Below are positions 1 to 64,000 of a DNA stretch of 64,000 bases, one piece after another. Each line of letters begins with the position of its first letter. Position 1 is the first letter of the stretch. A model generated the notes under the pieces. That model was not told the origin of the DNA. It did no database searches and saw only the letters and a program-made list of their open reading frames with translations. The position numbers were made by a program, and so were the translations under genes. The stretch is from an uncultured Pelagibacteraceae bacterium. Lineage in GTDB: Bacteria > Pseudomonadota > Alphaproteobacteria > Pelagibacterales > Pelagibacteraceae. The stretch lies in NCBI GenBank assembly GCA_902522525.1, contig CABYVU010000001.1, positions 140,376-204,375 of the forward strand, written 5' to 3'.

Positions 1-1
1 T

Positions 2-97
2 TCAACAAATAAACTTCCACCAAGAGGTCCTGTTGGACTAAACCAGCTAGTTAGTTACAAATATGAGATATATGGATCTGGACAAACAAGGAAATAA
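2..97 (+). CDS. proA: Gamma-glutamyl phosphate reductase, C-terminal end only (partial)
   Basis: The second reading frame from the window edge is open for 31 codons and ends in TAA at 95-97. The peptide contains [10 protein letters not shown] followed by VSYKY, which matches the conserved C-terminus of ProA (E. coli has KLHARGPMGLEALTTYKW). ProA reduces gamma-glutamyl phosphate to glutamate semialdehyde in proline synthesis. The rest of the gene lies outside the window. The stop codon lies inside the next gene, so proA and nadD overlap by about 26-35 nt in different frames. ProA next to nadD and rsfS is a common alphaproteobacterial arrangement. Confidence 0.85.
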
Positions 98-608
98 AAA
101 AAAAATTGGTATTCTTGGAGGCACTTTTGATCCAGCACATAAAGGACATTTAAGTATCTCTAAAGAGGCAAAAAAAAGATTTGATATTGATAAAATTATT
201 TGGGCAGTAACCAAAAAAAATCCATTTAAAGAAAAAAGTAGTTTAAGTTTAAATAAAAGAATTAATTTTGCAAAAAAAATTGCTCAAAAAAATTTATTTA
301 TAAAAGTTAAATATTTTGAGGATAAAATTAAATCAAATAGAACAATTGACCTTATAAAGTATATAAAAAAAAATAATAAAAAAACTGATATTTATTTTAT
401 AATGGGAGCAGACAGTTTGATTAATTTTCACAAATGGAAGAATTCTGATTTGATTTCATCTATTTGTAACATTCTAGTATTTGATAGAGACAGATATAAG
501 GCTAAATCATTAAGTTCTAGAAGCTTTAAAAAATATAGTAAGAAAAGCTTAAAATTTATAAAATTTAATAAGGTCAATATTTCATCTTCTAAATTAAGAA
601 AAATTTGA
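63..608 (+). CDS. nadD: Nicotinate-nucleotide adenylyltransferase
   Basis: NadD transfers AMP from ATP to nicotinate mononucleotide, giving deamido-NAD in NAD synthesis. The nucleotidyltransferase signature [14 protein letters not shown] is at the N-terminus and the second motif ISSSKLR is at the extreme C-terminus. The protein is 181 aa. It stops two residues after ISSSKLR, whereas most NadD proteins continue for 15-25 residues, so the C-terminal helix is missing or reduced. Two ATGs are possible, at 63 and 72. Both lie inside the end of proA and neither has a clear Shine-Dalgarno, so the start is uncertain by three codons. It is followed by rsfS 17 nt later. Confidence 0.92.
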
Positions 609-625
609 TACTCTTTTAGTAATTA

Positions 626-976
626 ATGGACAAAATCTCTTCTCTTCACAAGGATGTGGTAAATCTCTTAGATGCAAATAAAGCCCTAGATATTATTTCA
701 ATAGATTTAGATGGAAAATCGTCAATAGCGGATCAAATGATAATCGCTAGCGGAACGTCTTCAAGACATATCCAAGCTTTATCAGAGCAAGTTTATGAAT
801 TCTTGAAAAAAAATGGTGTAAGTAATTGTAAAATTGAAGGAAGAGAAAGTAGTGATTGGAAACTTGTTGATGGAATAGATCTAATTATTCATATTTTCAA
901 TCCAGAAAAAAGAAAATTTTATGAATTAGAAAAAATATGGTCTGAATTAATTCCTAAAGAAAAAGTGATTATATAA
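626..976 (+). CDS. rsfS: Ribosomal silencing factor RsfS (Iojap/DUF143)
   Basis: RsfS binds ribosomal protein L14 on the 50S subunit and blocks subunit joining, lowering translation in starved cells. The 116-aa product matches the family in length and has the conserved core DQMIIASGTSSRHIQAL, then KIEG and a SSDWKLVD segment. It lies in the usual alphaproteobacterial order nadD-rsfS-ctpA. Its stop codon overlaps the next ATG by one base (TAATG-type junction at 976), which suggests coupled translation. Silencing of ribosomes would suit an oligotroph, but that is inference. Confidence 0.93.
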   Translation: MDKISSLHKDVVNLLDANKALDIISIDLDGKSSIADQMIIASGTSSRHIQALSEQVYEFLKKNGVSNCKIEGRESSDWKLVDGIDLIIHIFNPEKRKFYELEKIWSELIPKEKVII

Positions 977-2118
977 TGAAAAAACTTAAAACATATTTTT
1001 TATCATTATTTATTTTTTTTTTCGTAACTAGTATTGTTAGCGCATCAGAAGAGAATGATATTTATAAAAAAATAGATGTTTTTTCAGAAGTCTTAGATAA
1101 AATTAATAAAGAATTCGTTGATGAGGTGAACCAAAGTGATGCAATGGATGCTGCAATCAATGGTGTTCTTCAATCTTTAGATCCTTATTCTGCTTATATG
1201 TCACCAGAATCTTATCAAAGTATGCAAACGGAAACGAGTGGTGAATTTGGAGGACTTGGAATTGAAGTGAGTATGGAAGCTGGAGTTATAAAAGTAATAA
1301 CTCCTATGGACGACTCACCTGCAGCTGAAGCAGGAGTTAAAGCTGGTGATTATATAGTGAGAATTAATGATATTCAGGTTCAAGGTAAATCCTTAAGTGA
1401 GGCGGTCGACATAATGAGAGGTCCTGTTGGATCAGACATTGAGATAACAGTTAGAAGAAGAGGTGAACGAAAGGCATTAGTTTTTAATATTACAAGAGAA
1501 AAAATTAAAGTTTCATCTGTAAAATCTGAGATATTAGATAATCAAACTGGTTATTTAAGACTTACTTCATTTAATGAAAATAGTAGTGGTCAAATTAGGG
1601 ATAAAATTAAAGAATTTAAAAAAAATGAAAATGTTAAAAATTATATTTTAGATTTAAGAAATAATCCTGGCGGGCTGCTTTCTCAAGCAATTAAAATCAC
1701 AGATTTTTTTATAGATAGTGGAGAAATTGTTTCAACAAAAAGTAAAAGAAAATATGAAAGTAGAAAATTCTTTGCAAAAAAAGGTGACATATTGGATGGA
1801 AACACAATTGTTGTTTTAATAAATTATGGTTCTGCTTCCGCCTCTGAAATTGTAGCAGGTGCACTTAAGGACCACAAAAGGGCAATAATAATAGGAGAAA
1901 ATAGCTATGGTAAAGGCTCTGTCCAATCAATTATTCCACTTAAAAATAAAGGCGCAATAAGATTAACTGTATCAAAATATTATCTTCCATCTGGAAAATC
2001 TATTTCAGAAATAGGTGTTTCACCTGATATTGAGGTAGTTGAAGGATCTGATGAATTTAGGTTTAATACTGATACAGACAATCAACTTCAATTCGCTCTA
2101 GAACTTTTAAACGGCTAA
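976..2118 (+). CDS. ctpA: Carboxy-terminal processing protease, S41 family
   Basis: This is a periplasmic serine protease with a Ser-Lys dyad that trims or degrades exported proteins from the C-terminus. Residues 1-23 form a Sec signal peptide ending near VSASEEN. A PDZ domain follows at about 85-165 (GGLGIEVSMEAG, then SPAAEAGVKAGD). The S41 catalytic core contains NYGSASASE at about 284-291 and the catalytic Lys at about 313 in YGKGSVQ. The 380-aa length fits the CtpA/Prc type 3 group. RppH begins 1 nt after the stop. In other alphaproteobacteria the gene between rsfS and rppH is often a divisome or envelope protease of this kind. Confidence 0.93.
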   Translation: MKKLKTYFLSLFIFFFVTSIVSASEENDIYKKIDVFSEVLDKINKEFVDEVNQSDAMDAAINGVLQSLDPYSAYMSPESYQSMQTETSGEFGGLGIEVSMEAGVIKVITPMDDSPAAEAGVKAGDYIVRINDIQVQGKSLSEAVDIMRGPVGSDIEITVRRRGERKALVFNITREKIKVSSVKSEILDNQTGYLRLTSFNENSSGQIRDKIKEFKKNENVKNYILDLRNNPGGLLSQAIKITDFFIDSGEIVSTKSKRKYESRKFFAKKGDILDGNTIVVLINYGSASASEIVAGALKDHKRAIIIGENSYGKGSVQSIIPLKNKGAIRLTVSKYYLPSGKSISEIGVSPDIEVVEGSDEFRFNTDTDNQLQFALELLNG

Positions 2119-2119
2119 A

Positions 2120-2599
2120 ATGAAAGAGAAATATAAAAATTTGCCACTTAGAAGTGGTGTCGGGATAGTTGTTTTAAATAAAGAAAACAAAATTTTTGTT
2201 GCAAAAAGAATTGATAATAAAAAAAACTTTTGGCAAATGCCACAAGGTGGGGTTGACAAAGGTGAAGACTTTTATAAAGCTGCAATTAGAGAATTAGAGG
2301 AAGAAACTAGCATTAAATCAGTAAGTTTAATTAAAAAAATTGATGGATTACTTACTTATCATTTACCAAATGAATTATTAGGAATTATTTGGAAGGGTAA
2401 ATTTAAAGGTCAAAAACAACAATGGTATGTAATGAGATTTAATGGTGATGAAAAAGAAATTAACATTAAAACAAAACATCCAGAATTTCTTGAATGGAAG
2501 TGGGTGGATCCAGATAAAATTACTGAGCTTGTAGTAGGATTTAAACTACATGTATATGAGAAAATTCAAGAAGAGGTAAAAAAAATTTTAGTTAATTGA
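2120..2599 (+). CDS. rppH: RNA pyrophosphohydrolase (Nudix)
   Basis: RppH removes pyrophosphate from 5'-triphosphate mRNA, which opens the transcript to RNase E decay. The 159-aa protein has the start PLRSGVGIVVLN and a full Nudix box beginning GGVDKGEDFYKAAIREL and continuing EEET at about residues 38-60. The YHLP and WYVMRF segments are typical of RppH/IalA rather than of general Nudix proteins. The 3' end overlaps the 3' end of the convergent atpC by 12 nt, which leaves no room for an intrinsic terminator between the two transcription units. Confidence 0.93.
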   Translation: MKEKYKNLPLRSGVGIVVLNKENKIFVAKRIDNKKNFWQMPQGGVDKGEDFYKAAIRELEEETSIKSVSLIKKIDGLLTYHLPNELLGIIWKGKFKGQKQQWYVMRFNGDEKEINIKTKHPEFLEWKWVDPDKITELVVGFKLHVYEKIQEEVKKILVN

Positions 2600-2979
2600 C
2601 TTTAATACTTCAAGTTTTTGATCTAGCAGATATTTTTCTTGGTCATTGATATCAGACTTGTTAAGTTCTTCTTCAGCAGATTTTTGGATTTCTGAAATTT
2701 TTTCTTTTTCAATGTCCTTTAAATTTAAAATAAGACTTGTAAGTATAGAAAGATTATTATTTTTAAATTCAATTATTCCATCATTCACATAAAAACTATC
2801 CTCACCAGACTTTGAATATATTTTAATTATTCCTGGTTTTAAAAAAGAGATAATAGAAATATGGTCTTTTAAAATCCCTATCTCTCCCTCAAATGCAGGA
2901 ACAACTACTTCAGTAACATCATCTTTTGATAAAAATGACTTCTCAGGATTTACTATTTCTACGGAATATTCTTCACTCA

Positions 2980-2980
<1 letters not shown>
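2588..2980 (-). CDS. atpC: ATP synthase F1 subunit epsilon
   Basis: Epsilon is part of the central stalk of F1 and can inhibit ATP hydrolysis. The 130-aa product begins YSVEIVNPEKSFLS and contains the beta-sandwich signature PAFEGEIGILKDH, with the shorter C-terminal helical region common in alphaproteobacteria. It is the last gene of atpHAGDC and its ATG overlaps the atpD stop by one base. Its end overlaps rppH on the other strand. Confidence 0.95.
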
Positions 2981-5276
<2,296 letters not shown>

Positions 5277-5282
5277 AATATT

Positions 5283-6818
5283 TTATGAATTAAAATCTTT
5301 CTTAAGTTGAATGATAATTTCACTCAATTCTTTTTCTTTGTCATCTTCAAGTTTTCCTGAGGCTGTGATTGACTCAATTATATCTGGCTTTTCAGCTTTG
5401 CATTTTTCAATAATTTTATTCTCAAAACTTGCAATATCTTTTTGTTCAATATCGTCAAGGTGTCCTCTTACTCCACAAAATACAGAAATAACTTGTTCTG
5501 CAACTGTCATTGGTGAATATTGATTTTGTTTTAATAGTTCAGTTAATTTTGAACCTCTGTTAAGTAATTTTTGAGTAGATGCATCGAGGTCTGAACCAAA
5601 CTGAGCAAACGCAGCCATTTCTCTATATTGGGCCAATTCTAACTTCATCGACCCTGAAACTTTTTTCATGGCCTTTGTCTGGGCAGACGATCCTACTCTT
5701 GATACAGATAAACCAACATTAATTGCTGGTCTTATACCTTGGTTAAAAAGTTCAGTTTCAAGAAAAATTTGTCCATCTGTTATTGAGATCACATTTGTTG
5801 GTATAAATGCAGAAACGTCACCTCCTTGAGTCTCAATGATTGGAAGAGCTGTTAAAGAGCCTCCACCATGTTCATCACCTAATTTTGCTGCTCTTTCAAG
5901 TAATCTACTGTGTAAATAAAAGACATCACCAGGATATGCTTCTCTTCCAGGGGGTCTTCTTAACAATAGAGACATTTGTCTGTAAGCAACAGCTTGTTTT
6001 GATAAATCGTCATATATTATTAAAGCATGCATTCCATTATCTCTAAAATATTCACCCATAGTGCATCCAGTGTATGGGGCTAAAAACTGGAGGGGTGCTG
6101 CATCTGATGCCGTTGCTGCAACTATTGTTGTATATTCCATTGCACCAGCTTCTTCTAATGTTTTTTCAATTTGTCTAACTGTAGATCTCTTTTGTCCTAC
6201 GGCTACATAAATACAATATAATTTTTTCTTTTCGTCTCCAGATTCATTAATTTTTTTTTGGTTAATTATAGCATCAATCGCAACTGCTGTTTTACCAGTT
6301 TGTCTGTCACCAATAATTAATTCTCTTTGTCCTCTTCCAATTGGAACTAGACTATCAATTGATTTAAGACCTGTCTGCATTGGTTCACTAACTGATTTAC
6401 GGGGAATTATGCCAGGAGCTTTAACCTCAACCCTGCTTCTTTTTAAACTTTTATCTAATGCACCTTTTCCATCAATTGGATTTCCTAAACCATCAACTAC
6501 TCTACCAAGTAATTCTTTTCCTACTGGTGTATCAACAATCGCACCGGTTCTTTTTACAGTATCACCTTCTTTAACTGCTTTATCATCTCCAAAAATTACA
6601 ACACCTACATTTTCACTCTCTAAGTTTAATGCCATTCCTTTTGAGCCATCAGAGAATTCAACCATTTCTCCAGCTTGAACATTATCTAATCCGTAAATTC
6701 TTGCTATACCATCTCCTACTGATAAAACTTGACCAACCTCTGTAACCTCAGCTTTATCTCCAAACTTTTTAATTTGTTCTTTTAATATTTTTGTTACTTC
6801 TGAAGGATTTATTTCCAT
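5283..6818 (-). CDS. atpA: ATP synthase F1 subunit alpha
   Basis: Alpha holds the non-catalytic nucleotide sites of F1. The 511-aa protein has the P-loop GDRQTGKTA at about 169-177, the arginine-finger region [17 protein letters not shown], and the N-terminal [16 protein letters not shown], which contacts the delta subunit and peripheral stalk. Full length. It follows atpH with no gap, the atpH stop directly abutting the atpA ATG. Confidence 0.98.
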
Positions 6819-7376
6819 TTAAGCCTCTATCATTGTGTTTTCGATTTGTTGTAATTTATTTTTAATAGAGGTATCTACCATAATACTACCAACTTGTATT
6901 ACTAAACCTCCAATTAAACTTTTGTCATATTTATAGTCTAATTTTATTTTTGCGTTAAAATTTTGAGACAATTCATCTTTGATTTTAATTACTTGTTCTC
7001 CTGATAATTCTTTAGAAGAGATAAGTTCAGCTTTTACTTCTCCTCTTTTTTTTGAGCAAGTATCAACAAAATCTTGAAGAATTGTTTTTATATAAAAAAA
7101 TCTTCTTTTAGATATTAGAAAACCTAAAAATTTTGATATTAAAGAGTTTAATTTATAATTTTCTGAAATTTTATTAATTACATCCTGAAGTTCGTTTACA
7201 GAGTTAGTGGGATCCTTTATTAATGAACTGAAATCTTTGCTTTCATCTATTAATTTTAACAAAGATATTGATTGTTTTTCAACCTCATCTATTGAATTAT
7301 TTTCATTAGCCAGTTCATATAATGCCAAAGAATATCTGCTTGCTGTAGTTGCTGAAAAACTGTTATTTTTGCTCAA
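6819..7376 (-). CDS. atpH: ATP synthase F1 subunit delta
   Basis: Delta (OSCP) joins F1 to the peripheral stalk. The 185-aa protein has the N-terminal ATTASRYSLALYELA helix and the C-terminal beta structure ending DKSLIGGLVIQVGSIMVDTSI, both diagnostic of the family. It opens the atpHAGDC set. The 98 nt between the priA stop and this ATG (7377-7474) are AT-rich with no conserved RNA fold that I can see. They may carry the atp promoter, but no box pair is convincing, so read-through from upstream genes is equally possible. Confidence 0.95.
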   Translation of the reverse strand: MSKNNSFSATTASRYSLALYELANENNSIDEVEKQSISLLKLIDESKDFSSLIKDPTNSVNELQDVINKISENYKLNSLISKFLGFLISKRRFFYIKTILQDFVDTCSKKRGEVKAELISSKELSGEQVIKIKDELSQNFNAKIKLDYKYDKSLIGGLVIQVGSIMVDTSIKNKLQQIENTMIEA

Positions 7377-7474
7377 TTTTAACTCTTTAATTTAGAAGAT
7401 TTTTTTGGATTAAGTAGCATATGAGTTTAGTGTCTTCAAGTAACAGATTGACTAAATAATGCAAAATTTGTCCA

Positions 7475-9430
7475 TTAATTGAAGGTTATTGGGTCAACAT
7501 CAACTGTTAGTTTTATTTCTTTAGGTAATTTGTATTTAATCAAGACTTCACTCAATCTTTTTTGGATATTAGAACCCTTTTTAGATCTTATTAAAAGTCT
7601 CTGCCTATATTTCCGCCTCACTCGATATATAGGTGCATTAACAGGTCCCAAAATTTTGTCATTTAAGGTTTCTGATAACATTTTTTTTATATACATTGAT
7701 TCTTTTTCTAAACTTCTTTCATTTGAGGAAGTAAGTATTAATGAAACAAACCTTTCATATGGCGGCAGATTATTTTTCTCTCTTAATTTCAGTTCATTTT
7801 CTAAAAAAATAAAAGGATCAGGATTTGTTATTTGATTAATAATATTTTGGTTTGAGTTATAAGTTTGAAAATATACTTTAGCTGGTTTACCAGTTCTTCC
7901 AGCTCTTCCAGATAATTGATGATAAAGTTGTAAATTTTTTTCTGCCGTTCTTAAATCGTGTCCATTTGAATTAAGATCAATATCTAAAATAACAATGCAG
8001 TTTAATTTTGGAAAATGAAAACCTTTAGAAATTAATTGTGTCCCAATAAGTATATCAATTTTTCCTTTAACTATATCTTCTAATTTTTTTTTAGAGGATT
8101 TTTTATTCATGGTGTCACTTGAAAAAATTGATATTTTATTATTTGGGAATTTAAGTTTTACCTCTTCAAAAATTCTCTCAACACCAGGACCACTAAAAAC
8201 AAAATCACATACCTCATCTTTCTTACAATTTCTACTCAACTGAGATTGAAAACCACAATAATGACAAAGTAACTTATTTTTTTGTTTGTGATATACTAAA
8301 TTTATTGAACAATTTGGACAGGAATAAACATTTAAACATTTCTTACAAAGTGCATAAGGAGCAAATCCCCTCCTATTAATAAAAAATAATATTTGGTCTT
8401 TTTTTTTTAAGTGATTATTTACCTTTTCTAAAGTTTTATCAGCAATCCATGATTGTTTATCTAACTTATTTTTATTTAAGTCTATTATTTCATATGAAGG
8501 TAAATTTGCATCTTTATATCTTTTAGTTAAACGTGATACAGAATATTTTTTTTTCTTAATATTTGCATATGTTTCTATTGAAGGTACAGCAGTAACAAGA
8601 TTGATAGGGATATTTTCAAAATTAGCTCTAGCAATTGCCATATCTCTTGCATTGTAAATTACTCCTTCATCTTGTTTGAATGATTGATCGTGCTCTTCGT
8701 CTACAATTATAATTCCAAGATTTTTAAATGGTAAAAATAATGAGGAACGAGCACCAATAATTACATTAATTTTTCCTGATGATACTCCACTCCAGATTAT
8801 TTTCTTTTTTTTAGGTGTTATTCCAGAGTGCCATACAGCGGCACTGAAACCAAAAAATTCCTCAAATTTATTTTCAAATTCTGCGGTTAAACCAATTTCA
8901 GGTAGTAGAATCATTGCTTGATGCCCTTTTTCTAAGAATTGTTTTATATGCTTAAAATAAACAATTGTTTTTCCTGAACCTGTAGTCCCTTGTAAAAGAT
9001 GGACTCTAAATTTATTATTTTTTTTTGATATTTCCTCAAATATTTCTCTTTGATCTGAAGAAAGGGTAAACTTATTTAAAAACTTTTGTTTGTTATAGGC
9101 TAGATAATTTTCATCTTCATAATTAGTGATTGCTTCTCCACTAAGTAAATGTAGTTTTAAACACATTCCTTTTGGCACTAAGTTGTATTCCGAAAACCAA
9201 TTCAAAAAAGTTATAATTTCTTTTTTAAGTGGTTCAATTTCTATTTTTTTAAGAATTTTTTTTATCTGGAAATTTTTTTTATTTTTTTTTTCAAATTCAT
9301 TCCATATAACTCCTGTAATTTTTGATTTTCCAAAGGGAACATAAACATAATCTCCAACTTTAAGATCCAAATCACTTTCATATGTAAAAGGGAAGTTAAA
9401 TATATTAGGTATTAGGACAGGATATTTCAT
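7475..9430 (-). CDS. priA: Primosomal protein N', replication restart helicase
   Basis: PriA is a 3'-5' superfamily 2 helicase that reloads the replisome at stalled forks. At 651 aa it is shorter than the E. coli protein (about 730 aa), mostly in the N-terminal DNA-binding region, which begins directly with PVLIPNIFNFPFTY. The P-loop is QGTTGSGKT near residue 150, and motif II is DEEHD followed by QSFKQDEG. The paired zinc cysteines run from CKKC and CPNC to CHYC, and motif V is IGTQLISKGFHFP. It lies upstream of atpH, a frequent alphaproteobacterial neighbourhood, and 19 nt after lpd. Confidence 0.95.
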   Translation of the reverse strand: MKYPVLIPNIFNFPFTYESDLDLKVGDYVYVPFGKSKITGVIWNEFEKKNKKNFQIKKILKKIEIEPLKKEIITFLNWFSEYNLVPKGMCLKLHLLSGEAITNYEDENYLAYNKQKFLNKFTLSSDQREIFEEISKKNNKFRVHLLQGTTGSGKTIVYFKHIKQFLEKGHQAMILLPEIGLTAEFENKFEEFFGFSAAVWHSGITPKKKKIIWSGVSSGKINVIIGARSSLFLPFKNLGIIIVDEEHDQSFKQDEGVIYNARDMAIARANFENIPINLVTAVPSIETYANIKKKKYSVSRLTKRYKDANLPSYEIIDLNKNKLDKQSWIADKTLEKVNNHLKKKDQILFFINRRGFAPYALCKKCLNVYSCPNCSINLVYHKQKNKLLCHYCGFQSQLSRNCKKDEVCDFVFSGPGVERIFEEVKLKFPNNKISIFSSDTMNKKSSKKKLEDIVKGKIDILIGTQLISKGFHFPKLNCIVILDIDLNSNGHDLRTAEKNLQLYHQLSGRAGRTGKPAKVYFQTYNSNQNIINQITNPDPFIFLENELKLREKNNLPPYERFVSLILTSSNERSLEKESMYIKKMLSETLNDKILGPVNAPIYRVRRKYRQRLLIRSKKGSNIQKRLSEVLIKYKLPKEIKLTVDVDPITFN

Positions 9431-9449
9431 AATTAAATTATGAAATATA

Positions 9450-10844
9450 TTAAGAGTGAATTTGTCTTTTATCTACAGATAAAGCAGCTTCTTTTATCGC
9501 TTCTGAAAAAGTAGGATGAGCATGACATGTTCTCGCAATATCTTCAGAACTAGCTCCAAATTCCATTGCTACGGACATTTCTGCAATCATTTCTCCAGCA
9601 TGAGGTCCGATTATATGTACTCCCAACACTCTGTCTGTTGTACTTTCGGCTAATATTTTAACGAATCCCTCTGGCTCATTTATTGCTTTAGCTCTTGAAT
9701 TAGCCATAAAAGGAAATTTTCCAATTTTATAACTGATATTTTTTTCTTTAAGTTGTTCCTCATTTTCACCTACATAAGCAACTTCTGGAGATGTATATAT
9801 TACTCCTGGTATCAAGTTATAATTTACATGTCCAGATTGACCTGCAATGAGTTCTGCAACAGCAATTCCCTCTTCCTCTGCCTTATGAGCAAGCATAGGA
9901 CCATCTATTACATCACCTATTGCATAAATATTTTTTATATTTGTCTCAAAATTTTTATCAACTTTAATTCTTCCTTTTTTGTCAAGAATGACACCAATTT
10001 TATCTAAATTTAAATTATCAGTATAAGGCTTTCGACCTACTGAAATAAGAACCACATCTGCTTCTAGCTTACTTTTTTTTCCTTCATTTGAAATTTCAAC
10101 GATAACGCCTTCACTATTTTTAGAAATTTTTTCGACCTTAGTGTTTAGATCAAATTTAATATTTTGTTTTTTCAAAATTTTCATAAACTCCTTGGAGATT
10201 TCTTTATCTAATCCAGGGGTAATATGATCTAGGTACTCTACAACTTGTACTTCAGTTCCCAATCGAGACCAAACTGATCCCATTTCTAAACCAATATATC
10301 CACCACCTACAACAATCATTTTTTTTGGCAGTTTAGAAATTGATAATGCACCTGTAGAAGATAGTATTTGCTTTTCATCAAACTCTGTACCCGGAAGAGG
10401 TAAAGGAGCTGAGCCAGTGCTAATGATTATTTTGCTCGACTTTATTTTTGTCTTTTGACTATTGTTTTTTACTAATATTTCATCTTTTGTTCTTAATGTT
10501 CCAGTACCCTTAATGTAAGTGACCTTGTTTTTTTTAAACAAATATTCCACACCTTTTGTCAAAGTTGATACTGATTTTTCTTTATTTTCCATCATTTTTT
10601 TTAAATTAAGTTTTACCTCGCCTGTCTCAATACCAATATCTGCAAAGTTTTTAGCTTTGTGAAAATTCTCAGACAAATTTAATAAACTTTTTGATGGTAT
10701 ACATCCAATATTTAAACAAGTTCCCCCTAGGGAACCTCTTGATTCAATACATGCAGTATTTAATCCTAATTGCGCCAATCTTATAGCACAAACATATCCT
10801 GCAGGACCTCCACCAATTACCGTAACATCAAATTTATCAGCCAT
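9450..10844 (-). CDS. lpdA: Dihydrolipoyl dehydrogenase (E3)
   Basis: E3 reoxidises the lipoyl group of 2-oxoacid dehydrogenase complexes with FAD and NAD+. The 464-aa protein has the FAD dinucleotide fold VIGGGPAGYVCA, the redox disulfide motif GGTCLNIGCIPSK, the second Rossmann fold VVGGGYIGLEMG and the C-terminal catalytic His-Glu region CHAHPTFSEA. It directly follows sucB with a one-base junction, so this copy most likely serves the 2-oxoglutarate dehydrogenase complex. Confidence 0.96.
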   Translation of the reverse strand: MADKFDVTVIGGGPAGYVCAIRLAQLGLNTACIESRGSLGGTCLNIGCIPSKSLLNLSENFHKAKNFADIGIETGEVKLNLKKMMENKEKSVSTLTKGVEYLFKKNKVTYIKGTGTLRTKDEILVKNNSQKTKIKSSKIIISTGSAPLPLPGTEFDEKQILSSTGALSISKLPKKMIVVGGGYIGLEMGSVWSRLGTEVQVVEYLDHITPGLDKEISKEFMKILKKQNIKFDLNTKVEKISKNSEGVIVEISNEGKKSKLEADVVLISVGRKPYTDNLNLDKIGVILDKKGRIKVDKNFETNIKNIYAIGDVIDGPMLAHKAEEEGIAVAELIAGQSGHVNYNLIPGVIYTSPEVAYVGENEEQLKEKNISYKIGKFPFMANSRAKAINEPEGFVKILAESTTDRVLGVHIIGPHAGEMIAEMSVAMEFGASSEDIARTCHAHPTFSEAIKEAALSVDKRQIHS

Positions 10845-12184
10845 TATATATTTAAAAATAATCTTCTTGGATCTTCAAGATTCTCCTTAACAGTTTTTAA
10901 AAAAGTGACAGATTCTTTTCCGTCTATTATTCTGTGATCATAGGATAATGCTAAATACATTATAGGTTTAATTTTTATTTCACCATCAACATTAACTGGT
11001 CTTTCTACAATGTTATGCATTCCCAATACTCCAGATTGAGGCGGGTTTAAAATAGGAGTTGATAACATTGAGCCATAAACTCCACCATTACTAATTGTGA
11101 ATGTTCCTCCTTGAAGGTCCTCAATTGACAAATTTCCGCTATTTGCTTTTTCTGATAGTCTTTTAATTTCTTTTTCTATATCGGCAAATGACATTTCATC
11201 AGCATTTCTCAAAACTGGTACAACTAAACCTTTATCAGTACCAACTGCAAAACTTATATTATAATAGTTTTTATAAATAATATCTCCACCTTCAATTTCA
11301 GCATTTATTGCTGGAAATAATTTTAACCCAACAACACAGGCTTTCACAAAGAAAGACATTAATCCTAGCTTTACTCCATATCTACTTTTAAAATCTTCTT
11401 GATTGTCCTTTCTCATCGACATTATTCCAGACATATCAACTTCATTAAAAGTTGTTAACATTGCTGCATTTTCTTGTGCTTGTTTTAGTCTTTTAGCTAT
11501 AGTTTGTCTTAACCTTGTCATTTTAATTCTCTCTTCTTCACCATATTGAACTCTTCTTTGATTAGGTTGTGGATTTGTGCCCATCAAGCTTAAAAGGTCA
11601 CCTTTTAACACTCTTCCATCTCTTCCTGTTCCTTTGACCTTTTCAACATCAATATTATTTTCAGCAGCAATTTTTCTTACCGCTGGTGAAAGAATAATAG
11701 GATTAACTTTTGTAGTTTGAGTTATTTGAACTTCATCAGTTAATAGAAGAGGCTCTTCATTTACTTCATCTAAAAGCTCCATGGGCTCTTCTTTGCTAGT
11801 TGCAGAAATTTCGTCTAATTTTGTAGTAAGTTTTTTTTCTATATCTAGATTTATGACGTTACTATTTTCCTCTTTTATTTTGTCTTCATCAATAGTTTCA
11901 ACTTCTTTTTCTTGCTTTAAGGGTGCTTTTTTTTCTACATTTAATTTTCCTTCAGAAATAGAACCTAGCACTGCACCAACTTCAACAGTATCTCCATCTT
12001 TTGAATTCATTTCTGATAGAACCCCACTTATTGGTGAAGGAACTTCTAAGTTGACTTTATCAGTCTCAAGTTCAACAATAGCTTCATCGGTTTCAACTGG
12101 ATCTCCAACTTTTTTCAACCATTTTGAAACAGTTGCTTCTGTAATACTTTCACCTAATGCAGGAACTAATATCTTTTCACTCAT
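10844..12184 (-). CDS. sucB: 2-oxoglutarate dehydrogenase E2, dihydrolipoyl succinyltransferase
   Basis: E2 carries succinyl groups on a lipoyl arm and passes them to CoA. The N-terminal lipoyl domain has the target lysine in [12 protein letters not shown] at about residue 43. A charged linker follows, then the peripheral subunit-binding domain ([31 protein letters not shown], given here only as its location near residues 165-195), then the catalytic domain with the active-site motif [12 protein letters not shown] place the start at the ATG that opens [13 protein letters not shown]. An ATG two codons upstream (12190) is also possible. The start overlaps the end of sucA by 8 nt. Confidence 0.95.
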
Positions 12185-15077
12185 TATCAAAAACTTTTTT
12201 TATTATTTCTTCTTGTTCTACCATATGCCTTTTTGCATAGCCAGTTGCGGGAGATGCGTCAGGATTTCTTCCAATATAAGAAATATTATTATTTTTAGCT
12301 TTAATTGTTTCTAATGTCCATTGAATATAATCTCTCACTGAAAACCATGCTCCCATATTTTTTGGTTCTTCTTGACACCAATAAAATTTAGCATTGTTTG
12401 CATAAGGCTTTAGTTCTTTGACTAAACTTTTTACAGGAAAAGGATATAGCTGTTCAATCCTAAATAAAATTACATCATCTCTTTTAATTTTTTCTCTTGC
12501 AGCTAATAAATCAAAGTAAACTTTTCCAGAACAAAGAATAACTTTTTCAATTTCTTCAGGATTTTTTAATTTTATAAAATTTTCATTATCATTATTTAAT
12601 GCGTGATCCCATAAAATACGATGAAATGATGTTTGCTTATTAAAATCCTTTATATCTGAAACACAATATTTATTTCTTAAAAGTGACTTTGGTGTCATTA
12701 AAACTAAAGGTTTTCTGAAGTCGCGATGAATTTGCCTTCTAAGTGCATGAAAATAATTTGCTGGCGTAGTACAGTTCATCACTTGAAGATTATCATTAGC
12801 ACACAACTGCAAAAATCTCTCTAATCTTGCAGATGAATGCTCAGGTCCTTGGCCTTCATATCCATGAGGCAATAACATTACTAATCCAGAAGCTCTTTGC
12901 CATTTTCTTTCACCCGAAGATATAAATTGATCGATTATGACTTGTGCTCCATTCGCAAAATCACCAAATTGTGCTTCCCAAATTGTTAATGTATTTGGCT
13001 CAACTAAACTGTATCCATATTCAAAACCAAGAACTGCTAACTCTGAAAGAAAACTATCAACAATCTCAAATTTTTTTTGTGTTTTTGAGATACTATTCAA
13101 TGGTATATACCTAGAATTATCCTCTTGATTTCGTAAAACTGAGTGCCTTTGGCTAAAAGTTCCTCTTCCAGAGTCTTGACCTACAAATCTTACTGGAAAA
13201 CCTTCATCTAACAATGATCCGAAAGCAAGTGCTTCTGCTGATGACCAATCAATATTAGAACCTTGATCAATTGTTTTTTTCCTGTTTTGAAATATTTTAT
13301 TAATTGTCTTATGAACATTAATCTCATTAGGAATTATATTTATTTTATCTGATATATTTCTCAAGAATTCAGGATCTGCACCTGTGATCCCCTTTTTATC
13401 TTTTCCTTTTTTAGGCTTGTAGCTCGACCAGGCCCCTTCAAACCATTCTATTTTTGGTTTGTAATCTTTTGCAGTTTTAAATTGGTCATCTAATAAAGTT
13501 TTAAATTTTTTAATTTGATTATTTAAATCATTTTCTGAAAGTAAATCCTCATCTACAAGTTTTGATCCATAAATTTTTGCCGCAGAAGGATGTGATCTTA
13601 TTTTTTTGTACATAAGAGGTTGAGTGAAAGAGGGCTCATCTCCCTCATTATGTCCAAATCTTCTATAACAAACTAAATCTAAAACCACATCTCGATTGAA
13701 TTTAAGCCTGAACTCTGTTGCAATTCTTGATCCATAAACTACAGCCTCTGGATCATCTCCATTAACGTGTATTATTGGAGCCTCAACCATTTTGGCAATA
13801 TCTGATGGGTGAGGAGAGGATCTTGCAAATCTTGGGCTAGTTGTAAATCCAATTTGATTATTTACAATTATGTGAATTGTTCCGCCTGTATTATGACCTG
13901 GCAAACCAGACATTGCAAAACATTCAGCTACTACACCTTGTCCAGCAAAAGCAGCATCTCCATGAATTAAAATTGGAATAACCTTATTTCTTTTTGCATC
14001 TTTGTGAAAAAATTGCTTTGCTCTAGTTTGACCTAAGACTACTGGATTGACTGCTTCTAAATGTGAAGGATTATCAGTTAGACTTACATGAACAACATTC
14101 CCATCAAATTCTCTATCAGAGGATGCTCCCAAATGATATTTTACATCGCCAGCACTATCTTCATCTGTATTATTAATTTCACCAGCAAACTCGTTAAATA
14201 TTCTTTTGTATGATTTTTGTAAAACGTTAGCTAAAACATTTAGTCTTCCTCTGTGAGACATCCCAATTTTAACTTCTTTTATGTTTGACTGACCGCCAAT
14301 TTTAATTATTTGCTCTAACGCAGGTATCAAGCTTTCACCACCGTCAAGACCAAATCTTTTTGATCCCACATATTTTGTGTGTAAAAATTTCTCAAAACCC
14401 TCAGCTTGTATTAATTTATTTAAGATTGCATTTTTTCCATTTACTGTAAATTTCAATGCATTTTCATCTTTTTCAACTCTATCGCGAAACCATTTTCTCT
14501 CTGTAGGATTTGAAATATGCATATATTCATAACCAATATTTCCACAATAAATTTTTCTTAATACAGAAAGAATTTCTTTTATGTTGGAATATTCTTTATT
14601 TAAGACACCATCTAAGTAAATTTTTTTACTATAATCATCTTTTTTAAATCCATAATTTTCTGGATGTAGTTCGTCAAGATACTCACTTTCTCTCATTTCT
14701 AATGGATCAACTTTTGATAATAAATGACCACGCTGTCTATAAGCTCTAATCAAAGAGACTGCTTTAATAGAATTACTGTTACTTGCAACTATATCGTTTT
14801 GATCTATTTCTTTATTTTGACTTTCTAGAGTCTCAATTTCATTTTCAAGTATTTTACTCTCATCAATTTTATTTTTTCTCGGATTCCAAGATGGTCCATT
14901 AACTTCTTTAACAATTGAATTAACATCATCACCAATATCAATAAAATATTTTTTCCAACTCTCAGGTAAAGTTGGATCATTATTTACATACTTCACATAC
15001 ATTTGTTCTATAAATGCACTATTTGATTTATTAAGAAATGAAGTTTTTTTGTATTCTAAATTTTTAGATGATGACAT
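12177..15077 (-). CDS. sucA: 2-oxoglutarate dehydrogenase E1
   Basis: E1 is the thiamine-diphosphate decarboxylase of the complex. The 966-aa size is that of bacterial SucA. The N-terminal segment [24 protein letters not shown] is the E2-binding region. ThDP and magnesium contacts are seen in [13 protein letters not shown] and [10 protein letters not shown], and the histidine motif in [13 protein letters not shown]. The late part has [13 protein letters not shown] and [16 protein letters not shown]. It is followed by sucB with an 8-nt overlap and preceded by sucD after 33 nt. Confidence 0.97.
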
Positions 15078-15110
15078 TTTTAAATATATTTATACACGAA
15101 TAAGGTGTTA

Positions 15111-15986
15111 TCAATTAGACAATTTATTCAATAGAGTTATTCCAATTTCAGATGGTGATTTTGCCATTGTAATACCAGATTTTTCCATAATTTTAATTTT
15201 TTCATCAGCATTACCTTTTCCCCCTGATATTATTGCACCAGCATGACCCATTCGTCTACCAGGTGGTGCTGTAATACCAGCTACAAATCCAACCATTGGT
15301 TTTTTTATCTTATGATTTTTTATAAATTCAGCAGCTTCTTCTTCAGCAGTGCCTCCGATCTCACCAATCATGACTATAGACTCGGTTTTTTCATCATTTA
15401 AAAACAGATCTAGGCAATCGATAAAATTTGTACCATTTATTGGATCTCCACCTATTCCTATACATGTAGATTGACCAAGGCCATTTTCTGAGGTTTGGGC
15501 TACAGCCTCGTAAGTTAATGTTCCTGACCTAGAAACAATTCCTACTGTTCCTTTTTTATGAATATTTCCAGGCATTATTCCAATTTTACATTCATCAGGA
15601 GTTATTATACCTGGACAGTTGGGACCAATAAGTCTCGATTTAGAGTTCGAGAGTCTTTTTTTTACTTTAAGCATGTCTAAAACTGGAATTCCCTCACTTA
15701 TACATACAATCAATTCTATAGATGAATCAATTGCCTCTATAATTGCTGAAGCTGCAAACTTTGCAGGAACATAAATCATTGTTGCATTTGCACCTGTCTG
15801 ATCTTTAGCCTCTTTAACAGTATTAAATACTGGTCTTTCCAAATGAATTTGACCTCCTTTTTTAGGAGTAACTCCACCAACCAAATTAGTTCCATACTTA
15901 ATAGATTGCTCAGAATGAAAAGTTCCATGAGCGCCAGTGAAACCTTGACAAATTACTTTTGTATCCTTGTTAATTAAAACTGACAT
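15111..15986 (-). CDS. sucD: Succinyl-CoA ligase subunit alpha
   Basis: The alpha subunit binds CoA and carries the phosphohistidine. The 291-aa protein has the N-terminal CoA-binding start [20 protein letters not shown], the GGVTPKKGG segment, [11 protein letters not shown], and the active-site histidine in [14 protein letters not shown]. It pairs with sucC, which it overlaps by one base. Full length. Confidence 0.97.
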
Positions 15987-17146
15987 TATTTAATTTCCTC
16001 AACAATTTTTTTTGCTGCATCGGATAAATCATTTGCAGAAATAATCTCTAATCCTGAATTATCTAAAATTTCTTTTCCCTCTTTGAAATTTGTGCCTGCT
16101 AGTCTCACTACCAAAGGAACTTTAATTTTAATTTCTTTTGCTGCATCTACAACACCTTGTGCGAGTACATCACATCTCATTATTCCTCCAAAAATATTTA
16201 TTAGTATTCCTTTTACATTTTTGTCAGATAAGATAATTTTAAATGCTGCTGAAACTTTTTCTTTGGAGGCACCACCACCTACATCTAAAAAATTTGCAGG
16301 CTCTTCTCCATGTAATTTAATAATATCCATAGTAGCCATTGCTAATCCAGCACCATTTACCATACATCCTATATTTCCGTCCAATTTAATGTATGCAAGA
16401 TCATGTTTGCGTGCTTCAATTTCAGTTTTTTCTTCTTCATTAAAATCTCTTAGTTTCTGAATTTCTGGATGTTTAAATAATGCATTTTCGTCAAAAGTCA
16501 TCTTTGCATCCAAACATACAATTTTGTTTTTTTTGGTTAAAATGAGAGGATTTATCTCAACTAAATTTGCATCTGTATCAATGAACATTTTGTAAATTGA
16601 TTTTATTAAATTGATTGCTTGTTTACTTGCATCGATGTCTAAATCAAAAATTTTAATAATTTTTTTACAGTCTTCCTCTGAAATACTTTCATTAAAATCT
16701 ACTTTAGTAGTGATTATTTTCTCTGTTGATTTTACAGCAACTTCCTCAATATTCATTCCACCCTGATCGCTGGAAATAAATGCAATTTTAGCAGAAGCTC
16801 TATCAACAAGACAAGACAGATAGAATTCTTTTTCTATTTCTGATGCAGTTTCAACATACAATCTTTTAACCTCTCTTCCTGAGGGTCCAGTTTGATGAGT
16901 AACTAATGTTTTACCAAACAATTTTTTCGCTTCCTCTTCCAAAAGAGCAATATTATCAACAATTTTTACTCCTCCAGCCTTTCCTCTACCTCCTGCATGA
17001 ATTTGAGCTTTTAATACATACTTATCGGCTTTGAGATTTTTAACTTTTTCAATTAATTCATTTACATTAAGAGCATAGACGCCTTCGGGTACAACCGCGC
17101 CATACTTTTTAAGTATTTCTTTTGCCTGGTGCTCGTGGATATTCAT
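15986..17146 (-). CDS. sucC: Succinyl-CoA ligase subunit beta
   Basis: The beta subunit holds the ATP-grasp nucleotide site. The 386-aa protein begins [16 protein letters not shown], has the ATP-grasp strand [18 protein letters not shown] and the C-terminal [14 protein letters not shown]. Its stop codon overlaps the sucD ATG, and mdh ends directly before its ATG. The order mdh-sucC-sucD-sucA-sucB-lpd is the classic alphaproteobacterial TCA cluster. Confidence 0.97.
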
Positions 17147-19607
<2,461 letters not shown>

Positions 19608-19631
19608 GATTGAAATTATTTAATTAAGTAA

Positions 19632-20402
19632 TCAAGCTGTTGCAAGCATTTTCTTTATCTCTGCAATAGCTTTTGCAGGATTTAAGCCCTTAGGGCAAGC
19701 ATTTGTACAATTCAAGATAGTATGACATCTATAAAGTTTAAGTTCGTCAGCAACTTTTTTAAGTCTTTCTTTTCTGTCCTCGTCTCTACTATCAATTATC
19801 CACCTGTAAGCTTGAAGTAAAACTGCAGGACCTAAATATTTTTCACCATTCCACCAATAACTTGGGCAGGATGTTGAACAGCATGCACACATTATACACT
19901 CATATAAACCATCTAATTTTGCTCTATCCTCTTTTGTCTGAATGTTTTCTTTGTCATTTATTTTTGTTGTTTTTAGCCAAGGTTCAACTGACTCGTATTG
20001 TTTGTAAAGAGTGCTTAAGTCTCCAATTAAATCTTTTAAGACTTTTAAATGTGGTAGTGGATAAATATCGATATCTCCATCTAATTCAGAATGAGATTTG
20101 GTACACGCTAGACCATTCTTTCCATTCATATTCATTGCACATGACCCACATACTCCATGAGCACATGATCTTCTATATGCAATAGACGGATCAATTTCAT
20201 TTTTGATTTTATTTAAAATATCTAAAACTTTAGAAGAGCAATTATCCATATCAACTTCATAAGTATCAATTCTTGGATTTTCATTTTTAGATGGATCCCA
20301 TCTATAAACATTTACTTTTCTTATATTTTTTGATCCTGTTTTGTCTTTGTAATATTGGCCTTTTTTTATTTTTGAATTTGACGGTAAATTAAACTGTACC
20401 AT
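19632..20402 (-). CDS. sdhB: Succinate dehydrogenase iron-sulfur subunit
   Basis: SdhB passes electrons from FAD to ubiquinone through three Fe-S clusters. The ligands are all visible: the 2Fe-2S set in [15 protein letters not shown] with a later cysteine in LACTK, the 4Fe-4S set in [12 protein letters not shown], and the 3Fe-4S set in [17 protein letters not shown]. At 256 aa it is the normal size. Its ATG overlaps the sdhA stop. Confidence 0.97.
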
Positions 20403-22177
20403 TAATATACTCTTTCCTGAGGAGGAAAATATTGTACATCATTAGTTAGTGTTGATCTATGAACTGGTCTATAATTTATTTTTGTTTTAGAGCCATTGCA
20501 CCATGAGAGAGTATGTTGCATATAATTTTCATCATCTCTTTTCGGAAAGTCTTCTCTTGCATGTGCTCCTCTACTTTCTTTTCTGTGATAAGCTGAGTCC
20601 ATAGTAGTTATTGCTTGTCTAATTAAGTTATCAAATTCTAAAGTTTCGACTAGATCTGTATTAAATATTAATGATTTATCTTTAACAGATAAAGACTCCA
20701 TGCTCTCAAAAGGTTTTCTTATTTCATCAACACCTTCCTTTAATGTCTTTTCACTTCTAAATACAGCACATTTAGACTGCATCGTTTTTTGCATTGATAG
20801 TCTAAGTTCAGATGTAGGGTTAGAACCTTGAGAGTTTCTAAGTTTATCAAATCTTTCTAAACATCTATCAGTCTCACTTTTATCGATTTCGTCATGTTTC
20901 ATTCCTGGTTTTATAAGTTCTGCTGCTCTTTTTGCAGCTGCTCTTCCAAAAACTACAAGATCAATTAATGAGTTTGAGCCCAATCTATTAGCACCATGAA
21001 CTGATACACATGCAGCTTCTCCGATTGCCATTAAACCAGGAACAGTTTTCTCCGATCCATTAACTGTAAGAACTTCGGCCTTATAGTTTGTTGGTATTCC
21101 TCCCATGTTGTAATGTACAGTTGGAACAACTGGTATTGGCTCCTTAGTTACATCAACGTTAGCAAATAATTTAGAAGCTTCAGAAATACCTGGTAATCTT
21201 TCTTCTATAACTTTAGGGTCTAAGTGATCTATATGAAGATGAACATGATCTTGTTCTTTTCCAATACCTCTACCTTCATTTATTTCTACCGCAATTGATC
21301 TACTTACTACGTCTCTTGATGCCAAATCTTTTGCTTTTGGTGCGTAACGCTCCATAAATCTTTCACCTTTTGAATTTACTAAATAACCTCCTTCACCTCT
21401 AACACCTTCTGAAATTAAAGTTCCATGGCCGTATATGCCAGTAGGGTGAAATTGTACAAATTCCATGTCTTGTAAAGGTAAACCAGCTCTTAAAACCATC
21501 GCATTACCATCTCCAGTACAAGTATGAGCAGAAGTAGCTGAGTAATATACTTTTCCATACCCTCCTGTTGCAATAATTGTAATGTGAGATCTGAATCTGT
21601 GTATAGTTCCATCGTTAAGGTTCCAAGCAATTAAACCTTTGCATGCTCCATCTTTCATTATTAAATCTAAAGCAAAATACTCAATAAAGAATTCTGTATT
21701 GTGCTTCAGGGCTTGACCATACAAAGTGTGAAGTATTGCATGACCTGTTCTATCAGCTGCCGCACATGTTCTCTGAACTGTCTCGTTCCCATAATTTTTT
21801 GTCATACCTCCAAAAGGTCTTTGATAGATTTTTCCATCCTCTGTTCTACTGAATGGAACTCCATACTTTTCTAATTCTAGCACCGCTGCTGGAGCCTCTT
21901 TACATAAATATTCTATTGAGTCCTGGTCGCCCAACCAATCTGCACCTTTAACTGTATCATACATGTGCCATCTCCAGTCATCCTCACCCATATTTCCTAA
22001 AGCTGCTGAAATACCTCCTTGTGCCGCAGAAGTATGACTTCTTGTAGGAAATACTTTTGATACACAGGCTGTTTTCAGACCAGCTTCACTTAGGCCAACT
22101 GCAGCTCTTAAACCTGAACCACCAGCGCCCAAGACAACCACATCATATTCATGATCAATTATTTTGTACGAACTCAT
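20402..22177 (-). CDS. sdhA: Succinate dehydrogenase flavoprotein subunit
   Basis: SdhA oxidises succinate with covalently bound FAD. The 591-aa protein has the FAD fold [16 protein letters not shown], the flavinylation histidine in [12 protein letters not shown], substrate residues in QFHPTGIYG, the catalytic arginine region [16 protein letters not shown], and [19 protein letters not shown]. It is followed by sdhB and preceded by sdhD after 2 nt. Confidence 0.97.
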
Positions 22178-22179
22178 AA

Positions 22180-22503
22180 CTATAAATTAAATACTAAGAT
22201 AATTATTAATAATGGAAATACTATAGCAAAGATATTTAAGGTTTTATTTGCGGCATTTTTGATATTTTTGTCTTCAATATAATCTTCAAAAACCTCGCTT
22301 ATGCTTAGTGCAGAGAAAAAATATGCAAAAATCAAAAACATGCTGAATAATAATTTTGATGGCTGTGAAGATATAAATGTTATAACTTCAACATAACTTT
22401 TGTCATAAATTGAAGCTAAACTCATTGCAAACCATATCATTAAAGGTATTAAAATTGCCGAACTTACTTTTAAAAACACCCATTTCTTAGTTACAGATCC
22501 CAT
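22180..22503 (-). CDS. sdhD: Succinate dehydrogenase membrane anchor subunit
   Basis: A 107-aa protein with three hydrophobic helices (about residues 13-30, 48-68 and 86-106) between sdhC and sdhA, overlapping sdhC by one base. Position, size and the N-terminal [18 protein letters not shown] identify it as SdhD, which with SdhC anchors the complex and helps form the quinone and heme b sites. The usual heme-ligand His is not obvious in helix II: the stretch is [18 protein letters not shown], with no histidine anywhere in the protein. Either heme b is bound by SdhC residues only or the heme is absent. Confidence 0.88.
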
Positions 22504-22886
22504 TAAATTATTAACCTTCCAATAGCGTAAATTGAAACTGATATAGGAAAAGAGCCAATGAGAACAATCAATCCAGATATTTTTGTAGTTTTGGGTTCAA
22601 AACCATATCCTAAGTCCATTATCAAATGCCTTATCTCACTTAGCACTTGAAATGTAAAAGACCAAACAATTCCAATACAAATAAATTTACCAAAAAAAGA
22701 AGACAAAAAAGAATTTGTGTACTCATAATTACTTTCGCCTAATAACAATGAAGCTATCCACAAACCTATTAAAGTGATAGCAAAAAAATTTATTATTCCA
22801 GTTATCCGGTGTGATATTGAAACCAATGAGGAAATGTGCCAGTTATAAATCTGTATATGTGGTGATATTGGATTTTTATCTTCCAT
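22503..22886 (-). CDS. sdhC: Succinate dehydrogenase cytochrome b556 subunit
   Basis: SdhC anchors the enzyme and binds heme b and quinone. The 127-aa protein has the signature start ISPHIQIYNWHISSLVSISHRITGI, three transmembrane helices, and the family heme-ligand region EIRHLIMDLGYG. Its ATG lies 11 nt inside the end of asd, in another frame. It starts the sdhCDAB group. Confidence 0.94.
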   Translation of the reverse strand: MEDKNPISPHIQIYNWHISSLVSISHRITGIINFFAITLIGLWIASLLLGESNYEYTNSFLSSFFGKFICIGIVWSFTFQVLSEIRHLIMDLGYGFEPKTTKISGLIVLIGSFPISVSIYAIGRLII

Positions 22887-23886
22887 AAAAATCTTTTTCT
22901 ACTAAAACTTCAGCAATTTCAACAGCATTAAGTGCAGCACCTTTTAATAAATTGTCTGATACTATCCACATATTAATTGAATTAGGTTGTGAAGAATCAT
23001 CACGAATTCTTGATATGAATGTTTCAAATTTATCTTCAGCTTCAACTGGAGTAATGTATCCACCATCTTTATGTTCATCAACCACTTTACATCCTGGAGA
23101 TGATGATAAAACAGTTTTTACCTCTTCTAAGTTATGTTTCTTGTTAAATTCTACATTCACACTTATTGAGTGAGACACGAGAACAGGAATTCTTACACAA
23201 GTAGATGTAATACTAATTTTATTATCTAAAATTTTTTTCACTTCATCATGATTTTTTTGCTCCTCTTTTGTACTTCCATTTTCAAGAAAGCTATCGATAT
23301 GTGGTATTGCATTAAAAGCTATCTGCTTAGTAAAATTTGTAGACACAACATTTTTGTTTTCCAATACTTCCTTTGTTTGAGATATCAGTTCATCCATGCC
23401 AGCTTTTCCTGCGCCTGATACTGATTGGTAAGTTGATGCAACTATTCTTTTTACATTATATAAATCGTGTAAAGGTTTAAGAGCTACAACTATTGGAATT
23501 ACAGAACAATTAGCATTTGCTATAATATTTTTATTTTTAAATTTTGGTAATTCTTTTGAATTTACCTCAGGCACAATTAAAGGTATTTCAGGATCTTTTC
23601 TAAAAAATTTTGAATTATCTATAACAATTGTTTTTTCAGCAGCTATTGGGGCCCATTTTTCAGCTATTGCTGATCCAGCCGCGAAAAATGCCATTTTTAC
23701 TTTTGAAAAATCAAACTCTTCTAAGTTTATTACATTATGTTCTTTACCAAAAAAATGTATTTTTTTTCCAGCACTATTTGGGGAAGCAACTAAATGAGCT
23801 TCAGTTACAGGAAAATTTTTTTTTTCCAAAACTTCAATTAATTTTCGACCTACTTTTCCAGTTGCACCAACTATTGCTATATTCAT
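22876..23886 (-). CDS. asd: Aspartate-semialdehyde dehydrogenase
   Basis: Asd makes aspartate semialdehyde, the branch point to lysine, threonine and methionine. The 336-aa protein has the nucleotide loop VGATGKVGRKLIEVL, the catalytic cysteine in NANCSVIPIV and the catalytic histidine region RIPVLVSHSISVNVEF. It overlaps sdhC by 11 nt and lies 18 nt after dmdA, so a biosynthetic gene sits inside a catabolic run. DapF, a later enzyme of lysine and cell-wall synthesis, is also in this window. Confidence 0.95.
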   Translation of the reverse strand: MNIAIVGATGKVGRKLIEVLEKKNFPVTEAHLVASPNSAGKKIHFFGKEHNVINLEEFDFSKVKMAFFAAGSAIAEKWAPIAAEKTIVIDNSKFFRKDPEIPLIVPEVNSKELPKFKNKNIIANANCSVIPIVVALKPLHDLYNVKRIVASTYQSVSGAGKAGMDELISQTKEVLENKNVVSTNFTKQIAFNAIPHIDSFLENGSTKEEQKNHDEVKKILDNKISITSTCVRIPVLVSHSISVNVEFNKKHNLEEVKTVLSSSPGCKVVDEHKDGGYITPVEAEDKFETFISRIRDDSSQPNSINMWIVSDNLLKGAALNAVEIAEVLVEKDFYGR

Positions 23887-23904
23887 GATATTTAGAGTTT
23901 TATA

Positions 23905-25014
23905 CTAAATGAAAGGTAAATCACAAACTTTTCCACCAAAATGAGTACCATTTATATTGATTTTGAAGGATTTAGACTCCTCAAAGTGAGGTTTATTTAT
24001 CATTGCAATTCCAATAACTTGGCCGAATGTTGGATTATAACATCCAGATCTTAATTCTCCAATTACTTTTTCATTTTCATCAATTAAATTCATTGAACCT
24101 GTAACACTTATTTCCTTAGTATCAATTTTAACTCCCATCAATTTTTTTTTAATTCCTTCTGATTTAATTTTCTTTAATTTTTCTTTACCTAAAAAATCTA
24201 CATCACTGTCGATATTGATATATTTATCAAATCCACATTCGTATGGATTGTCTCCATTGTCCATGTCATTACCGTGTGAGAGTAAACCACTCTCAATACG
24301 TTCAATTAAATTTGGTCCACCTGGTTTAATATTAAATTCTTTTCCAATTTCAAAAAGATGATCGTATAATTTTAATCCTGACTCGTTGTGTTCCATATAA
24401 ATTTCATAGCCACCTTGTTTAGACCATCCAGATTTTGCAATAAGATGCTTGTCTCCACCATATTCAAAATATTCAAATCCAAAAAATTTTAAATTTACAA
24501 TTTTTTCCCCAAAAACTTTTTCCATTAATTGAAATGATTTTGGTCCTTGCACTGCCATTATGTCAACATCAGGTTCAGAAATTTTTACATCAAATTTGTT
24601 TCCAATCGCTAATCCTTTGGCAAATAAAATTACGTCTGAGTCAGCTAAAGAAATCCACCATCTATTTTCATTTAGTCTTAAGACTACAGGATCATTTATT
24701 AAACCAGCATTATCATCAATTATTGGGCAGTAGTAACATCTTCCATCTTTAGATTTTGATAAATCTCTACATGTCATTAATTGAACTAATTTTGCAGAGT
24801 CTTTACCAGAAATTTCAACTTGTCTTTCAGCAGCAACATCCCAAATTTGAACATGCTCTTTCAAGTGATGGTAAGCATCTTCTACAGAACCAAATGCTGC
24901 TGGCAACAACATATGATTATATATGGTGTAAGCAGTCACACCTTGTTTCTCAATTCTAGAGGTATACGGTGTTCCTCTTAATCTTCTTGATTTTGCAATT
25001 AAAAAATTTTTCAT
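23905..25014 (-). CDS. dmdA: Dimethylsulfoniopropionate demethylase
   Basis: DmdA moves a methyl group from DMSP to tetrahydrofolate, giving methylmercaptopropionate. The 369-aa protein belongs to the GcvT fold, but its N-terminus ([20 protein letters not shown]), CYYCPIID and [12 protein letters not shown] match the P. ubique DmdA as I remember it. Tyr95, Trp197 and Tyr206, recalled as active-site residues in that structure, sit at the same numbers here. The two following genes in the upstream direction encode the next two enzymes, DmdB and DmdC, which makes the call very firm. A 51-nt gap separates dmdB from dmdA and may allow separate regulation. No folded element was seen there. Confidence 0.96.
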
Positions 25015-25065
25015 TTATTTTTCCGCATTACTGTCATCTTATTTCGATTTTGTAAAGAAACTATA

Positions 25066-26694
25066 TTAACTAAGCTCTTTAGCTTGTTTTCTTAATTCAA
25101 ACTTTTGAATTTTACCGGTTGATGTCTTTGGCAATGGAGCAAATACTACTTTCTTTGGAAGTTTAAACCCAGCGAGGGTTTCTCTACAAAAAGTAATAAT
25201 TTCCTCCTCTGTGCTAGATTTCCCTTCTATCAACTCCACAAAAGCACACGGAGTTTCTCCCCATTTCTCATCAGGCTTTGCAACCACTGCTGCTAGAGAT
25301 ACTGCTGGGTGTTTTGATATCGTATTTTCGATTTCGATAGATGAAATATTTTCTCCACCAGATATAATAATATCTTTAGACCTATCCTGAATTTTTATGT
25401 AACCACTTGGATGCGTTACAGCTAAATCTCCTGAATGAAACCATCCACCTTCCATAGATTTTTCTGTTGCCTCTTTATCTTTAAAATAGCCTTTCATTAC
25501 AACATTACCTCTAATCATTATTTCACCCATAGTTTTTCCGTCATGAGGTATTGGTTTCATAGTTTCTGGGTCCATAACAACAACACCCTCCGTGTTTGGA
25601 TATCTTACACCTTGTCTAGCCTTGATTTCATTTTGATTGTCTTGATCTAATACATCCCACTCGTCATTCCATGCACATTGTAAAATATGACCATAAGTTT
25701 CCGTTAAACCATAAACATGCATTACTTCAAATCCAAGTTTTTTCATTTTTTCGAAAATTATACTAGGGGGAGGAGCACCTGCAGTTAACACGTAAACTTT
25801 TCTTTTTAATTCTTTTTGTTGATCTTTTGGTGCGTTAGCAAGCATATTTAAAACAATAGGAGCACCTCCAAAATGAGTCACTTCATATTTATCTATCAAC
25901 TCAAATATTTTTTTAACATCAATATTTCTTAAACATATGACTCTTCCATGAATCATTGACATTGTCCAAGGATAGCACCATCCATTACAATGAAACATTG
26001 GAACTGTGTATAAAAAGTTTAATTTATTAGGCATGTTCCATGCAACAGCACTTCCGGTTGCCATTAAATATGATCCTCTATGATGATAAACTACTCCTTT
26101 TGGATTCCCGGTTGTTCCTGATGTATATCCTAAAGCAATTGCCTGCCACTCATCTTTGGGCAATTTCCAAATATAATTCTCATCACCTGTTTTTAGAAAA
26201 TCTTCATATTCCATAGAACCTATTGCTTTAGAGTCTTTTAAATTCGCATCTTTATCGTCAATATCTATTATTTTAATTTCTTGCTTCACATCTTCTAAAG
26301 CTTTTTTGATTACATCATGAAATTGTCTATCAACTATTAATACCTTTGCCTCACTATGATTTAAAATGTAGCTTATTGTCTTAGAGTCAAGTCTTGTATT
26401 AATTGCATTTATTACTGCTCCAACCATTGGAATAGAATAATGTGCCTCAAAAATTTCTGGAGTGTTAAACGCTAAAACAGATACTGTATCACCAGTTTTA
26501 ATTCCAATCTTGTCTAGTGCACTCGCAAACTTCACACATCTTTTATAAACTTCGCTCCAAGTATATTTTCTACTCTCGTAAACTACAGCCTCATAATTTG
26601 GGTAAATATCTTTTGCCCTCTCTAGAAACGATAAAGGCGTTAATGGAACATAATTAGCATCATTTTTATCCAAATTTGTCTCATAATGGTTCAT
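25066..26694 (-). CDS. dmdB: 3-methylmercaptopropionyl-CoA ligase (acyl-CoA synthetase)
   Basis: DmdB activates methylmercaptopropionate to its CoA thioester with ATP. The 542-aa protein has the AMP-binding motif YTSGTTGNPKGVVYH, the A8 hinge SGGENISSIEIE with GGWFHSGDLAV before it, and the C-terminal catalytic lysine in PKTSTGKIQKF. Sequence alone would fit a medium-chain fatty acyl-CoA ligase. Position between dmdC and dmdA is the basis for naming it DmdB. It starts 1 nt after dmdC ends. Confidence 0.9.
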   Translation of the reverse strand: MNHYETNLDKNDANYVPLTPLSFLERAKDIYPNYEAVVYESRKYTWSEVYKRCVKFASALDKIGIKTGDTVSVLAFNTPEIFEAHYSIPMVGAVINAINTRLDSKTISYILNHSEAKVLIVDRQFHDVIKKALEDVKQEIKIIDIDDKDANLKDSKAIGSMEYEDFLKTGDENYIWKLPKDEWQAIALGYTSGTTGNPKGVVYHHRGSYLMATGSAVAWNMPNKLNFLYTVPMFHCNGWCYPWTMSMIHGRVICLRNIDVKKIFELIDKYEVTHFGGAPIVLNMLANAPKDQQKELKRKVYVLTAGAPPPSIIFEKMKKLGFEVMHVYGLTETYGHILQCAWNDEWDVLDQDNQNEIKARQGVRYPNTEGVVVMDPETMKPIPHDGKTMGEIMIRGNVVMKGYFKDKEATEKSMEGGWFHSGDLAVTHPSGYIKIQDRSKDIIISGGENISSIEIENTISKHPAVSLAAVVAKPDEKWGETPCAFVELIEGKSSTEEEIITFCRETLAGFKLPKKVVFAPLPKTSTGKIQKFELRKQAKELS

Positions 26695-26695
26695 G

Positions 26696-28459
26696 CTAAT
26701 TAAATTTATAGTTCATAATATAATTACTTCCAGTTGTTGCAGTAATATAACTACTTTCTATTCTAGGAAGTACTCTATTGAAGAAAAAGTTTGCGGTTTG
26801 GATTTTGTCTTCATAAAAGTCTTTATTTTTGTCATATTCTTTAAAAGAAACTTCTAGCACTTTCAACCATGCATGTCCTGTAGCCACTAAACCTAAAACT
26901 TTTAAATAATCATTACATGCTCCACTGGCATCCTCTGGAGAATTTTTGATTTTTTCTTTCATCCAATTAGTAAATTTGGATAAAATATCTAAATGATAAT
27001 TAAGTTGTTTTATAAATGGCTCTGCTTTTTTGTCTGTGATGTTAATCTCTTCTTTAATCAGGTTTAAATAATTTTCAATAACATCCCCGTTTTTGTTAAT
27101 TAATTTTCTAAAAACTAAGTCAGCTGCCTGAACTGAATTTGTTCCCTCATAGATAGGTGTAATTCTATTATCTCGATAGAATTGTTCAATGCCTTGATCT
27201 TTTGTAAATCCATACCCTCCATGAATTTGCATTGCTTCACTGGTTATCTCCATCGCATTGTCTGTGAAAAGTGATTTAACAACTGGTGTCATCAATGAAA
27301 CAAGATCTGAAGCCTCTTGTTTAATTTTTTCATCAGAATGATTCAAACTTACTTCAATTTGCTGAGACAGCCAGAAACTCAGGGCTCTTTGTCCTTCTAT
27401 CATAGATTTCATGCTTAAAAGTGATCTTCTTATATCAACATGGTCAATAATAAAATCTGCACCATTGTTTGATTTAGAATTAAATGCCTTCCCCTGTTTT
27501 CTTTCTTTGGCATAAGTAAGAGAATTTTGGTATGCAATTTCTGAAATTCCAAGTCCCTGAATCCCAACAATTATTCTTTCTAAATTCATCATTGTAAACA
27601 TAGAGTTTAGACCTTTATTTTTAGGTCCAATCATGTATCCAACAGCATCATCAAAATTTAAAACACATGTTGCAGATCCTTTAATTCCCATTTTATTTTC
27701 AATTGAACCTGTTGAAACACCATTTCTTGGTCCAACAGATCCATCTTTATTCAAAATGAATTTAGGAACTAAAAATAAACTAATTCCTTTAGTCCCTGCC
27801 GGAGAGTCTGTTGATCGAGCTAACACTAAATGAATAATATTTTCTGTTAAATCTTGGTCACCTGAGGTTATGAAAATTTTTTGTCCACTTATCTTGTATG
27901 TTCCATCTTTTTGATCCACAGCTTTAGTTTTTAATAGACCTAAATCTGTTCCACATACTGGTTCTGTAAGACACATTGTACCACTCCATTTTCCCTCTAC
28001 CATTTTGGGTAAATAAGTATTCTTTATTTCTTCATCTGCATGTCTTAGTAAACAATTATATGCTCCAATTGTTAGTTCACTATAAAGTTTAAATGACAAG
28101 CTTGCTGATGAAAGCATTTCATCAAAAAATGTACTGACTGTTTTTGGCATTCCTTGTCCACCGTATTTTGGATCACAAGATAAGGAAATCCATCCATCTT
28201 CTATAAATTTTTGGTAAGCCTCTTTGTATCCAGGGGGTGTTCTTACAACTCCATTTTCAAGAACTGCAGGCGTTTCATCTCCACTCTTTGCAAGAGGTAA
28301 AATTAAGTTTTGAGTTATTTTAGCTGCTTCATCCAAAATATCTTTTACTAATTCCGAGTTAACTTCTTTGTATTTTTCAATCTCATTATATTTTTTATTG
28401 TTTCTCAATTTGTCAAAGAGAAACATCATATCTTCTACAGGTGCATTATAAGTTGGCAT
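26696..28459 (-). CDS. dmdC: 3-methylmercaptopropionyl-CoA dehydrogenase (acyl-CoA dehydrogenase)
   Basis: DmdC oxidises methylmercaptopropionyl-CoA to methylthioacryloyl-CoA with FAD. The 587-aa length, with an extra C-terminal domain of about 120 residues (ending SSYITATTGSNYIMNYKFN), is typical of the DmdC group and longer than ordinary acyl-CoA dehydrogenases (about 390 aa). The FAD/acyl region is CLTEPVCGTDLG, and the catalytic base is the Glu of IYEGTN at about residue 438. The final pathway enzyme DmdD (methylthioacryloyl-CoA hydratase) is not in the window. Confidence 0.92.
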   Translation of the reverse strand: MPTYNAPVEDMMFLFDKLRNNKKYNEIEKYKEVNSELVKDILDEAAKITQNLILPLAKSGDETPAVLENGVVRTPPGYKEAYQKFIEDGWISLSCDPKYGGQGMPKTVSTFFDEMLSSASLSFKLYSELTIGAYNCLLRHADEEIKNTYLPKMVEGKWSGTMCLTEPVCGTDLGLLKTKAVDQKDGTYKISGQKIFITSGDQDLTENIIHLVLARSTDSPAGTKGISLFLVPKFILNKDGSVGPRNGVSTGSIENKMGIKGSATCVLNFDDAVGYMIGPKNKGLNSMFTMMNLERIIVGIQGLGISEIAYQNSLTYAKERKQGKAFNSKSNNGADFIIDHVDIRRSLLSMKSMIEGQRALSFWLSQQIEVSLNHSDEKIKQEASDLVSLMTPVVKSLFTDNAMEITSEAMQIHGGYGFTKDQGIEQFYRDNRITPIYEGTNSVQAADLVFRKLINKNGDVIENYLNLIKEEINITDKKAEPFIKQLNYHLDILSKFTNWMKEKIKNSPEDASGACNDYLKVLGLVATGHAWLKVLEVSFKEYDKNKDFYEDKIQTANFFFNRVLPRIESSYITATTGSNYIMNYKFN

Positions 28460-28485
28460 AAATATACTTTAGAATAAATGTTTAA

Positions 28486-29592
28486 TTATTGCAATTTTGA
28501 AATTATCGCATCTCCCATCACTGAGGTTGATACTTCTTTCATTCCCTTAGAAATAATATCTTTAGTTCTAAGACCCTCATCAAGCACACCTTGAACAGCA
28601 TTTTCTAAACTATCTGCCTCTTTATCTAGGTCTAAAGAATATCTTAAAGCCATTGCAAAACTCAGTATTGTTGCTATTGGATTAGCAATACCTTGACCTG
28701 CTATATCGGGTGCTGATCCATGAACTGGCTCATATAAAGATCTCATATTACCGTTTTTATCTTTGGCTCCAAGGGACGCAGATGGCAAAAGCCCTAAAGA
28801 ACCAGTCAACATTGCAGCTTCATCTGATAACATGTCACCAAAAAGATTATCTGTTACTATCACATCAAATTGTTTGGGATTTCTAACTAACTGCATTGCA
28901 CAGTTATCTGCTAGCATATGTTTTAATTCTACATCACTATATTCTTTGTCATGAATTGCTTGAACTTCTTCTTTCCATAATTGACCTGCCTCCATGACAT
29001 TCGACTTTTCACAGGAAGTAACTTTATTATTCCTTTTTCTGGCTAGATCAAATGCAACACGGGCTACTCTCTCAATTTCACTAGTAGTATAAACATGAGT
29101 ATTTATTCCTTTTCTTTCGCCATTATCAATTGGTTTTATCCCTCTAGGTTCACCAAAGTAAATACCACCTGTTAATTCCCTAACAAAAAGAATATCTAAA
29201 TCAGAAACAAATTCAGGCTTTAAACTTGAGGCACTAACAAGTTGCTTGAAACAAATTGCTGGTCTCAAATTTGCAAATAATTTCAATTCTTTTCTTAATT
29301 TTAATAGAGCTCTCTCTGGTTTTTTTGAAAAATCAATATTATCCCATTTTGGTCCACCAACAGCACCCAATATTACTGCAGCGCTTTCTTGTGCCTTGTA
29401 AAAAGCTTCATCGGTTATTGGAGTTCCATGTTTATCATAAGCAGCACCACCAACCAAATCTTGGTCAATTTCAAAATCCAAGGATTTATTTGAGTTAAAC
29501 CATTCAATTATTTTTTTGACTTCAGCAATTACCTCAGGTCCGATACCATCCCCTGGTAATAATAAAATTTTTCTTTTTTTAATTTTAATCAT
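28486..29592 (-). CDS. leuB: 3-isopropylmalate dehydrogenase
   Basis: LeuB oxidises and decarboxylates 3-isopropylmalate in leucine synthesis. The 368-aa protein has [11 protein letters not shown] at the start, the GAVGGPKWD segment, [14 protein letters not shown] with substrate arginines, and the metal-binding [15 protein letters not shown]. The start overlaps the leuD stop by 8 nt. LeuC, leuD and leuB are contiguous here. LeuA is not present. Confidence 0.96.
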
Positions 29593-30190
29593 TAAATATC
29601 CAAGGTTTTGCTTCTTTAATTTTATTTTCGTATGAAACTATTTTTTCAGATTTTTCTAGTGATAAAGCAATGTCATCTAATCCCTCTATTAGACATTTTT
29701 TCTTAAATTCATCTATTTCAAATTTTATTTCTTTATTGCCAAAACTTATTGTTTGCTCTGGTAAATTTACAGAAATTTCCTCTTTTCTATTTGAGTACTC
29801 AGAAATTTCTTTGATTTGATCCTCTGAAATTGTAATTGGGAGAATCCCATTCTTAAAACAGTTATTATAAAATATATCTGCATAACTTGAACTAATCACA
29901 CAAGTTATTCCAAAATCCATTAAAGCCCAAGGAGCATGTTCTCTAGAAGAGCCACATCCAAAATTCTTTCCTGCGATTAAAATTTTAGAATTATTATACG
30001 GACTATTATTTAAAATAAAGTCATCTATCTCTTTACCACTTTGGTCATATCTCATTTCAAAAAATAAATTTTTTCCTAGTCCAGTTCTTTTTATAGTTTT
30101 TAAAAACTGTTTAGGAATTATCATATCTGTATCTATATTGACGATAGGTAGATAAGCTGGAACACTTTTTATTGAGATAAATTTATTCAT
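29585..30190 (-). CDS. leuD: 3-isopropylmalate dehydratase small subunit
   Basis: LeuD is the swivelling domain of isopropylmalate isomerase. The 201-aa protein has [15 protein letters not shown] and the signature [17 protein letters not shown] at about 73-90, then [17 protein letters not shown]. Normal length. It abuts leuC directly and overlaps leuB by 8 nt. Confidence 0.96.
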
Positions 30191-31594
30191 TTAATTTTGG
30201 TATTTTCTAACATCATCTAAGTTTCCAGAAATTGCAGCTGCTGCAGCCATTGCTGGACTAACTAAATGTGTTCTACCACCTCTTCCCTGTCTACCCTCAA
30301 AATTTCTATTAGAGGTAGATGCACATCTTTCTTCAGGTTTAAGCTTATCTGCGTTCATTGCTAGACACATTGAACAGCCTGGCTCTCTCCATTCAAAGCC
30401 TGATTCTAAAAATATTTTATCCAGACCCTCTTGCTCTGCTTGTTCTTTAACTAAACCAGAACCTGGAACAATCATTGCATGTACATGTGATGCAACTTTT
30501 TTATCTTTTAATATTTTAGCTGCCTCTCTTATATCTTCTATTCTCCCGTTAGTGCAGCTTCCTATAAAAACTTTATCAATCTTAATATCTTGTATATTCG
30601 TATTTGGTTTTAATCCCATATAATTTAATGATCTGTTAATTGAATTTTTTCTATCTGGGTCAGTTTCACTTTCAGGATTGGGAACTTTACCGTCTATTTC
30701 AACCACATCCTGGGGAGATGTTCCCCAAGTTACCATTGGTTTAATTTGAGATCCATCTAACGTTAATTCTTTATCAAAGTTTGCGTCCTTATCAGATTTC
30801 AATGTATGCCAATATTCTAAAGCTTTTTCCCAGTTTTCTCCTTTTGGTGACATTGGTTTTCCTTTTAAATATTGAAATATCTTTTCATCTGGTTGAATTA
30901 GTCCTGCTCTTGCCCCACCTTCAATCGTCATGTTGCAAATCGTCATTCTTTGTTCAACACTTAGATTAGATATAAGGTTACCGGCATATTCAATCACATA
31001 ACCAGTACCACCAGCCGTTCCTATTTTTCCAATTATCTGCAGGATAACATCCTTTGATGTTACGCCAATAGGTAAGGAACCGTTTACACTAATTCTAAAG
31101 TTTTTTGATTTTTTTTGAACTAAAGTTTGTGTTGCTAAAACGTGTTCTACTTCTGAAGTTCCAATACCAAAAGCTAAAGCTCCAAATGCTCCATGAGTTG
31201 CAGTATGACTATCGCCACAAACAATAATATTTCCAGGCTGTGTAAAACCTTGTTCAGGTCCTATTATATGGACAATGCCTTGTCTTTTATCATCCATTCC
31301 AAAAATCTCTACTCCAAATTCCTTACAGTTTTTGTTCAAAGTTTCAACTTGAATTCTCGAGTCTTCATCTGAGATACCTTTTGACCTGTCAGTTGTCGGA
31401 ACATTATGATCTGCAACAGCAAGAGTTAGTTTAGGATGTCTTACTTTTCTGTTTGAATTTCTTAAGCCTTCAAATGCTTGAGGGCTTGTAACTTCATGAA
31501 TTAAATGTCTATCTACAAACAAGAGTGATGTACCATCAGGTTGTTCATCAACTAGATGATCGTTCCAAATTTTATCGTAAGTTGTAAAAGGCAT
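30191..31594 (-). CDS. leuC: 3-isopropylmalate dehydratase large subunit
   Basis: LeuC holds the 4Fe-4S cluster that isomerises 2- to 3-isopropylmalate. The 467-aa protein starts [12 protein letters not shown], has [24 protein letters not shown], and the cluster cysteines in [12 protein letters not shown] and [10 protein letters not shown]. It lies 11 nt downstream of rplS, so amino-acid synthesis follows ribosomal genes with no visible break. Confidence 0.97.
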
Positions 31595-31605
31595 TTAGAA
31601 AAAAA

Positions 31606-32202
31606 TTATTTTTTCTGTTCTTGATTTTTTTTCGGTTCTTCTGTTTTTACAGGCTCAGCTTTAACTTCTTCTTTAGGAGCTTCTGCTTTAATTTCTTCTT
31701 TAGGAGCTTCTGCTTTAATTTCTTCTTTAGGAGCTTCTGCTTTAACTTCTTCTTTAGGAGCTTCTGTTTGAGGATCAGTTGATGGCATTACGTTTTCCTC
31801 AGTAACTTCATTAATTTTAGTTTCTAAATCAATACCAATAGTCTTCTTAATTTTTTCAGCTATTCTAGCAGATTTACCAGTTCTATCTCTTAGATAGTAT
31901 AATTTTGCTCTTCTTACTTTTCCTGATCTTACAACTTTTATTGTATCTACAATTGGGCTGTATAATGCAAAAGTTCTTTCTACTCCCTCACCAAAAGAAA
32001 TTTTTCTGACAGTAAAAGATGAATTGATGTCTCTACTCTTTTTTGCGATACATACACCTTCAAAATATTGAATTCTGTCTCTTTTACCCTCTGTTATCCT
32101 AACCCCAACTTTAACGATATCTCCAGGGAAAAAATCAGGATGTTTTCTCTCAGAAATAATCTTGTTTAAATTTGATTTGTTTATTTCTTCAATATTTTTC
32201 AT
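31606..32202 (-). CDS. rplS: 50S ribosomal protein L19 with repetitive acidic/basic tail
   Basis: L19 sits at the 30S-50S interface. Residues 1-118 are ordinary L19: [47 protein letters not shown] and the C-terminal [18 protein letters not shown]. An 80-residue extension follows, giving 198 aa against a usual 115-125. It includes four tandem nine-residue units EAPKEE(V/I)KA at residues 147-182, then a Lys/Glu-rich end. The tail is predicted to be disordered or helical. A similar repeat ends rpsP two genes upstream. Confidence 0.96.
31657..31764 (-). repeat. Four tandem 27-bp repeats encoding EAPKEE(V/I)KA
   Basis: Four adjacent 27-bp units lie in frame inside rplS. They differ at only a few bases, mainly where Val codons replace Ile codons. 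Because the unit is a multiple of three, copy number can change without a frameshift. The same unit type occurs in rpsP at 32895-32945. Confidence 0.9.
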
Positions 32203-32203
32203 T

Positions 32204-32887
32204 TTAATTTTTCTTATATTTTTGCCATAAGTCTGGTCTTCGGTCGCGTGTTATAGCCTCAGATTGGGATAAACGCCAGTCTTTAATTTTGGCGTGATCA
32301 CCTGAAATCAACACATTTGGGACCTTTTTTTCCTCCCAAACTTGAGGTTTTGTGAATTGCGGATATTCAAGAAGGCCATTCTCAAAACTCTCATCTTTTG
32401 AGGAATTAATATTACCTAGAATTCCTGGAATAAATCTTAGAATAGAGTCTGTTACAACAAATGCAGCAACTTCACCCCCTGACAATATAAAGTCACCAAT
32501 GCTAATCTCTTCAATATCCCTACTTTCTAGTATTCTTTCATCTACTCCTTCGAAATGACCACAAATTAAATTGATTGTTTTTTCATTTGAAAACTCTCTT
32601 GCAAGTTTAGAATTAAAAACTTTTCCTCTTGGACTTAAATAAAGGGTTTTTTCTTTAGTCTTGATATTTGCGTCTAATGAATTTGCCAAAACATCTGCTT
32701 TCATAATCATTCCATTTCCGCCACCATAAGGAGTGTCGTCAACAGTTTTATGTTTATCTAATGCATAATCTCTTATGTTTACTGTTTCTAAATCCCATTC
32801 TTTTCCTTTTGACTTTCCAAAAAGACCTTTACTCAAATAACCTGGAAAATATTCAGGATACAACGTAAATACTCTAGACAAAAACAT
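32204..32887 (-). CDS. trmD: tRNA (guanine-N1-)-methyltransferase
   Basis: TrmD methylates G37 of tRNAs with S-adenosylmethionine, preventing +1 frameshifts. I start it at the ATG at 32887, giving 227 aa beginning [19 protein letters not shown]. The trefoil-knot cofactor site is visible as [30 protein letters not shown] and [16 protein letters not shown]. The open frame runs further upstream to 33058, but that part is the repeat tail of rpsP read in another frame and is Lys/Leu-rich nonsense. The chosen start leaves 4 nt after the rpsP stop. The order rpsP-trmD-rplS is conserved in many bacteria, here without rimM between rpsP and trmD. Confidence 0.95.
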
Positions 32888-32891
32888 TATT

Positions 32892-33293
32892 CTATTTAGC
32901 TTCTTCCTTCGGAGCTTCTGTTTTAGCTTCTTCCTTCGGAGCTTCTGTTTTAGGAGCATCTGCTTTAGCTTCGCCACCCTCATCAGTTTTCTTTCTATCT
33001 TTTTTTGGAATTGCTTTTTGAGGATTATTACCTTTTGCTGGCATAGGCATAATCTCATTTTCTCCTAATAATCTTGCAACTCTAGTTGTTGGTTGTGCAC
33101 CTTGACCCAGCCAATACTTAACTCTCTCAACATCTAATCCCATTCTTTCTTTTTTTTCTTTTGGAATTAGAGGATTAAAAAAACCTAGTTTTTCTATAAA
33201 CCTTCCATCTCTTGGAAATCTGCTATCAGCAACCACTATCTTATATACTGGTCTCTTCTTAGTTCCTCCCATTGATAAACGCATCTTTAACAT
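32892..33293 (-). CDS. rpsP: 30S ribosomal protein S16 with repetitive charged tail
   Basis: S16 is an assembly protein of the 30S body. Residues 1-82 are ordinary S16 ([23 protein letters not shown] is its location, then [10 protein letters not shown] and [10 protein letters not shown]). The protein is 133 aa against a usual 80-90, because of a Lys/Ala/Glu/Pro-rich extension with [20 protein letters not shown] followed by two EAPKEEAK units at residues 117-133. Charged S16 tails occur in other alphaproteobacteria. The sharing of the same unit with L19 is unusual. It lies 12 nt after ffh. Confidence 0.96.
32895..32945 (-). repeat. Two 27-bp-period repeats encoding EAPKEEAK(T)
   Basis: Two nearly identical units close the rpsP reading frame. 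The encoded unit matches the rplS repeat in six of nine positions exactly (EAPKEE), and the DNA is also similar, with cttcttcctt-type codons in place of cttcttcttt. This suggests exchange between the two genes or a shared origin. Confidence 0.85.
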
Positions 33294-33305
33294 TTGTTCT
33301 CCTAT

Positions 33306-34664
33306 TTATTTTAATTGATTAAAAAGTTCTGGTGGTATGCCTTTATCCATCATCCCTTTTGTATTCCCTTTAGACATTTTTTTCATCATTTCTGACATCA
33401 TCTTAAATTGCTTAAGCAATTTATTGATAGTGGCTACGTCTGTTCCTGAGCCATTAGCAATTCTTTTTTTTCTAGAACCATCTATAATCTTTGGGTTTTC
33501 ACGCTCTTTTTTAGTCATAGATAATATTACCGCCTCGTTTTGAGTAATTATTTTTTCATCCACTCCAGCTTGATCCATTTGAGATTTAACTTTTGAAACA
33601 CCAGGCAAAAAAGACATTATACCTTCAATACCACCCATTTTTTTCATTTGTCTTAGCTGAGTAAGATAATCCTCTAACGAGAACTGACCTTTCTTTAATT
33701 TTTCCTCTGTTTTTTTTAATTTTTCTTCATCTAGATCTTCTGCAGCCTTTTCAACAAGGGAAACAATATCTCCCATACCTAAAATTCTATTGGCAATTCT
33801 GTCTGGGTGAAAAACTTCAAAGTTTTCTACCTTTTCACCAACTCCTAAAAATTTAATTGGAACATCTGCAACATATTTCATACTTAATGCTGCTCCACCT
33901 CTTCCATCACCATCTGATCTTGTAAGAATAATACCTGTCAGATTTACTGTGCTTTTAAATTCTTTAGCTACATTGGCAGCTACTTGACCAGTCAAAGAAT
34001 CTGCGACAAGAATTGTTTCTGACGGGTTTATAATACTTTCAATTTGTTTAATCTCACTCATCATTTGTAAATCAATCTGAGTTCTTCCAGCTGTATCAAA
34101 TAGAATTACATCTGCTCCATTAAGATTAGCAGCACTAATCGCCCTTCTACAAATATCTGCAGGAAGTTGATCTTTGATGACTGGAAGCGTTATTATATTA
34201 TTTTGCTCACCCAAAAGTCTTAGTTGCTCTTGTGCAGCAGGTCTGTAAACGTCTAGACTAGCCATCATCACTTTTTTCTTTTTATTAATCTCTAAAAATC
34301 TTGCAAGTTTAGCTGTCGTAGTTGTTTTTCCAGATCCCTGTAATCCAACTAACATTATTGGAACAGGTGGAACTGCATTTAATTCAATATCAGAATTTTT
34401 ATCCCCCAGGAAAGAAATTAACTCATCGTTAACAACTTTAACTACCATCTGTCCAGGTGAAGTTGATCTGATAATTTCCTGACCTAGAGCTTTAGGTTTA
34501 ACTCTATTTATAAATTCTTTTACAACTTCTAAAGATACATCCGCCTCTAAAAGAGCAAGCCTTATTTCTCTTAAACCTTCATCTACTTGCTTTTCATCAA
34601 GTGAAGGGGCTTTTTTTAATGAAGAAAATATTTCTTCAAATTTATTTGTTAAGTTTTCAAACAT
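33306..34664 (-). CDS. ffh: Signal recognition particle protein Ffh
   Basis: Ffh binds signal peptides and SRP RNA and docks with FtsY at the membrane. I start it at the ATG at 34664 (MFENLTNKFEEIFSSLK), giving 452 aa. The N-domain helix bundle is followed by the G domain with GLQGSGKTTTTAKLA, DTAGRTQ and TRSDGDGRGGAAL, and the methionine-rich M domain from about 310 (LPGVSKVKSQMDQ, then MMSEMMKKMSKG). The G4 element has TRSD where TKLD is usual: Arg replaces Lys. The frame is open upstream to 34745, but that stretch is the structured leader RNA. It diverges from dapF-ftsY. Confidence 0.96.
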   Translation of the reverse strand: MFENLTNKFEEIFSSLKKAPSLDEKQVDEGLREIRLALLEADVSLEVVKEFINRVKPKALGQEIIRSTSPGQMVVKVVNDELISFLGDKNSDIELNAVPPVPIMLVGLQGSGKTTTTAKLARFLEINKKKKVMMASLDVYRPAAQEQLRLLGEQNNIITLPVIKDQLPADICRRAISAANLNGADVILFDTAGRTQIDLQMMSEIKQIESIINPSETILVADSLTGQVAANVAKEFKSTVNLTGIILTRSDGDGRGGAALSMKYVADVPIKFLGVGEKVENFEVFHPDRIANRILGMGDIVSLVEKAAEDLDEEKLKKTEEKLKKGQFSLEDYLTQLRQMKKMGGIEGIMSFLPGVSKVKSQMDQAGVDEKIITQNEAVILSMTKKERENPKIIDGSRKKRIANGSGTDVATINKLLKQFKMMSEMMKKMSKGNTKGMMDKGIPPELFNQLK

Positions 34665-34766
34665 AATTCCATCCAGCAAGTATCGCACCAGTGGGCGAAC
34701 TCTCGCTGACTGGTGTCGATCTCTTTGTTGCCAAAGACACCGCAAATTGCTGTATTTTGCGGAAAC
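34665..34766 (-). ncRNA. ffh leader RNA, structured cis-regulatory candidate
   Basis: The 100 bases before the ffh ATG are far more GC-rich than the flanks and fold into three hairpins on the ffh strand. Hairpin 1 (34740-34762) has a 7-bp stem CCGCAAA/TTTGCGG. Hairpin 2 (34722-34737) has a perfect 6-bp stem UCUUUG/CAAAGA closed by a GCAA (GNRA) tetraloop. Hairpin 3 (34682-34720) pairs CACCAGT with ACTGGTG, extended by AUCG/CGAU below and GCGA/UCGC above. The hairpin 1 loop contains CAGCAA, complementary to UUGCUG at 34674-34679, which is 10-15 nt before the start codon, so a pseudoknot could control ribosome access. From memory, a published P. ubique survey reported a candidate cis-regulatory RNA upstream of ffh. 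This is probably that motif. Confidence 0.85.
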
Positions 34767-34772
34767 GGCGAT

Positions 34773-34800
34773 AAACTATAATAGAGGTTCAAAATGTCAA
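34773..34800 (-). promoter_or_regulatory. Probable ffh promoter
   Basis: On the ffh strand a perfect TTGACA lies at 34800-34795. Sixteen bases further is TAGTTT (34778-34773), with the better-matching TATAGT only 14 bases away (34780-34775). Either would start transcription close to hairpin 1 of the leader RNA. This is a base-pattern call only. Confidence 0.6.
34777..34782 (+). promoter_or_regulatory. Probable -10 box for dapF-ftsY
   Basis: A perfect TATAAT lies on the plus strand 42 nt before the dapF ATG. The -35 region (about 34754-34759) is weak. It overlaps the -10 of the ffh promoter on the opposite strand, so the two polymerases could not both bind at once. Confidence 0.55.
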
Positions 34801-34824
34801 TAAATAAGTTAAATACTGAAGTAT

Positions 34825-35649
34825 ATGGAATTTAAAGCTTTTAAAATGGATGGTCTTGGAAATGATTTTGTAATTATTGATAATAGGTCAAATAATGTGA
34901 AATTAAACAAGGATCAAATTATTAAAATTTGCGATCGAAACTTTATTGGTTGTGACCAAATAGTCTATATTAACAACAGTGATAATGCTGATGCTGATCT
35001 AGAGTTTTATAATTCTGATGGTTCTGCAGCTGACGCATGTGGAAACGGTACAAGATGTGTAGCCTTTTTATTATCAAAAGAAAAAAATACAAAAAATATA
35101 AGCGTTCAAGTAGCATCAAAACAGTTGAATTCAAAGTTACTTGATGATGGTCAAGTTGAAACAATAATCGGTGTACCAAAAACTAATTGGAATGAAATTC
35201 CTTTATCTAAAAAACTAAACACTAAAAATTTAGGAATTATTATAGAAGATAACAATAACCAAGCAGTGAGTGGCGGTATAGCTATTAACGTAGGTAATCC
35301 TCATACTATTTTTTTTGTTAATGATGTAGAAAATTTCAATTTAGAAAAAATTGGACCTGAGATCGAAAATCATAAATTTTTTCCAGAAAAATGTAATTTC
35401 ACTCTTGCTCAAAAATTAAATAAAAATCATTATAAAATTAAAGTTTGGGAAAGAGGCGCAGGTTTAACAAAGGCATGTGGAACTGCTGCGTGTGCAACAG
35501 CAGTAGCTGCAAATTTAGAAAAGTTAGAAAATTCTAGAACTGAAATTGAATTCACTTTAGGAAAATTAATAATTTCTATTGATGAAAGTCAACAAATTCA
35601 TATGAAAGGACCTGTATCTAGTATCAAAGAAATAGATATAAATATCTAA
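34825..35649 (+). CDS. dapF: Diaminopimelate epimerase
   Basis: DapF converts LL- to meso-diaminopimelate for lysine and peptidoglycan. The 274-aa protein has the start FKAFKMDGLGNDFVIID and both catalytic cysteines, in DACGNGTRC at about residue 72 and in KACGTAACATAV at about 220. It is followed by ftsY with a one-base stop/start overlap. In many alphaproteobacteria a MiaB-like gene (mtaB) lies between dapF and ftsY. It is absent here. Confidence 0.96.
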   Translation: MEFKAFKMDGLGNDFVIIDNRSNNVKLNKDQIIKICDRNFIGCDQIVYINNSDNADADLEFYNSDGSAADACGNGTRCVAFLLSKEKNTKNISVQVASKQLNSKLLDDGQVETIIGVPKTNWNEIPLSKKLNTKNLGIIIEDNNNQAVSGGIAINVGNPHTIFFVNDVENFNLEKIGPEIENHKFFPEKCNFTLAQKLNKNHYKIKVWERGAGLTKACGTAACATAVAANLEKLENSRTEIEFTLGKLIISIDESQQIHMKGPVSSIKEIDINI

Positions 35650-36566
35650 TGGGTATATTCGAAAAGTTTAAATTAGGTTTTAAAAAAAGTGCTGATAATA
35701 TTTCCTCAGGGCTTAGAGATATAATAGTAAAAAAGGAAATTGATGATGAAACATTAAACAAAATAGAGGAATTTTTGATTAGTTCTGATGTTGGCATTGA
35801 CGCTTCAGCTGAAATAAAAAATATTATCTCTCAGAAAAAAATTGATCCTAAGAAAAATGTGGTTGAGGAAATAAATGCTATTTTAAAAGAATATATTTTA
35901 GAGTTAATGGTACCCTTAGAAAGAAAAGATTTTTTTGAAAATAAAGAAAATTTAAACGTAACATTAATTTCTGGTGTAAATGGGGTAGGTAAGACGACCA
36001 CTATCGGTAAAATTGGTAAAATATTTAAAGATAACGGCTCAGAAGTAATATTTTCTGCTTGTGATACCTTTAGGGCAGCAGCAATAGAGCAATTAGAGTC
36101 TTGGTCTGATAAGATTGGAGCGTCAATTATCAAATCAAATCCAGGGTCTGACCCTGCTTCAGTAGCTTACAAAGCGATAGAACATGCAAAAAACAACAAT
36201 ATTAAACGGGTACTAATTGATACCGCTGGCAGATTGCAAAATAAGAAAAATTTAATGGATGAATTCAAAAAAATTGCAAATGTTATAAAAAAAACAGATG
36301 AAAGTGCACCTCATGATGTTGTTTTAGTTCTAGATGCAACCTCCGGGCAAAATATAATAAATCAACTTGAAGAATTTGATAAAATTATAAAAATTACCGG
36401 TTTAATTATGACAAAACTTGATGGGACAGCAAAAGGAGGAGTACTAATTGCAATTTCAAAAAAATATAAGGTTCCAATTTTAGGCCTTGGACTTGGAGAA
36501 AAAGAAGACGATTTACAAATTTTCAATGCTGAACAATTTGCAGATGCATTTACTCAATTTAATTAA
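35649..36566 (+). CDS. ftsY: Signal recognition particle receptor FtsY
   Basis: FtsY is the membrane-docking GTPase partner of Ffh. The 305-aa protein has a short N-terminal region (MGIFEKFKLGFKKSADNIS, an amphipathic lipid-binding helix) in place of the long acidic A domain of E. coli. The NG core has SGVNGVGKTTTIGKI, DTFRAAAIEQLESW, DTAGRLQNKKNLM and TKLDGTAKGG. It overlaps the converging 36559 gene by 8 nt. Confidence 0.96.
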   Translation: MGIFEKFKLGFKKSADNISSGLRDIIVKKEIDDETLNKIEEFLISSDVGIDASAEIKNIISQKKIDPKKNVVEEINAILKEYILELMVPLERKDFFENKENLNVTLISGVNGVGKTTTIGKIGKIFKDNGSEVIFSACDTFRAAAIEQLESWSDKIGASIIKSNPGSDPASVAYKAIEHAKNNNIKRVLIDTAGRLQNKKNLMDEFKKIANVIKKTDESAPHDVVLVLDATSGQNIINQLEEFDKIIKITGLIMTKLDGTAKGGVLIAISKKYKVPILGLGLGEKEDDLQIFNAEQFADAFTQFN

Positions 36567-37119
36567 TTAGATTTTTAGAAATTAAAGGTTTTTCAATAGA
36601 ACATTCAAAATTATTCTTATTTGTTTCATATCCACAAACTTTTGCATAACTTGAAATAATGAAATTTAGTTTCCCGTCATTCTCGAAATTTTTTAATTTT
36701 TTTGACTGAATATTATATTCTAGATTTTGATGAAAATTTTTTTTACCACTTACTAAAATTAAAGTATTATTATCTTTCATTAAATAATATGCAAAGTCCT
36801 CAGGAAAAACTGGATAGGTATAATTTTTTACAAGTTTTTTAACTTTTTTAGGAAACCATTCATATGTTAGTAAAGGGAAATCCTCTTTTGAATTATGATT
36901 ATAAATATATAGATCTTGTGGATAATCATTAATATAGTTTGCATCTTCTCCTCTTGCTAAAATGGCTTTGTCTCTTGTTTTGAAATATAATGTAAATTGA
37001 CTATTATATGATTTCATTTTACCAACATAAAAATATTTATTCCTAGTTTCGTTGCTAATTTCAGCGTAAGAAAAATTTGAAAAAAAAATTACAATTAATA
37101 TAGATAAAATTCTTGCCAT
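36559..37119 (-). CDS. Exported hypothetical protein
   Basis: I do not recognise this family. The 186-aa product has a clear Sec signal peptide (ARILSILIVIFFSNFSYAE, cleavage after SYA at about residue 18). The mature part is rich in Asn, Lys, Tyr and Phe, has no further membrane segment, and contains two cysteines late in the chain (VCGYE and FECSI) that could form a disulfide. The likely location is the periplasm. It lies 49 nt downstream of the alpha/beta hydrolase gene on the same strand, and its end overlaps ftsY by 8 nt. Confidence 0.7.
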   Translation of the reverse strand: MARILSILIVIFFSNFSYAEISNETRNKYFYVGKMKSYNSQFTLYFKTRDKAILARGEDANYINDYPQDLYIYNHNSKEDFPLLTYEWFPKKVKKLVKNYTYPVFPEDFAYYLMKDNNTLILVSGKKNFHQNLEYNIQSKKLKNFENDGKLNFIISSYAKVCGYETNKNNFECSIEKPLISKNLIN

Positions 37120-37168
37120 ATATGACTTTAAAAATATAAAGTTGCTTAATATTTGTTTGAATTGTGTC

Positions 37169-37978
37169 TTAATTTAATTGTGTAATAAATAACTCAATTG
37201 AGTTTATGAGATTTTCGTTAAAATCCATCATATGATCATCATTTTCAACAAAAAAACTTGATTTTTTTCCATTAAATTTATCATAAATTTCTTTTCCCAT
37301 TTTAAATGGTACAATTTTATCTTTCATACCATGCATTACCAGAATTGGAGATGTATTTTTATTCAATTTACTAATCGAATTGTATTTATCTTTTAACAAA
37401 TATTTGACTGGCAAATATGGATAATAACTTTTTGCTAGTGTTTCCATAGATGTGAACGGTGACTCTAATATCACACCACTAAAAGAATAATCTTGTGCTA
37501 GATTTAATGCAATTGCTGTACCCAACGACTCCCCGTACAAGATTATATTTTTATCTTCAATTTTCTTGGAATTTAGCCATTTCTTTGCTGCCAAAGCATC
37601 TTCATAAAGGCCTATTTCTGAAGGTTTTCCATCATTTCCACTAAATCCCCTATAAGCGAATATCAAATAGTTAACATTCATTTTTGAGAATTCATTTAAT
37701 TTATAAATACGATTATCAAGTTTGCCAGCATTTCCATGAAAAAGTAATATAGTCTTATAATTTTCGTTCTTTTGAAAGTGCCATCCAACCAAACTACTTT
37801 CAGAGTTAATAAATACCTTTTCTATTTTGTGATTCAAAGGTCCTTCGTCTAAATAATTATTTTCTCCTGGATGGTACAGAAGATTTCTTTGATAAAAAAA
37901 AATAAAAATGCAAATAAACATATAAATAATTAATATTAATAATAATATATTTGTTAGTGTCATTTTTTTATTAATCAT
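37169..37978 (-). CDS. Membrane-anchored alpha/beta hydrolase (ABHD13/Bem46 type)
   Basis: A serine hydrolase of unknown substrate. One N-terminal membrane helix (about residues 8-28) is followed by a hydrolase domain with the oxyanion region LLFHGNAGKLDNR, the YRGFSGNDGKPSE loop typical of the Bem46/ABHD13 group, the nucleophile elbow YGESLGTAIAL, the acid in HGMKDKIVPF and the histidine in ENDDHMMDF. All triad residues are present. The ATG overlaps the upstream MFS gene by 8 nt. An internal ATG five codons later (37963) is also possible. Confidence 0.85.
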   Translation of the reverse strand: MINKKMTLTNILLLILIIYMFICIFIFFYQRNLLYHPGENNYLDEGPLNHKIEKVFINSESSLVGWHFQKNENYKTILLFHGNAGKLDNRIYKLNEFSKMNVNYLIFAYRGFSGNDGKPSEIGLYEDALAAKKWLNSKKIEDKNIILYGESLGTAIALNLAQDYSFSGVILESPFTSMETLAKSYYPYLPVKYLLKDKYNSISKLNKNTSPILVMHGMKDKIVPFKMGKEIYDKFNGKKSSFFVENDDHMMDFNENLINSIELFITQLN

Positions 37979-39182
37979 TATTTCTATTTAGATAAATGAA
38001 AAAAATATAACTTAATATACAAAGAATTAAAAAAATTGAAAAAGAAATTCTATAACTACTTACAATATCAAATCCTTTAGAATTAAATAAGTCTATAAAT
38101 AATCCAATACCCCATTGCATAAAGAACGTTCCTGAATGAATGAATACATTATATGAAGTAAGTGACTTGCCTGCTAAATTTTGTGAAAAGTTTAAAGCTA
38201 TAGCTGGTTGAGTTAGAGAAATTACAATTGAAGTCATAATGTATATTGCAAATAAAAAAGCTCCAGCTTTAGGACCAAAAAAGATTATTAGAAAAAAAAC
38301 AAAGTAACTTACTGGGAGTCCAAATTTAATTAGTTTAACACTACTTATTCCATAATCAGAGAGTTTGGGAAGAATATATCCCCATAAAAAGTATGATGCT
38401 AACATAGTTACATTGATCCAAAACAAGCCTGTAGCACTTTGAAATGGAGAATAACCTGTAATATTTAGCATCCAAGGACCGGCCCAAAGCGTTTGGATTG
38501 CCTGTATACCACCATAATTAATAAATGCTAATGGTACCATACTGATAAAAAACTTATTCTTCCAAATTTGTGCTAAACCTTTTTTTTCTTCATCAACAGT
38601 GAAGTTTTCTTTCTGTTCCCAATTAGGAGTGAATAAAAAAATTAAAATAATACTTATTAAAATAAGTATAGCTATTAAAATGAAAATCCATCTCCATCCT
38701 ATGTATGGTAATAAAATCTGTACAGGTAAAGTAGATGATACAAAACCTATATTTGCTACCATTAACATCCATGAATTAGCACGCTGTTGATATTTTTCAG
38801 CAAACCAAACTCTGTATCCTGTTAGAGGTCCCATCATACAAGCGCTCACGCCAATCCCAATAAATATTCTTGAAATAAGTAACCCAGAAAAACTTTTTGC
38901 TAATGCAAATGATATGGTTCCTACCAATGCAATTACTAAAAAATATCCAACGACTTTTTTTGGTCCATATTTATCAAGAAGTAGTCCTATTGGGACTTGC
39001 ATAATTGAAAAGCCAATAAAATAGCCTCCTGCTAACAGTCCTAAATTTCCTGCTGTTAAATCGAATTCATATGTCAGGACTGGTGTTAATGTTGCAGTAA
39101 TAGATCTAACAAGATTTGATAATAAAAAACCAAAGGCAAAAATACAAAATATGATAATGCTTTTATTTACTTTAGTAATCAT
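37971..39182 (-). CDS. MFS transporter
   Basis: A 403-aa integral membrane protein with about 12 hydrophobic helices and the MFS loop motif LLDKYGPKKVVGYF between helices 2 and 3. The arginine-bearing RIFIGIGVSACMMGPLTGYRVWF helix is shared with the nitrate/nitrite and sugar-phosphate-like branches. Substrate cannot be assigned. It overlaps the hydrolase gene by 8 nt and diverges from the gamma-glutamyltransferase gene across 29 nt, so transport of a substrate or product of that operon is possible but unproven. Confidence 0.85.
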   Translation of the reverse strand: MITKVNKSIIIFCIFAFGFLLSNLVRSITATLTPVLTYEFDLTAGNLGLLAGGYFIGFSIMQVPIGLLLDKYGPKKVVGYFLVIALVGTISFALAKSFSGLLISRIFIGIGVSACMMGPLTGYRVWFAEKYQQRANSWMLMVANIGFVSSTLPVQILLPYIGWRWIFILIAILILISIILIFLFTPNWEQKENFTVDEEKKGLAQIWKNKFFISMVPLAFINYGGIQAIQTLWAGPWMLNITGYSPFQSATGLFWINVTMLASYFLWGYILPKLSDYGISSVKLIKFGLPVSYFVFFLIIFFGPKAGAFLFAIYIMTSIVISLTQPAIALNFSQNLAGKSLTSYNVFIHSGTFFMQWGIGLFIDLFNSKGFDIVSSYRISFSIFLILCILSYIFFIYLNRNND

Positions 39183-39211
39183 TTATAAATTTTTGAGATT
39201 TAATCTGTACT

Positions 39212-40795
39212 ATGAATAATCAATCAACAAAAGATAAAGATGCACGCTCATCAAATGCTATGGCTGCAACTTCTCATCCATTAGCGACCGAAGAGGCCTT
39301 AAAAATACTAAAAATGGGTGGAAATGCAGTAGATGCTTCTATAGCAGCTTCAATTGTTTTATCTGTGGTTGAGCCTAATGCAACAAGTATTGGTGGAGAC
39401 TGTTTTGCAATTGTCAAAATGAATAATCAGGATGCAGTATCTTTTAATGGATCTGGGTTAGCACCAGAGAAATTAAGTTATGATTTCTTCAAGGAAAAAA
39501 ATATAGATAAAATTGGATTAACAAGTCCTCATTCAGTAACGATTCCTGGTGCAGTTCATGCTTGGGAAACTATTCATAAAGAATTTGGAAAATTAGATTT
39601 TGAACAATTATTTACAGGTGCAATTGAGATTGCAAAAAATGGTCACAAGATTTCTAAAGTAGTGTCAAATGCTTGGCATAATAGCTTAAATAAAATTAAT
39701 GGAAATGAAAATTCTAAAAAAATTTTTTTGAAAGAAGGTCGTACTTATCAAGAAAATGAATTAATGAAAAATATCCCATTAGGAAAAACATTAGAGGCAA
39801 TTAGTAAAAAAGGAAGTAAAGAATTTTATGAAGGTGAAACTGCAAAAGATATAATTGAAAGTTTAAGTGAATTAGGGGGTGTGCATACTTTTGAGGATTT
39901 TTCTAAACAGAACACAATAAGATCAGAAACAATAAAATCTAGTTATAAGGGTGATTTTATTCATCAATGTCCTCCAAATGGACCTGGCGTAACTGTTTTG
40001 ATTATGATGAAATTGTTAGAAAAACTAAATATTCATAACTATAAATTCAATAGTACTGAAAGATTTCATCTTGAAGCCGAAGTTACAAAACAAGCTTATA
40101 AAGTTAAAGAAACAAGCTTAGGCGATCCAAATTTTGTAAATTTTGATTTAGATGAAATTTTAAGTGATAAAAATATTGAGGATATTTTTAATAAAATTAA
40201 GCTCAATTCATGCAGTGATGTTGGTGACTTAAATATTCCAGCTCACCCAGAAACTATTTATCTAACAGTTGTAGATAAAGACTTAAATAGTGTGTCCATC
40301 ATTAATTCAGTTTGTTACGTATTTGGGTCAGGTATCACTACAAATAAAAGTGGAATACTTTTACATAACAGGGGTACAAATTTCAGAGTAGAGCATGGAC
40401 ATCCAAACTGTATTGAGGGCTTAAAAAGACCATTACACACTATAATTCCAGGTATGGTCATTGACAAAGATAACAATACAACTTTGAGCTATGGAGTTAT
40501 GGGAGGGCAATATCAACCAGTAGGACAGGTGCATGTTTTAAATAATATGATTGATTACGGCATGGGTCCTCAAGAGGCTTTAAGTTTTCCAAGAGCCTTT
40601 CATTTTAACAATATTTATAAGCTTGAAAAATCAGTTGATAATCAAATTTTTAACGAATTGAAAGAAATCGGTCATAATGTTGAGTATATTGATGGCACTC
40701 ATGGTGGAGGTCAAGCTATTAAAATAAATCGTACAGAAGGGGATCTTTTAGGAGGATCTGATCCTAGAAAAGATGGTTACGCAAAAGGGTACTAA
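39212..40795 (+). CDS. Gamma-glutamyltransferase family protein (YwrD-like)
   Basis: An N-terminal nucleophile hydrolase that cleaves itself before a threonine and then acts on gamma-glutamyl amides. The 527-aa product has the family start AMAATSHPLATEEALKIL with GGNAVDASIAAS, and the self-cleavage site in HPETIYLTVVD, with Thr at about residue 348 as the expected nucleophile. Late motifs include GILLHNRG and VMGGQYQPVGQVHVL. The usual TTH after the cleavage point is replaced by TIY, as in the YwrD branch whose true substrates are unclear. There is no signal peptide, so unlike E. coli Ggt it should be cytoplasmic. Three nt separate it from an acyl-CoA synthetase gene. Confidence 0.88.
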   Translation: MNNQSTKDKDARSSNAMAATSHPLATEEALKILKMGGNAVDASIAASIVLSVVEPNATSIGGDCFAIVKMNNQDAVSFNGSGLAPEKLSYDFFKEKNIDKIGLTSPHSVTIPGAVHAWETIHKEFGKLDFEQLFTGAIEIAKNGHKISKVVSNAWHNSLNKINGNENSKKIFLKEGRTYQENELMKNIPLGKTLEAISKKGSKEFYEGETAKDIIESLSELGGVHTFEDFSKQNTIRSETIKSSYKGDFIHQCPPNGPGVTVLIMMKLLEKLNIHNYKFNSTERFHLEAEVTKQAYKVKETSLGDPNFVNFDLDEILSDKNIEDIFNKIKLNSCSDVGDLNIPAHPETIYLTVVDKDLNSVSIINSVCYVFGSGITTNKSGILLHNRGTNFRVEHGHPNCIEGLKRPLHTIIPGMVIDKDNNTTLSYGVMGGQYQPVGQVHVLNNMIDYGMGPQEALSFPRAFHFNNIYKLEKSVDNQIFNELKEIGHNVEYIDGTHGGGQAIKINRTEGDLLGGSDPRKDGYAKGY

Positions 40796-40798
40796 ATA

Positions 40799-42307
40799 AT
40801 GTCAAAAAGAATTGTTAGAAACATTTTTGAAAATGTGAATGATGAAAATATTGCTCTAACCTCTGAAATCAGTACAAAACTAAATTACAAAGATTTAAAA
40901 TCATTTATAGATAAAATTTCTAAACAGCTGGCTGGAAATGGATTATCAAACAAAGATAGAGCAGCGATAGTTTTACCAAATGGGCCATATATGGCTTCAA
41001 GTTTTTTAGCTATTTCAAGCTATATGTCTGCTGCACCTTTAAATCCATCATATAAATCTGAGGAGTATGAATTTTATTTAAAAGATTTAAATCCAAAAAT
41101 TGTTTTGGTTGAGAAAAATTCTAAAAATCCAGTTGTCGATGTAGCAAAAAAATTAAAAATAGAATTATGTGAGATTAATCCAGAAAAGGATGGACCTTCA
41201 GGAATATTTAATATTTATGAAAAAGAAAGTGAATATTCTTTACCTGATGAAAATGATGAAGCATTAGTGCTACACACTTCTGGTACTACATCAAGACCAA
41301 AAATTGTTCCTTTAACAAATAAAAATATTTTTTCTTCTGCAGAAAATATTTCTAAAAGTTTAAATCTTTCTAAAAATGACCATTGTCTTAATATTATGCC
41401 ACTTTTTCATATACATGGTCTTATAGCTATTTTAGCTTCATCAATGAAAGCTGGGGCATCTGTATGTGCATCAAATGGTTTTAATGCTATCAAGTTTTTA
41501 GATATGGCTAAATCAGAAAAAATAACTTGGTACTCAGGGGTGCCTACAATGCATCAGGCTATTTTATTAAGAGCAAGTAGAAATTTAGAAGTTGCTAAGC
41601 TACTAAAACTAAGATTAATTAGATCATCATCTGCATCTTTACCACCAGCAGTATTCAAAGATTTAAATGATGTTTTTAGTTGCCCAGTAATTGAAGCATA
41701 CGGTATGACAGAAGCTACTCACCAAATGACTTCTAATCCATTGCCACCTGAGCAACAAAAAGCAGGATTTGTAGGCCTTCCAGCAGGTCCAGAGGTATGT
41801 ATTATGAACGAAGATGGGGAAGTGCTAAAACAAGGTGATGAAGGAGAAGTGTGTATAAAAGGTGAAAATGTAACTCTTGGATACGATAATAATGAAGAAG
41901 CAAACAAAACAAGTTTTACCAATGGTTGGTTTAGAACTGGCGATCAAGGTTATTTCGACAATGAGGGTTATTTAAAGATTTCAGGAAGATTGAAAGAAAT
42001 AATTAATAAAGGTGGAGAAAAAATATCTCCATTAGAAGTTGATAATGTATTAATGGACCATCCATTAATAGATCAAGCAGTTTGTTTTGGATATGAAGAC
42101 AAAATGCTTGGAGAAAATATTGCTAGTGCAATTATAATAAAAAGTGGTGAGGCATTTTCAGAAAATGATGTTTTAGAATATGCTCAAGAAAAACTTGCTA
42201 AATTTAAAATACCAAAAAAAATTTTTTTTGTTGAAGAAATTCCAAAAGGAGCAACAGGAAAATTACAAAGAAATGTTTTAGCAAAAAAATTTGGTTTAAA
42301 TAATTAA
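40799..42307 (+). CDS. AMP-dependent acyl-CoA synthetase (oxalyl-CoA synthetase-like)
   Basis: The 502-aa product has the adenylation motifs HTSGTTSRPKIVPLTN, PLFHIHGLIAILASS, YGMTEATHQM, TGDQGYFDNEG, the hinge INKGGEKISPLEVD, and the C-terminal lysine in PKGATGKLQRN. The overall pattern resembles the AAE3/PCS60 oxalate-CoA ligase branch, which activates small dicarboxylates. That substrate is an inference from resemblance. It shares an operon with the preceding gamma-glutamyltransferase and the following ketopantoate-reductase-like gene (one-base overlap). Confidence 0.85.
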   Translation: MSKRIVRNIFENVNDENIALTSEISTKLNYKDLKSFIDKISKQLAGNGLSNKDRAAIVLPNGPYMASSFLAISSYMSAAPLNPSYKSEEYEFYLKDLNPKIVLVEKNSKNPVVDVAKKLKIELCEINPEKDGPSGIFNIYEKESEYSLPDENDEALVLHTSGTTSRPKIVPLTNKNIFSSAENISKSLNLSKNDHCLNIMPLFHIHGLIAILASSMKAGASVCASNGFNAIKFLDMAKSEKITWYSGVPTMHQAILLRASRNLEVAKLLKLRLIRSSSASLPPAVFKDLNDVFSCPVIEAYGMTEATHQMTSNPLPPEQQKAGFVGLPAGPEVCIMNEDGEVLKQGDEGEVCIKGENVTLGYDNNEEANKTSFTNGWFRTGDQGYFDNEGYLKISGRLKEIINKGGEKISPLEVDNVLMDHPLIDQAVCFGYEDKMLGENIASAIIIKSGEAFSENDVLEYAQEKLAKFKIPKKIFFVEEIPKGATGKLQRNVLAKKFGLNN

Positions 42308-43323
42308 TGACAAAAGTTTGTATATTTGGTGCAGGATCGATTGGGGGATATTTAGCTGCGTGTTTGAGTAAAAATAATATTGATTTATCACTTATAGCCA
42401 GAGGTCCACACAAAAAAGCTATTGAGGAAAATGGTTTAACATTAATTAAAAAAGATAAAACAGAAAACTTTAAATTAAAAGTAACAGATGATCCCAAAGA
42501 ACTTGGAATTCAAGATTATATTTTTATTTCAGTAAAAGCTCATGCAATTTCTAATATAGTTGATTCTCTTCAAAGCTTAATTGGAAAAAATACAACTATA
42601 ATATCTGCTGTGAATGGCTTACCTTGGTGGTATTTTCATAAAGCTAACACGGGGACAAACTTAGATGAGAAACATATAGATAGTGTTGATCCTGATGGTA
42701 AGATTTGGAATTCTTTGAATCCTTCAAGAGCTCTTGGATGTGTGGTTTATCCAGCAGCTGAAATTACTGAACCTGGTGTTATTAAACACAATGGTGGTGA
42801 AAGATTTACATTAGGCGAACCAGATGGATCAAAATCAGAAAGACTTAAAATTATTGCAGACTTATTAATTGCAGGAGGCTTAAAAGCTCCACAAAAAAGT
42901 AATCTAAGAGATGAAATATGGATAAAGCTCTGGGGTAATTGCTCATTTAATATAGTAAGCGCACTATATGATAAGACTTTGGATGAAATTGGTAATGACC
43001 CAGAATTATTAAACACCGTAAGAAAATTGATGGAAGAATGTCAGTTAGTAGGAGAGAAAATAGGTGTAAAATTCAACGTCTCAATCGATCAAAGAATTAA
43101 AGCTGCTATCTCTATTATTGGTCACAAACCCTCGACAACGCAAGACTTACATGCAAAACGTCCTTTAGAAATAGATCCAATTATTGGATCAATAATTGAA
43201 ATTGGAAATAAAGTTAATGTAAAAACCTTTACATTAAAAACTGAGTATAACAAATTAAAAGACAAAGCGGAAAGACTTAGTTTATATCAAAGGACAAATA
43301 TAATTGAACAGATTACAAGTTAA
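42307..43323 (+). CDS. Ketopantoate reductase family protein
   Basis: The 338-aa product has the nucleotide fold KVCIFGAGSIGGYLAACL, the catalytic lysine region DYIFISVKAHAIS, and the C-terminal helical domain with KLWGNCSFNIVSAL and HKPSTTQDLHAKRPLEID. True PanE proteins reduce 2-dehydropantoate to pantoate. Many proteins in this family act on other 2-oxoacids. The operon with a GGT and an acyl-CoA ligase argues for a catabolic dehydrogenase rather than pantothenate synthesis, so I leave the symbol blank. It ends one base before the converging dctM. Confidence 0.85.
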   Translation: MTKVCIFGAGSIGGYLAACLSKNNIDLSLIARGPHKKAIEENGLTLIKKDKTENFKLKVTDDPKELGIQDYIFISVKAHAISNIVDSLQSLIGKNTTIISAVNGLPWWYFHKANTGTNLDEKHIDSVDPDGKIWNSLNPSRALGCVVYPAAEITEPGVIKHNGGERFTLGEPDGSKSERLKIIADLLIAGGLKAPQKSNLRDEIWIKLWGNCSFNIVSALYDKTLDEIGNDPELLNTVRKLMEECQLVGEKIGVKFNVSIDQRIKAAISIIGHKPSTTQDLHAKRPLEIDPIIGSIIEIGNKVNVKTFTLKTEYNKLKDKAERLSLYQRTNIIEQITS

Positions 43324-45975
43324 TCAAAAATTGAGAGAAATATCTCTGTGTACTGAATTACATTTTGAAACATAAATTGCTTGCTCTTTTGTAAGTTTTT
43401 GTTGTAACCTCAATCCAATAGTTTCACTTAATACAGTTAAGTGATTATTTATTCTATCCATATATTTTTTGTCAAATTCATTTCTCCAACTTACTTCTTG
43501 ATCAAAATGTGCATAAGTATCACTAGCTATTTTTTGAATTTGTTCTGGATCTTTTTCATCTTCATCCATTATAGTTATTAGATAATCTAATTTATCTGCA
43601 AATTCATCTGATCCAGAAATCTCTCCTACTTTATCAAACATATTATCAATATGATCAATGGCATCTAAATATCCTCTATTGTCAATTTTAGATTTAAGAA
43701 TTTTGATATCTTCATTTAATTCTTCAAATTTTTCACCATCTAAAATAAATAATTTTATCAACATTAAATCATCATATGCATTGTCTGCAGTTTTACGATA
43801 TTTTTTTACTGCTAAGTTTTTTGCTTTATTAATCTTGTTAAATTCATCATTTCTTGATTTCCAATCTTTAGAAATTGAGTTTTCTATTTCGTCAATTTCG
43901 AGTTTTATGTTCTCAATTCTTTGTTCAATTTTATTTTTTTCAGAAACTTCATCATCATCTAAATTTCTAATTTCGGCTTTAAATTTATCTATTTTTTTAT
44001 TGAGTTTAAAAATTTTCTTTTGTTTTTTTCTCGTTTTGAAATGTAAATCTCGATAATCAACAGCGTAATCATTGTAAATAGCTTCGGCACTTTTTACATC
44101 ATCAACTAATTCAAATGTATAATTTGAATTATCAACATGACGTTGGAAATAACTTAACTTATCGGCTGGTAAATTTGCAAGTATTATTGAATCAAAATCG
44201 TCTATGCTATTCTTTATTTCATCTGCATTGTTTGTATATTTTGCAAATTTATATTCTTGCAAACAATATTGAAGTTTCGGGTTCATAGGAGGTGGAGCTA
44301 CATTTGAAGTCAGATAAACTCTATTTGGAAGATAATTTACCAGACTTGGATAAGACCCTACAATTGCTAGGCCAATGAGTTGTAAAATTATAAATGGAAC
44401 AACACCTTTCCAAATATCTAATGTTTGTACCACTTTTGGAGCAACACCTTTTAAATAAAATAAGGCAAAACCAAAGGGGGGAGTTAAAAAAGAGGTTTGT
44501 AAATTGACACCAATCATAACACCTAACCAGACCGCTGTAACGTTTGCTCCTGTCTCAGCTAATAATATAGGTGCAATTATTGGAACAACCACAACAGCGA
44601 TTTCAATAAAATCTAAAAAGAACCCAAGTAAGAATATTACAATCATTACAACTACAAACTGAGTCCAAAAGCCCCCGGGTAAATCTTGAAGGAAGTCTCT
44701 TACTAATTCTTCACCACCAAATGCTCTAAATCCTGATGTAAGCATTGCAGCACCTAATAGAATAATAAATACCATCGAAGTTGTAACGCACGTTTCGGTT
44801 ACTACTTCTTTAAGAACATTTTCAGTTTTATATGTTCTCCAAAAACTCCATGCTATTCCATAAACCAAAGTGATTACAAAAATAGCAGTTATATAAATTG
44901 CTCCTAAATCTCTTTCTTCTATATTTTTTATGTTAAGTTCATAATTTGATGCAAAAAAAGTAATGGGTATTAATGATCCAATTATCATTATAAGTGGATA
45001 GAAGGCACTTTTCTTACCTTGAAATAGACGGTAACCCGCCATTAATGTTGCTCCAATTGCTCCTATAGAACCAGCTTGGTTCACAGTTGCAATACCCATA
45101 AGAATCGATCCTAAAACAGCAAAAATTAATGCAAGTGGAGGAATAATTATAACAATAACTCTCATCCAAAATTTGAAATCAAAGTTTCCTTTAAATGGAA
45201 CAGGTGGGGCAACCCCTTTTTTTATTCTTGCATAGAAAAATACATAGATCATATATAAAGCTACAAGTACTAATCCTGGTAAAAGTGCTCCCAGGAACAT
45301 GTCACCGGCACTGGATGAACCTACTCTAAATTCACCTGGCATGTTAAATTCGCCTGTTAAAGCTTTATAATCGTTCTGCCTCATGTTATTGGCAACATCT
45401 GATGCGCTCGCTAATTGGTCCGCTATAATAATTAATACAATTGATGGCGGAATAATCTGTCCTAGAGTTCCAGAAGAGCAAACAATTCCACTTGCAAGTT
45501 TTCTGTCATAATTGTTGTTTAACATTGTAGGTAATGAAATTAATCCCATTGCAATGACTGTTGCTCCGACAATACCTGTAGTTGCAGCTAATAATGCACC
45601 AACAAATATTACCGAAATACCTAAACCACCAGGTATCGGGCCAAATAATTGACCCATAGTTATTAATAAATCCTCAGCAATTTTTGATTTTTGAAGCATA
45701 ATTCCCATAAAAATAAATAAGGGAATTGCAATTAAAGTGTCAGTCTCGACGTCCCAGTAATTACTTCTAAAATTTGTAATTCCAGCAACAAGCCATTCGG
45801 TTGGACCATCGACAGCGAAGTAAGCATCAACATCGCCAGCAAAAATATAACCAAAAAAAGCTGCTAAACCGATAGATATGATAGCTGAACCAGGAAGAGC
45901 AAAGGCAACTGGATACCCTGAAGCTAGAGCTGCAATCATAATTAAAACTAATATAGCTAAAAAAAATAATTCCAT
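43324..45975 (-). CDS. dctM: TRAP transporter large membrane subunit with long C-terminal extension
   Basis: DctM is the ion-coupled translocation subunit of TRAP transporters. Residues 1-550 are membrane-embedded, with family motifs in DTLIAIPLFIFMGIML, GALLAATTGIVGATVIAMG, CSSGTLGQIIPPSIVLII and NLQTSFLTPPFGFALFYLKG. The membrane part is itself longer than usual, with an inserted soluble loop at about 195-225 and extra helices around 320-380. From about 551 to 883 follows a soluble, strongly charged, mostly helical region with coiled-coil character (for example EKNKIEQRIENIKLEIDEIEN). I know no function for this tail. No frame break is visible where it joins. It overlaps dctQ by one base. 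Confidence 0.93.
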   Translation of the reverse strand: MELFFLAILVLIMIAALASGYPVAFALPGSAIISIGLAAFFGYIFAGDVDAYFAVDGPTEWLVAGITNFRSNYWDVETDTLIAIPLFIFMGIMLQKSKIAEDLLITMGQLFGPIPGGLGISVIFVGALLAATTGIVGATVIAMGLISLPTMLNNNYDRKLASGIVCSSGTLGQIIPPSIVLIIIADQLASASDVANNMRQNDYKALTGEFNMPGEFRVGSSSAGDMFLGALLPGLVLVALYMIYVFFYARIKKGVAPPVPFKGNFDFKFWMRVIVIIIPPLALIFAVLGSILMGIATVNQAGSIGAIGATLMAGYRLFQGKKSAFYPLIMIIGSLIPITFFASNYELNIKNIEERDLGAIYITAIFVITLVYGIAWSFWRTYKTENVLKEVVTETCVTTSMVFIILLGAAMLTSGFRAFGGEELVRDFLQDLPGGFWTQFVVVMIVIFLLGFFLDFIEIAVVVVPIIAPILLAETGANVTAVWLGVMIGVNLQTSFLTPPFGFALFYLKGVAPKVVQTLDIWKGVVPFIILQLIGLAIVGSYPSLVNYLPNRVYLTSNVAPPPMNPKLQYCLQEYKFAKYTNNADEIKNSIDDFDSIILANLPADKLSYFQRHVDNSNYTFELVDDVKSAEAIYNDYAVDYRDLHFKTRKKQKKIFKLNKKIDKFKAEIRNLDDDEVSEKNKIEQRIENIKLEIDEIENSISKDWKSRNDEFNKINKAKNLAVKKYRKTADNAYDDLMLIKLFILDGEKFEELNEDIKILKSKIDNRGYLDAIDHIDNMFDKVGEISGSDEFADKLDYLITIMDEDEKDPEQIQKIASDTYAHFDQEVSWRNEFDKKYMDRINNHLTVLSETIGLRLQQKLTKEQAIYVSKCNSVHRDISLNF

Positions 45976-47024
45976 TATTGGCTTTCCATATTTTCGATAC
46001 TAACTTTATTTGTTTTATCGACCTTTGAAATATTTACCTCTTCATCATTTTGCAGAAGTTTGTGGCTACTGCTCATAAAATAACTTGTGAATTGCAGCAA
46101 CATCGTAACTGCAAAAACTCCTAAATAAACAGCCATTAAATAAAGTAGATATAGTCCGTTAGAACCTTGCTGAGTTACTTCAAAGGCAACTACGGGTCCG
46201 TTAATAATACTTGCTTTACCGTTTAAACCATAAAAGATAACTATTAAACAAAGTGGTACTCCAAGAAGTGCTGAACCTATCGAATTAGTCCATGCTTTTT
46301 TTCTCTCACTAAAAGAAGAGTAAAGGACATCTACTCTTACGTGACCTTCGTGTATTAGAGCATATGCACTTGCAAATAGATATAGCGCTGCATACCAAAA
46401 TCTCACAAGGTCTCCCTGAAAAGCTTGCTCATAAGAAAATATAAATCTTGATAATACTATTACAAATTCACTTAGTACGACTAGAACTGCAAGCCAAATA
46501 AATCCGACTGATTTTGTAAAATATCCAATTATGAAAGATCCTAAAATAATTGGAAAATGTATAAATGTAATTCTTTCAGGAGCTTTAACCATAAAAGCTT
46601 TAACCCCAGGACTAAAAATAGCTTCCCATAGTCTTTCCACAACCATGAATGAAATTATAAAATCAGCAACACCAACTAGAAATACAGCCCAAAAAGATGA
46701 TCTAACTAAATATGCAGAAAATTTTGATAATATTTCTGAGTCATGTTCCAGTGTCTGAGAATATGTTTTAAATACGTATAAAATAACTCCAGCAATACAA
46801 ATCAAATAAATTCCAATTTGCAAATAACCATAATTTAATTCTGATCCTTGAAGTGCTTTTTGTTTAAAACCAAATAATTCGTAATGAGAAAAAATTTTTT
46901 TTACTCCTGGCCAGTCGACCCAAACTGTAAGAATATTATTTATTAAAAATGCTAGCGTAAAAGCTAACACAGAGTAGCTTAAAATTCTTAAATAACGTGC
47001 TGTAATCTTACTTTCGGAGTCCAT
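45975..47024 (-). CDS. dctQ: TRAP transporter small membrane subunit, enlarged
   Basis: DctQ supports DctM. Typical proteins are about 160-200 aa with four helices. This one is 349 aa with roughly eight hydrophobic helices. The recognisable DctQ domain is in the second half (WYAALYLFASAYALIHEGHVRVDVLYSSFSERKK is its location at about 208-242). The first half carries additional helices. Together with the enlarged DctM this is characteristic of the TakP/TTHA-type branch of TRAP systems. It lies between a terminator-like hairpin after dctP and dctM. Confidence 0.9.
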   Translation of the reverse strand: MDSESKITARYLRILSYSVLAFTLAFLINNILTVWVDWPGVKKIFSHYELFGFKQKALQGSELNYGYLQIGIYLICIAGVILYVFKTYSQTLEHDSEILSKFSAYLVRSSFWAVFLVGVADFIISFMVVERLWEAIFSPGVKAFMVKAPERITFIHFPIILGSFIIGYFTKSVGFIWLAVLVVLSEFVIVLSRFIFSYEQAFQGDLVRFWYAALYLFASAYALIHEGHVRVDVLYSSFSERKKAWTNSIGSALLGVPLCLIVIFYGLNGKASIINGPVVAFEVTQQGSNGLYLLYLMAVYLGVFAVTMLLQFTSYFMSSSHKLLQNDEEVNISKVDKTNKVSIENMESQ

Positions 47025-47063
47025 AGGTTTTTTTTAATACTAAAAATTTACTTTTATTGAAAC

Positions 47064-47094
47064 TAAAAAAAAGGGCCCAATTAAGGGCCCTTTT
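47064..47094 (-). terminator. Intrinsic terminator or attenuator between dctP and dctQ
   Basis: A perfect 10-bp stem AAAAGGGCCC/GGGCCCTTTT with a 6-base loop lies 20 nt after the dctP stop, followed on the minus strand by a run of eight U residues. It is the only strong GC-rich terminator hairpin noticed in the window. Partial termination here would make the binding protein more abundant than the two membrane subunits. Confidence 0.85.
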
Positions 47095-47113
47095 AATTAC
47101 ATAAAAGACGTAA

Positions 47114-48247
47114 TTACATTCCTAGCACTCTGTTTCTTTGCTGAATGTAAGGTGAGTCTGATAGGTTTGTCCAAGCACCAATTTCTTTTCTAGCCTTTAA
47201 GAAACTTGTGTGGATTCTCTCAGCGAGACCACTACTTGCTCTAGTTTCCTCAAAAACTTCCTCTGCTGCTTTTCCAAAACCATCGTAAACTTTATCACTA
47301 AACTTCTCTAGTTTAACACCATGGTCGTTTATCAATCTAGCTAATGCTGCTCCGTTTTTAGCATTGTACTCTGACATCATAACGTCGTTTTCAGTAGATG
47401 CACAAGCTTCGATTAACAACTGATCTGATTTTGATAAACTTGTAAACCAAGATTTATTACATCCACAAGCTAACATTGAACCAGGTTCGTGCATTCCAGG
47501 ATAGTAGTAGTATTTAGCTGCTTCTTGGAATTTCATTGCTTCATCATTCCATGGACCAACCCATTCTGTTGCATCAATTGCACCAGACACTAAGTTTTCA
47601 TAAATCTGTCCACCAGGAAGTGAAACTGGAGATCCTCCAAGTTTACCAATAACTTGACCACCTAATCCAGGCATACGCATTTTTAAACCTTTAAAGTCAT
47701 TTGGACTTCTGATTTTCTTGTTAAACCATCCACCCATTTGAACTCCTGTATCACCACACATGAAATTTTTTAGACCAAATTTATCTGCTAATTCATCCCA
47801 TAATTGTTGACCACCAGCAAATCTGATCCAAGCATTCATTTCTGTGTAAGTGAAACCGAAAGGTACTGCAGTGAAGTAACCCCAAGCAGGATCTTTTTTC
47901 ACCCAATAATAGTCTGCAGCATGATACATTTGAGAGTTACCTGAAGCAACTTCATCAAATGAGTCAAATGCCTTAACTCTTTCGTTAGCAGCGTAGTAAG
48001 TAACTTGAATTCTTCCATCACTTACATCACCAATTCTTTGCGCAAATCTTTGTGCACCAGTTCCTAGACCTGGGAAATCTCTTCCCCAAGTTGCTACCAT
48101 TGAAACTTCAATTCTGTCTTTGGCAACAGCTGGAGCAGACAAAGATGATGCAGCTACAGCGGCAACACCTGTTGCAGCAGCAGCTTTAAAGAACTTACGT
48201 CTTGAAGGCGTTTTTTTTACCTTCATTAGTTTTTTGTCTTTAATCAT
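47114..48247 (-). CDS. dctP: TRAP transporter substrate-binding protein (TakP-like), Tat-exported
   Basis: A periplasmic binding protein of the DctP fold. The 377-aa product has a twin-arginine signal (PSRRKFFKAAAATGVAAV, cleavage near SAPAVAKD), so it is folded before export. The mature protein has MVATWGRDFPGLGTGA at the start, YYWVKKDPAWGYFTAVPFG, KMRMPGLGGQV and ATEWVGPWNDEAM. This pattern matches the TakP and lactate-binding group that takes 2-oxo or 2-hydroxy monocarboxylates. The start is fixed by a good Shine-Dalgarno (AGAGGAGA) 7 nt before the ATG, which is rare in this window and implies high expression. Confidence 0.93.
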   Translation of the reverse strand: MIKDKKLMKVKKTPSRRKFFKAAAATGVAAVAASSLSAPAVAKDRIEVSMVATWGRDFPGLGTGAQRFAQRIGDVSDGRIQVTYYAANERVKAFDSFDEVASGNSQMYHAADYYWVKKDPAWGYFTAVPFGFTYTEMNAWIRFAGGQQLWDELADKFGLKNFMCGDTGVQMGGWFNKKIRSPNDFKGLKMRMPGLGGQVIGKLGGSPVSLPGGQIYENLVSGAIDATEWVGPWNDEAMKFQEAAKYYYYPGMHEPGSMLACGCNKSWFTSLSKSDQLLIEACASTENDVMMSEYNAKNGAALARLINDHGVKLEKFSDKVYDGFGKAAEEVFEETRASSGLAERIHTSFLKARKEIGAWTNLSDSPYIQQRNRVLGM

Positions 48248-48260
48248 TTATTTCTCCTCT

Positions 48261-48276
48261 TTAGTTAATTAACTAA
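48261..48276. promoter_or_regulatory. Perfect 16-bp palindrome in the dctP leader
   Basis: TTAGTTAATTAACTAA reads the same on both strands and ends just upstream of the dctP Shine-Dalgarno. It could be an operator for a dimeric regulator. The surrounding DNA is very AT-rich, so chance is not excluded, and no regulator gene is adjacent. Confidence 0.35.
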
Positions 48277-48351
48277 TGATAATTAAACATAAATGTAACT
48301 TAGAGTCATTTTAAAAATTAGGACAAATAGGTTAAATACAACTTGAGATTG

Positions 48352-49305
48352 TTAATTGACTTTATTTTTGCAATTTCCTGTCTTAAAAAATTCATCAAGG
48401 TTGTCTATTGCTAAATTAGCCATTGCTGTTCTAGTTTCCTTGGTTGCACTACCTAAATGTGGAAGAATAAACGCGCTTTTATGCCTATAATAACCTTTGT
48501 TTAAATTTGGCTCATTTTTGTAGACATCTAATCCAACTGCATAAACTTTTCTTCTATCAAGAGCATCAACCATTGCCTCATCCTCTATTATATCGCCCCT
48601 TGCAACATTAGTTACAATTGCTCCTTTGGGCAAATATTCTATTGTATCTTTGTTTATCATGTTAATTGTCTCTTTCGATGCAGGACAGCAAACAGATAAT
48701 ACATCTGAAACTGATAACAAATCTTTTAGGTTGTCATGATAAACTGCTCCCTGCTCCTTATCCTCAGTTAGCTTTGATCTATTGTGATAATGAATAACCA
48801 TACCCAACGATTTAGCGACTTTTGCAATCTTTTGTCCAATTCTTCCCATTCCTAATATTCCCAATCTAGTTCCAGTTAATTGTTTTCCTATTAATAAATC
48901 TGCTGACCAAACCCAACCTCCTTCTCTTGCTCTTTCAATTCCCTCAGAAGCTCTCCTGCAAGCACCCAATATTAAAAGAACCCCTATTTCAGCTGTTGCA
49001 TCTGTCAAAACATCTGGAGTATTAGTCACTGCAATTCCTCTATTTCTTGCTGCATCCAAATCAATATTTCCAAAACCAACTGCAAAATTTGATAATATTT
49101 TTACAGTATCGGGTAATTGATTTATTGTTTCAGCATCTAACTTATCAGTAAGAGCTGATAATATTCCATCACAGCCATCGCTCATTTCAACAAGTTTTTT
49201 TTGAGAATATAGTTCATCGTTTAAATTCAAATTTGCATCAAAAATTTCTTTAGCCTTGTCTTCACAAGATCTTAGCAATCTTCTTGTGACCAAAATTTTT
49301 TTCAT
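48352..49305 (-). CDS. D-isomer-specific 2-hydroxyacid dehydrogenase (glyoxylate/hydroxypyruvate reductase-like)
   Basis: An NAD(P)-dependent enzyme that interconverts 2-oxoacids and D-2-hydroxyacids. The 317-aa product has the cofactor loop LGILGMGRIGQKIAKVAK, the substrate arginine in NVARGDIIEDEAMVDAL, the glutamate in VGLDVYKNEPNLN, and the catalytic histidine in LPHLGSATKETR. The HxxxA/E arrangement and AVGFGNIDLDAA point to the GyaR/GrhA branch. It lies 10 nt downstream of the GlcD-type gene and 104 nt before dctP. Confidence 0.9.
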   Translation of the reverse strand: MKKILVTRRLLRSCEDKAKEIFDANLNLNDELYSQKKLVEMSDGCDGILSALTDKLDAETINQLPDTVKILSNFAVGFGNIDLDAARNRGIAVTNTPDVLTDATAEIGVLLILGACRRASEGIERAREGGWVWSADLLIGKQLTGTRLGILGMGRIGQKIAKVAKSLGMVIHYHNRSKLTEDKEQGAVYHDNLKDLLSVSDVLSVCCPASKETINMINKDTIEYLPKGAIVTNVARGDIIEDEAMVDALDRRKVYAVGLDVYKNEPNLNKGYYRHKSAFILPHLGSATKETRTAMANLAIDNLDEFFKTGNCKNKVN

Positions 49306-49315
49306 AGATATGTAA

Positions 49316-50689
49316 TTAATTTAAATCGAAAATTTTACCAGGATTCATTATGTTATTTACATCCAAAGATCTTTTAATAGATTTCATAACGGGTACATTG
49401 TCTGGATGTTCTCTAAGCAAATAATGTTTCTTTTGAAGACCTATACCGTGTTCTCCAGTGATTGTTCCTTCAAGCTCAAGTGCTTTGTTTATTAAATCAT
49501 CACTGTATTGTCGAATTTTTTTTTGTTTTTCATGATCCTCTGGGTCATAAAGAACAATAGAGTGAAAATTTCCATCACCTACGTGGCCTACCATTGGAGC
49601 AGTTAAACCTAGTTTTTGTACTTCTTTTTCTGCCCAAGATATACACTCGACTAATCTTGAAATTGGAACACAAACGTCTGTTGAATAAACTTTCATGTCG
49701 TTTCCTAAAGCTTTAACAGAGTAATAAACATCATGTCTTGCTTTCCATAATTTTTTTTGTTCTTCGGGAGAAGATGCCCATTGAAAATCACTTCCACCAT
49801 TACTTTTAGAAATTTCCTCTACAATACCAATATTTTCATTATTTGAAGCCTCACTCCCATGGAATTCAAAAAATAATGTCGGTGATGCTTTTATGTTTTC
49901 TAGTTTTGAATATTTAATACTAATTTCCATCTGATCTTTGTTAAGCATTTCAATTCTTGCAATTGGAACACCGTACTGAATAACTTCTTGTGATGCTTTT
50001 ACTGCAGAGTCTAAATCTGGGAAATAGCAAACTGCACTCATTATACTTTCAGGTATGGGTGATAATCTTAATTGTACTTCAGTAATTATTCCAAGCGTTC
50101 CTTCTGAACCTATAAATAAATTTGTGAGATTATATCCCGCAGAAGTTTTTTTTGTTCTAGCTCCTGTTTTAATAATATCTCCATTGGGAAGAACAACTGT
50201 GAGACCTGAAATTACAGTTCTCATTGTACCGTATTTAACAGCCATTGTTCCAGAAGCCGAAGTGGCAGCCATTCCACCAAGAGCTGCGTCTGCACCCGGG
50301 TCAATTGGAAAAAATACTCCATCCTCTCTTAAATATTCATTTAATTGTTTTCTTGTAACATTTGCTTGAACTCTACAATCAAAGTCCTCAGCATTAACGC
50401 TTAAAACTTTGTTCATTTTTTCAAGAGAAATAGTAATACCGTTTTGATTTCCTACAACGTGACCTTCCAGAGAAGTGCCTGTACCAAATGGAACAACTGG
50501 AATTTTATGCTCATTACATAGCTTTAATAATTGAGAAACTTCTTCATTTGTCTCTGGAAATACTACAGCTTTTGAAAGTATTGGGTCATAAGTGTCTTCA
50601 CCTCTAGCATAGTTTGCTCGAGTGGACTCTGATGTTGAAAATCTTCCATTAAAAATTTTTTTTAATTCTGTTTGAACAATTTCATTCAT
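49316..50689 (-). CDS. FAD-linked D-2-hydroxyacid oxidase/dehydrogenase (GlcD/Dld type)
   Basis: A flavoprotein of the PCMH family that oxidises D-lactate, glycolate or a similar D-2-hydroxyacid. The 457-aa product has the FAD region VPFGTGTSLEGHVVG, DPGADAALGGMAATSASGT, FIGSEGTLGIITEVQLRL, and the C-terminal metal or active-site segment HVGDGNFHS with ITGEHGIGLQKKHYL. This corresponds to GlcD or mitochondrial-type D-lactate dehydrogenase. No glcE or glcF genes follow, so the single-subunit Dld role is more likely than a GlcDEF complex. Confidence 0.9.
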   Translation of the reverse strand: MNEIVQTELKKIFNGRFSTSESTRANYARGEDTYDPILSKAVVFPETNEEVSQLLKLCNEHKIPVVPFGTGTSLEGHVVGNQNGITISLEKMNKVLSVNAEDFDCRVQANVTRKQLNEYLREDGVFFPIDPGADAALGGMAATSASGTMAVKYGTMRTVISGLTVVLPNGDIIKTGARTKKTSAGYNLTNLFIGSEGTLGIITEVQLRLSPIPESIMSAVCYFPDLDSAVKASQEVIQYGVPIARIEMLNKDQMEISIKYSKLENIKASPTLFFEFHGSEASNNENIGIVEEISKSNGGSDFQWASSPEEQKKLWKARHDVYYSVKALGNDMKVYSTDVCVPISRLVECISWAEKEVQKLGLTAPMVGHVGDGNFHSIVLYDPEDHEKQKKIRQYSDDLINKALELEGTITGEHGIGLQKKHYLLREHPDNVPVMKSIKRSLDVNNIMNPGKIFDLN

Positions 50690-50727
50690 AATTAAATATT
50701 ATAGAAGTTTCTTATAAAAAATACAGT

Positions 50728-51894
50728 CTATTTAGAAAGCATCTTGCCTATGTTTTCTAAGGCCTGTTGTATGTTATCTCTGGATGCGGCAAAACTAAAT
50801 CTCACATAATCTTGGCAAGTTTTACCAAAAGCAGTTCCTGGAACTATTGCAACGCCTGCCTCGTGCATTGCTTTTTTACAAAATTCTGCACCTGTCATTC
50901 CAGTGCCTTTTACATTTGGAAATGCATAGAAAGCTCCACCTGGAAGACTGCATTCAATTCCTGGTAAATCATTTAAACCTTTGTGAATTAAATTTCTTCT
51001 TAAAGTAAACTTGTCTAACATATCTTTAATTGAGTCATCTGGACCATCTAAAGCTGCTATACCAGCAAATTGTGCTGCAGCATTTACACAAGATACACTG
51101 TTGATTAATAATTTATTTACATGCTCTACTAGTTCCTTTGGCCAAAAACTCCAACCTAATCTCCATCCAGTCATTGAATATGCTTTACTCCAACCTTCTA
51201 ATACAATTAATCTGTCTCTTAAACTTTCATAATGAAAAAACGATGGCATTTCTTTGTAGTCAAATATTTGTCTGCTATAGATTTCATCACTTAAGATCGT
51301 AACATGTGGATGTTTTTCCAATTCTTTGGCAAAATAATCTATGACTGGTTTTTCAACAAAGCTTCCTGTTGGGTTATTTGGATTAATTAAAATTAATAAT
51401 CTAGTTTTATCTGTTATTAGTGACAATATTTTATCTGGATCAAATTTTAGATCTTTATCCTCAGTTAAATCATATGGCACTGGAGTAGAACCAGTATAGT
51501 TAATCATTGACTCATAAATTGGGAAAGCAGGTGTTGGATGAATTATCTCTGCTCCAGGTTCACCATAACACTGAATTGCATAACTCATTGTTGGTTTTCC
51601 ACCTGGCATAATTAATATTCTCTCAAAATCTATGTCAGTATTATAACGTTTTTTAATCCATCTAGTTACAGCTTGCCTACATTCTGGAATTCCATTTGAC
51701 ATAACATATCCATGATGACCATCATCCAAAGCCTTTTTTGCAGCTTCAACTACATGTTTGGGAGTTTTAAAATCTGGTTGTCCCAAACCTAAGTGTATCA
51801 TCGGGTGGCCTTTAGCCTCTAATGCTTTTGCTTCAGCTAATACACTAAAAGCGGATTCGGTTCCTAAATTTTCTAAATTCTTTGCAAGTCTCAT
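50728..51894 (-). CDS. Class I/II aminotransferase (aspartate aminotransferase-like)
   Basis: A PLP enzyme of fold type I. The 388-aa product has LGLGQPDFKTPKHVVEAA, PGGKPTMSYAIQ (where most relatives have PGxKxAI), INPNNPTGSFVEK, SDEIYSRQIFD, the PLP lysine in EGWSKAYSMTGWRLGW at about residue 237, and the carboxylate-binding arginine in DYVRFSFAASRDN. The amino donor and acceptor cannot be fixed. Within this cluster an amino acid/2-oxoacid exchange that feeds or drains the hydroxyacid enzymes is plausible. Confidence 0.88.
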   Translation of the reverse strand: MRLAKNLENLGTESAFSVLAEAKALEAKGHPMIHLGLGQPDFKTPKHVVEAAKKALDDGHHGYVMSNGIPECRQAVTRWIKKRYNTDIDFERILIMPGGKPTMSYAIQCYGEPGAEIIHPTPAFPIYESMINYTGSTPVPYDLTEDKDLKFDPDKILSLITDKTRLLILINPNNPTGSFVEKPVIDYFAKELEKHPHVTILSDEIYSRQIFDYKEMPSFFHYESLRDRLIVLEGWSKAYSMTGWRLGWSFWPKELVEHVNKLLINSVSCVNAAAQFAGIAALDGPDDSIKDMLDKFTLRRNLIHKGLNDLPGIECSLPGGAFYAFPNVKGTGMTGAEFCKKAMHEAGVAIVPGTAFGKTCQDYVRFSFAASRDNIQQALENIGKMLSK

Positions 51895-51956
51895 AAAATT
51901 ATTTTGAAAGTGGAAACTAACTGAAAAGATTAACTATGTCTATTAATTAAAATTTT

Positions 51957-53108
51957 TTATCTTCGATATATAATTTTTGACTCGTCTAGATCATTTATAC
52001 TTTTACATCCCATCAAAATCATATTTCGTCTTATTTCATCATGCATATTTTGTAATAATCTCTCGACACCTTGCTGTCCGCCAGCACCTAAACTAAACAA
52101 GAATGCTTTTCCAAAACTACAAGCTGTCGCACCCGCGGCTAATGCTTTTAGAACATGCGTTCCTCTTCTTACTCCTCCATCTAAAATTACCTCTAATTTA
52201 TCTCCTACAGCATCTTTGATAGCCTTTACTTGATCAAATGGAGATCTTGACCCATCAAGTTGTCTTCCACCATGATTTGATATCATTATAGCGGTGCATC
52301 CAATATCTATTGCTCTTTTAGCATCTTCAACTGACATAACTCCTTTAAGTGCAATAGGACCGTTCCATTTCTTTATACAATACTCTGCATCTTCCCAATT
52401 CATAGCAGGATCGTATTGTTCATTTATATATCCCATAACAGATTGAGCAATATTAGTACCTTTCTCAACTTTATCCTTGAGATTAGCTAACTCAAATTTC
52501 TTATTCGTAAAATAATTAAACACCCACTGAGGTCTCATCGCAAAACTCATCAGACTATCTAAGGTGAATTTAGGTGGTGTGGTAAAACCTGTTCTATGAT
52601 CTCTTTCTCTATTCCCAGCAACAATTGTATCAACTGTAATACACATTCCGTTAAAGTTTGCTCTCTTACATCTATCAATTAAGTCATTTGTTATTGATTG
52701 ATCCTTATGAATATACAATTGGAAAATTTTTGGCCCACTTGAAAGATTTGAAATTTCTTCAATCGAAAAAGATGCCATGGTAGACATACTATAAATCGTT
52801 CCAAATTTTTCAGCAGCTCTAGCAGATGCTTTATCTCCATCCGGGTGATATAAACTTTGCATAGCTGTAGGTGACAGAAAAATTGGCATATCCATCTTTG
52901 TTCCAAAAACCTCTGTTTTTAAATCAGGTTCACCAACACTATTTAGGATATTTGGAATTAAATCACAGTCATTAAATGAATCAGTGTTTCTATTCATTGT
53001 AACTTCATCATCAGCTCCTCCATCTATATAATGGAATATAGGTGCTGGAAGTTTTTTCTTTGCTAACTTTCTAAAGTCATCAAAGTTATAGCAATTTTTT
53101 AAACTCAT
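51957..53108 (-). CDS. FMN-dependent L-2-hydroxyacid dehydrogenase (LldD family), copy 2
   Basis: This family oxidises L-lactate, glycolate or related L-2-hydroxyacids with FMN. The 383-aa product has the start FRKLAKKKLPAPIFHYIDGGADDE, FLSPTAMQSLYHPDGD, the histidine/arginine active site in SNHGGRQLDGSRSPFDQ, and GGVRRGTHVLKALAAGA. All catalytic positions I can place are present. It overlaps the upstream paralogue by 4 nt and is clearly homologous to it. The two differ at substrate-loop positions such as MQSLYHPDGD against LQRLFHYDGE. Confidence 0.92.
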   Translation of the reverse strand: MSLKNCYNFDDFRKLAKKKLPAPIFHYIDGGADDEVTMNRNTDSFNDCDLIPNILNSVGEPDLKTEVFGTKMDMPIFLSPTAMQSLYHPDGDKASARAAEKFGTIYSMSTMASFSIEEISNLSSGPKIFQLYIHKDQSITNDLIDRCKRANFNGMCITVDTIVAGNRERDHRTGFTTPPKFTLDSLMSFAMRPQWVFNYFTNKKFELANLKDKVEKGTNIAQSVMGYINEQYDPAMNWEDAEYCIKKWNGPIALKGVMSVEDAKRAIDIGCTAIMISNHGGRQLDGSRSPFDQVKAIKDAVGDKLEVILDGGVRRGTHVLKALAAGATACSFGKAFLFSLGAGGQQGVERLLQNMHDEIRRNMILMGCKSINDLDESKIIYRR

Positions 53109-54259
53109 TGTCCTCTAAATCTTAAATTACCTCTATTTAGATCACTAATTTTTGTACAACCCATTAATTTCATATCACGTTGCAATTCAGTTTTATATTG
53201 ATTTAGTGCTCTCTCTACACCTGCTTGGCCTGCAGCAGCTAGGGCGTATAAATAAAGCCTACCGCCTGAACATGCTTTAGCACCAAGTGATAACGCTTTA
53301 AGCATATGAGTTCCTCTATGAATTCCTCCTTCACAAATAACATCAAGTTTATCTCCAACAGCATCAACTATTTCTGCTAATTGATCAAATGGAGATCTGG
53401 AACCGTCTAGCTGTCTTCCACCATGATTGGAAACCATTATACCGGTACATCCAATATCTACCGCTCTTTTTGCATCTTCAACACTCATTATGCCTTTAAG
53501 AGCAAAATGACCTCCCCATTTAGAACAAAGATTTTCAGCATCTTTCCAATTCATTGATTGATCTAACATCGTAGAAAAATAACTTCCAATTGAGGAATTA
53601 GTACTGGTACCCTCTTTAACAAAATCTTGAAGATGTGGTAATTCAAACTTACCTTTTGTTAAATAATTTATTCCCCACATTGGCTTAGTAGCAAAACTAA
53701 ATAAACTTGATAAAGTTAATTTTGGAGGTGATGTAAAGCCAGTTCTTAAATCTCTCTCCCTATTTCCACCAGTAATAGTATCTACTGTTAATGCCATAAC
53801 ATCAAACTTTGCTGCTTTAGCCCTTTCTAGACAAGAGTCATTAAGACCTCTGTCTTTATGAAAATAAAATTGAAACATTTTAGGTGTATCAATCATAGAA
53901 GATATTTCTTCAACACTCACAGTTGCTAAAGCTGAAACACCAAACATTGTATTAAATTTTTTTGCTGCTTTTCCTACCGCTCTTTCTCCATCATAATGAA
54001 AAAGTCGTTGTAAGGCTGTTGGTGCTAGGTAAAAAGGTAAGTCCAATTTTTTTCCAAATATTGTTGTTGAAAGGTCAACATTTTCTACTCCTCTTAAAAC
54101 ATTCGGAACCAAATCAACATCATCAAAAGCACTTGTGTTTCTAGCATATGTTATCTCATCATCTGCTGCACCATCTATGTAGTGGAATATTGGAGAAGGT
54201 AATTTTTTTTTGGCCAATTTTCTAAAATCACTAAAATTGTGACAATCTTTTAAATTCAT
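53105..54259 (-). CDS. FMN-dependent L-2-hydroxyacid dehydrogenase (LldD family), copy 1
   Basis: The 384-aa paralogue of the following gene, with the same architecture: FRKLAKKKLPSPIFHYIDGAADDE, YLAPTALQRLFHYDGE, SNHGGRQLDGSRSPFDQ and GGIHRGTHMLKALSLGAKA. The FMN-binding lysine/histidine set is kept. The C-terminal GG-loop differs (SGGRLYLYALAAAGQAG against FGKAFLFSLGAGGQQG), which suggests distinct substrates rather than simple redundancy. The gene ends 4 nt inside copy 2. It starts 9 nt after the PagL-like gene. Confidence 0.92.
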   Translation of the reverse strand: MNLKDCHNFSDFRKLAKKKLPSPIFHYIDGAADDEITYARNTSAFDDVDLVPNVLRGVENVDLSTTIFGKKLDLPFYLAPTALQRLFHYDGERAVGKAAKKFNTMFGVSALATVSVEEISSMIDTPKMFQFYFHKDRGLNDSCLERAKAAKFDVMALTVDTITGGNRERDLRTGFTSPPKLTLSSLFSFATKPMWGINYLTKGKFELPHLQDFVKEGTSTNSSIGSYFSTMLDQSMNWKDAENLCSKWGGHFALKGIMSVEDAKRAVDIGCTGIMVSNHGGRQLDGSRSPFDQLAEIVDAVGDKLDVICEGGIHRGTHMLKALSLGAKACSGGRLYLYALAAAGQAGVERALNQYKTELQRDMKLMGCTKISDLNRGNLRFRGQ

Positions 54260-54268
54260 ATCCTTAAA

Positions 54269-54769
54269 TTAAAATTTTTTTATATAATTAAACATATAAC
54301 TATTTGCCCCAGGATTATTCTCTCCTAGATCAGCATTAGAAATATGATTATAAGAGAAACCTATTTCACTTTTTTTACTAATATTGTAGGAAATTTGAAT
54401 TTCAGTTTTGAACTCGAGAACATGTCGAAGATCTTTTCCATTTCCTTTATCATATAAGCCAGGAGTAAAACTTGGTGTTACATTAAAGGAACCATTACGA
54501 TAAGTGGTTTGAAAACCTGTATAAATATATTTGGAATTATCTACTGTAATAAAAAAACCAGTAACTGGGTAAAGATTGCCTAAAAAGCTATCATAATGAA
54601 AATTTAGATTTATGTATTGTACTCCATACAGAGTGGATTTAGCACCTTCATCACTAAAATCAAAAGTACCAGTATATAAGCTCCATTTGTTACTAGAGTT
54701 TTTGTCATCCGCGTTTACAGAGCTAAACAAAAGAGTAAAAATAATTATAATTTTTAAATATAATTGCAT
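54269..54769 (-). CDS. PagL-like acyloxyacyl hydrolase family outer-membrane protein
   Basis: PagL removes the 3-O acyl chain from lipid A in the outer membrane. The 166-aa product has a signal peptide (LYLKIIIIFTLLFSSVNADD), alternating beta-strand composition, a terminal Phe, and the family motif SYNHISNADLGENNPGAN with His at about 142 and Ser at about 144, matching the His/Ser pair of PagL. The position of the third catalytic residue, Glu in PagL (14 after the His), appears to be Asn here, so the enzyme may be inactive or use another acid. It sits between the LldD pair and the ccm operon. Confidence 0.75.
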   Translation of the reverse strand: MQLYLKIIIIFTLLFSSVNADDKNSSNKWSLYTGTFDFSDEGAKSTLYGVQYINLNFHYDSFLGNLYPVTGFFITVDNSKYIYTGFQTTYRNGSFNVTPSFTPGLYDKGNGKDLRHVLEFKTEIQISYNISKKSEIGFSYNHISNADLGENNPGANSYMFNYIKKF

Positions 54770-54783
54770 AATTAATTTGTTGT

Positions 54784-55146
54784 TTACTTTATAGATAGTT
54801 TTCTAATAATTAAAATAGCTCCAAAAACAAACAAAATCAAAGGTAAAAACCATAGTAAAAAAGTATTTTTACTAACTTCTGGATCATAAACGATCCACTC
54901 ACCATATTTACTTTTTAGAAATTTATATATTTGTTCATCATTTTTACCTTCATCAATTTTACTTTGTATTAAAATTTTCATACTTAAAGCAAAATCAGAT
55001 TGAGAATCATAAACTGATTGTCCTTGACAAATTAAGCATCTTAGATTTTTGGAAATTTGGTCAACTTTTTCAGAGTTAGATCCATAAGAAAGATTAAAAA
55101 AACTGATTATGTAAAATATTGTAATTACTAAAATTTTAATTTTCAT
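54784..55146 (-). CDS. ccmH: Cytochrome c maturation protein CcmH
   Basis: CcmH reduces or holds the apocytochrome CXXCH cysteines for heme attachment. The 120-aa product has a signal peptide, the redox motif LRCLICQGQSVYDSQSDFA, then EQIYKFLKSKYGEWIVYDP, and a C-terminal membrane helix. It is the short alphaproteobacterial form without the CcmI-like TPR domain, and no ccmI gene follows. Overlaps ccmG by 11 nt. Confidence 0.94.
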   Translation of the reverse strand: MKIKILVITIFYIISFFNLSYGSNSEKVDQISKNLRCLICQGQSVYDSQSDFALSMKILIQSKIDEGKNDEQIYKFLKSKYGEWIVYDPEVSKNTFLLWFLPLILFVFGAILIIRKLSIK

Positions 55147-55669
55147 TATTTATTATATTTTTAATTTCAGTGAGTTTTTCATTATTTATTGGACCTATAT
55201 ATTTTTTTAAAATAATTTTAGACTGGTTATTAATAAGAATTGTTTCAGGGACACCATATGCACCTAGCTCAATTGAATTTACTCCAGATGGATCAACTAC
55301 AATTTTAGAATAAGGATTACCCAATTCTTTAATAAATTTTTTTGCATTAATTTCACTGTCTTTGTAATTGATTCCAATCATATTTAATTTATCCAATGAT
55401 TTGAGGTTTAATAGAAAAGAATGCTCATCCCTACAAGGAAGACACCATGAAGCCCAAATATTTATTATTGAAAAATCTTTATCATTTAGTAATTCATATA
55501 ATGTTGTCTCCTCATCAGAGTAAAGAAACTTTGCTTTGAAATTAAAATCAATTTTACTTGAATTTAAGTTTGGAGAATAAATATTTGTTTTATTTAGACC
55601 TTTAAGAAGAATAAAAAAACTTACAATAACTAAGAAAACTACTGCTATTAACTTAATATTTTTAACCAT
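55136..55669 (-). CDS. ccmG: Cytochrome c maturation thiol:disulfide protein CcmG (DsbE)
   Basis: A membrane-tethered thioredoxin-like protein that reduces apocytochrome c or CcmH. The 177-aa product has one N-terminal helix (residues 6-24), the active site NIWASWCLPCRDEH, the acidic central residues and the cis-proline in GVPETILIN. It overlaps ccmF by 8 nt and ccmH by 11 nt. Confidence 0.94.
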   Translation of the reverse strand: MVKNIKLIAVVFLVIVSFFILLKGLNKTNIYSPNLNSSKIDFNFKAKFLYSDEETTLYELLNDKDFSIINIWASWCLPCRDEHSFLLNLKSLDKLNMIGINYKDSEINAKKFIKELGNPYSKIVVDPSGVNSIELGAYGVPETILINNQSKIILKKYIGPINNEKLTEIKNIINNEN

Positions 55670-57533
55670 TTTTTTTTACAATGCTTAAAATGCCTCCAAA
55701 TGAAATTAATATTATTGATATCCAAATCCATACCATAAACGGTTTTATCTGATATCTAACATTATAAAATCCATCATTCTTTAATATATTAAATACTAAA
55801 AAATTATCTGAGTATAATGTTGTTTCAATATCTGCTTCACTAGTTATTGTCTGTGGCTGATCATAAACTCTAATTTCTGGTTTTAAATTAATCGAATTAT
55901 TTTTATCTGTAATTTTAAAATTTGCTTCTAAAGACTGATAGTTTTTACTTTGGTTAATTTGGAGACTTTCAAATTTGATTGTTTTGTTTAAAAATTTTCT
56001 TTCATCACCAATCTTCATGTTAGATGAATATTCTTTAGCAAGAACACCATTGATTAAGACACTTAAAATAAACAAACTAAAACCAAAATGAGATATCTTT
56101 TGCGATAAATTTGTTTTTTTTACTGAAAAATCTTTAATAGTAATAAAAAAAAGAAAAAAGCTTGCTATAAAAAGAGGTAGTGAAAATAGATATGAAATTC
56201 CAACTTTTTTTAAAAAAATGTAAGAAACTATTATTGATAAAATAAAAAACAAAAGTTGCTGCAGATTAATTTTATTTATTTTATCTTTTAACCAATTCAG
56301 ATTTGGCCCAATTGCCATAAAAATTAAAAAAGGAATCATAAATGGTACAATTAACTTATGATAAAAAGGCGGACCAACTGAAATTTTTTCATTGTTAATT
56401 ACTTCTAAAAATATTGGATATACAGTACCAATTAAGACAACTGATAAAAAAAACATCATAAACAAGTTATTGACTAGAACAGCTGTTTCTTTACTAACAA
56501 TATAAGTTTTTATGAAATTGTTTTTGATTTTATTTTGATAAAAAAAATAAATAAAAATGGATAAGGAAATTAATATAAATAAAAAGCAAAGAATAAAAAC
56601 TCCCCTTGATGGATCGTTTGCAAAAGTATGAATTGAATTTAAAATTCCAGATCTGACTAGAAATGTTCCACTCATACTTAATGAAAAAGTTGTAATTGAT
56701 AAAATTACTGCCCAAGAATGAAATATTTCTCTTTTTTCTAGAATCAAAATAGTATGAAATAAAGCTGTTAAACAAAACCATGGCATAAGAGACACATTTT
56801 CAACCGGATCCCAAAACCAAAAACCTCCCCATCCTAATTCATAATAAGCCCATATAGATCCTAATAAAATTCCAATAGATAAAAAAATCCATGAAACTAG
56901 TACCCAATTCTTTATATGCTTAGCCCAGGTTTTATTTACTGAACCAGATACTAAGGCTGCGAGTGAAGAAGAAAAAATTATAGAAGTTCCAACATATCCT
57001 AAATACAAAATTGGTGGGTGAATTGCTAATGCAGGATCTTGAAGTATTGGATTTAATCCAGTTCCTTCGTTTGGAATTGGATATAAATTCATAAATGGAT
57101 TCGATGTAAAAAGAATGAATAATAAAAATCCTAAAATTATTATTTGCTGAAAAAATAAAGTTAAAATTCTATATTTACTTGAAAGATTTTTTGAAGTTAT
57201 TATAAAAATAAATAAAAAAATTGATAGTACTAACAACCAAAGAAGTAAACTTCCCTCATGGTTTCCCCATGTTCCTGAAATTTTATAGAATAAAGGTTTA
57301 GAGGTGTGAGAATTATTATAGACTGTCTCATTACTAAAATCTGAGATTATAAAAGCTATTATAAGAGCAATGAAACTTACTATAATCATTAATGATTGAA
57401 TAGAAAGTAGTGAAAAAATTCTTCCACTAACATTTATATTATTCTTATTTAATAATATTGGATATTGAATGATTATTAAAATTGACGACAGTAAAGCAAT
57501 ATAAAGTGAATAATTTCCAATTTGGTTTAGCAT
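55662..57533 (-). CDS. ccmF: Cytochrome c heme lyase CcmF
   Basis: CcmF ligates heme to apocytochrome c in the inner membrane. The 623-aa product has about 14-15 helices and the periplasmic tryptophan-rich WWD motif in GWGGFWFWDPVENVSLMPW, with KISGTWGNHEGSLLLW and HPPILYLGYVG, which carry conserved histidines. Full length. Overlaps ccmE by one base. Confidence 0.95.
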   Translation of the reverse strand: MLNQIGNYSLYIALLSSILIIIQYPILLNKNNINVSGRIFSLLSIQSLMIIVSFIALIIAFIISDFSNETVYNNSHTSKPLFYKISGTWGNHEGSLLLWLLVLSIFLFIFIITSKNLSSKYRILTLFFQQIIILGFLLFILFTSNPFMNLYPIPNEGTGLNPILQDPALAIHPPILYLGYVGTSIIFSSSLAALVSGSVNKTWAKHIKNWVLVSWIFLSIGILLGSIWAYYELGWGGFWFWDPVENVSLMPWFCLTALFHTILILEKREIFHSWAVILSITTFSLSMSGTFLVRSGILNSIHTFANDPSRGVFILCFLFILISLSIFIYFFYQNKIKNNFIKTYIVSKETAVLVNNLFMMFFLSVVLIGTVYPIFLEVINNEKISVGPPFYHKLIVPFMIPFLIFMAIGPNLNWLKDKINKINLQQLLFFILSIIVSYIFLKKVGISYLFSLPLFIASFFLFFITIKDFSVKKTNLSQKISHFGFSLFILSVLINGVLAKEYSSNMKIGDERKFLNKTIKFESLQINQSKNYQSLEANFKITDKNNSINLKPEIRVYDQPQTITSEADIETTLYSDNFLVFNILKNDGFYNVRYQIKPFMVWIWISIILISFGGILSIVKKNG

Positions 57534-57955
57534 TAATTACTCTCTTTTATTGCCTCTTCCACTTCGGGTGGCATGTAATTTTCATCGTGTTTTGCTAAAA
57601 TTTTAACAGCAGTTAAAAAATTACGATCTTTTAAAAAACCTTCGGCTACAACTCCTTTTCCCTCCTCAAATAAATTCGGAACGGAGCCGCTATAATTAAC
57701 GATTAATTCATTTTTAAAGTCAGTGATCACAAAGTTAACTTCTGACTGATTAACATTAATTGATTTTTCTTTAACCATACCACCAACTCTTATTTTTTTT
57801 GATGTCAGCTCTGTTAAATTTTTTATTTCAGTAGGTGATATAAAATAAACAACATTTTCCTCAAGAGATTTAAAAACTAAAAAAATAATTAAGACTAACG
57901 AAAAGAATATAGATAATATAAAGATGGCTCTTAGTTTAACTTTTTTACCATACAT
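57533..57955 (-). CDS. ccmE: Heme chaperone CcmE
   Basis: CcmE carries heme through a covalent histidine bond and hands it to CcmF. The 140-aa product has one N-terminal anchor helix, an OB-fold with [11 protein letters not shown] and [30 protein letters not shown]. The heme-binding His is in [10 protein letters not shown] at about residue 127, with the conserved Tyr four residues later. Follows ccmD after 11 nt. Confidence 0.95.
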
Positions 57956-57966
57956 GAAAATAAAAG

Positions 57967-58200
57967 TTAAATTTTAGATGCAGATGAAGTAGCTAGTATT
58001 TCTTTATATGTCTCTTGTTTTTTTGCTATTTCAATTTTATCAGTATCTAAATTTTCAAAACGAACCCTAAATTTCTTTTGCTCTTTAACTAGTTGAAGTT
58101 TGATTACTGAATATAAAATACAGAAACAAGAAAGAGTAAATGCAAAAGAAGACCATACATAGAGACCATATCCATTCATGTATAAAACTTCGTTAATCAT
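57967..58200 (-). CDS. ccmD: Heme exporter accessory protein CcmD
   Basis: A 77-aa single-helix protein between ccmC and ccm[21 protein letters not shown] is the typical CcmD helix start. CcmD helps release holo-CcmE from CcmABC. The ATG at 58200 overlaps the ccmC stop by 4 nt. A second ATG at 58179 (MNGYGLYVW) gives a 70-aa protein closer to other CcmD starts. The cytoplasmic tail is rich in Lys and Glu. Confidence 0.85.
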
Positions 58201-58904
58201 AATCTATCTAATCCTTTATTTTTTATTTTTATCAGTTCTGTATTATATTTCATCAAAAATATCAAAAGCGAAAAAAGTGCAAATGCCGCAGTCATTATGC
58301 CTAAAGGTATCAACATAGAAGCATGAATAGAAGTTTCTGTAAAAATATTTACTGAAGAAGGTTGGTGCAATGTTGACCACCATTCAACAGAAAATTTGAT
58401 TATTGGGACATTTATTAAACCTATTATTGCTATGTACGAACTAATCTTTACAGCTTTTTCCTCATTGTCAGTTACCCTCCAACTTAGAAGAAACATTAAA
58501 TAGAAAAAAGCAAGTAATAACATTGATGTTATTCTTGCATCCCATGCCCACCAGGTTCCCCAAGTAGGTTTACCCCAGATAGAACCTGTAACCAAAGCAA
58601 TAACGTTAAAAACAAAACCAGATGGTGCTAAGCTTTTTGTTATTAAAGAAAGATTCTTATTTTTAAAAACTAAAATACCAAATGACAAAACAGCAATTAA
58701 AGAAAAAATTCCAAGAGAAATCCAAGCTGCTGGGACATGTACATACATAATTCTCACTGAATCGCTTTGTTTATAGTCTTCAGGAGAAAGTATTAATGCC
58801 TCAACAAGACCAATACTTATAATTACTAAAAAAATAATAAATACATACTTTTGTGTTTTATTTATTATTTTTAATAAGTTGTTTGGTTTTAAATACTTAA
58901 ACAT
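58197..58904 (-). CDS. ccmC: Heme transporter/handling protein CcmC
   Basis: CcmC loads heme onto CcmE. The 235-aa product has six helices and the WWD domain in WGKPTWGTWWAWDARITSML, with conserved histidines in YVHVPAAW and WWSTLHQPSSV. It is the first gene of ccmCDEFGH here. The ABC transporter genes ccmA and ccmB, normally just upstream, are not present. The 182 nt upstream hold an unassigned inverted repeat instead. Confidence 0.95.
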   Translation of the reverse strand: MFKYLKPNNLLKIINKTQKYVFIIFLVIISIGLVEALILSPEDYKQSDSVRIMYVHVPAAWISLGIFSLIAVLSFGILVFKNKNLSLITKSLAPSGFVFNVIALVTGSIWGKPTWGTWWAWDARITSMLLLAFFYLMFLLSWRVTDNEEKAVKISSYIAIIGLINVPIIKFSVEWWSTLHQPSSVNIFTETSIHASMLIPLGIMTAAFALFSLLIFLMKYNTELIKIKNKGLDRL

Positions 58905-58960
58905 TTTCTATTATCTATAACACAAATTTAAATTATGAAAATTTTTCTGGTGGGTTATTC

Positions 58961-59014
58961 TGACCAAGAACACAGGGGGAGATAAAATAAATGGGATTAA
59001 AGCATCCTTGGTCA
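58961..59014. other. Unassigned GC-rich inverted repeat upstream of ccmC
   Basis: The 182-nt gap between hspQ and ccmC holds TGACCAAG at 58961-58968 and its exact complement CTTGGTCA at 59007-59014. They enclose a purine-rich segment (CACAGGGGGAGAT on the plus strand). The stretch from 58948 to 59013 is clearly richer in G and C than its surroundings. Directly next to it, 59016-59030 is an odd-length palindrome (AATATAATTTATATT). There is no U-run to make a terminator on either strand. It may be a leader RNA of ccmC, a small RNA, or an operator. I recognise no known family. Confidence 0.45.
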
Positions 59015-59086
59015 AAATATAATTTATATTAGACATAATCTATGACGAAGGTTTGCACGAAATGTGTTTAAATAATGTAAATTAGC

Positions 59087-59407
59087 TTAATTAGAAGGCT
59101 TAAAGTAACCGGAGCCTTTTTTCCCTGAGAATATCTCATTGATTAGAGGGTGTTTAATTGGTTCATCAGAGTCATCCACTAATAAATTTTGCTCAGAAAC
59201 GTATGCTTCGTAAGTGATTTCGTCATTTTCTGCTAACAAATGATAAAATGGTTGATCTTTTCTAGGTCTTACGTTTTTTGGTATAGATTGATACCACTCC
59301 TCAGAATTATTAAACTCAAAATCAACATCATAAATTACACCTCTAAAATCGAAGTGTTTGTGTTTTACAACATCTCCTATTGAGAATTTTCCTTTTTGAA
59401 TAGTCAC
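59087..59407 (-). CDS. hspQ: Heat shock protein HspQ (YccV-like)
   Basis: HspQ is a small protein with a hemimethylated-DNA-binding-type beta fold. In enterics it binds Lon and shifts its substrate choice. The 106-aa product has KFSIGDVVKHKHFDFRGVIYDVD, then QPFYHLLAENDEITYEAYVSEQNL, both diagnostic. A function in SAR11 is not established. Divergent from yciB over 44 nt. Confidence 0.92.
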   Translation of the reverse strand: MTIQKGKFSIGDVVKHKHFDFRGVIYDVDFEFNNSEEWYQSIPKNVRPRKDQPFYHLLAENDEITYEAYVSEQNLLVDDSDEPIKHPLINEIFSGKKGSGYFKPSN

Positions 59408-59451
59408 ACAATAAATATGGATATTTAAAAATAAAAATCAATAAAAAAAAT

Positions 59452-60036
59452 ATGATTGTTTTATTATTCTGCTATTATGTAGCAGTGAATAAATCTGTTT
59501 TAAAATTTGTTACTGATTTAGGGCCTTTGGTAATATTTTTTTATTTTTATTACAATAATGATAAAAACTTAATTGTTGCAATACCTCCACTTATAGTTGC
59601 AACAATAATAGCAGTTTTAATTATGTGGATTGTTGAAAAAACAATTCCAAAGGTACCATTAATAAGTGGAATATTAATTACATTATTTGGTGGTTTAACA
59701 ATTTATTTTGATGATCCTATATTTATTTACATGAAGCCAACAATTATAAATATATTGTTTGGTCTTGCATTAATGTTTGGTAAATACTTTACAAATGAAC
59801 CAGTTTTAAAAAAATTACTTGGAAAATCTATGCCTTTAAGTGATGAAGGATGGGAGATTTTAAATAAAAGATGGACATACTTCTTTTTTGGACTAGCCGT
59901 ATTGAATGAAATAATTTGGAGAACTCAATCAGAAGAATTTTGGGTTAATTTTAAAGTTTGGGGAATGTTACCAATAACATTTATTTTTACAGCATTTCAA
60001 ATTGGTTTAATAAATAAATATAAATTAAATGAGTAG
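59452..60036 (+). CDS. yciB: Inner membrane septation-type protein YciB (IspZ/IspA)
   Basis: A five-helix inner membrane protein associated with envelope spanning and septation. Core signatures are KFVTDLGPLVIFFYFYY, PKVPLISGILITLFGGLTIYF, KPTIINILFGLALMFG and LNKRWTYFFFGLAVLNEIIWR. The first 11 residues from the ATG (hydrophobic, unlike relatives) may not be translated. A GTG at 59485 would give a start VNKSVLKFV, closer to the family. Overlaps the next gene by 8 nt. Confidence 0.92.
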   Translation: MIVLLFCYYVAVNKSVLKFVTDLGPLVIFFYFYYNNDKNLIVAIPPLIVATIIAVLIMWIVEKTIPKVPLISGILITLFGGLTIYFDDPIFIYMKPTIINILFGLALMFGKYFTNEPVLKKLLGKSMPLSDEGWEILNKRWTYFFFGLAVLNEIIWRTQSEEFWVNFKVWGMLPITFIFTAFQIGLINKYKLNE

Positions 60037-60367
60037 AAATTTAAAACTAGTAGTAAATAACGATCAGAAAGAAGAAAACCAAAAATATTTTTTTAAAAAA
60101 GAAGAGTTAAAAATTATTTTAAATTTGTATGCTAAAATGGTTTCAAACGGCTCCTGGAAAGATTATGGCCTTACAATTTCATCAAAACAAGTAAGTTTTA
60201 GTGTTTTTAAAAATGCAGCTGAAAATGCAAAATATAAAATATGTAAAAATTTCAAACCATCAAACAAAAACCTTAAATATCTAATTACGGATACTAATGG
60301 TAAAATTTTAAAAAATTCTTTTGAACTAAAAATACTATTAAGAGACACGAATTGGAAAAAATTTTAA
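60029..60367 (+). CDS. DUF2794 domain protein
   Basis: A 112-aa soluble protein matching the alphaproteobacterial DUF2794 family: FFKKEELKIILNLYAKMVSNGSWKDYGL followed by VSFSVFKNAAENAKYKICK. Function unknown. It overlaps yciB by 8 nt, a pairing that may be functional. It converges with the PrcB-like gene with a 2-nt gap. Confidence 0.82.
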   Translation: MSRNLKLVVNNDQKEENQKYFFKKEELKIILNLYAKMVSNGSWKDYGLTISSKQVSFSVFKNAAENAKYKICKNFKPSNKNLKYLITDTNGKILKNSFELKILLRDTNWKKF

Positions 60368-60369
60368 AA

Positions 60370-60789
60370 TTATTTTATAAAAACTTCTACTTTTTCTAAA
60401 TCCTTAACATTTAATAAACAATATGTTACTGTTATTGCCATTAAATTAATCGAGCCTTCAGGTGGTTTATTTTCTTTAAAATATATTAGGTGTTTATCTT
60501 TTTTTTTTTTAATTTTTTCCAGTTCTAAAGTATAGCCCCCTGAACTCTTAGGTTCTGAAATATATATAAAATTGAAATCTTCTTTTCTTAAGTTTTTATC
60601 AATTAAATACAATTTATTATTGAAATCTTTATCTTTGGAAGTTAATAAACCATTTGTTTTAAAAAAAGTAACCCCACTTTTAGATCCACATATTAAATTT
60701 TTAGGTTTTATTTCTTCTGCTTGGATGAAATGAGTAGTACAAGAGAATAAGAATAAATTTATAAAAATAATTGACTTATTAAAACTCAA
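60370..60789 (-). CDS. PrcB-like exported protein, putative partner of the adjacent subtilase
   Basis: The C-terminal half has the layout of PrcB-type domains: an FIYISEPKSSGGYTLELEKIKK strand pair, then a proline-bearing ENKPPEGSIN and a final strand pair through TYCLLNVKDLEKVEVFI. PrcB of Treponema denticola is a lipoprotein in the subtilisin-like dentilisin complex. The frame has an ATG at 60867, but that puts 77 nt inside the protease gene and gives a long basic lead. A TTG at 60789, just past the protease stop, yields a clean signal peptide (SFNKSIIFINLFLFSCTTHFIQA before EEIK), with LFSC as a possible lipobox. I prefer the TTG. Domain assignment is by eye. Confidence 0.7.
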   Translation of the reverse strand: MSFNKSIIFINLFLFSCTTHFIQAEEIKPKNLICGSKSGVTFFKTNGLLTSKDKDFNNKLYLIDKNLRKEDFNFIYISEPKSSGGYTLELEKIKKKKDKHLIYFKENKPPEGSINLMAITVTYCLLNVKDLEKVEVFIK

Positions 60790-60790
60790 T

Positions 60791-63163
60791 TTAAAAAGTT
60801 TTTTTATAAAAAAGTGAGATAAAGTTTTGATTTTTAGAATCGTTTGAGTGATCACCATTTTGAACATGTGTTATGTTTGCACTTAAATTTGAAGTTTCAG
60901 TAATTTTCTTATTAAAAATTATATCATAATTAATTTGTCTACCTGCGGGCTCTAAATCTACATTTAAATTGCTGTAAGTAACAATTCTATCTCTATTTGA
61001 AGAAGTAGGTACTCTTAAATTAATTTTACCATCCTCAACTCTTTGGGGTTGATTTATAAAAAATCCTATTTTTTGGTTTTCCTTCATAAAATTGGCTTTA
61101 GCTAAACCTAAAGTAAATGAGCTTGTTAATAAAGGTGTTGAACTATTAATATATGATCCAACAGCTTTATCAATATAGGTATATCCTGAAAATCCTGATC
61201 CAACAAAGGTAAGATTAGGACCTAATTTTTTTTTATATTTAACACCAGTAAAATTTGTATTGGACAAATCTCCAGTTACAAAGGCGCCAGATGAAGTTGA
61301 ATTTAAAAATTTATTTTGTTCATAATTTGTACCAAATACTATTTGAAGGTCTCCAGCATTTTTTAATCCATCATTTGAGATTGATAAAGGATTAATGTTT
61401 AATGCTAATCCTAAGTCATTTCCATTTGTATTAGTAAAACTATCAAAACCGAAAGTTCCATTATTGTTAAACGACATAAAATAATCTTGTCCTGAACCTG
61501 TATTAAAATATGGATTAACAAGATAATTATTTCCAAAGTTACTATGATTAAAGAAGTGAGATAGTGATTCTACGTCATTTTCAAAGCTATTAGTCGAGTG
61601 GTTGTAGCCAATGGCAAGTGAGTTGCCAGATGATTGGAATATTGAACTCTCAAGATAATTGCCATTTGTCTGTAGCGTAAAACTACCATACAAATTTTCA
61701 TTTCTCACTTTATGCATATTATTTTTATTTGGCAGGAGTCTTGCCATATGATTTTCAATAGTATTTTGTGAAGTATAGGTTCCAGATGTTAAAAAACTAC
61801 TCACATCTGTCTTAAAGTTTGCCCTGTCAAAACTGTCATAAACCTCCATCGTCTCACCTTCTAAAGCTTTACTTATTGCATTGGCAAATGATGCGCTAGT
61901 AGAAAAATTGTTTTTCTCTAAATCATAATAACTTGAATTATTATCGTCTAACAAATTTGATCCACTTAAAGTTTGTAACTGCCCTACAGGAGCTGTAGCG
62001 GCATTTAAATTCATTAAACCGTGTCCATAAATCGAACTTTGAGAGTATTCATCAGTATCCAGAGCTGTTGCAAATAGTCTGTCAACAACTGCTGCATTAG
62101 ATAGACTTGAAAATTCTTGTTTAATTAAGGCCAAGCCACCAGAAACCATTGGAGCAGCCATTGATGTACCATCATATTTAACATATGTGTTAAAAGAAAA
62201 CCCATAAGGTGCATTTAAATTAGTACCAGGTGCAGCAATACATATTGCAGAAGTAATTCCACATCTATTCGATCCATCTGAAGACCATCCATTTGATGCT
62301 CCTGCTATTTTTCCATCTTCGCCTACAGCTACAACTACCACTGTAGTCTCCTTGAAATCTGTATCATAAATAGCTGCTCCAGCAATTACTGATGGGCTTG
62401 AATATGCATCATTTCCTGCAGCAAAGACTAAAATGTTTCCAGCCGAACCAGCATTTTCCATAGCAGTATAAACTGTACTTCCTAAAGTAGTTTCACAGGA
62501 TGATGCACTATTGCATGTTGAACCTATTATTCCTGAATCTCCTAAACTTAAGTTAACAATGTCTAATGAATTTGTTCGTGCTAAATCAATAGCAGTGGCT
62601 ATATTTGAAAAAGTTGCACTGCAAGTACCAGAGCTCGGAAAAACCTTGAATGGATATATCTTGGCGTCGTAAGCAACACCATGCATTGTTGTGTCTGTGC
62701 CCCTTTCACCAGCTGCAATGCCGGCTACATGAGTACCGTGATAATCACAATTAGTCGTATCAGCAGGAATATCATCATTGTTTACTACGTCGCTACCTTC
62801 TACTAAAACAATTTTGTTACCATCAGCTGCAGCAGTACCAGAATTTTGAGCTTGAAAACCCGTATGATAATTATTTCCGCTATTATATAACGGAATTCCA
62901 CTATCTATAATTCCTATTTTAATCCCACTACCTGTTGCCCCTCTAGCATAAGCAGCACTTGCACAAACCATTGATAAACCAGCAGTAGAGTGCATTCCAG
63001 AATACTCAGAACTTTGATAATCAGTTCCACTATCCGTGCATGATGGCACAGTATACCCTGCGGCTCCACCACCAGAGCCACCTCCGCCTCCGCCTCCGCC
63101 TCCGCAGGCGGTTAGGGATAGAAGTGAAATTAAAAATATATATAATTTAAATTTATATTTCAA
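60791..63163 (-). CDS. Subtilisin-like serine protease, surface lipoprotein with C-terminal beta-barrel-like region
   Basis: A 790-aa S8 peptidase. Signal peptide and lipobox are LISLLSLTAC, followed by a polyglycine run (Gly21-34 with one Ser). The catalytic Asp is in IGIIDSGIPLY, His in DYHGTHVAGIAAGE and Ser in YDGTSMAAPMVSGGLAL at about residue 335. After about 380 comes a Ser/Asn-rich region of about 400 residues with alternating strands and a terminal Phe, as in outer-membrane barrels. Lipidation plus subtilase plus barrel-like end is the plan of SphB1/NalP autotransporters. Whether it forms a true 12-strand barrel is not shown. Followed by the PrcB-like gene. Confidence 0.85.
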   Translation of the reverse strand: MKYKFKLYIFLISLLSLTACGGGGGGGGGSGGGAAGYTVPSCTDSGTDYQSSEYSGMHSTAGLSMVCASAAYARGATGSGIKIGIIDSGIPLYNSGNNYHTGFQAQNSGTAAADGNKIVLVEGSDVVNNDDIPADTTNCDYHGTHVAGIAAGERGTDTTMHGVAYDAKIYPFKVFPSSGTCSATFSNIATAIDLARTNSLDIVNLSLGDSGIIGSTCNSASSCETTLGSTVYTAMENAGSAGNILVFAAGNDAYSSPSVIAGAAIYDTDFKETTVVVVAVGEDGKIAGASNGWSSDGSNRCGITSAICIAAPGTNLNAPYGFSFNTYVKYDGTSMAAPMVSGGLALIKQEFSSLSNAAVVDRLFATALDTDEYSQSSIYGHGLMNLNAATAPVGQLQTLSGSNLLDDNNSSYYDLEKNNFSTSASFANAISKALEGETMEVYDSFDRANFKTDVSSFLTSGTYTSQNTIENHMARLLPNKNNMHKVRNENLYGSFTLQTNGNYLESSIFQSSGNSLAIGYNHSTNSFENDVESLSHFFNHSNFGNNYLVNPYFNTGSGQDYFMSFNNNGTFGFDSFTNTNGNDLGLALNINPLSISNDGLKNAGDLQIVFGTNYEQNKFLNSTSSGAFVTGDLSNTNFTGVKYKKKLGPNLTFVGSGFSGYTYIDKAVGSYINSSTPLLTSSFTLGLAKANFMKENQKIGFFINQPQRVEDGKINLRVPTSSNRDRIVTYSNLNVDLEPAGRQINYDIIFNKKITETSNLSANITHVQNGDHSNDSKNQNFISLFYKKTF

Positions 63164-63184
63164 AGTCTTTTAAAAAATCTCTAA

Positions 63185-63769
63185 TTAAAATAACCATCCT
63201 ATAGAGAATAGCGTATAGTCAGTTGTATCACCTACATCAATATAATGAGTTGCAGAGTATCTTACTCCATCACTTTCATAACCCAATCCAACTAAAGGTC
63301 CAGATCCATCTCTGCTAGCAGACACGGCATAAGTTGTTCCACCAATAGTAATACTTGCACTACCATGAACTGTTGAGGAGTGCATTCCAACTTTACCATA
63401 AAACCCGTCATCTCCTATTATATTTAAAGAAAAATCAAATCCATCTGCATAATATGACTCTTTTGCTGATGAACCAGATATTGTATATTTTGCTTCTGCG
63501 TCTGAAGTTGTAAAATATCCAATTTCTAAATCCAAATTAGATGACAATCCATACTCACCGAATAGTCTTCCAACAACTGATCCTGTATCATATTCAACTG
63601 TTACTGTTGAACCAGATAAGTTAGCTAATTCTTGAGCTGTTTTTTCTGCTTCAAGATCTACTGGACTAAACCCAAGTTCAACACCAAACCTCATTTGACC
63701 TTGATCAGCAGCACTTAATGTTCCTGAGAAACCAAACAAAATAAATATAGCTATTAGAATTTTTTTCAT
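63185..63769 (-). CDS. Outer-membrane beta-barrel protein
   Basis: I start this at the ATG at 63769, which has a G-rich Shine-Dalgarno (GGGGGGAAT) and opens a normal signal peptide (KKILIAIFILFGFSGTLSAAD). The open frame runs 46 codons further up, but that part has no membrane or signal logic. The mature part (about 172 aa) has repeated short amphipathic strands, for example MRFGVELGFSPVDLEAE, LDLEIGYFTTSD, FYGKVGMHSSTV and a last strand TLFSIGWLF ending in Phe, typical of an eight-stranded porin-like or OmpA-like barrel. Substrate or role unknown. It lies 21 nt upstream of the protease. Confidence 0.8.
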   Translation of the reverse strand: MKKILIAIFILFGFSGTLSAADQGQMRFGVELGFSPVDLEAEKTAQELANLSGSTVTVEYDTGSVVGRLFGEYGLSSNLDLEIGYFTTSDAEAKYTISGSSAKESYYADGFDFSLNIIGDDGFYGKVGMHSSTVHGSASITIGGTTYAVSASRDGSGPLVGLGYESDGVRYSATHYIDVGDTTDYTLFSIGWLF

Positions 63770-63950
63770 TATTCCCCCCAATATTATAAATTGAATAATA
63801 ATTACCTTAGTAGTTCTTGATGAAAATAGAAAGTAATTTTTATGGTGTTTTTTTCTGGTTATATATGACTTTCTCAATAAAATAACATCACTATGAGGAT
63901 TAAGCATACAAAATATTTAATAATTTTAAAAAATATGAAAATAGATTTTA

Positions 63951-64000
63951 ATGCATAAATTATTAATTATTATCCTTATTTCCCTTTCATATCTGAACAT
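63951..64000 (+). CDS. N-terminus of an exported or membrane protein (partial)
   Basis: From the ATG at 63951 the frame is open to the window edge and encodes MHKLLIIILISLSYLN, which has the charge and hydrophobic core of a signal peptide. It diverges from the outer-membrane protein gene. The 181 nt between the two starts are very AT-rich with no structure seen. Only 16 residues are visible, so the identity is unknown. Confidence 0.5.
   Translation, partial: MHKLLIIILISLSYLN

Follow-up and report, generated by a model that had tools for sequence, protein, structure and literature searches.

The window, the whole 64,000-nucleotide stretch of DNA that was analysed, comes from an uncultured Pelagibacteraceae bacterium and carries on its minus strand the gene order ffh-rpsP-trmD-rplS-leuC-leuD. 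The first gene, ffh (33306-34664, start codon 34664-34662), matches the SRP54, SRP_SPB and SRP54_N domains. Twelve nucleotides past it lies rpsP, the gene for ribosomal protein S16 (32892-33293; Ribosomal_S16, 96.7 bits), which is followed by trmD (32204-32920; tRNA_m1G_MT) and by rplS, the gene for ribosomal protein L19 (31606-32202; Ribosomal_L19). Both S16 and L19 of this operon have a repetitive Lys/Glu/Ala/Pro tail with EAPKEE-type repeats. The 102 bases ahead of the ffh start hold three hairpins and a short box, all of which, like ffh, are read from the minus strand; the sequence-only reading, which had proposed a structured three-hairpin leader here, gave no strand. H1 (34762-34740) is formed by CCGCAAA and UUUGCGG around the 9-nt loop AUACAGCAA. 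H2 (34737-34722) is the perfect 6-bp stem closed by GCAA that had been described, UCUUUG-GCAA-CAAAGA. H3 (34720-34682) is a bulged hairpin with a CA/CC internal loop, and directly 3' of it stands a UGCUGG box (34678-34673). The leader from 34768 to 34665 folds with -37.8 kcal/mol (z -4.04), and none of 200 dinucleotide shuffles folds as well. When a longer stretch is folded, the minimum free energy (MFE) structure differs and H2 is not formed.

H3 corresponds to a published RNA. Positions 34730-34678 match the Rfam family RF01793 (ffh) with 58.4 bits against a gathering threshold of 35, the sole Rfam match above gathering in the window, and the match lies ahead of ffh; by score and by location the element is thus a member of this family. 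The ffh motif was described as a single bulged hairpin in Rhodobacterales, Sphingomonadales and Rhizobiales (Meyer et al., 2009; PMC2704228), and the remark in the sequence-only reading that a P. ubique ffh leader was already on record is borne out by passages of the same paper and by the Rfam entry. What is already known is therefore H3, at the same site ahead of ffh. The Rfam model comprises one hairpin of 52 positions, and H1, H2 and the UGYUG box of SAR11 lie outside it.

We found RF01793 in 251 of 297 genomes of the window's family. In all 130 SAR11 loci that were read (L002-L131, of which L031 and L111 are the same place) the start ATGTTTGA comes 3' of the motif. These loci yielded 117 distinct leaders, of which 114 were aligned after removal of three containing N. 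The covariation check of the three stems, which had been suggested along with the original proposal, shows that the leader is structured beyond chance. H2 is paired in 99.9% of cells and both sides change together in all six of its pairs, H1 is paired in 98.6% of cells with both-side changes in two of seven pairs, and H3 is paired in 96.6% of cells, with four of its 15 pairs covarying and seven never varying. For the entered structure, which includes the six pairs of the proposed pseudoknot discussed below, there are 203 double-change cells compared with a shuffle mean of 62 and 26-70 in slid controls. Since H1 and H2 covary, they are real parts of the SAR11 leader. The CA/CC internal loop of H3 is nearly invariant in the 114 leaders, and a UGYUG box is present in 95 of them.

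The box is also one arm of a pseudoknot proposed from the window alone. CAGCAA in the H1 loop (34752-34747, minus strand) and UUGCUG (34679-34674) are indeed exact 6-bp complements at the positions given, and their pairing would hide the ribosome site and thus act as an on/off switch. A CAGCA loop occurs in 26 of the 114 SAR11 leaders, 24 of which have UGCUG within 14 nt past H3, and the pairs L010/L062 and L077/L080, both inside one genus, show compensatory-looking changes. Several scores over the whole set favour the pairing as well: 52.4% of cells are paired against a shuffle mean of 48.6% (0 of 500 as high; slid 34.7-43.2%), the covariation score is 0.134 against 0.100 (0 of 500; slid 0.057-0.128), there are 42 double-change cells against 30.6 (4 of 500; slid 21-42), runs with a leader's own loop average 3.70 against 3.35 with swapped loops (0 of 500), and the own-loop energy is -3.34 against -1.61 for letter-shuffled loops, but all of these scores count related sequences many times, so that kinship alone can beat the shuffles. 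A pairing present in only 52.4% of cells is hardly a conserved one, and the number of loop pairs with double changes is 3, compared with a shuffle mean of 3.6 (488 of 500). Because at least L073, L079 and L113 are misaligned at the loop, duplex-energy swap tests that do not depend on alignment columns were made. Over all sequences the difference between own and swapped loops is within noise (-3.34 versus -3.14 ± 0.15), as it is for unique loops (-2.43 versus -2.29 ± 0.20, 68 of 300 as good; in a second test -2.59 versus -2.49 ± 0.19, 291 of 1000 as good). Swapping loops and boxes gave equally good values in 228 of 1000 cases within genera, 399 of 1000 over all and 268 of 1000 between genera, and p 0.42 over 15 groups. 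Moreover, L113 breaks the pairing, and the L062 loop could also pair with UGCUG through G-U. Neither coevolution nor compensatory change across relatives thus backs the loop pairing, which is not a feature of the family and is at most a possibility at clade level; as a switch it seems to us very improbable. Among the 88 SAR11 leaders that lack a CAGCA loop, 33 nevertheless retain UGCUG, and this, together with the 95 leaders that have UGYUG, suggests that the box is conserved for its own sake.

A different use of the box emerges from the MFE fold, although the folding program cannot predict pseudoknots. In this fold CCGUUU (34768-34763), just 5' of H1 on the minus strand, pairs with GGAUGG (34674-34669) in a possible closing helix, P0, that encloses the three hairpins in a junction and masks the likely Shine-Dalgarno (SD) sequence. 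When own and swapped P0 segments are compared, 1 of 1000 and 0 of 1000 swaps are as good over all SAR11 and 0 of 1000 between genera, as opposed to 204 of 1000 within genera; over 15 groups p is 0.03, with one group (g7) far out. These results are suggestive of P0 as a rival use of the box.

Outside the window's family, RF01793 was detected in 75 of 289 genomes drawn from the class, in 59 of them above the cut-off. From the 69 class matches that belong neither to SAR11 nor to the family f50 treated below we fetched 40 loci, with 9 kb of downstream DNA in 39 of them and 4.8 kb in L362. Downstream of the motif, 39 of the 40 have Ffh, S16, RimM and TrmD in this order and on its strand, the distance from Ffh to S16 reaching 3.7 kb in L357; L19 was detected in 37, and in L355 and L356 it does not lie within the fetched stretch. 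In the remaining locus, L376, only a partial Ffh match of 410 bases and no other sought operon gene was found within 9 kb 3' of the motif, reflecting either a broken gene or an assembly fault. The first gene in the examined loci outside f50 is ffh. It often begins tens of bases past the box in other alphaproteobacteria, whereas in SAR11 and f50 the box is close to the start codon. The sequence YTGG occurs within 22 nt 3' of H3 in 40 of 59 loci outside SAR11 (25.3 expected) and in 7 of 12 f50 leaders (3.0 expected). For these 59 loci the 60 nt 5' of H3 have a mean fold z of -0.88, with 11 below -2, whereas a control region farther upstream gives a mean of +0.16 with 2 of 59 below -2. The count leaves out L141 and L173 (contig ends) as well as L138, L155 and L157 (near duplicates), and keeps the f50 loci L154, L169 and L175 apart, as they are represented through L325-L337. 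In f50 the excess is weaker (mean z -0.76, 1 of 13 below -2). Folding scores of two individual f50 leaders are z -1.54 and -2.47; no clear H2 is seen in the latter. The homology of H1 and H2 outside SAR11 is therefore positional, backed by location and a modest excess in folding rather than proven. By eye, two variants stood out. L142 and L145 have a long, GC-rich and nearly perfect inverted repeat between motif and ffh, which is possibly an attenuator, and in L135 and L140 the box after H3 lies inside a fourth hairpin, CAAAACC..GGUUUUG.

The most informative loci are those of f50, a single alphaproteobacterial family represented by 18 genomes (G345, G469, G564, G583-G597) of three genera, with sizes of 0.9-1.4 Mb and 55-97% completeness. 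RF01793 is present in 14 of the 18 genomes, as a single motif in each, and in 14 of 14 it lies directly 5' of rpsP. The open reading frame after the motif begins with MAVKIRLARGG or MSVKIRLARGG and is ribosomal protein S16, the tail of which resembles the repetitive Lys/Glu/Ala/Pro tail of the S16 in the window. The S16 domain PF00886 was likewise found in 14 of the 18 genomes, and the four without an rpsP match are the same four that lack the motif; every rpsP detected in f50 thus has the motif. The leaders keep H3 (51.1 bits in L350) and a box of the UGYUG or GUUG type. PF00448, which covers the SRP54-type GTPases Ffh and FtsY, is above the cut-off in none of the 18 genomes, where a single match below the cut-off (20.5 bits, 41 positions) was seen. 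The same search is positive in 14 of 14 controls as well as in G000 and G003, and above the cut-off in 267 of 279 genomes of the class. SRP RNA was found in none of the 18 f50 genomes by a less sensitive search, which misses 3 of the 14 controls and places G000 above and G003 below its cut-off (E 7.9e-6). The whole SRP pathway thus seems to be lost in f50. In SAR11, dapF and ftsY lie on one side of the leader and ffh ahead of rpsP on the other. In all eight f50 stretches that were fetched, dapF and rpsP are arranged back to back with the leader between them, no match to FtsY or Ffh was found in these eight dapF neighbourhoods, and the five stretches that do not end there continue through (rimM)-trmD-rplS-leuC-leuD. 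The f50 gene order is the SAR11 order minus ffh; leader and operon both stayed. This placement ahead of rpsP does not figure in the passages of Meyer et al. (2009) that were consulted. f50 is one lineage and counts as one evolutionary event.

These findings bear on the idea, raised in the sequence-only reading, that surplus Ffh binds an SRP-RNA-like leader and represses its own translation. The idea is a natural one, since, both in the window and at all 40 other loci, the motif has an Ffh match (partial in one case) on its 3' side, and 86 of the 114 SAR11 leaders carry a GNRA loop on H2. The H2 loops of other alphaproteobacteria, however, are of other types, so a conserved GNRA loop as a handle for Ffh did not hold up. 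Ffh binds SRP RNA at a CAGG/AGCA internal loop that lies beneath a GNRA tetraloop. Compared by eye with the SAR11 SRP RNA (CCAGG..GAAA..AGCAAGG), H3 resembles domain IV (RF00169, 4.5S RNA) in being a hairpin with CAG 5' of an internal loop, and GNRA loops do occur in the leader. Where SRP RNA has the CAGG/AGCA loop, H3 has CA/CC, and it lacks the AGCA 3' strand, while the GNRA-like hairpin of the leader is a separate stem without an internal loop. H3 as a mimic of SRP RNA domain IV was therefore rejected. Likewise, in a passage of Meyer et al. (2009; PMC2704228) the motif is said to be without resemblance to the part of 4.5S RNA that Ffh binds. Most importantly, f50 keeps the motif 5' of rpsP in 14 of 18 genomes in which Ffh, FtsY and SRP RNA are not detectable. 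Autoregulation by Ffh is, in our estimate, very unlikely and the least probable of the explanations weighed here.

A sensor of Ffh should not outlive Ffh, but a sensor of a ribosomal protein should, and the f50 pattern fits a ribosomal-protein leader. A conserved RNA structure 5' of an operon with ribosomal protein genes is what such leaders look like, and this is what is found here. We therefore favour, with about even confidence, the reading that this element forms the 5' leader of the ffh-rpsP-trmD-rplS operon and acts as an autogenous ribosomal-protein leader. It would comprise H1, H2 and H3, with the UGYUGG box left single-stranded between H3 and the nearby start codon. One of the operon's ribosomal proteins in its free form, S16 as first candidate and L19 as second, would bind the H3 core around the CA/CC internal loop and lower expression of the first gene and hence of the whole operon, perhaps at the level of translation rather than of transcription or mRNA decay. 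Ffh would be a passenger, co-regulated with the supply of ribosomes. S16 is placed first because rpsP adjoins the leader in f50 and is present in 39 of the 40 other loci; S16, RimM, TrmD and L19 would nevertheless all be conceivable ligands that the present data do not separate. Since ffh in other alphaproteobacteria often starts tens of bases past the box, simple occlusion of the SD sequence would not be a general mechanism. Some, not all, ribosomal-protein leaders are reported to resemble the rRNA site of their protein (passage in PMC7247131). A search with short words, limited to a fetched stretch around the SAR11 16S rRNA gene, gave no sign of it at that level: the 6-mers UCAGCG (from H3) and GUCAGC are absent, and UCAGC and GCCCA are present. 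Leaders of the kind proposed do exist, as an S16 leader has been proposed in Flavobacteria (Eckert et al., 2020; PMC7247131). As far as the relevant passages show, it is likewise a structured RNA that heads an rpsP operon and for which autogenous control was proposed, but it belongs to another phylum, ffh usually leads the operon here, and the likeness noted here is one of operon position. Nowhere in that text is ffh mentioned, and titles, beginnings of abstracts and selected passages of the literature yielded no statement that the ffh motif is an rpsP leader.

Two further explanations do without such a protein switch at the operon. The first, a ligand-free structure at the 5' end that determines mRNA stability or the basal level of translation, is possible but rather unlikely in our view. 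H1 may form the very 5' end of the mRNA, judging from a TTGACA upstream at which a promoter scan found no full promoter-like pair, and the sequences of H1 and H2 vary while their stems persist, as expected for a stability element. The seven invariant pairs of H3 and its nearly invariant CA/CC loop are, however, more than stability needs. The second is a processed or stand-alone small RNA that works in trans. Rfam classes RF01793 as sRNA, the ffh leader RNA is listed among the expressed RNAs of Bartonella bacilliformis in a passage of PMC7717549, and Meyer et al. (2009; PMC2704228) cite metatranscriptomic detection in the part that concerns the motif. Against this, the operon position is constant in the examined loci, and no terminator-like site was found between 34600 and 34900 of the window, which makes a trans-acting RNA very improbable.

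Taken further, the ribosomal-protein reading leads to a more specific proposal, which we put forward tentatively: the ffh motif may form the centre of a leader for S16 (or L19) in alphaproteobacteria, approximately 105 nt long and made up of three hairpins plus a UGYUGG box. Such a leader would tie the supply of SRP protein to ribosome assembly, and it would have outlived the SRP in a lineage from which Ffh, FtsY and SRP RNA disappeared through clean excision of their genes. If this is right, a single RNA sensor serves both the SRP protein and ribosomal proteins in many alphaproteobacteria, SAR11 among them, and a named but so far unexplained RNA family gains a testable function. The f50 lineage is a natural knock-out that removes the natural first guess, Ffh. 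The apparent loss of SRP in genomes of 0.9-1.4 Mb moreover bears on the dispensability of co-translational targeting. In the parts available, mainly titles and beginnings of abstracts, we found no report of natural SRP loss in bacteria like that of f50, and the published work on SRP deletion concerns E. coli and Streptococcus mutans.

PF00448 is absent or weak also in G364 and G483 (f69), G371, G425, G444 and G517, and gives only weak matches in G313, G350, G548 (E ~8e-4) and G526 (E 2.7e-5); the two f69 genomes are 99-100% complete and 0.9 Mb in size. Searches beyond cellular alphaproteobacterial chromosomes gave no motif match in phages and five pattern matches in viral contigs, none of which reaches the Rfam cut-off. 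Among six pattern matches in named genomes that were scanned with Rfam, L226 (Pseudomonas), L250 (Mycolicibacterium), L295 and L215 are below the ffh cut-off, and L209 and L275 reach it. RF01793 is tabulated as sRNA in an intergenic region of plasmid b of Mesorhizobium huakuii (table in PMC5596092). Finally, motif-like DNA was seen on seven large plasmid records of Paracoccus and related bacteria, for example NZ_CP141053.1 and NZ_CP035287.1.
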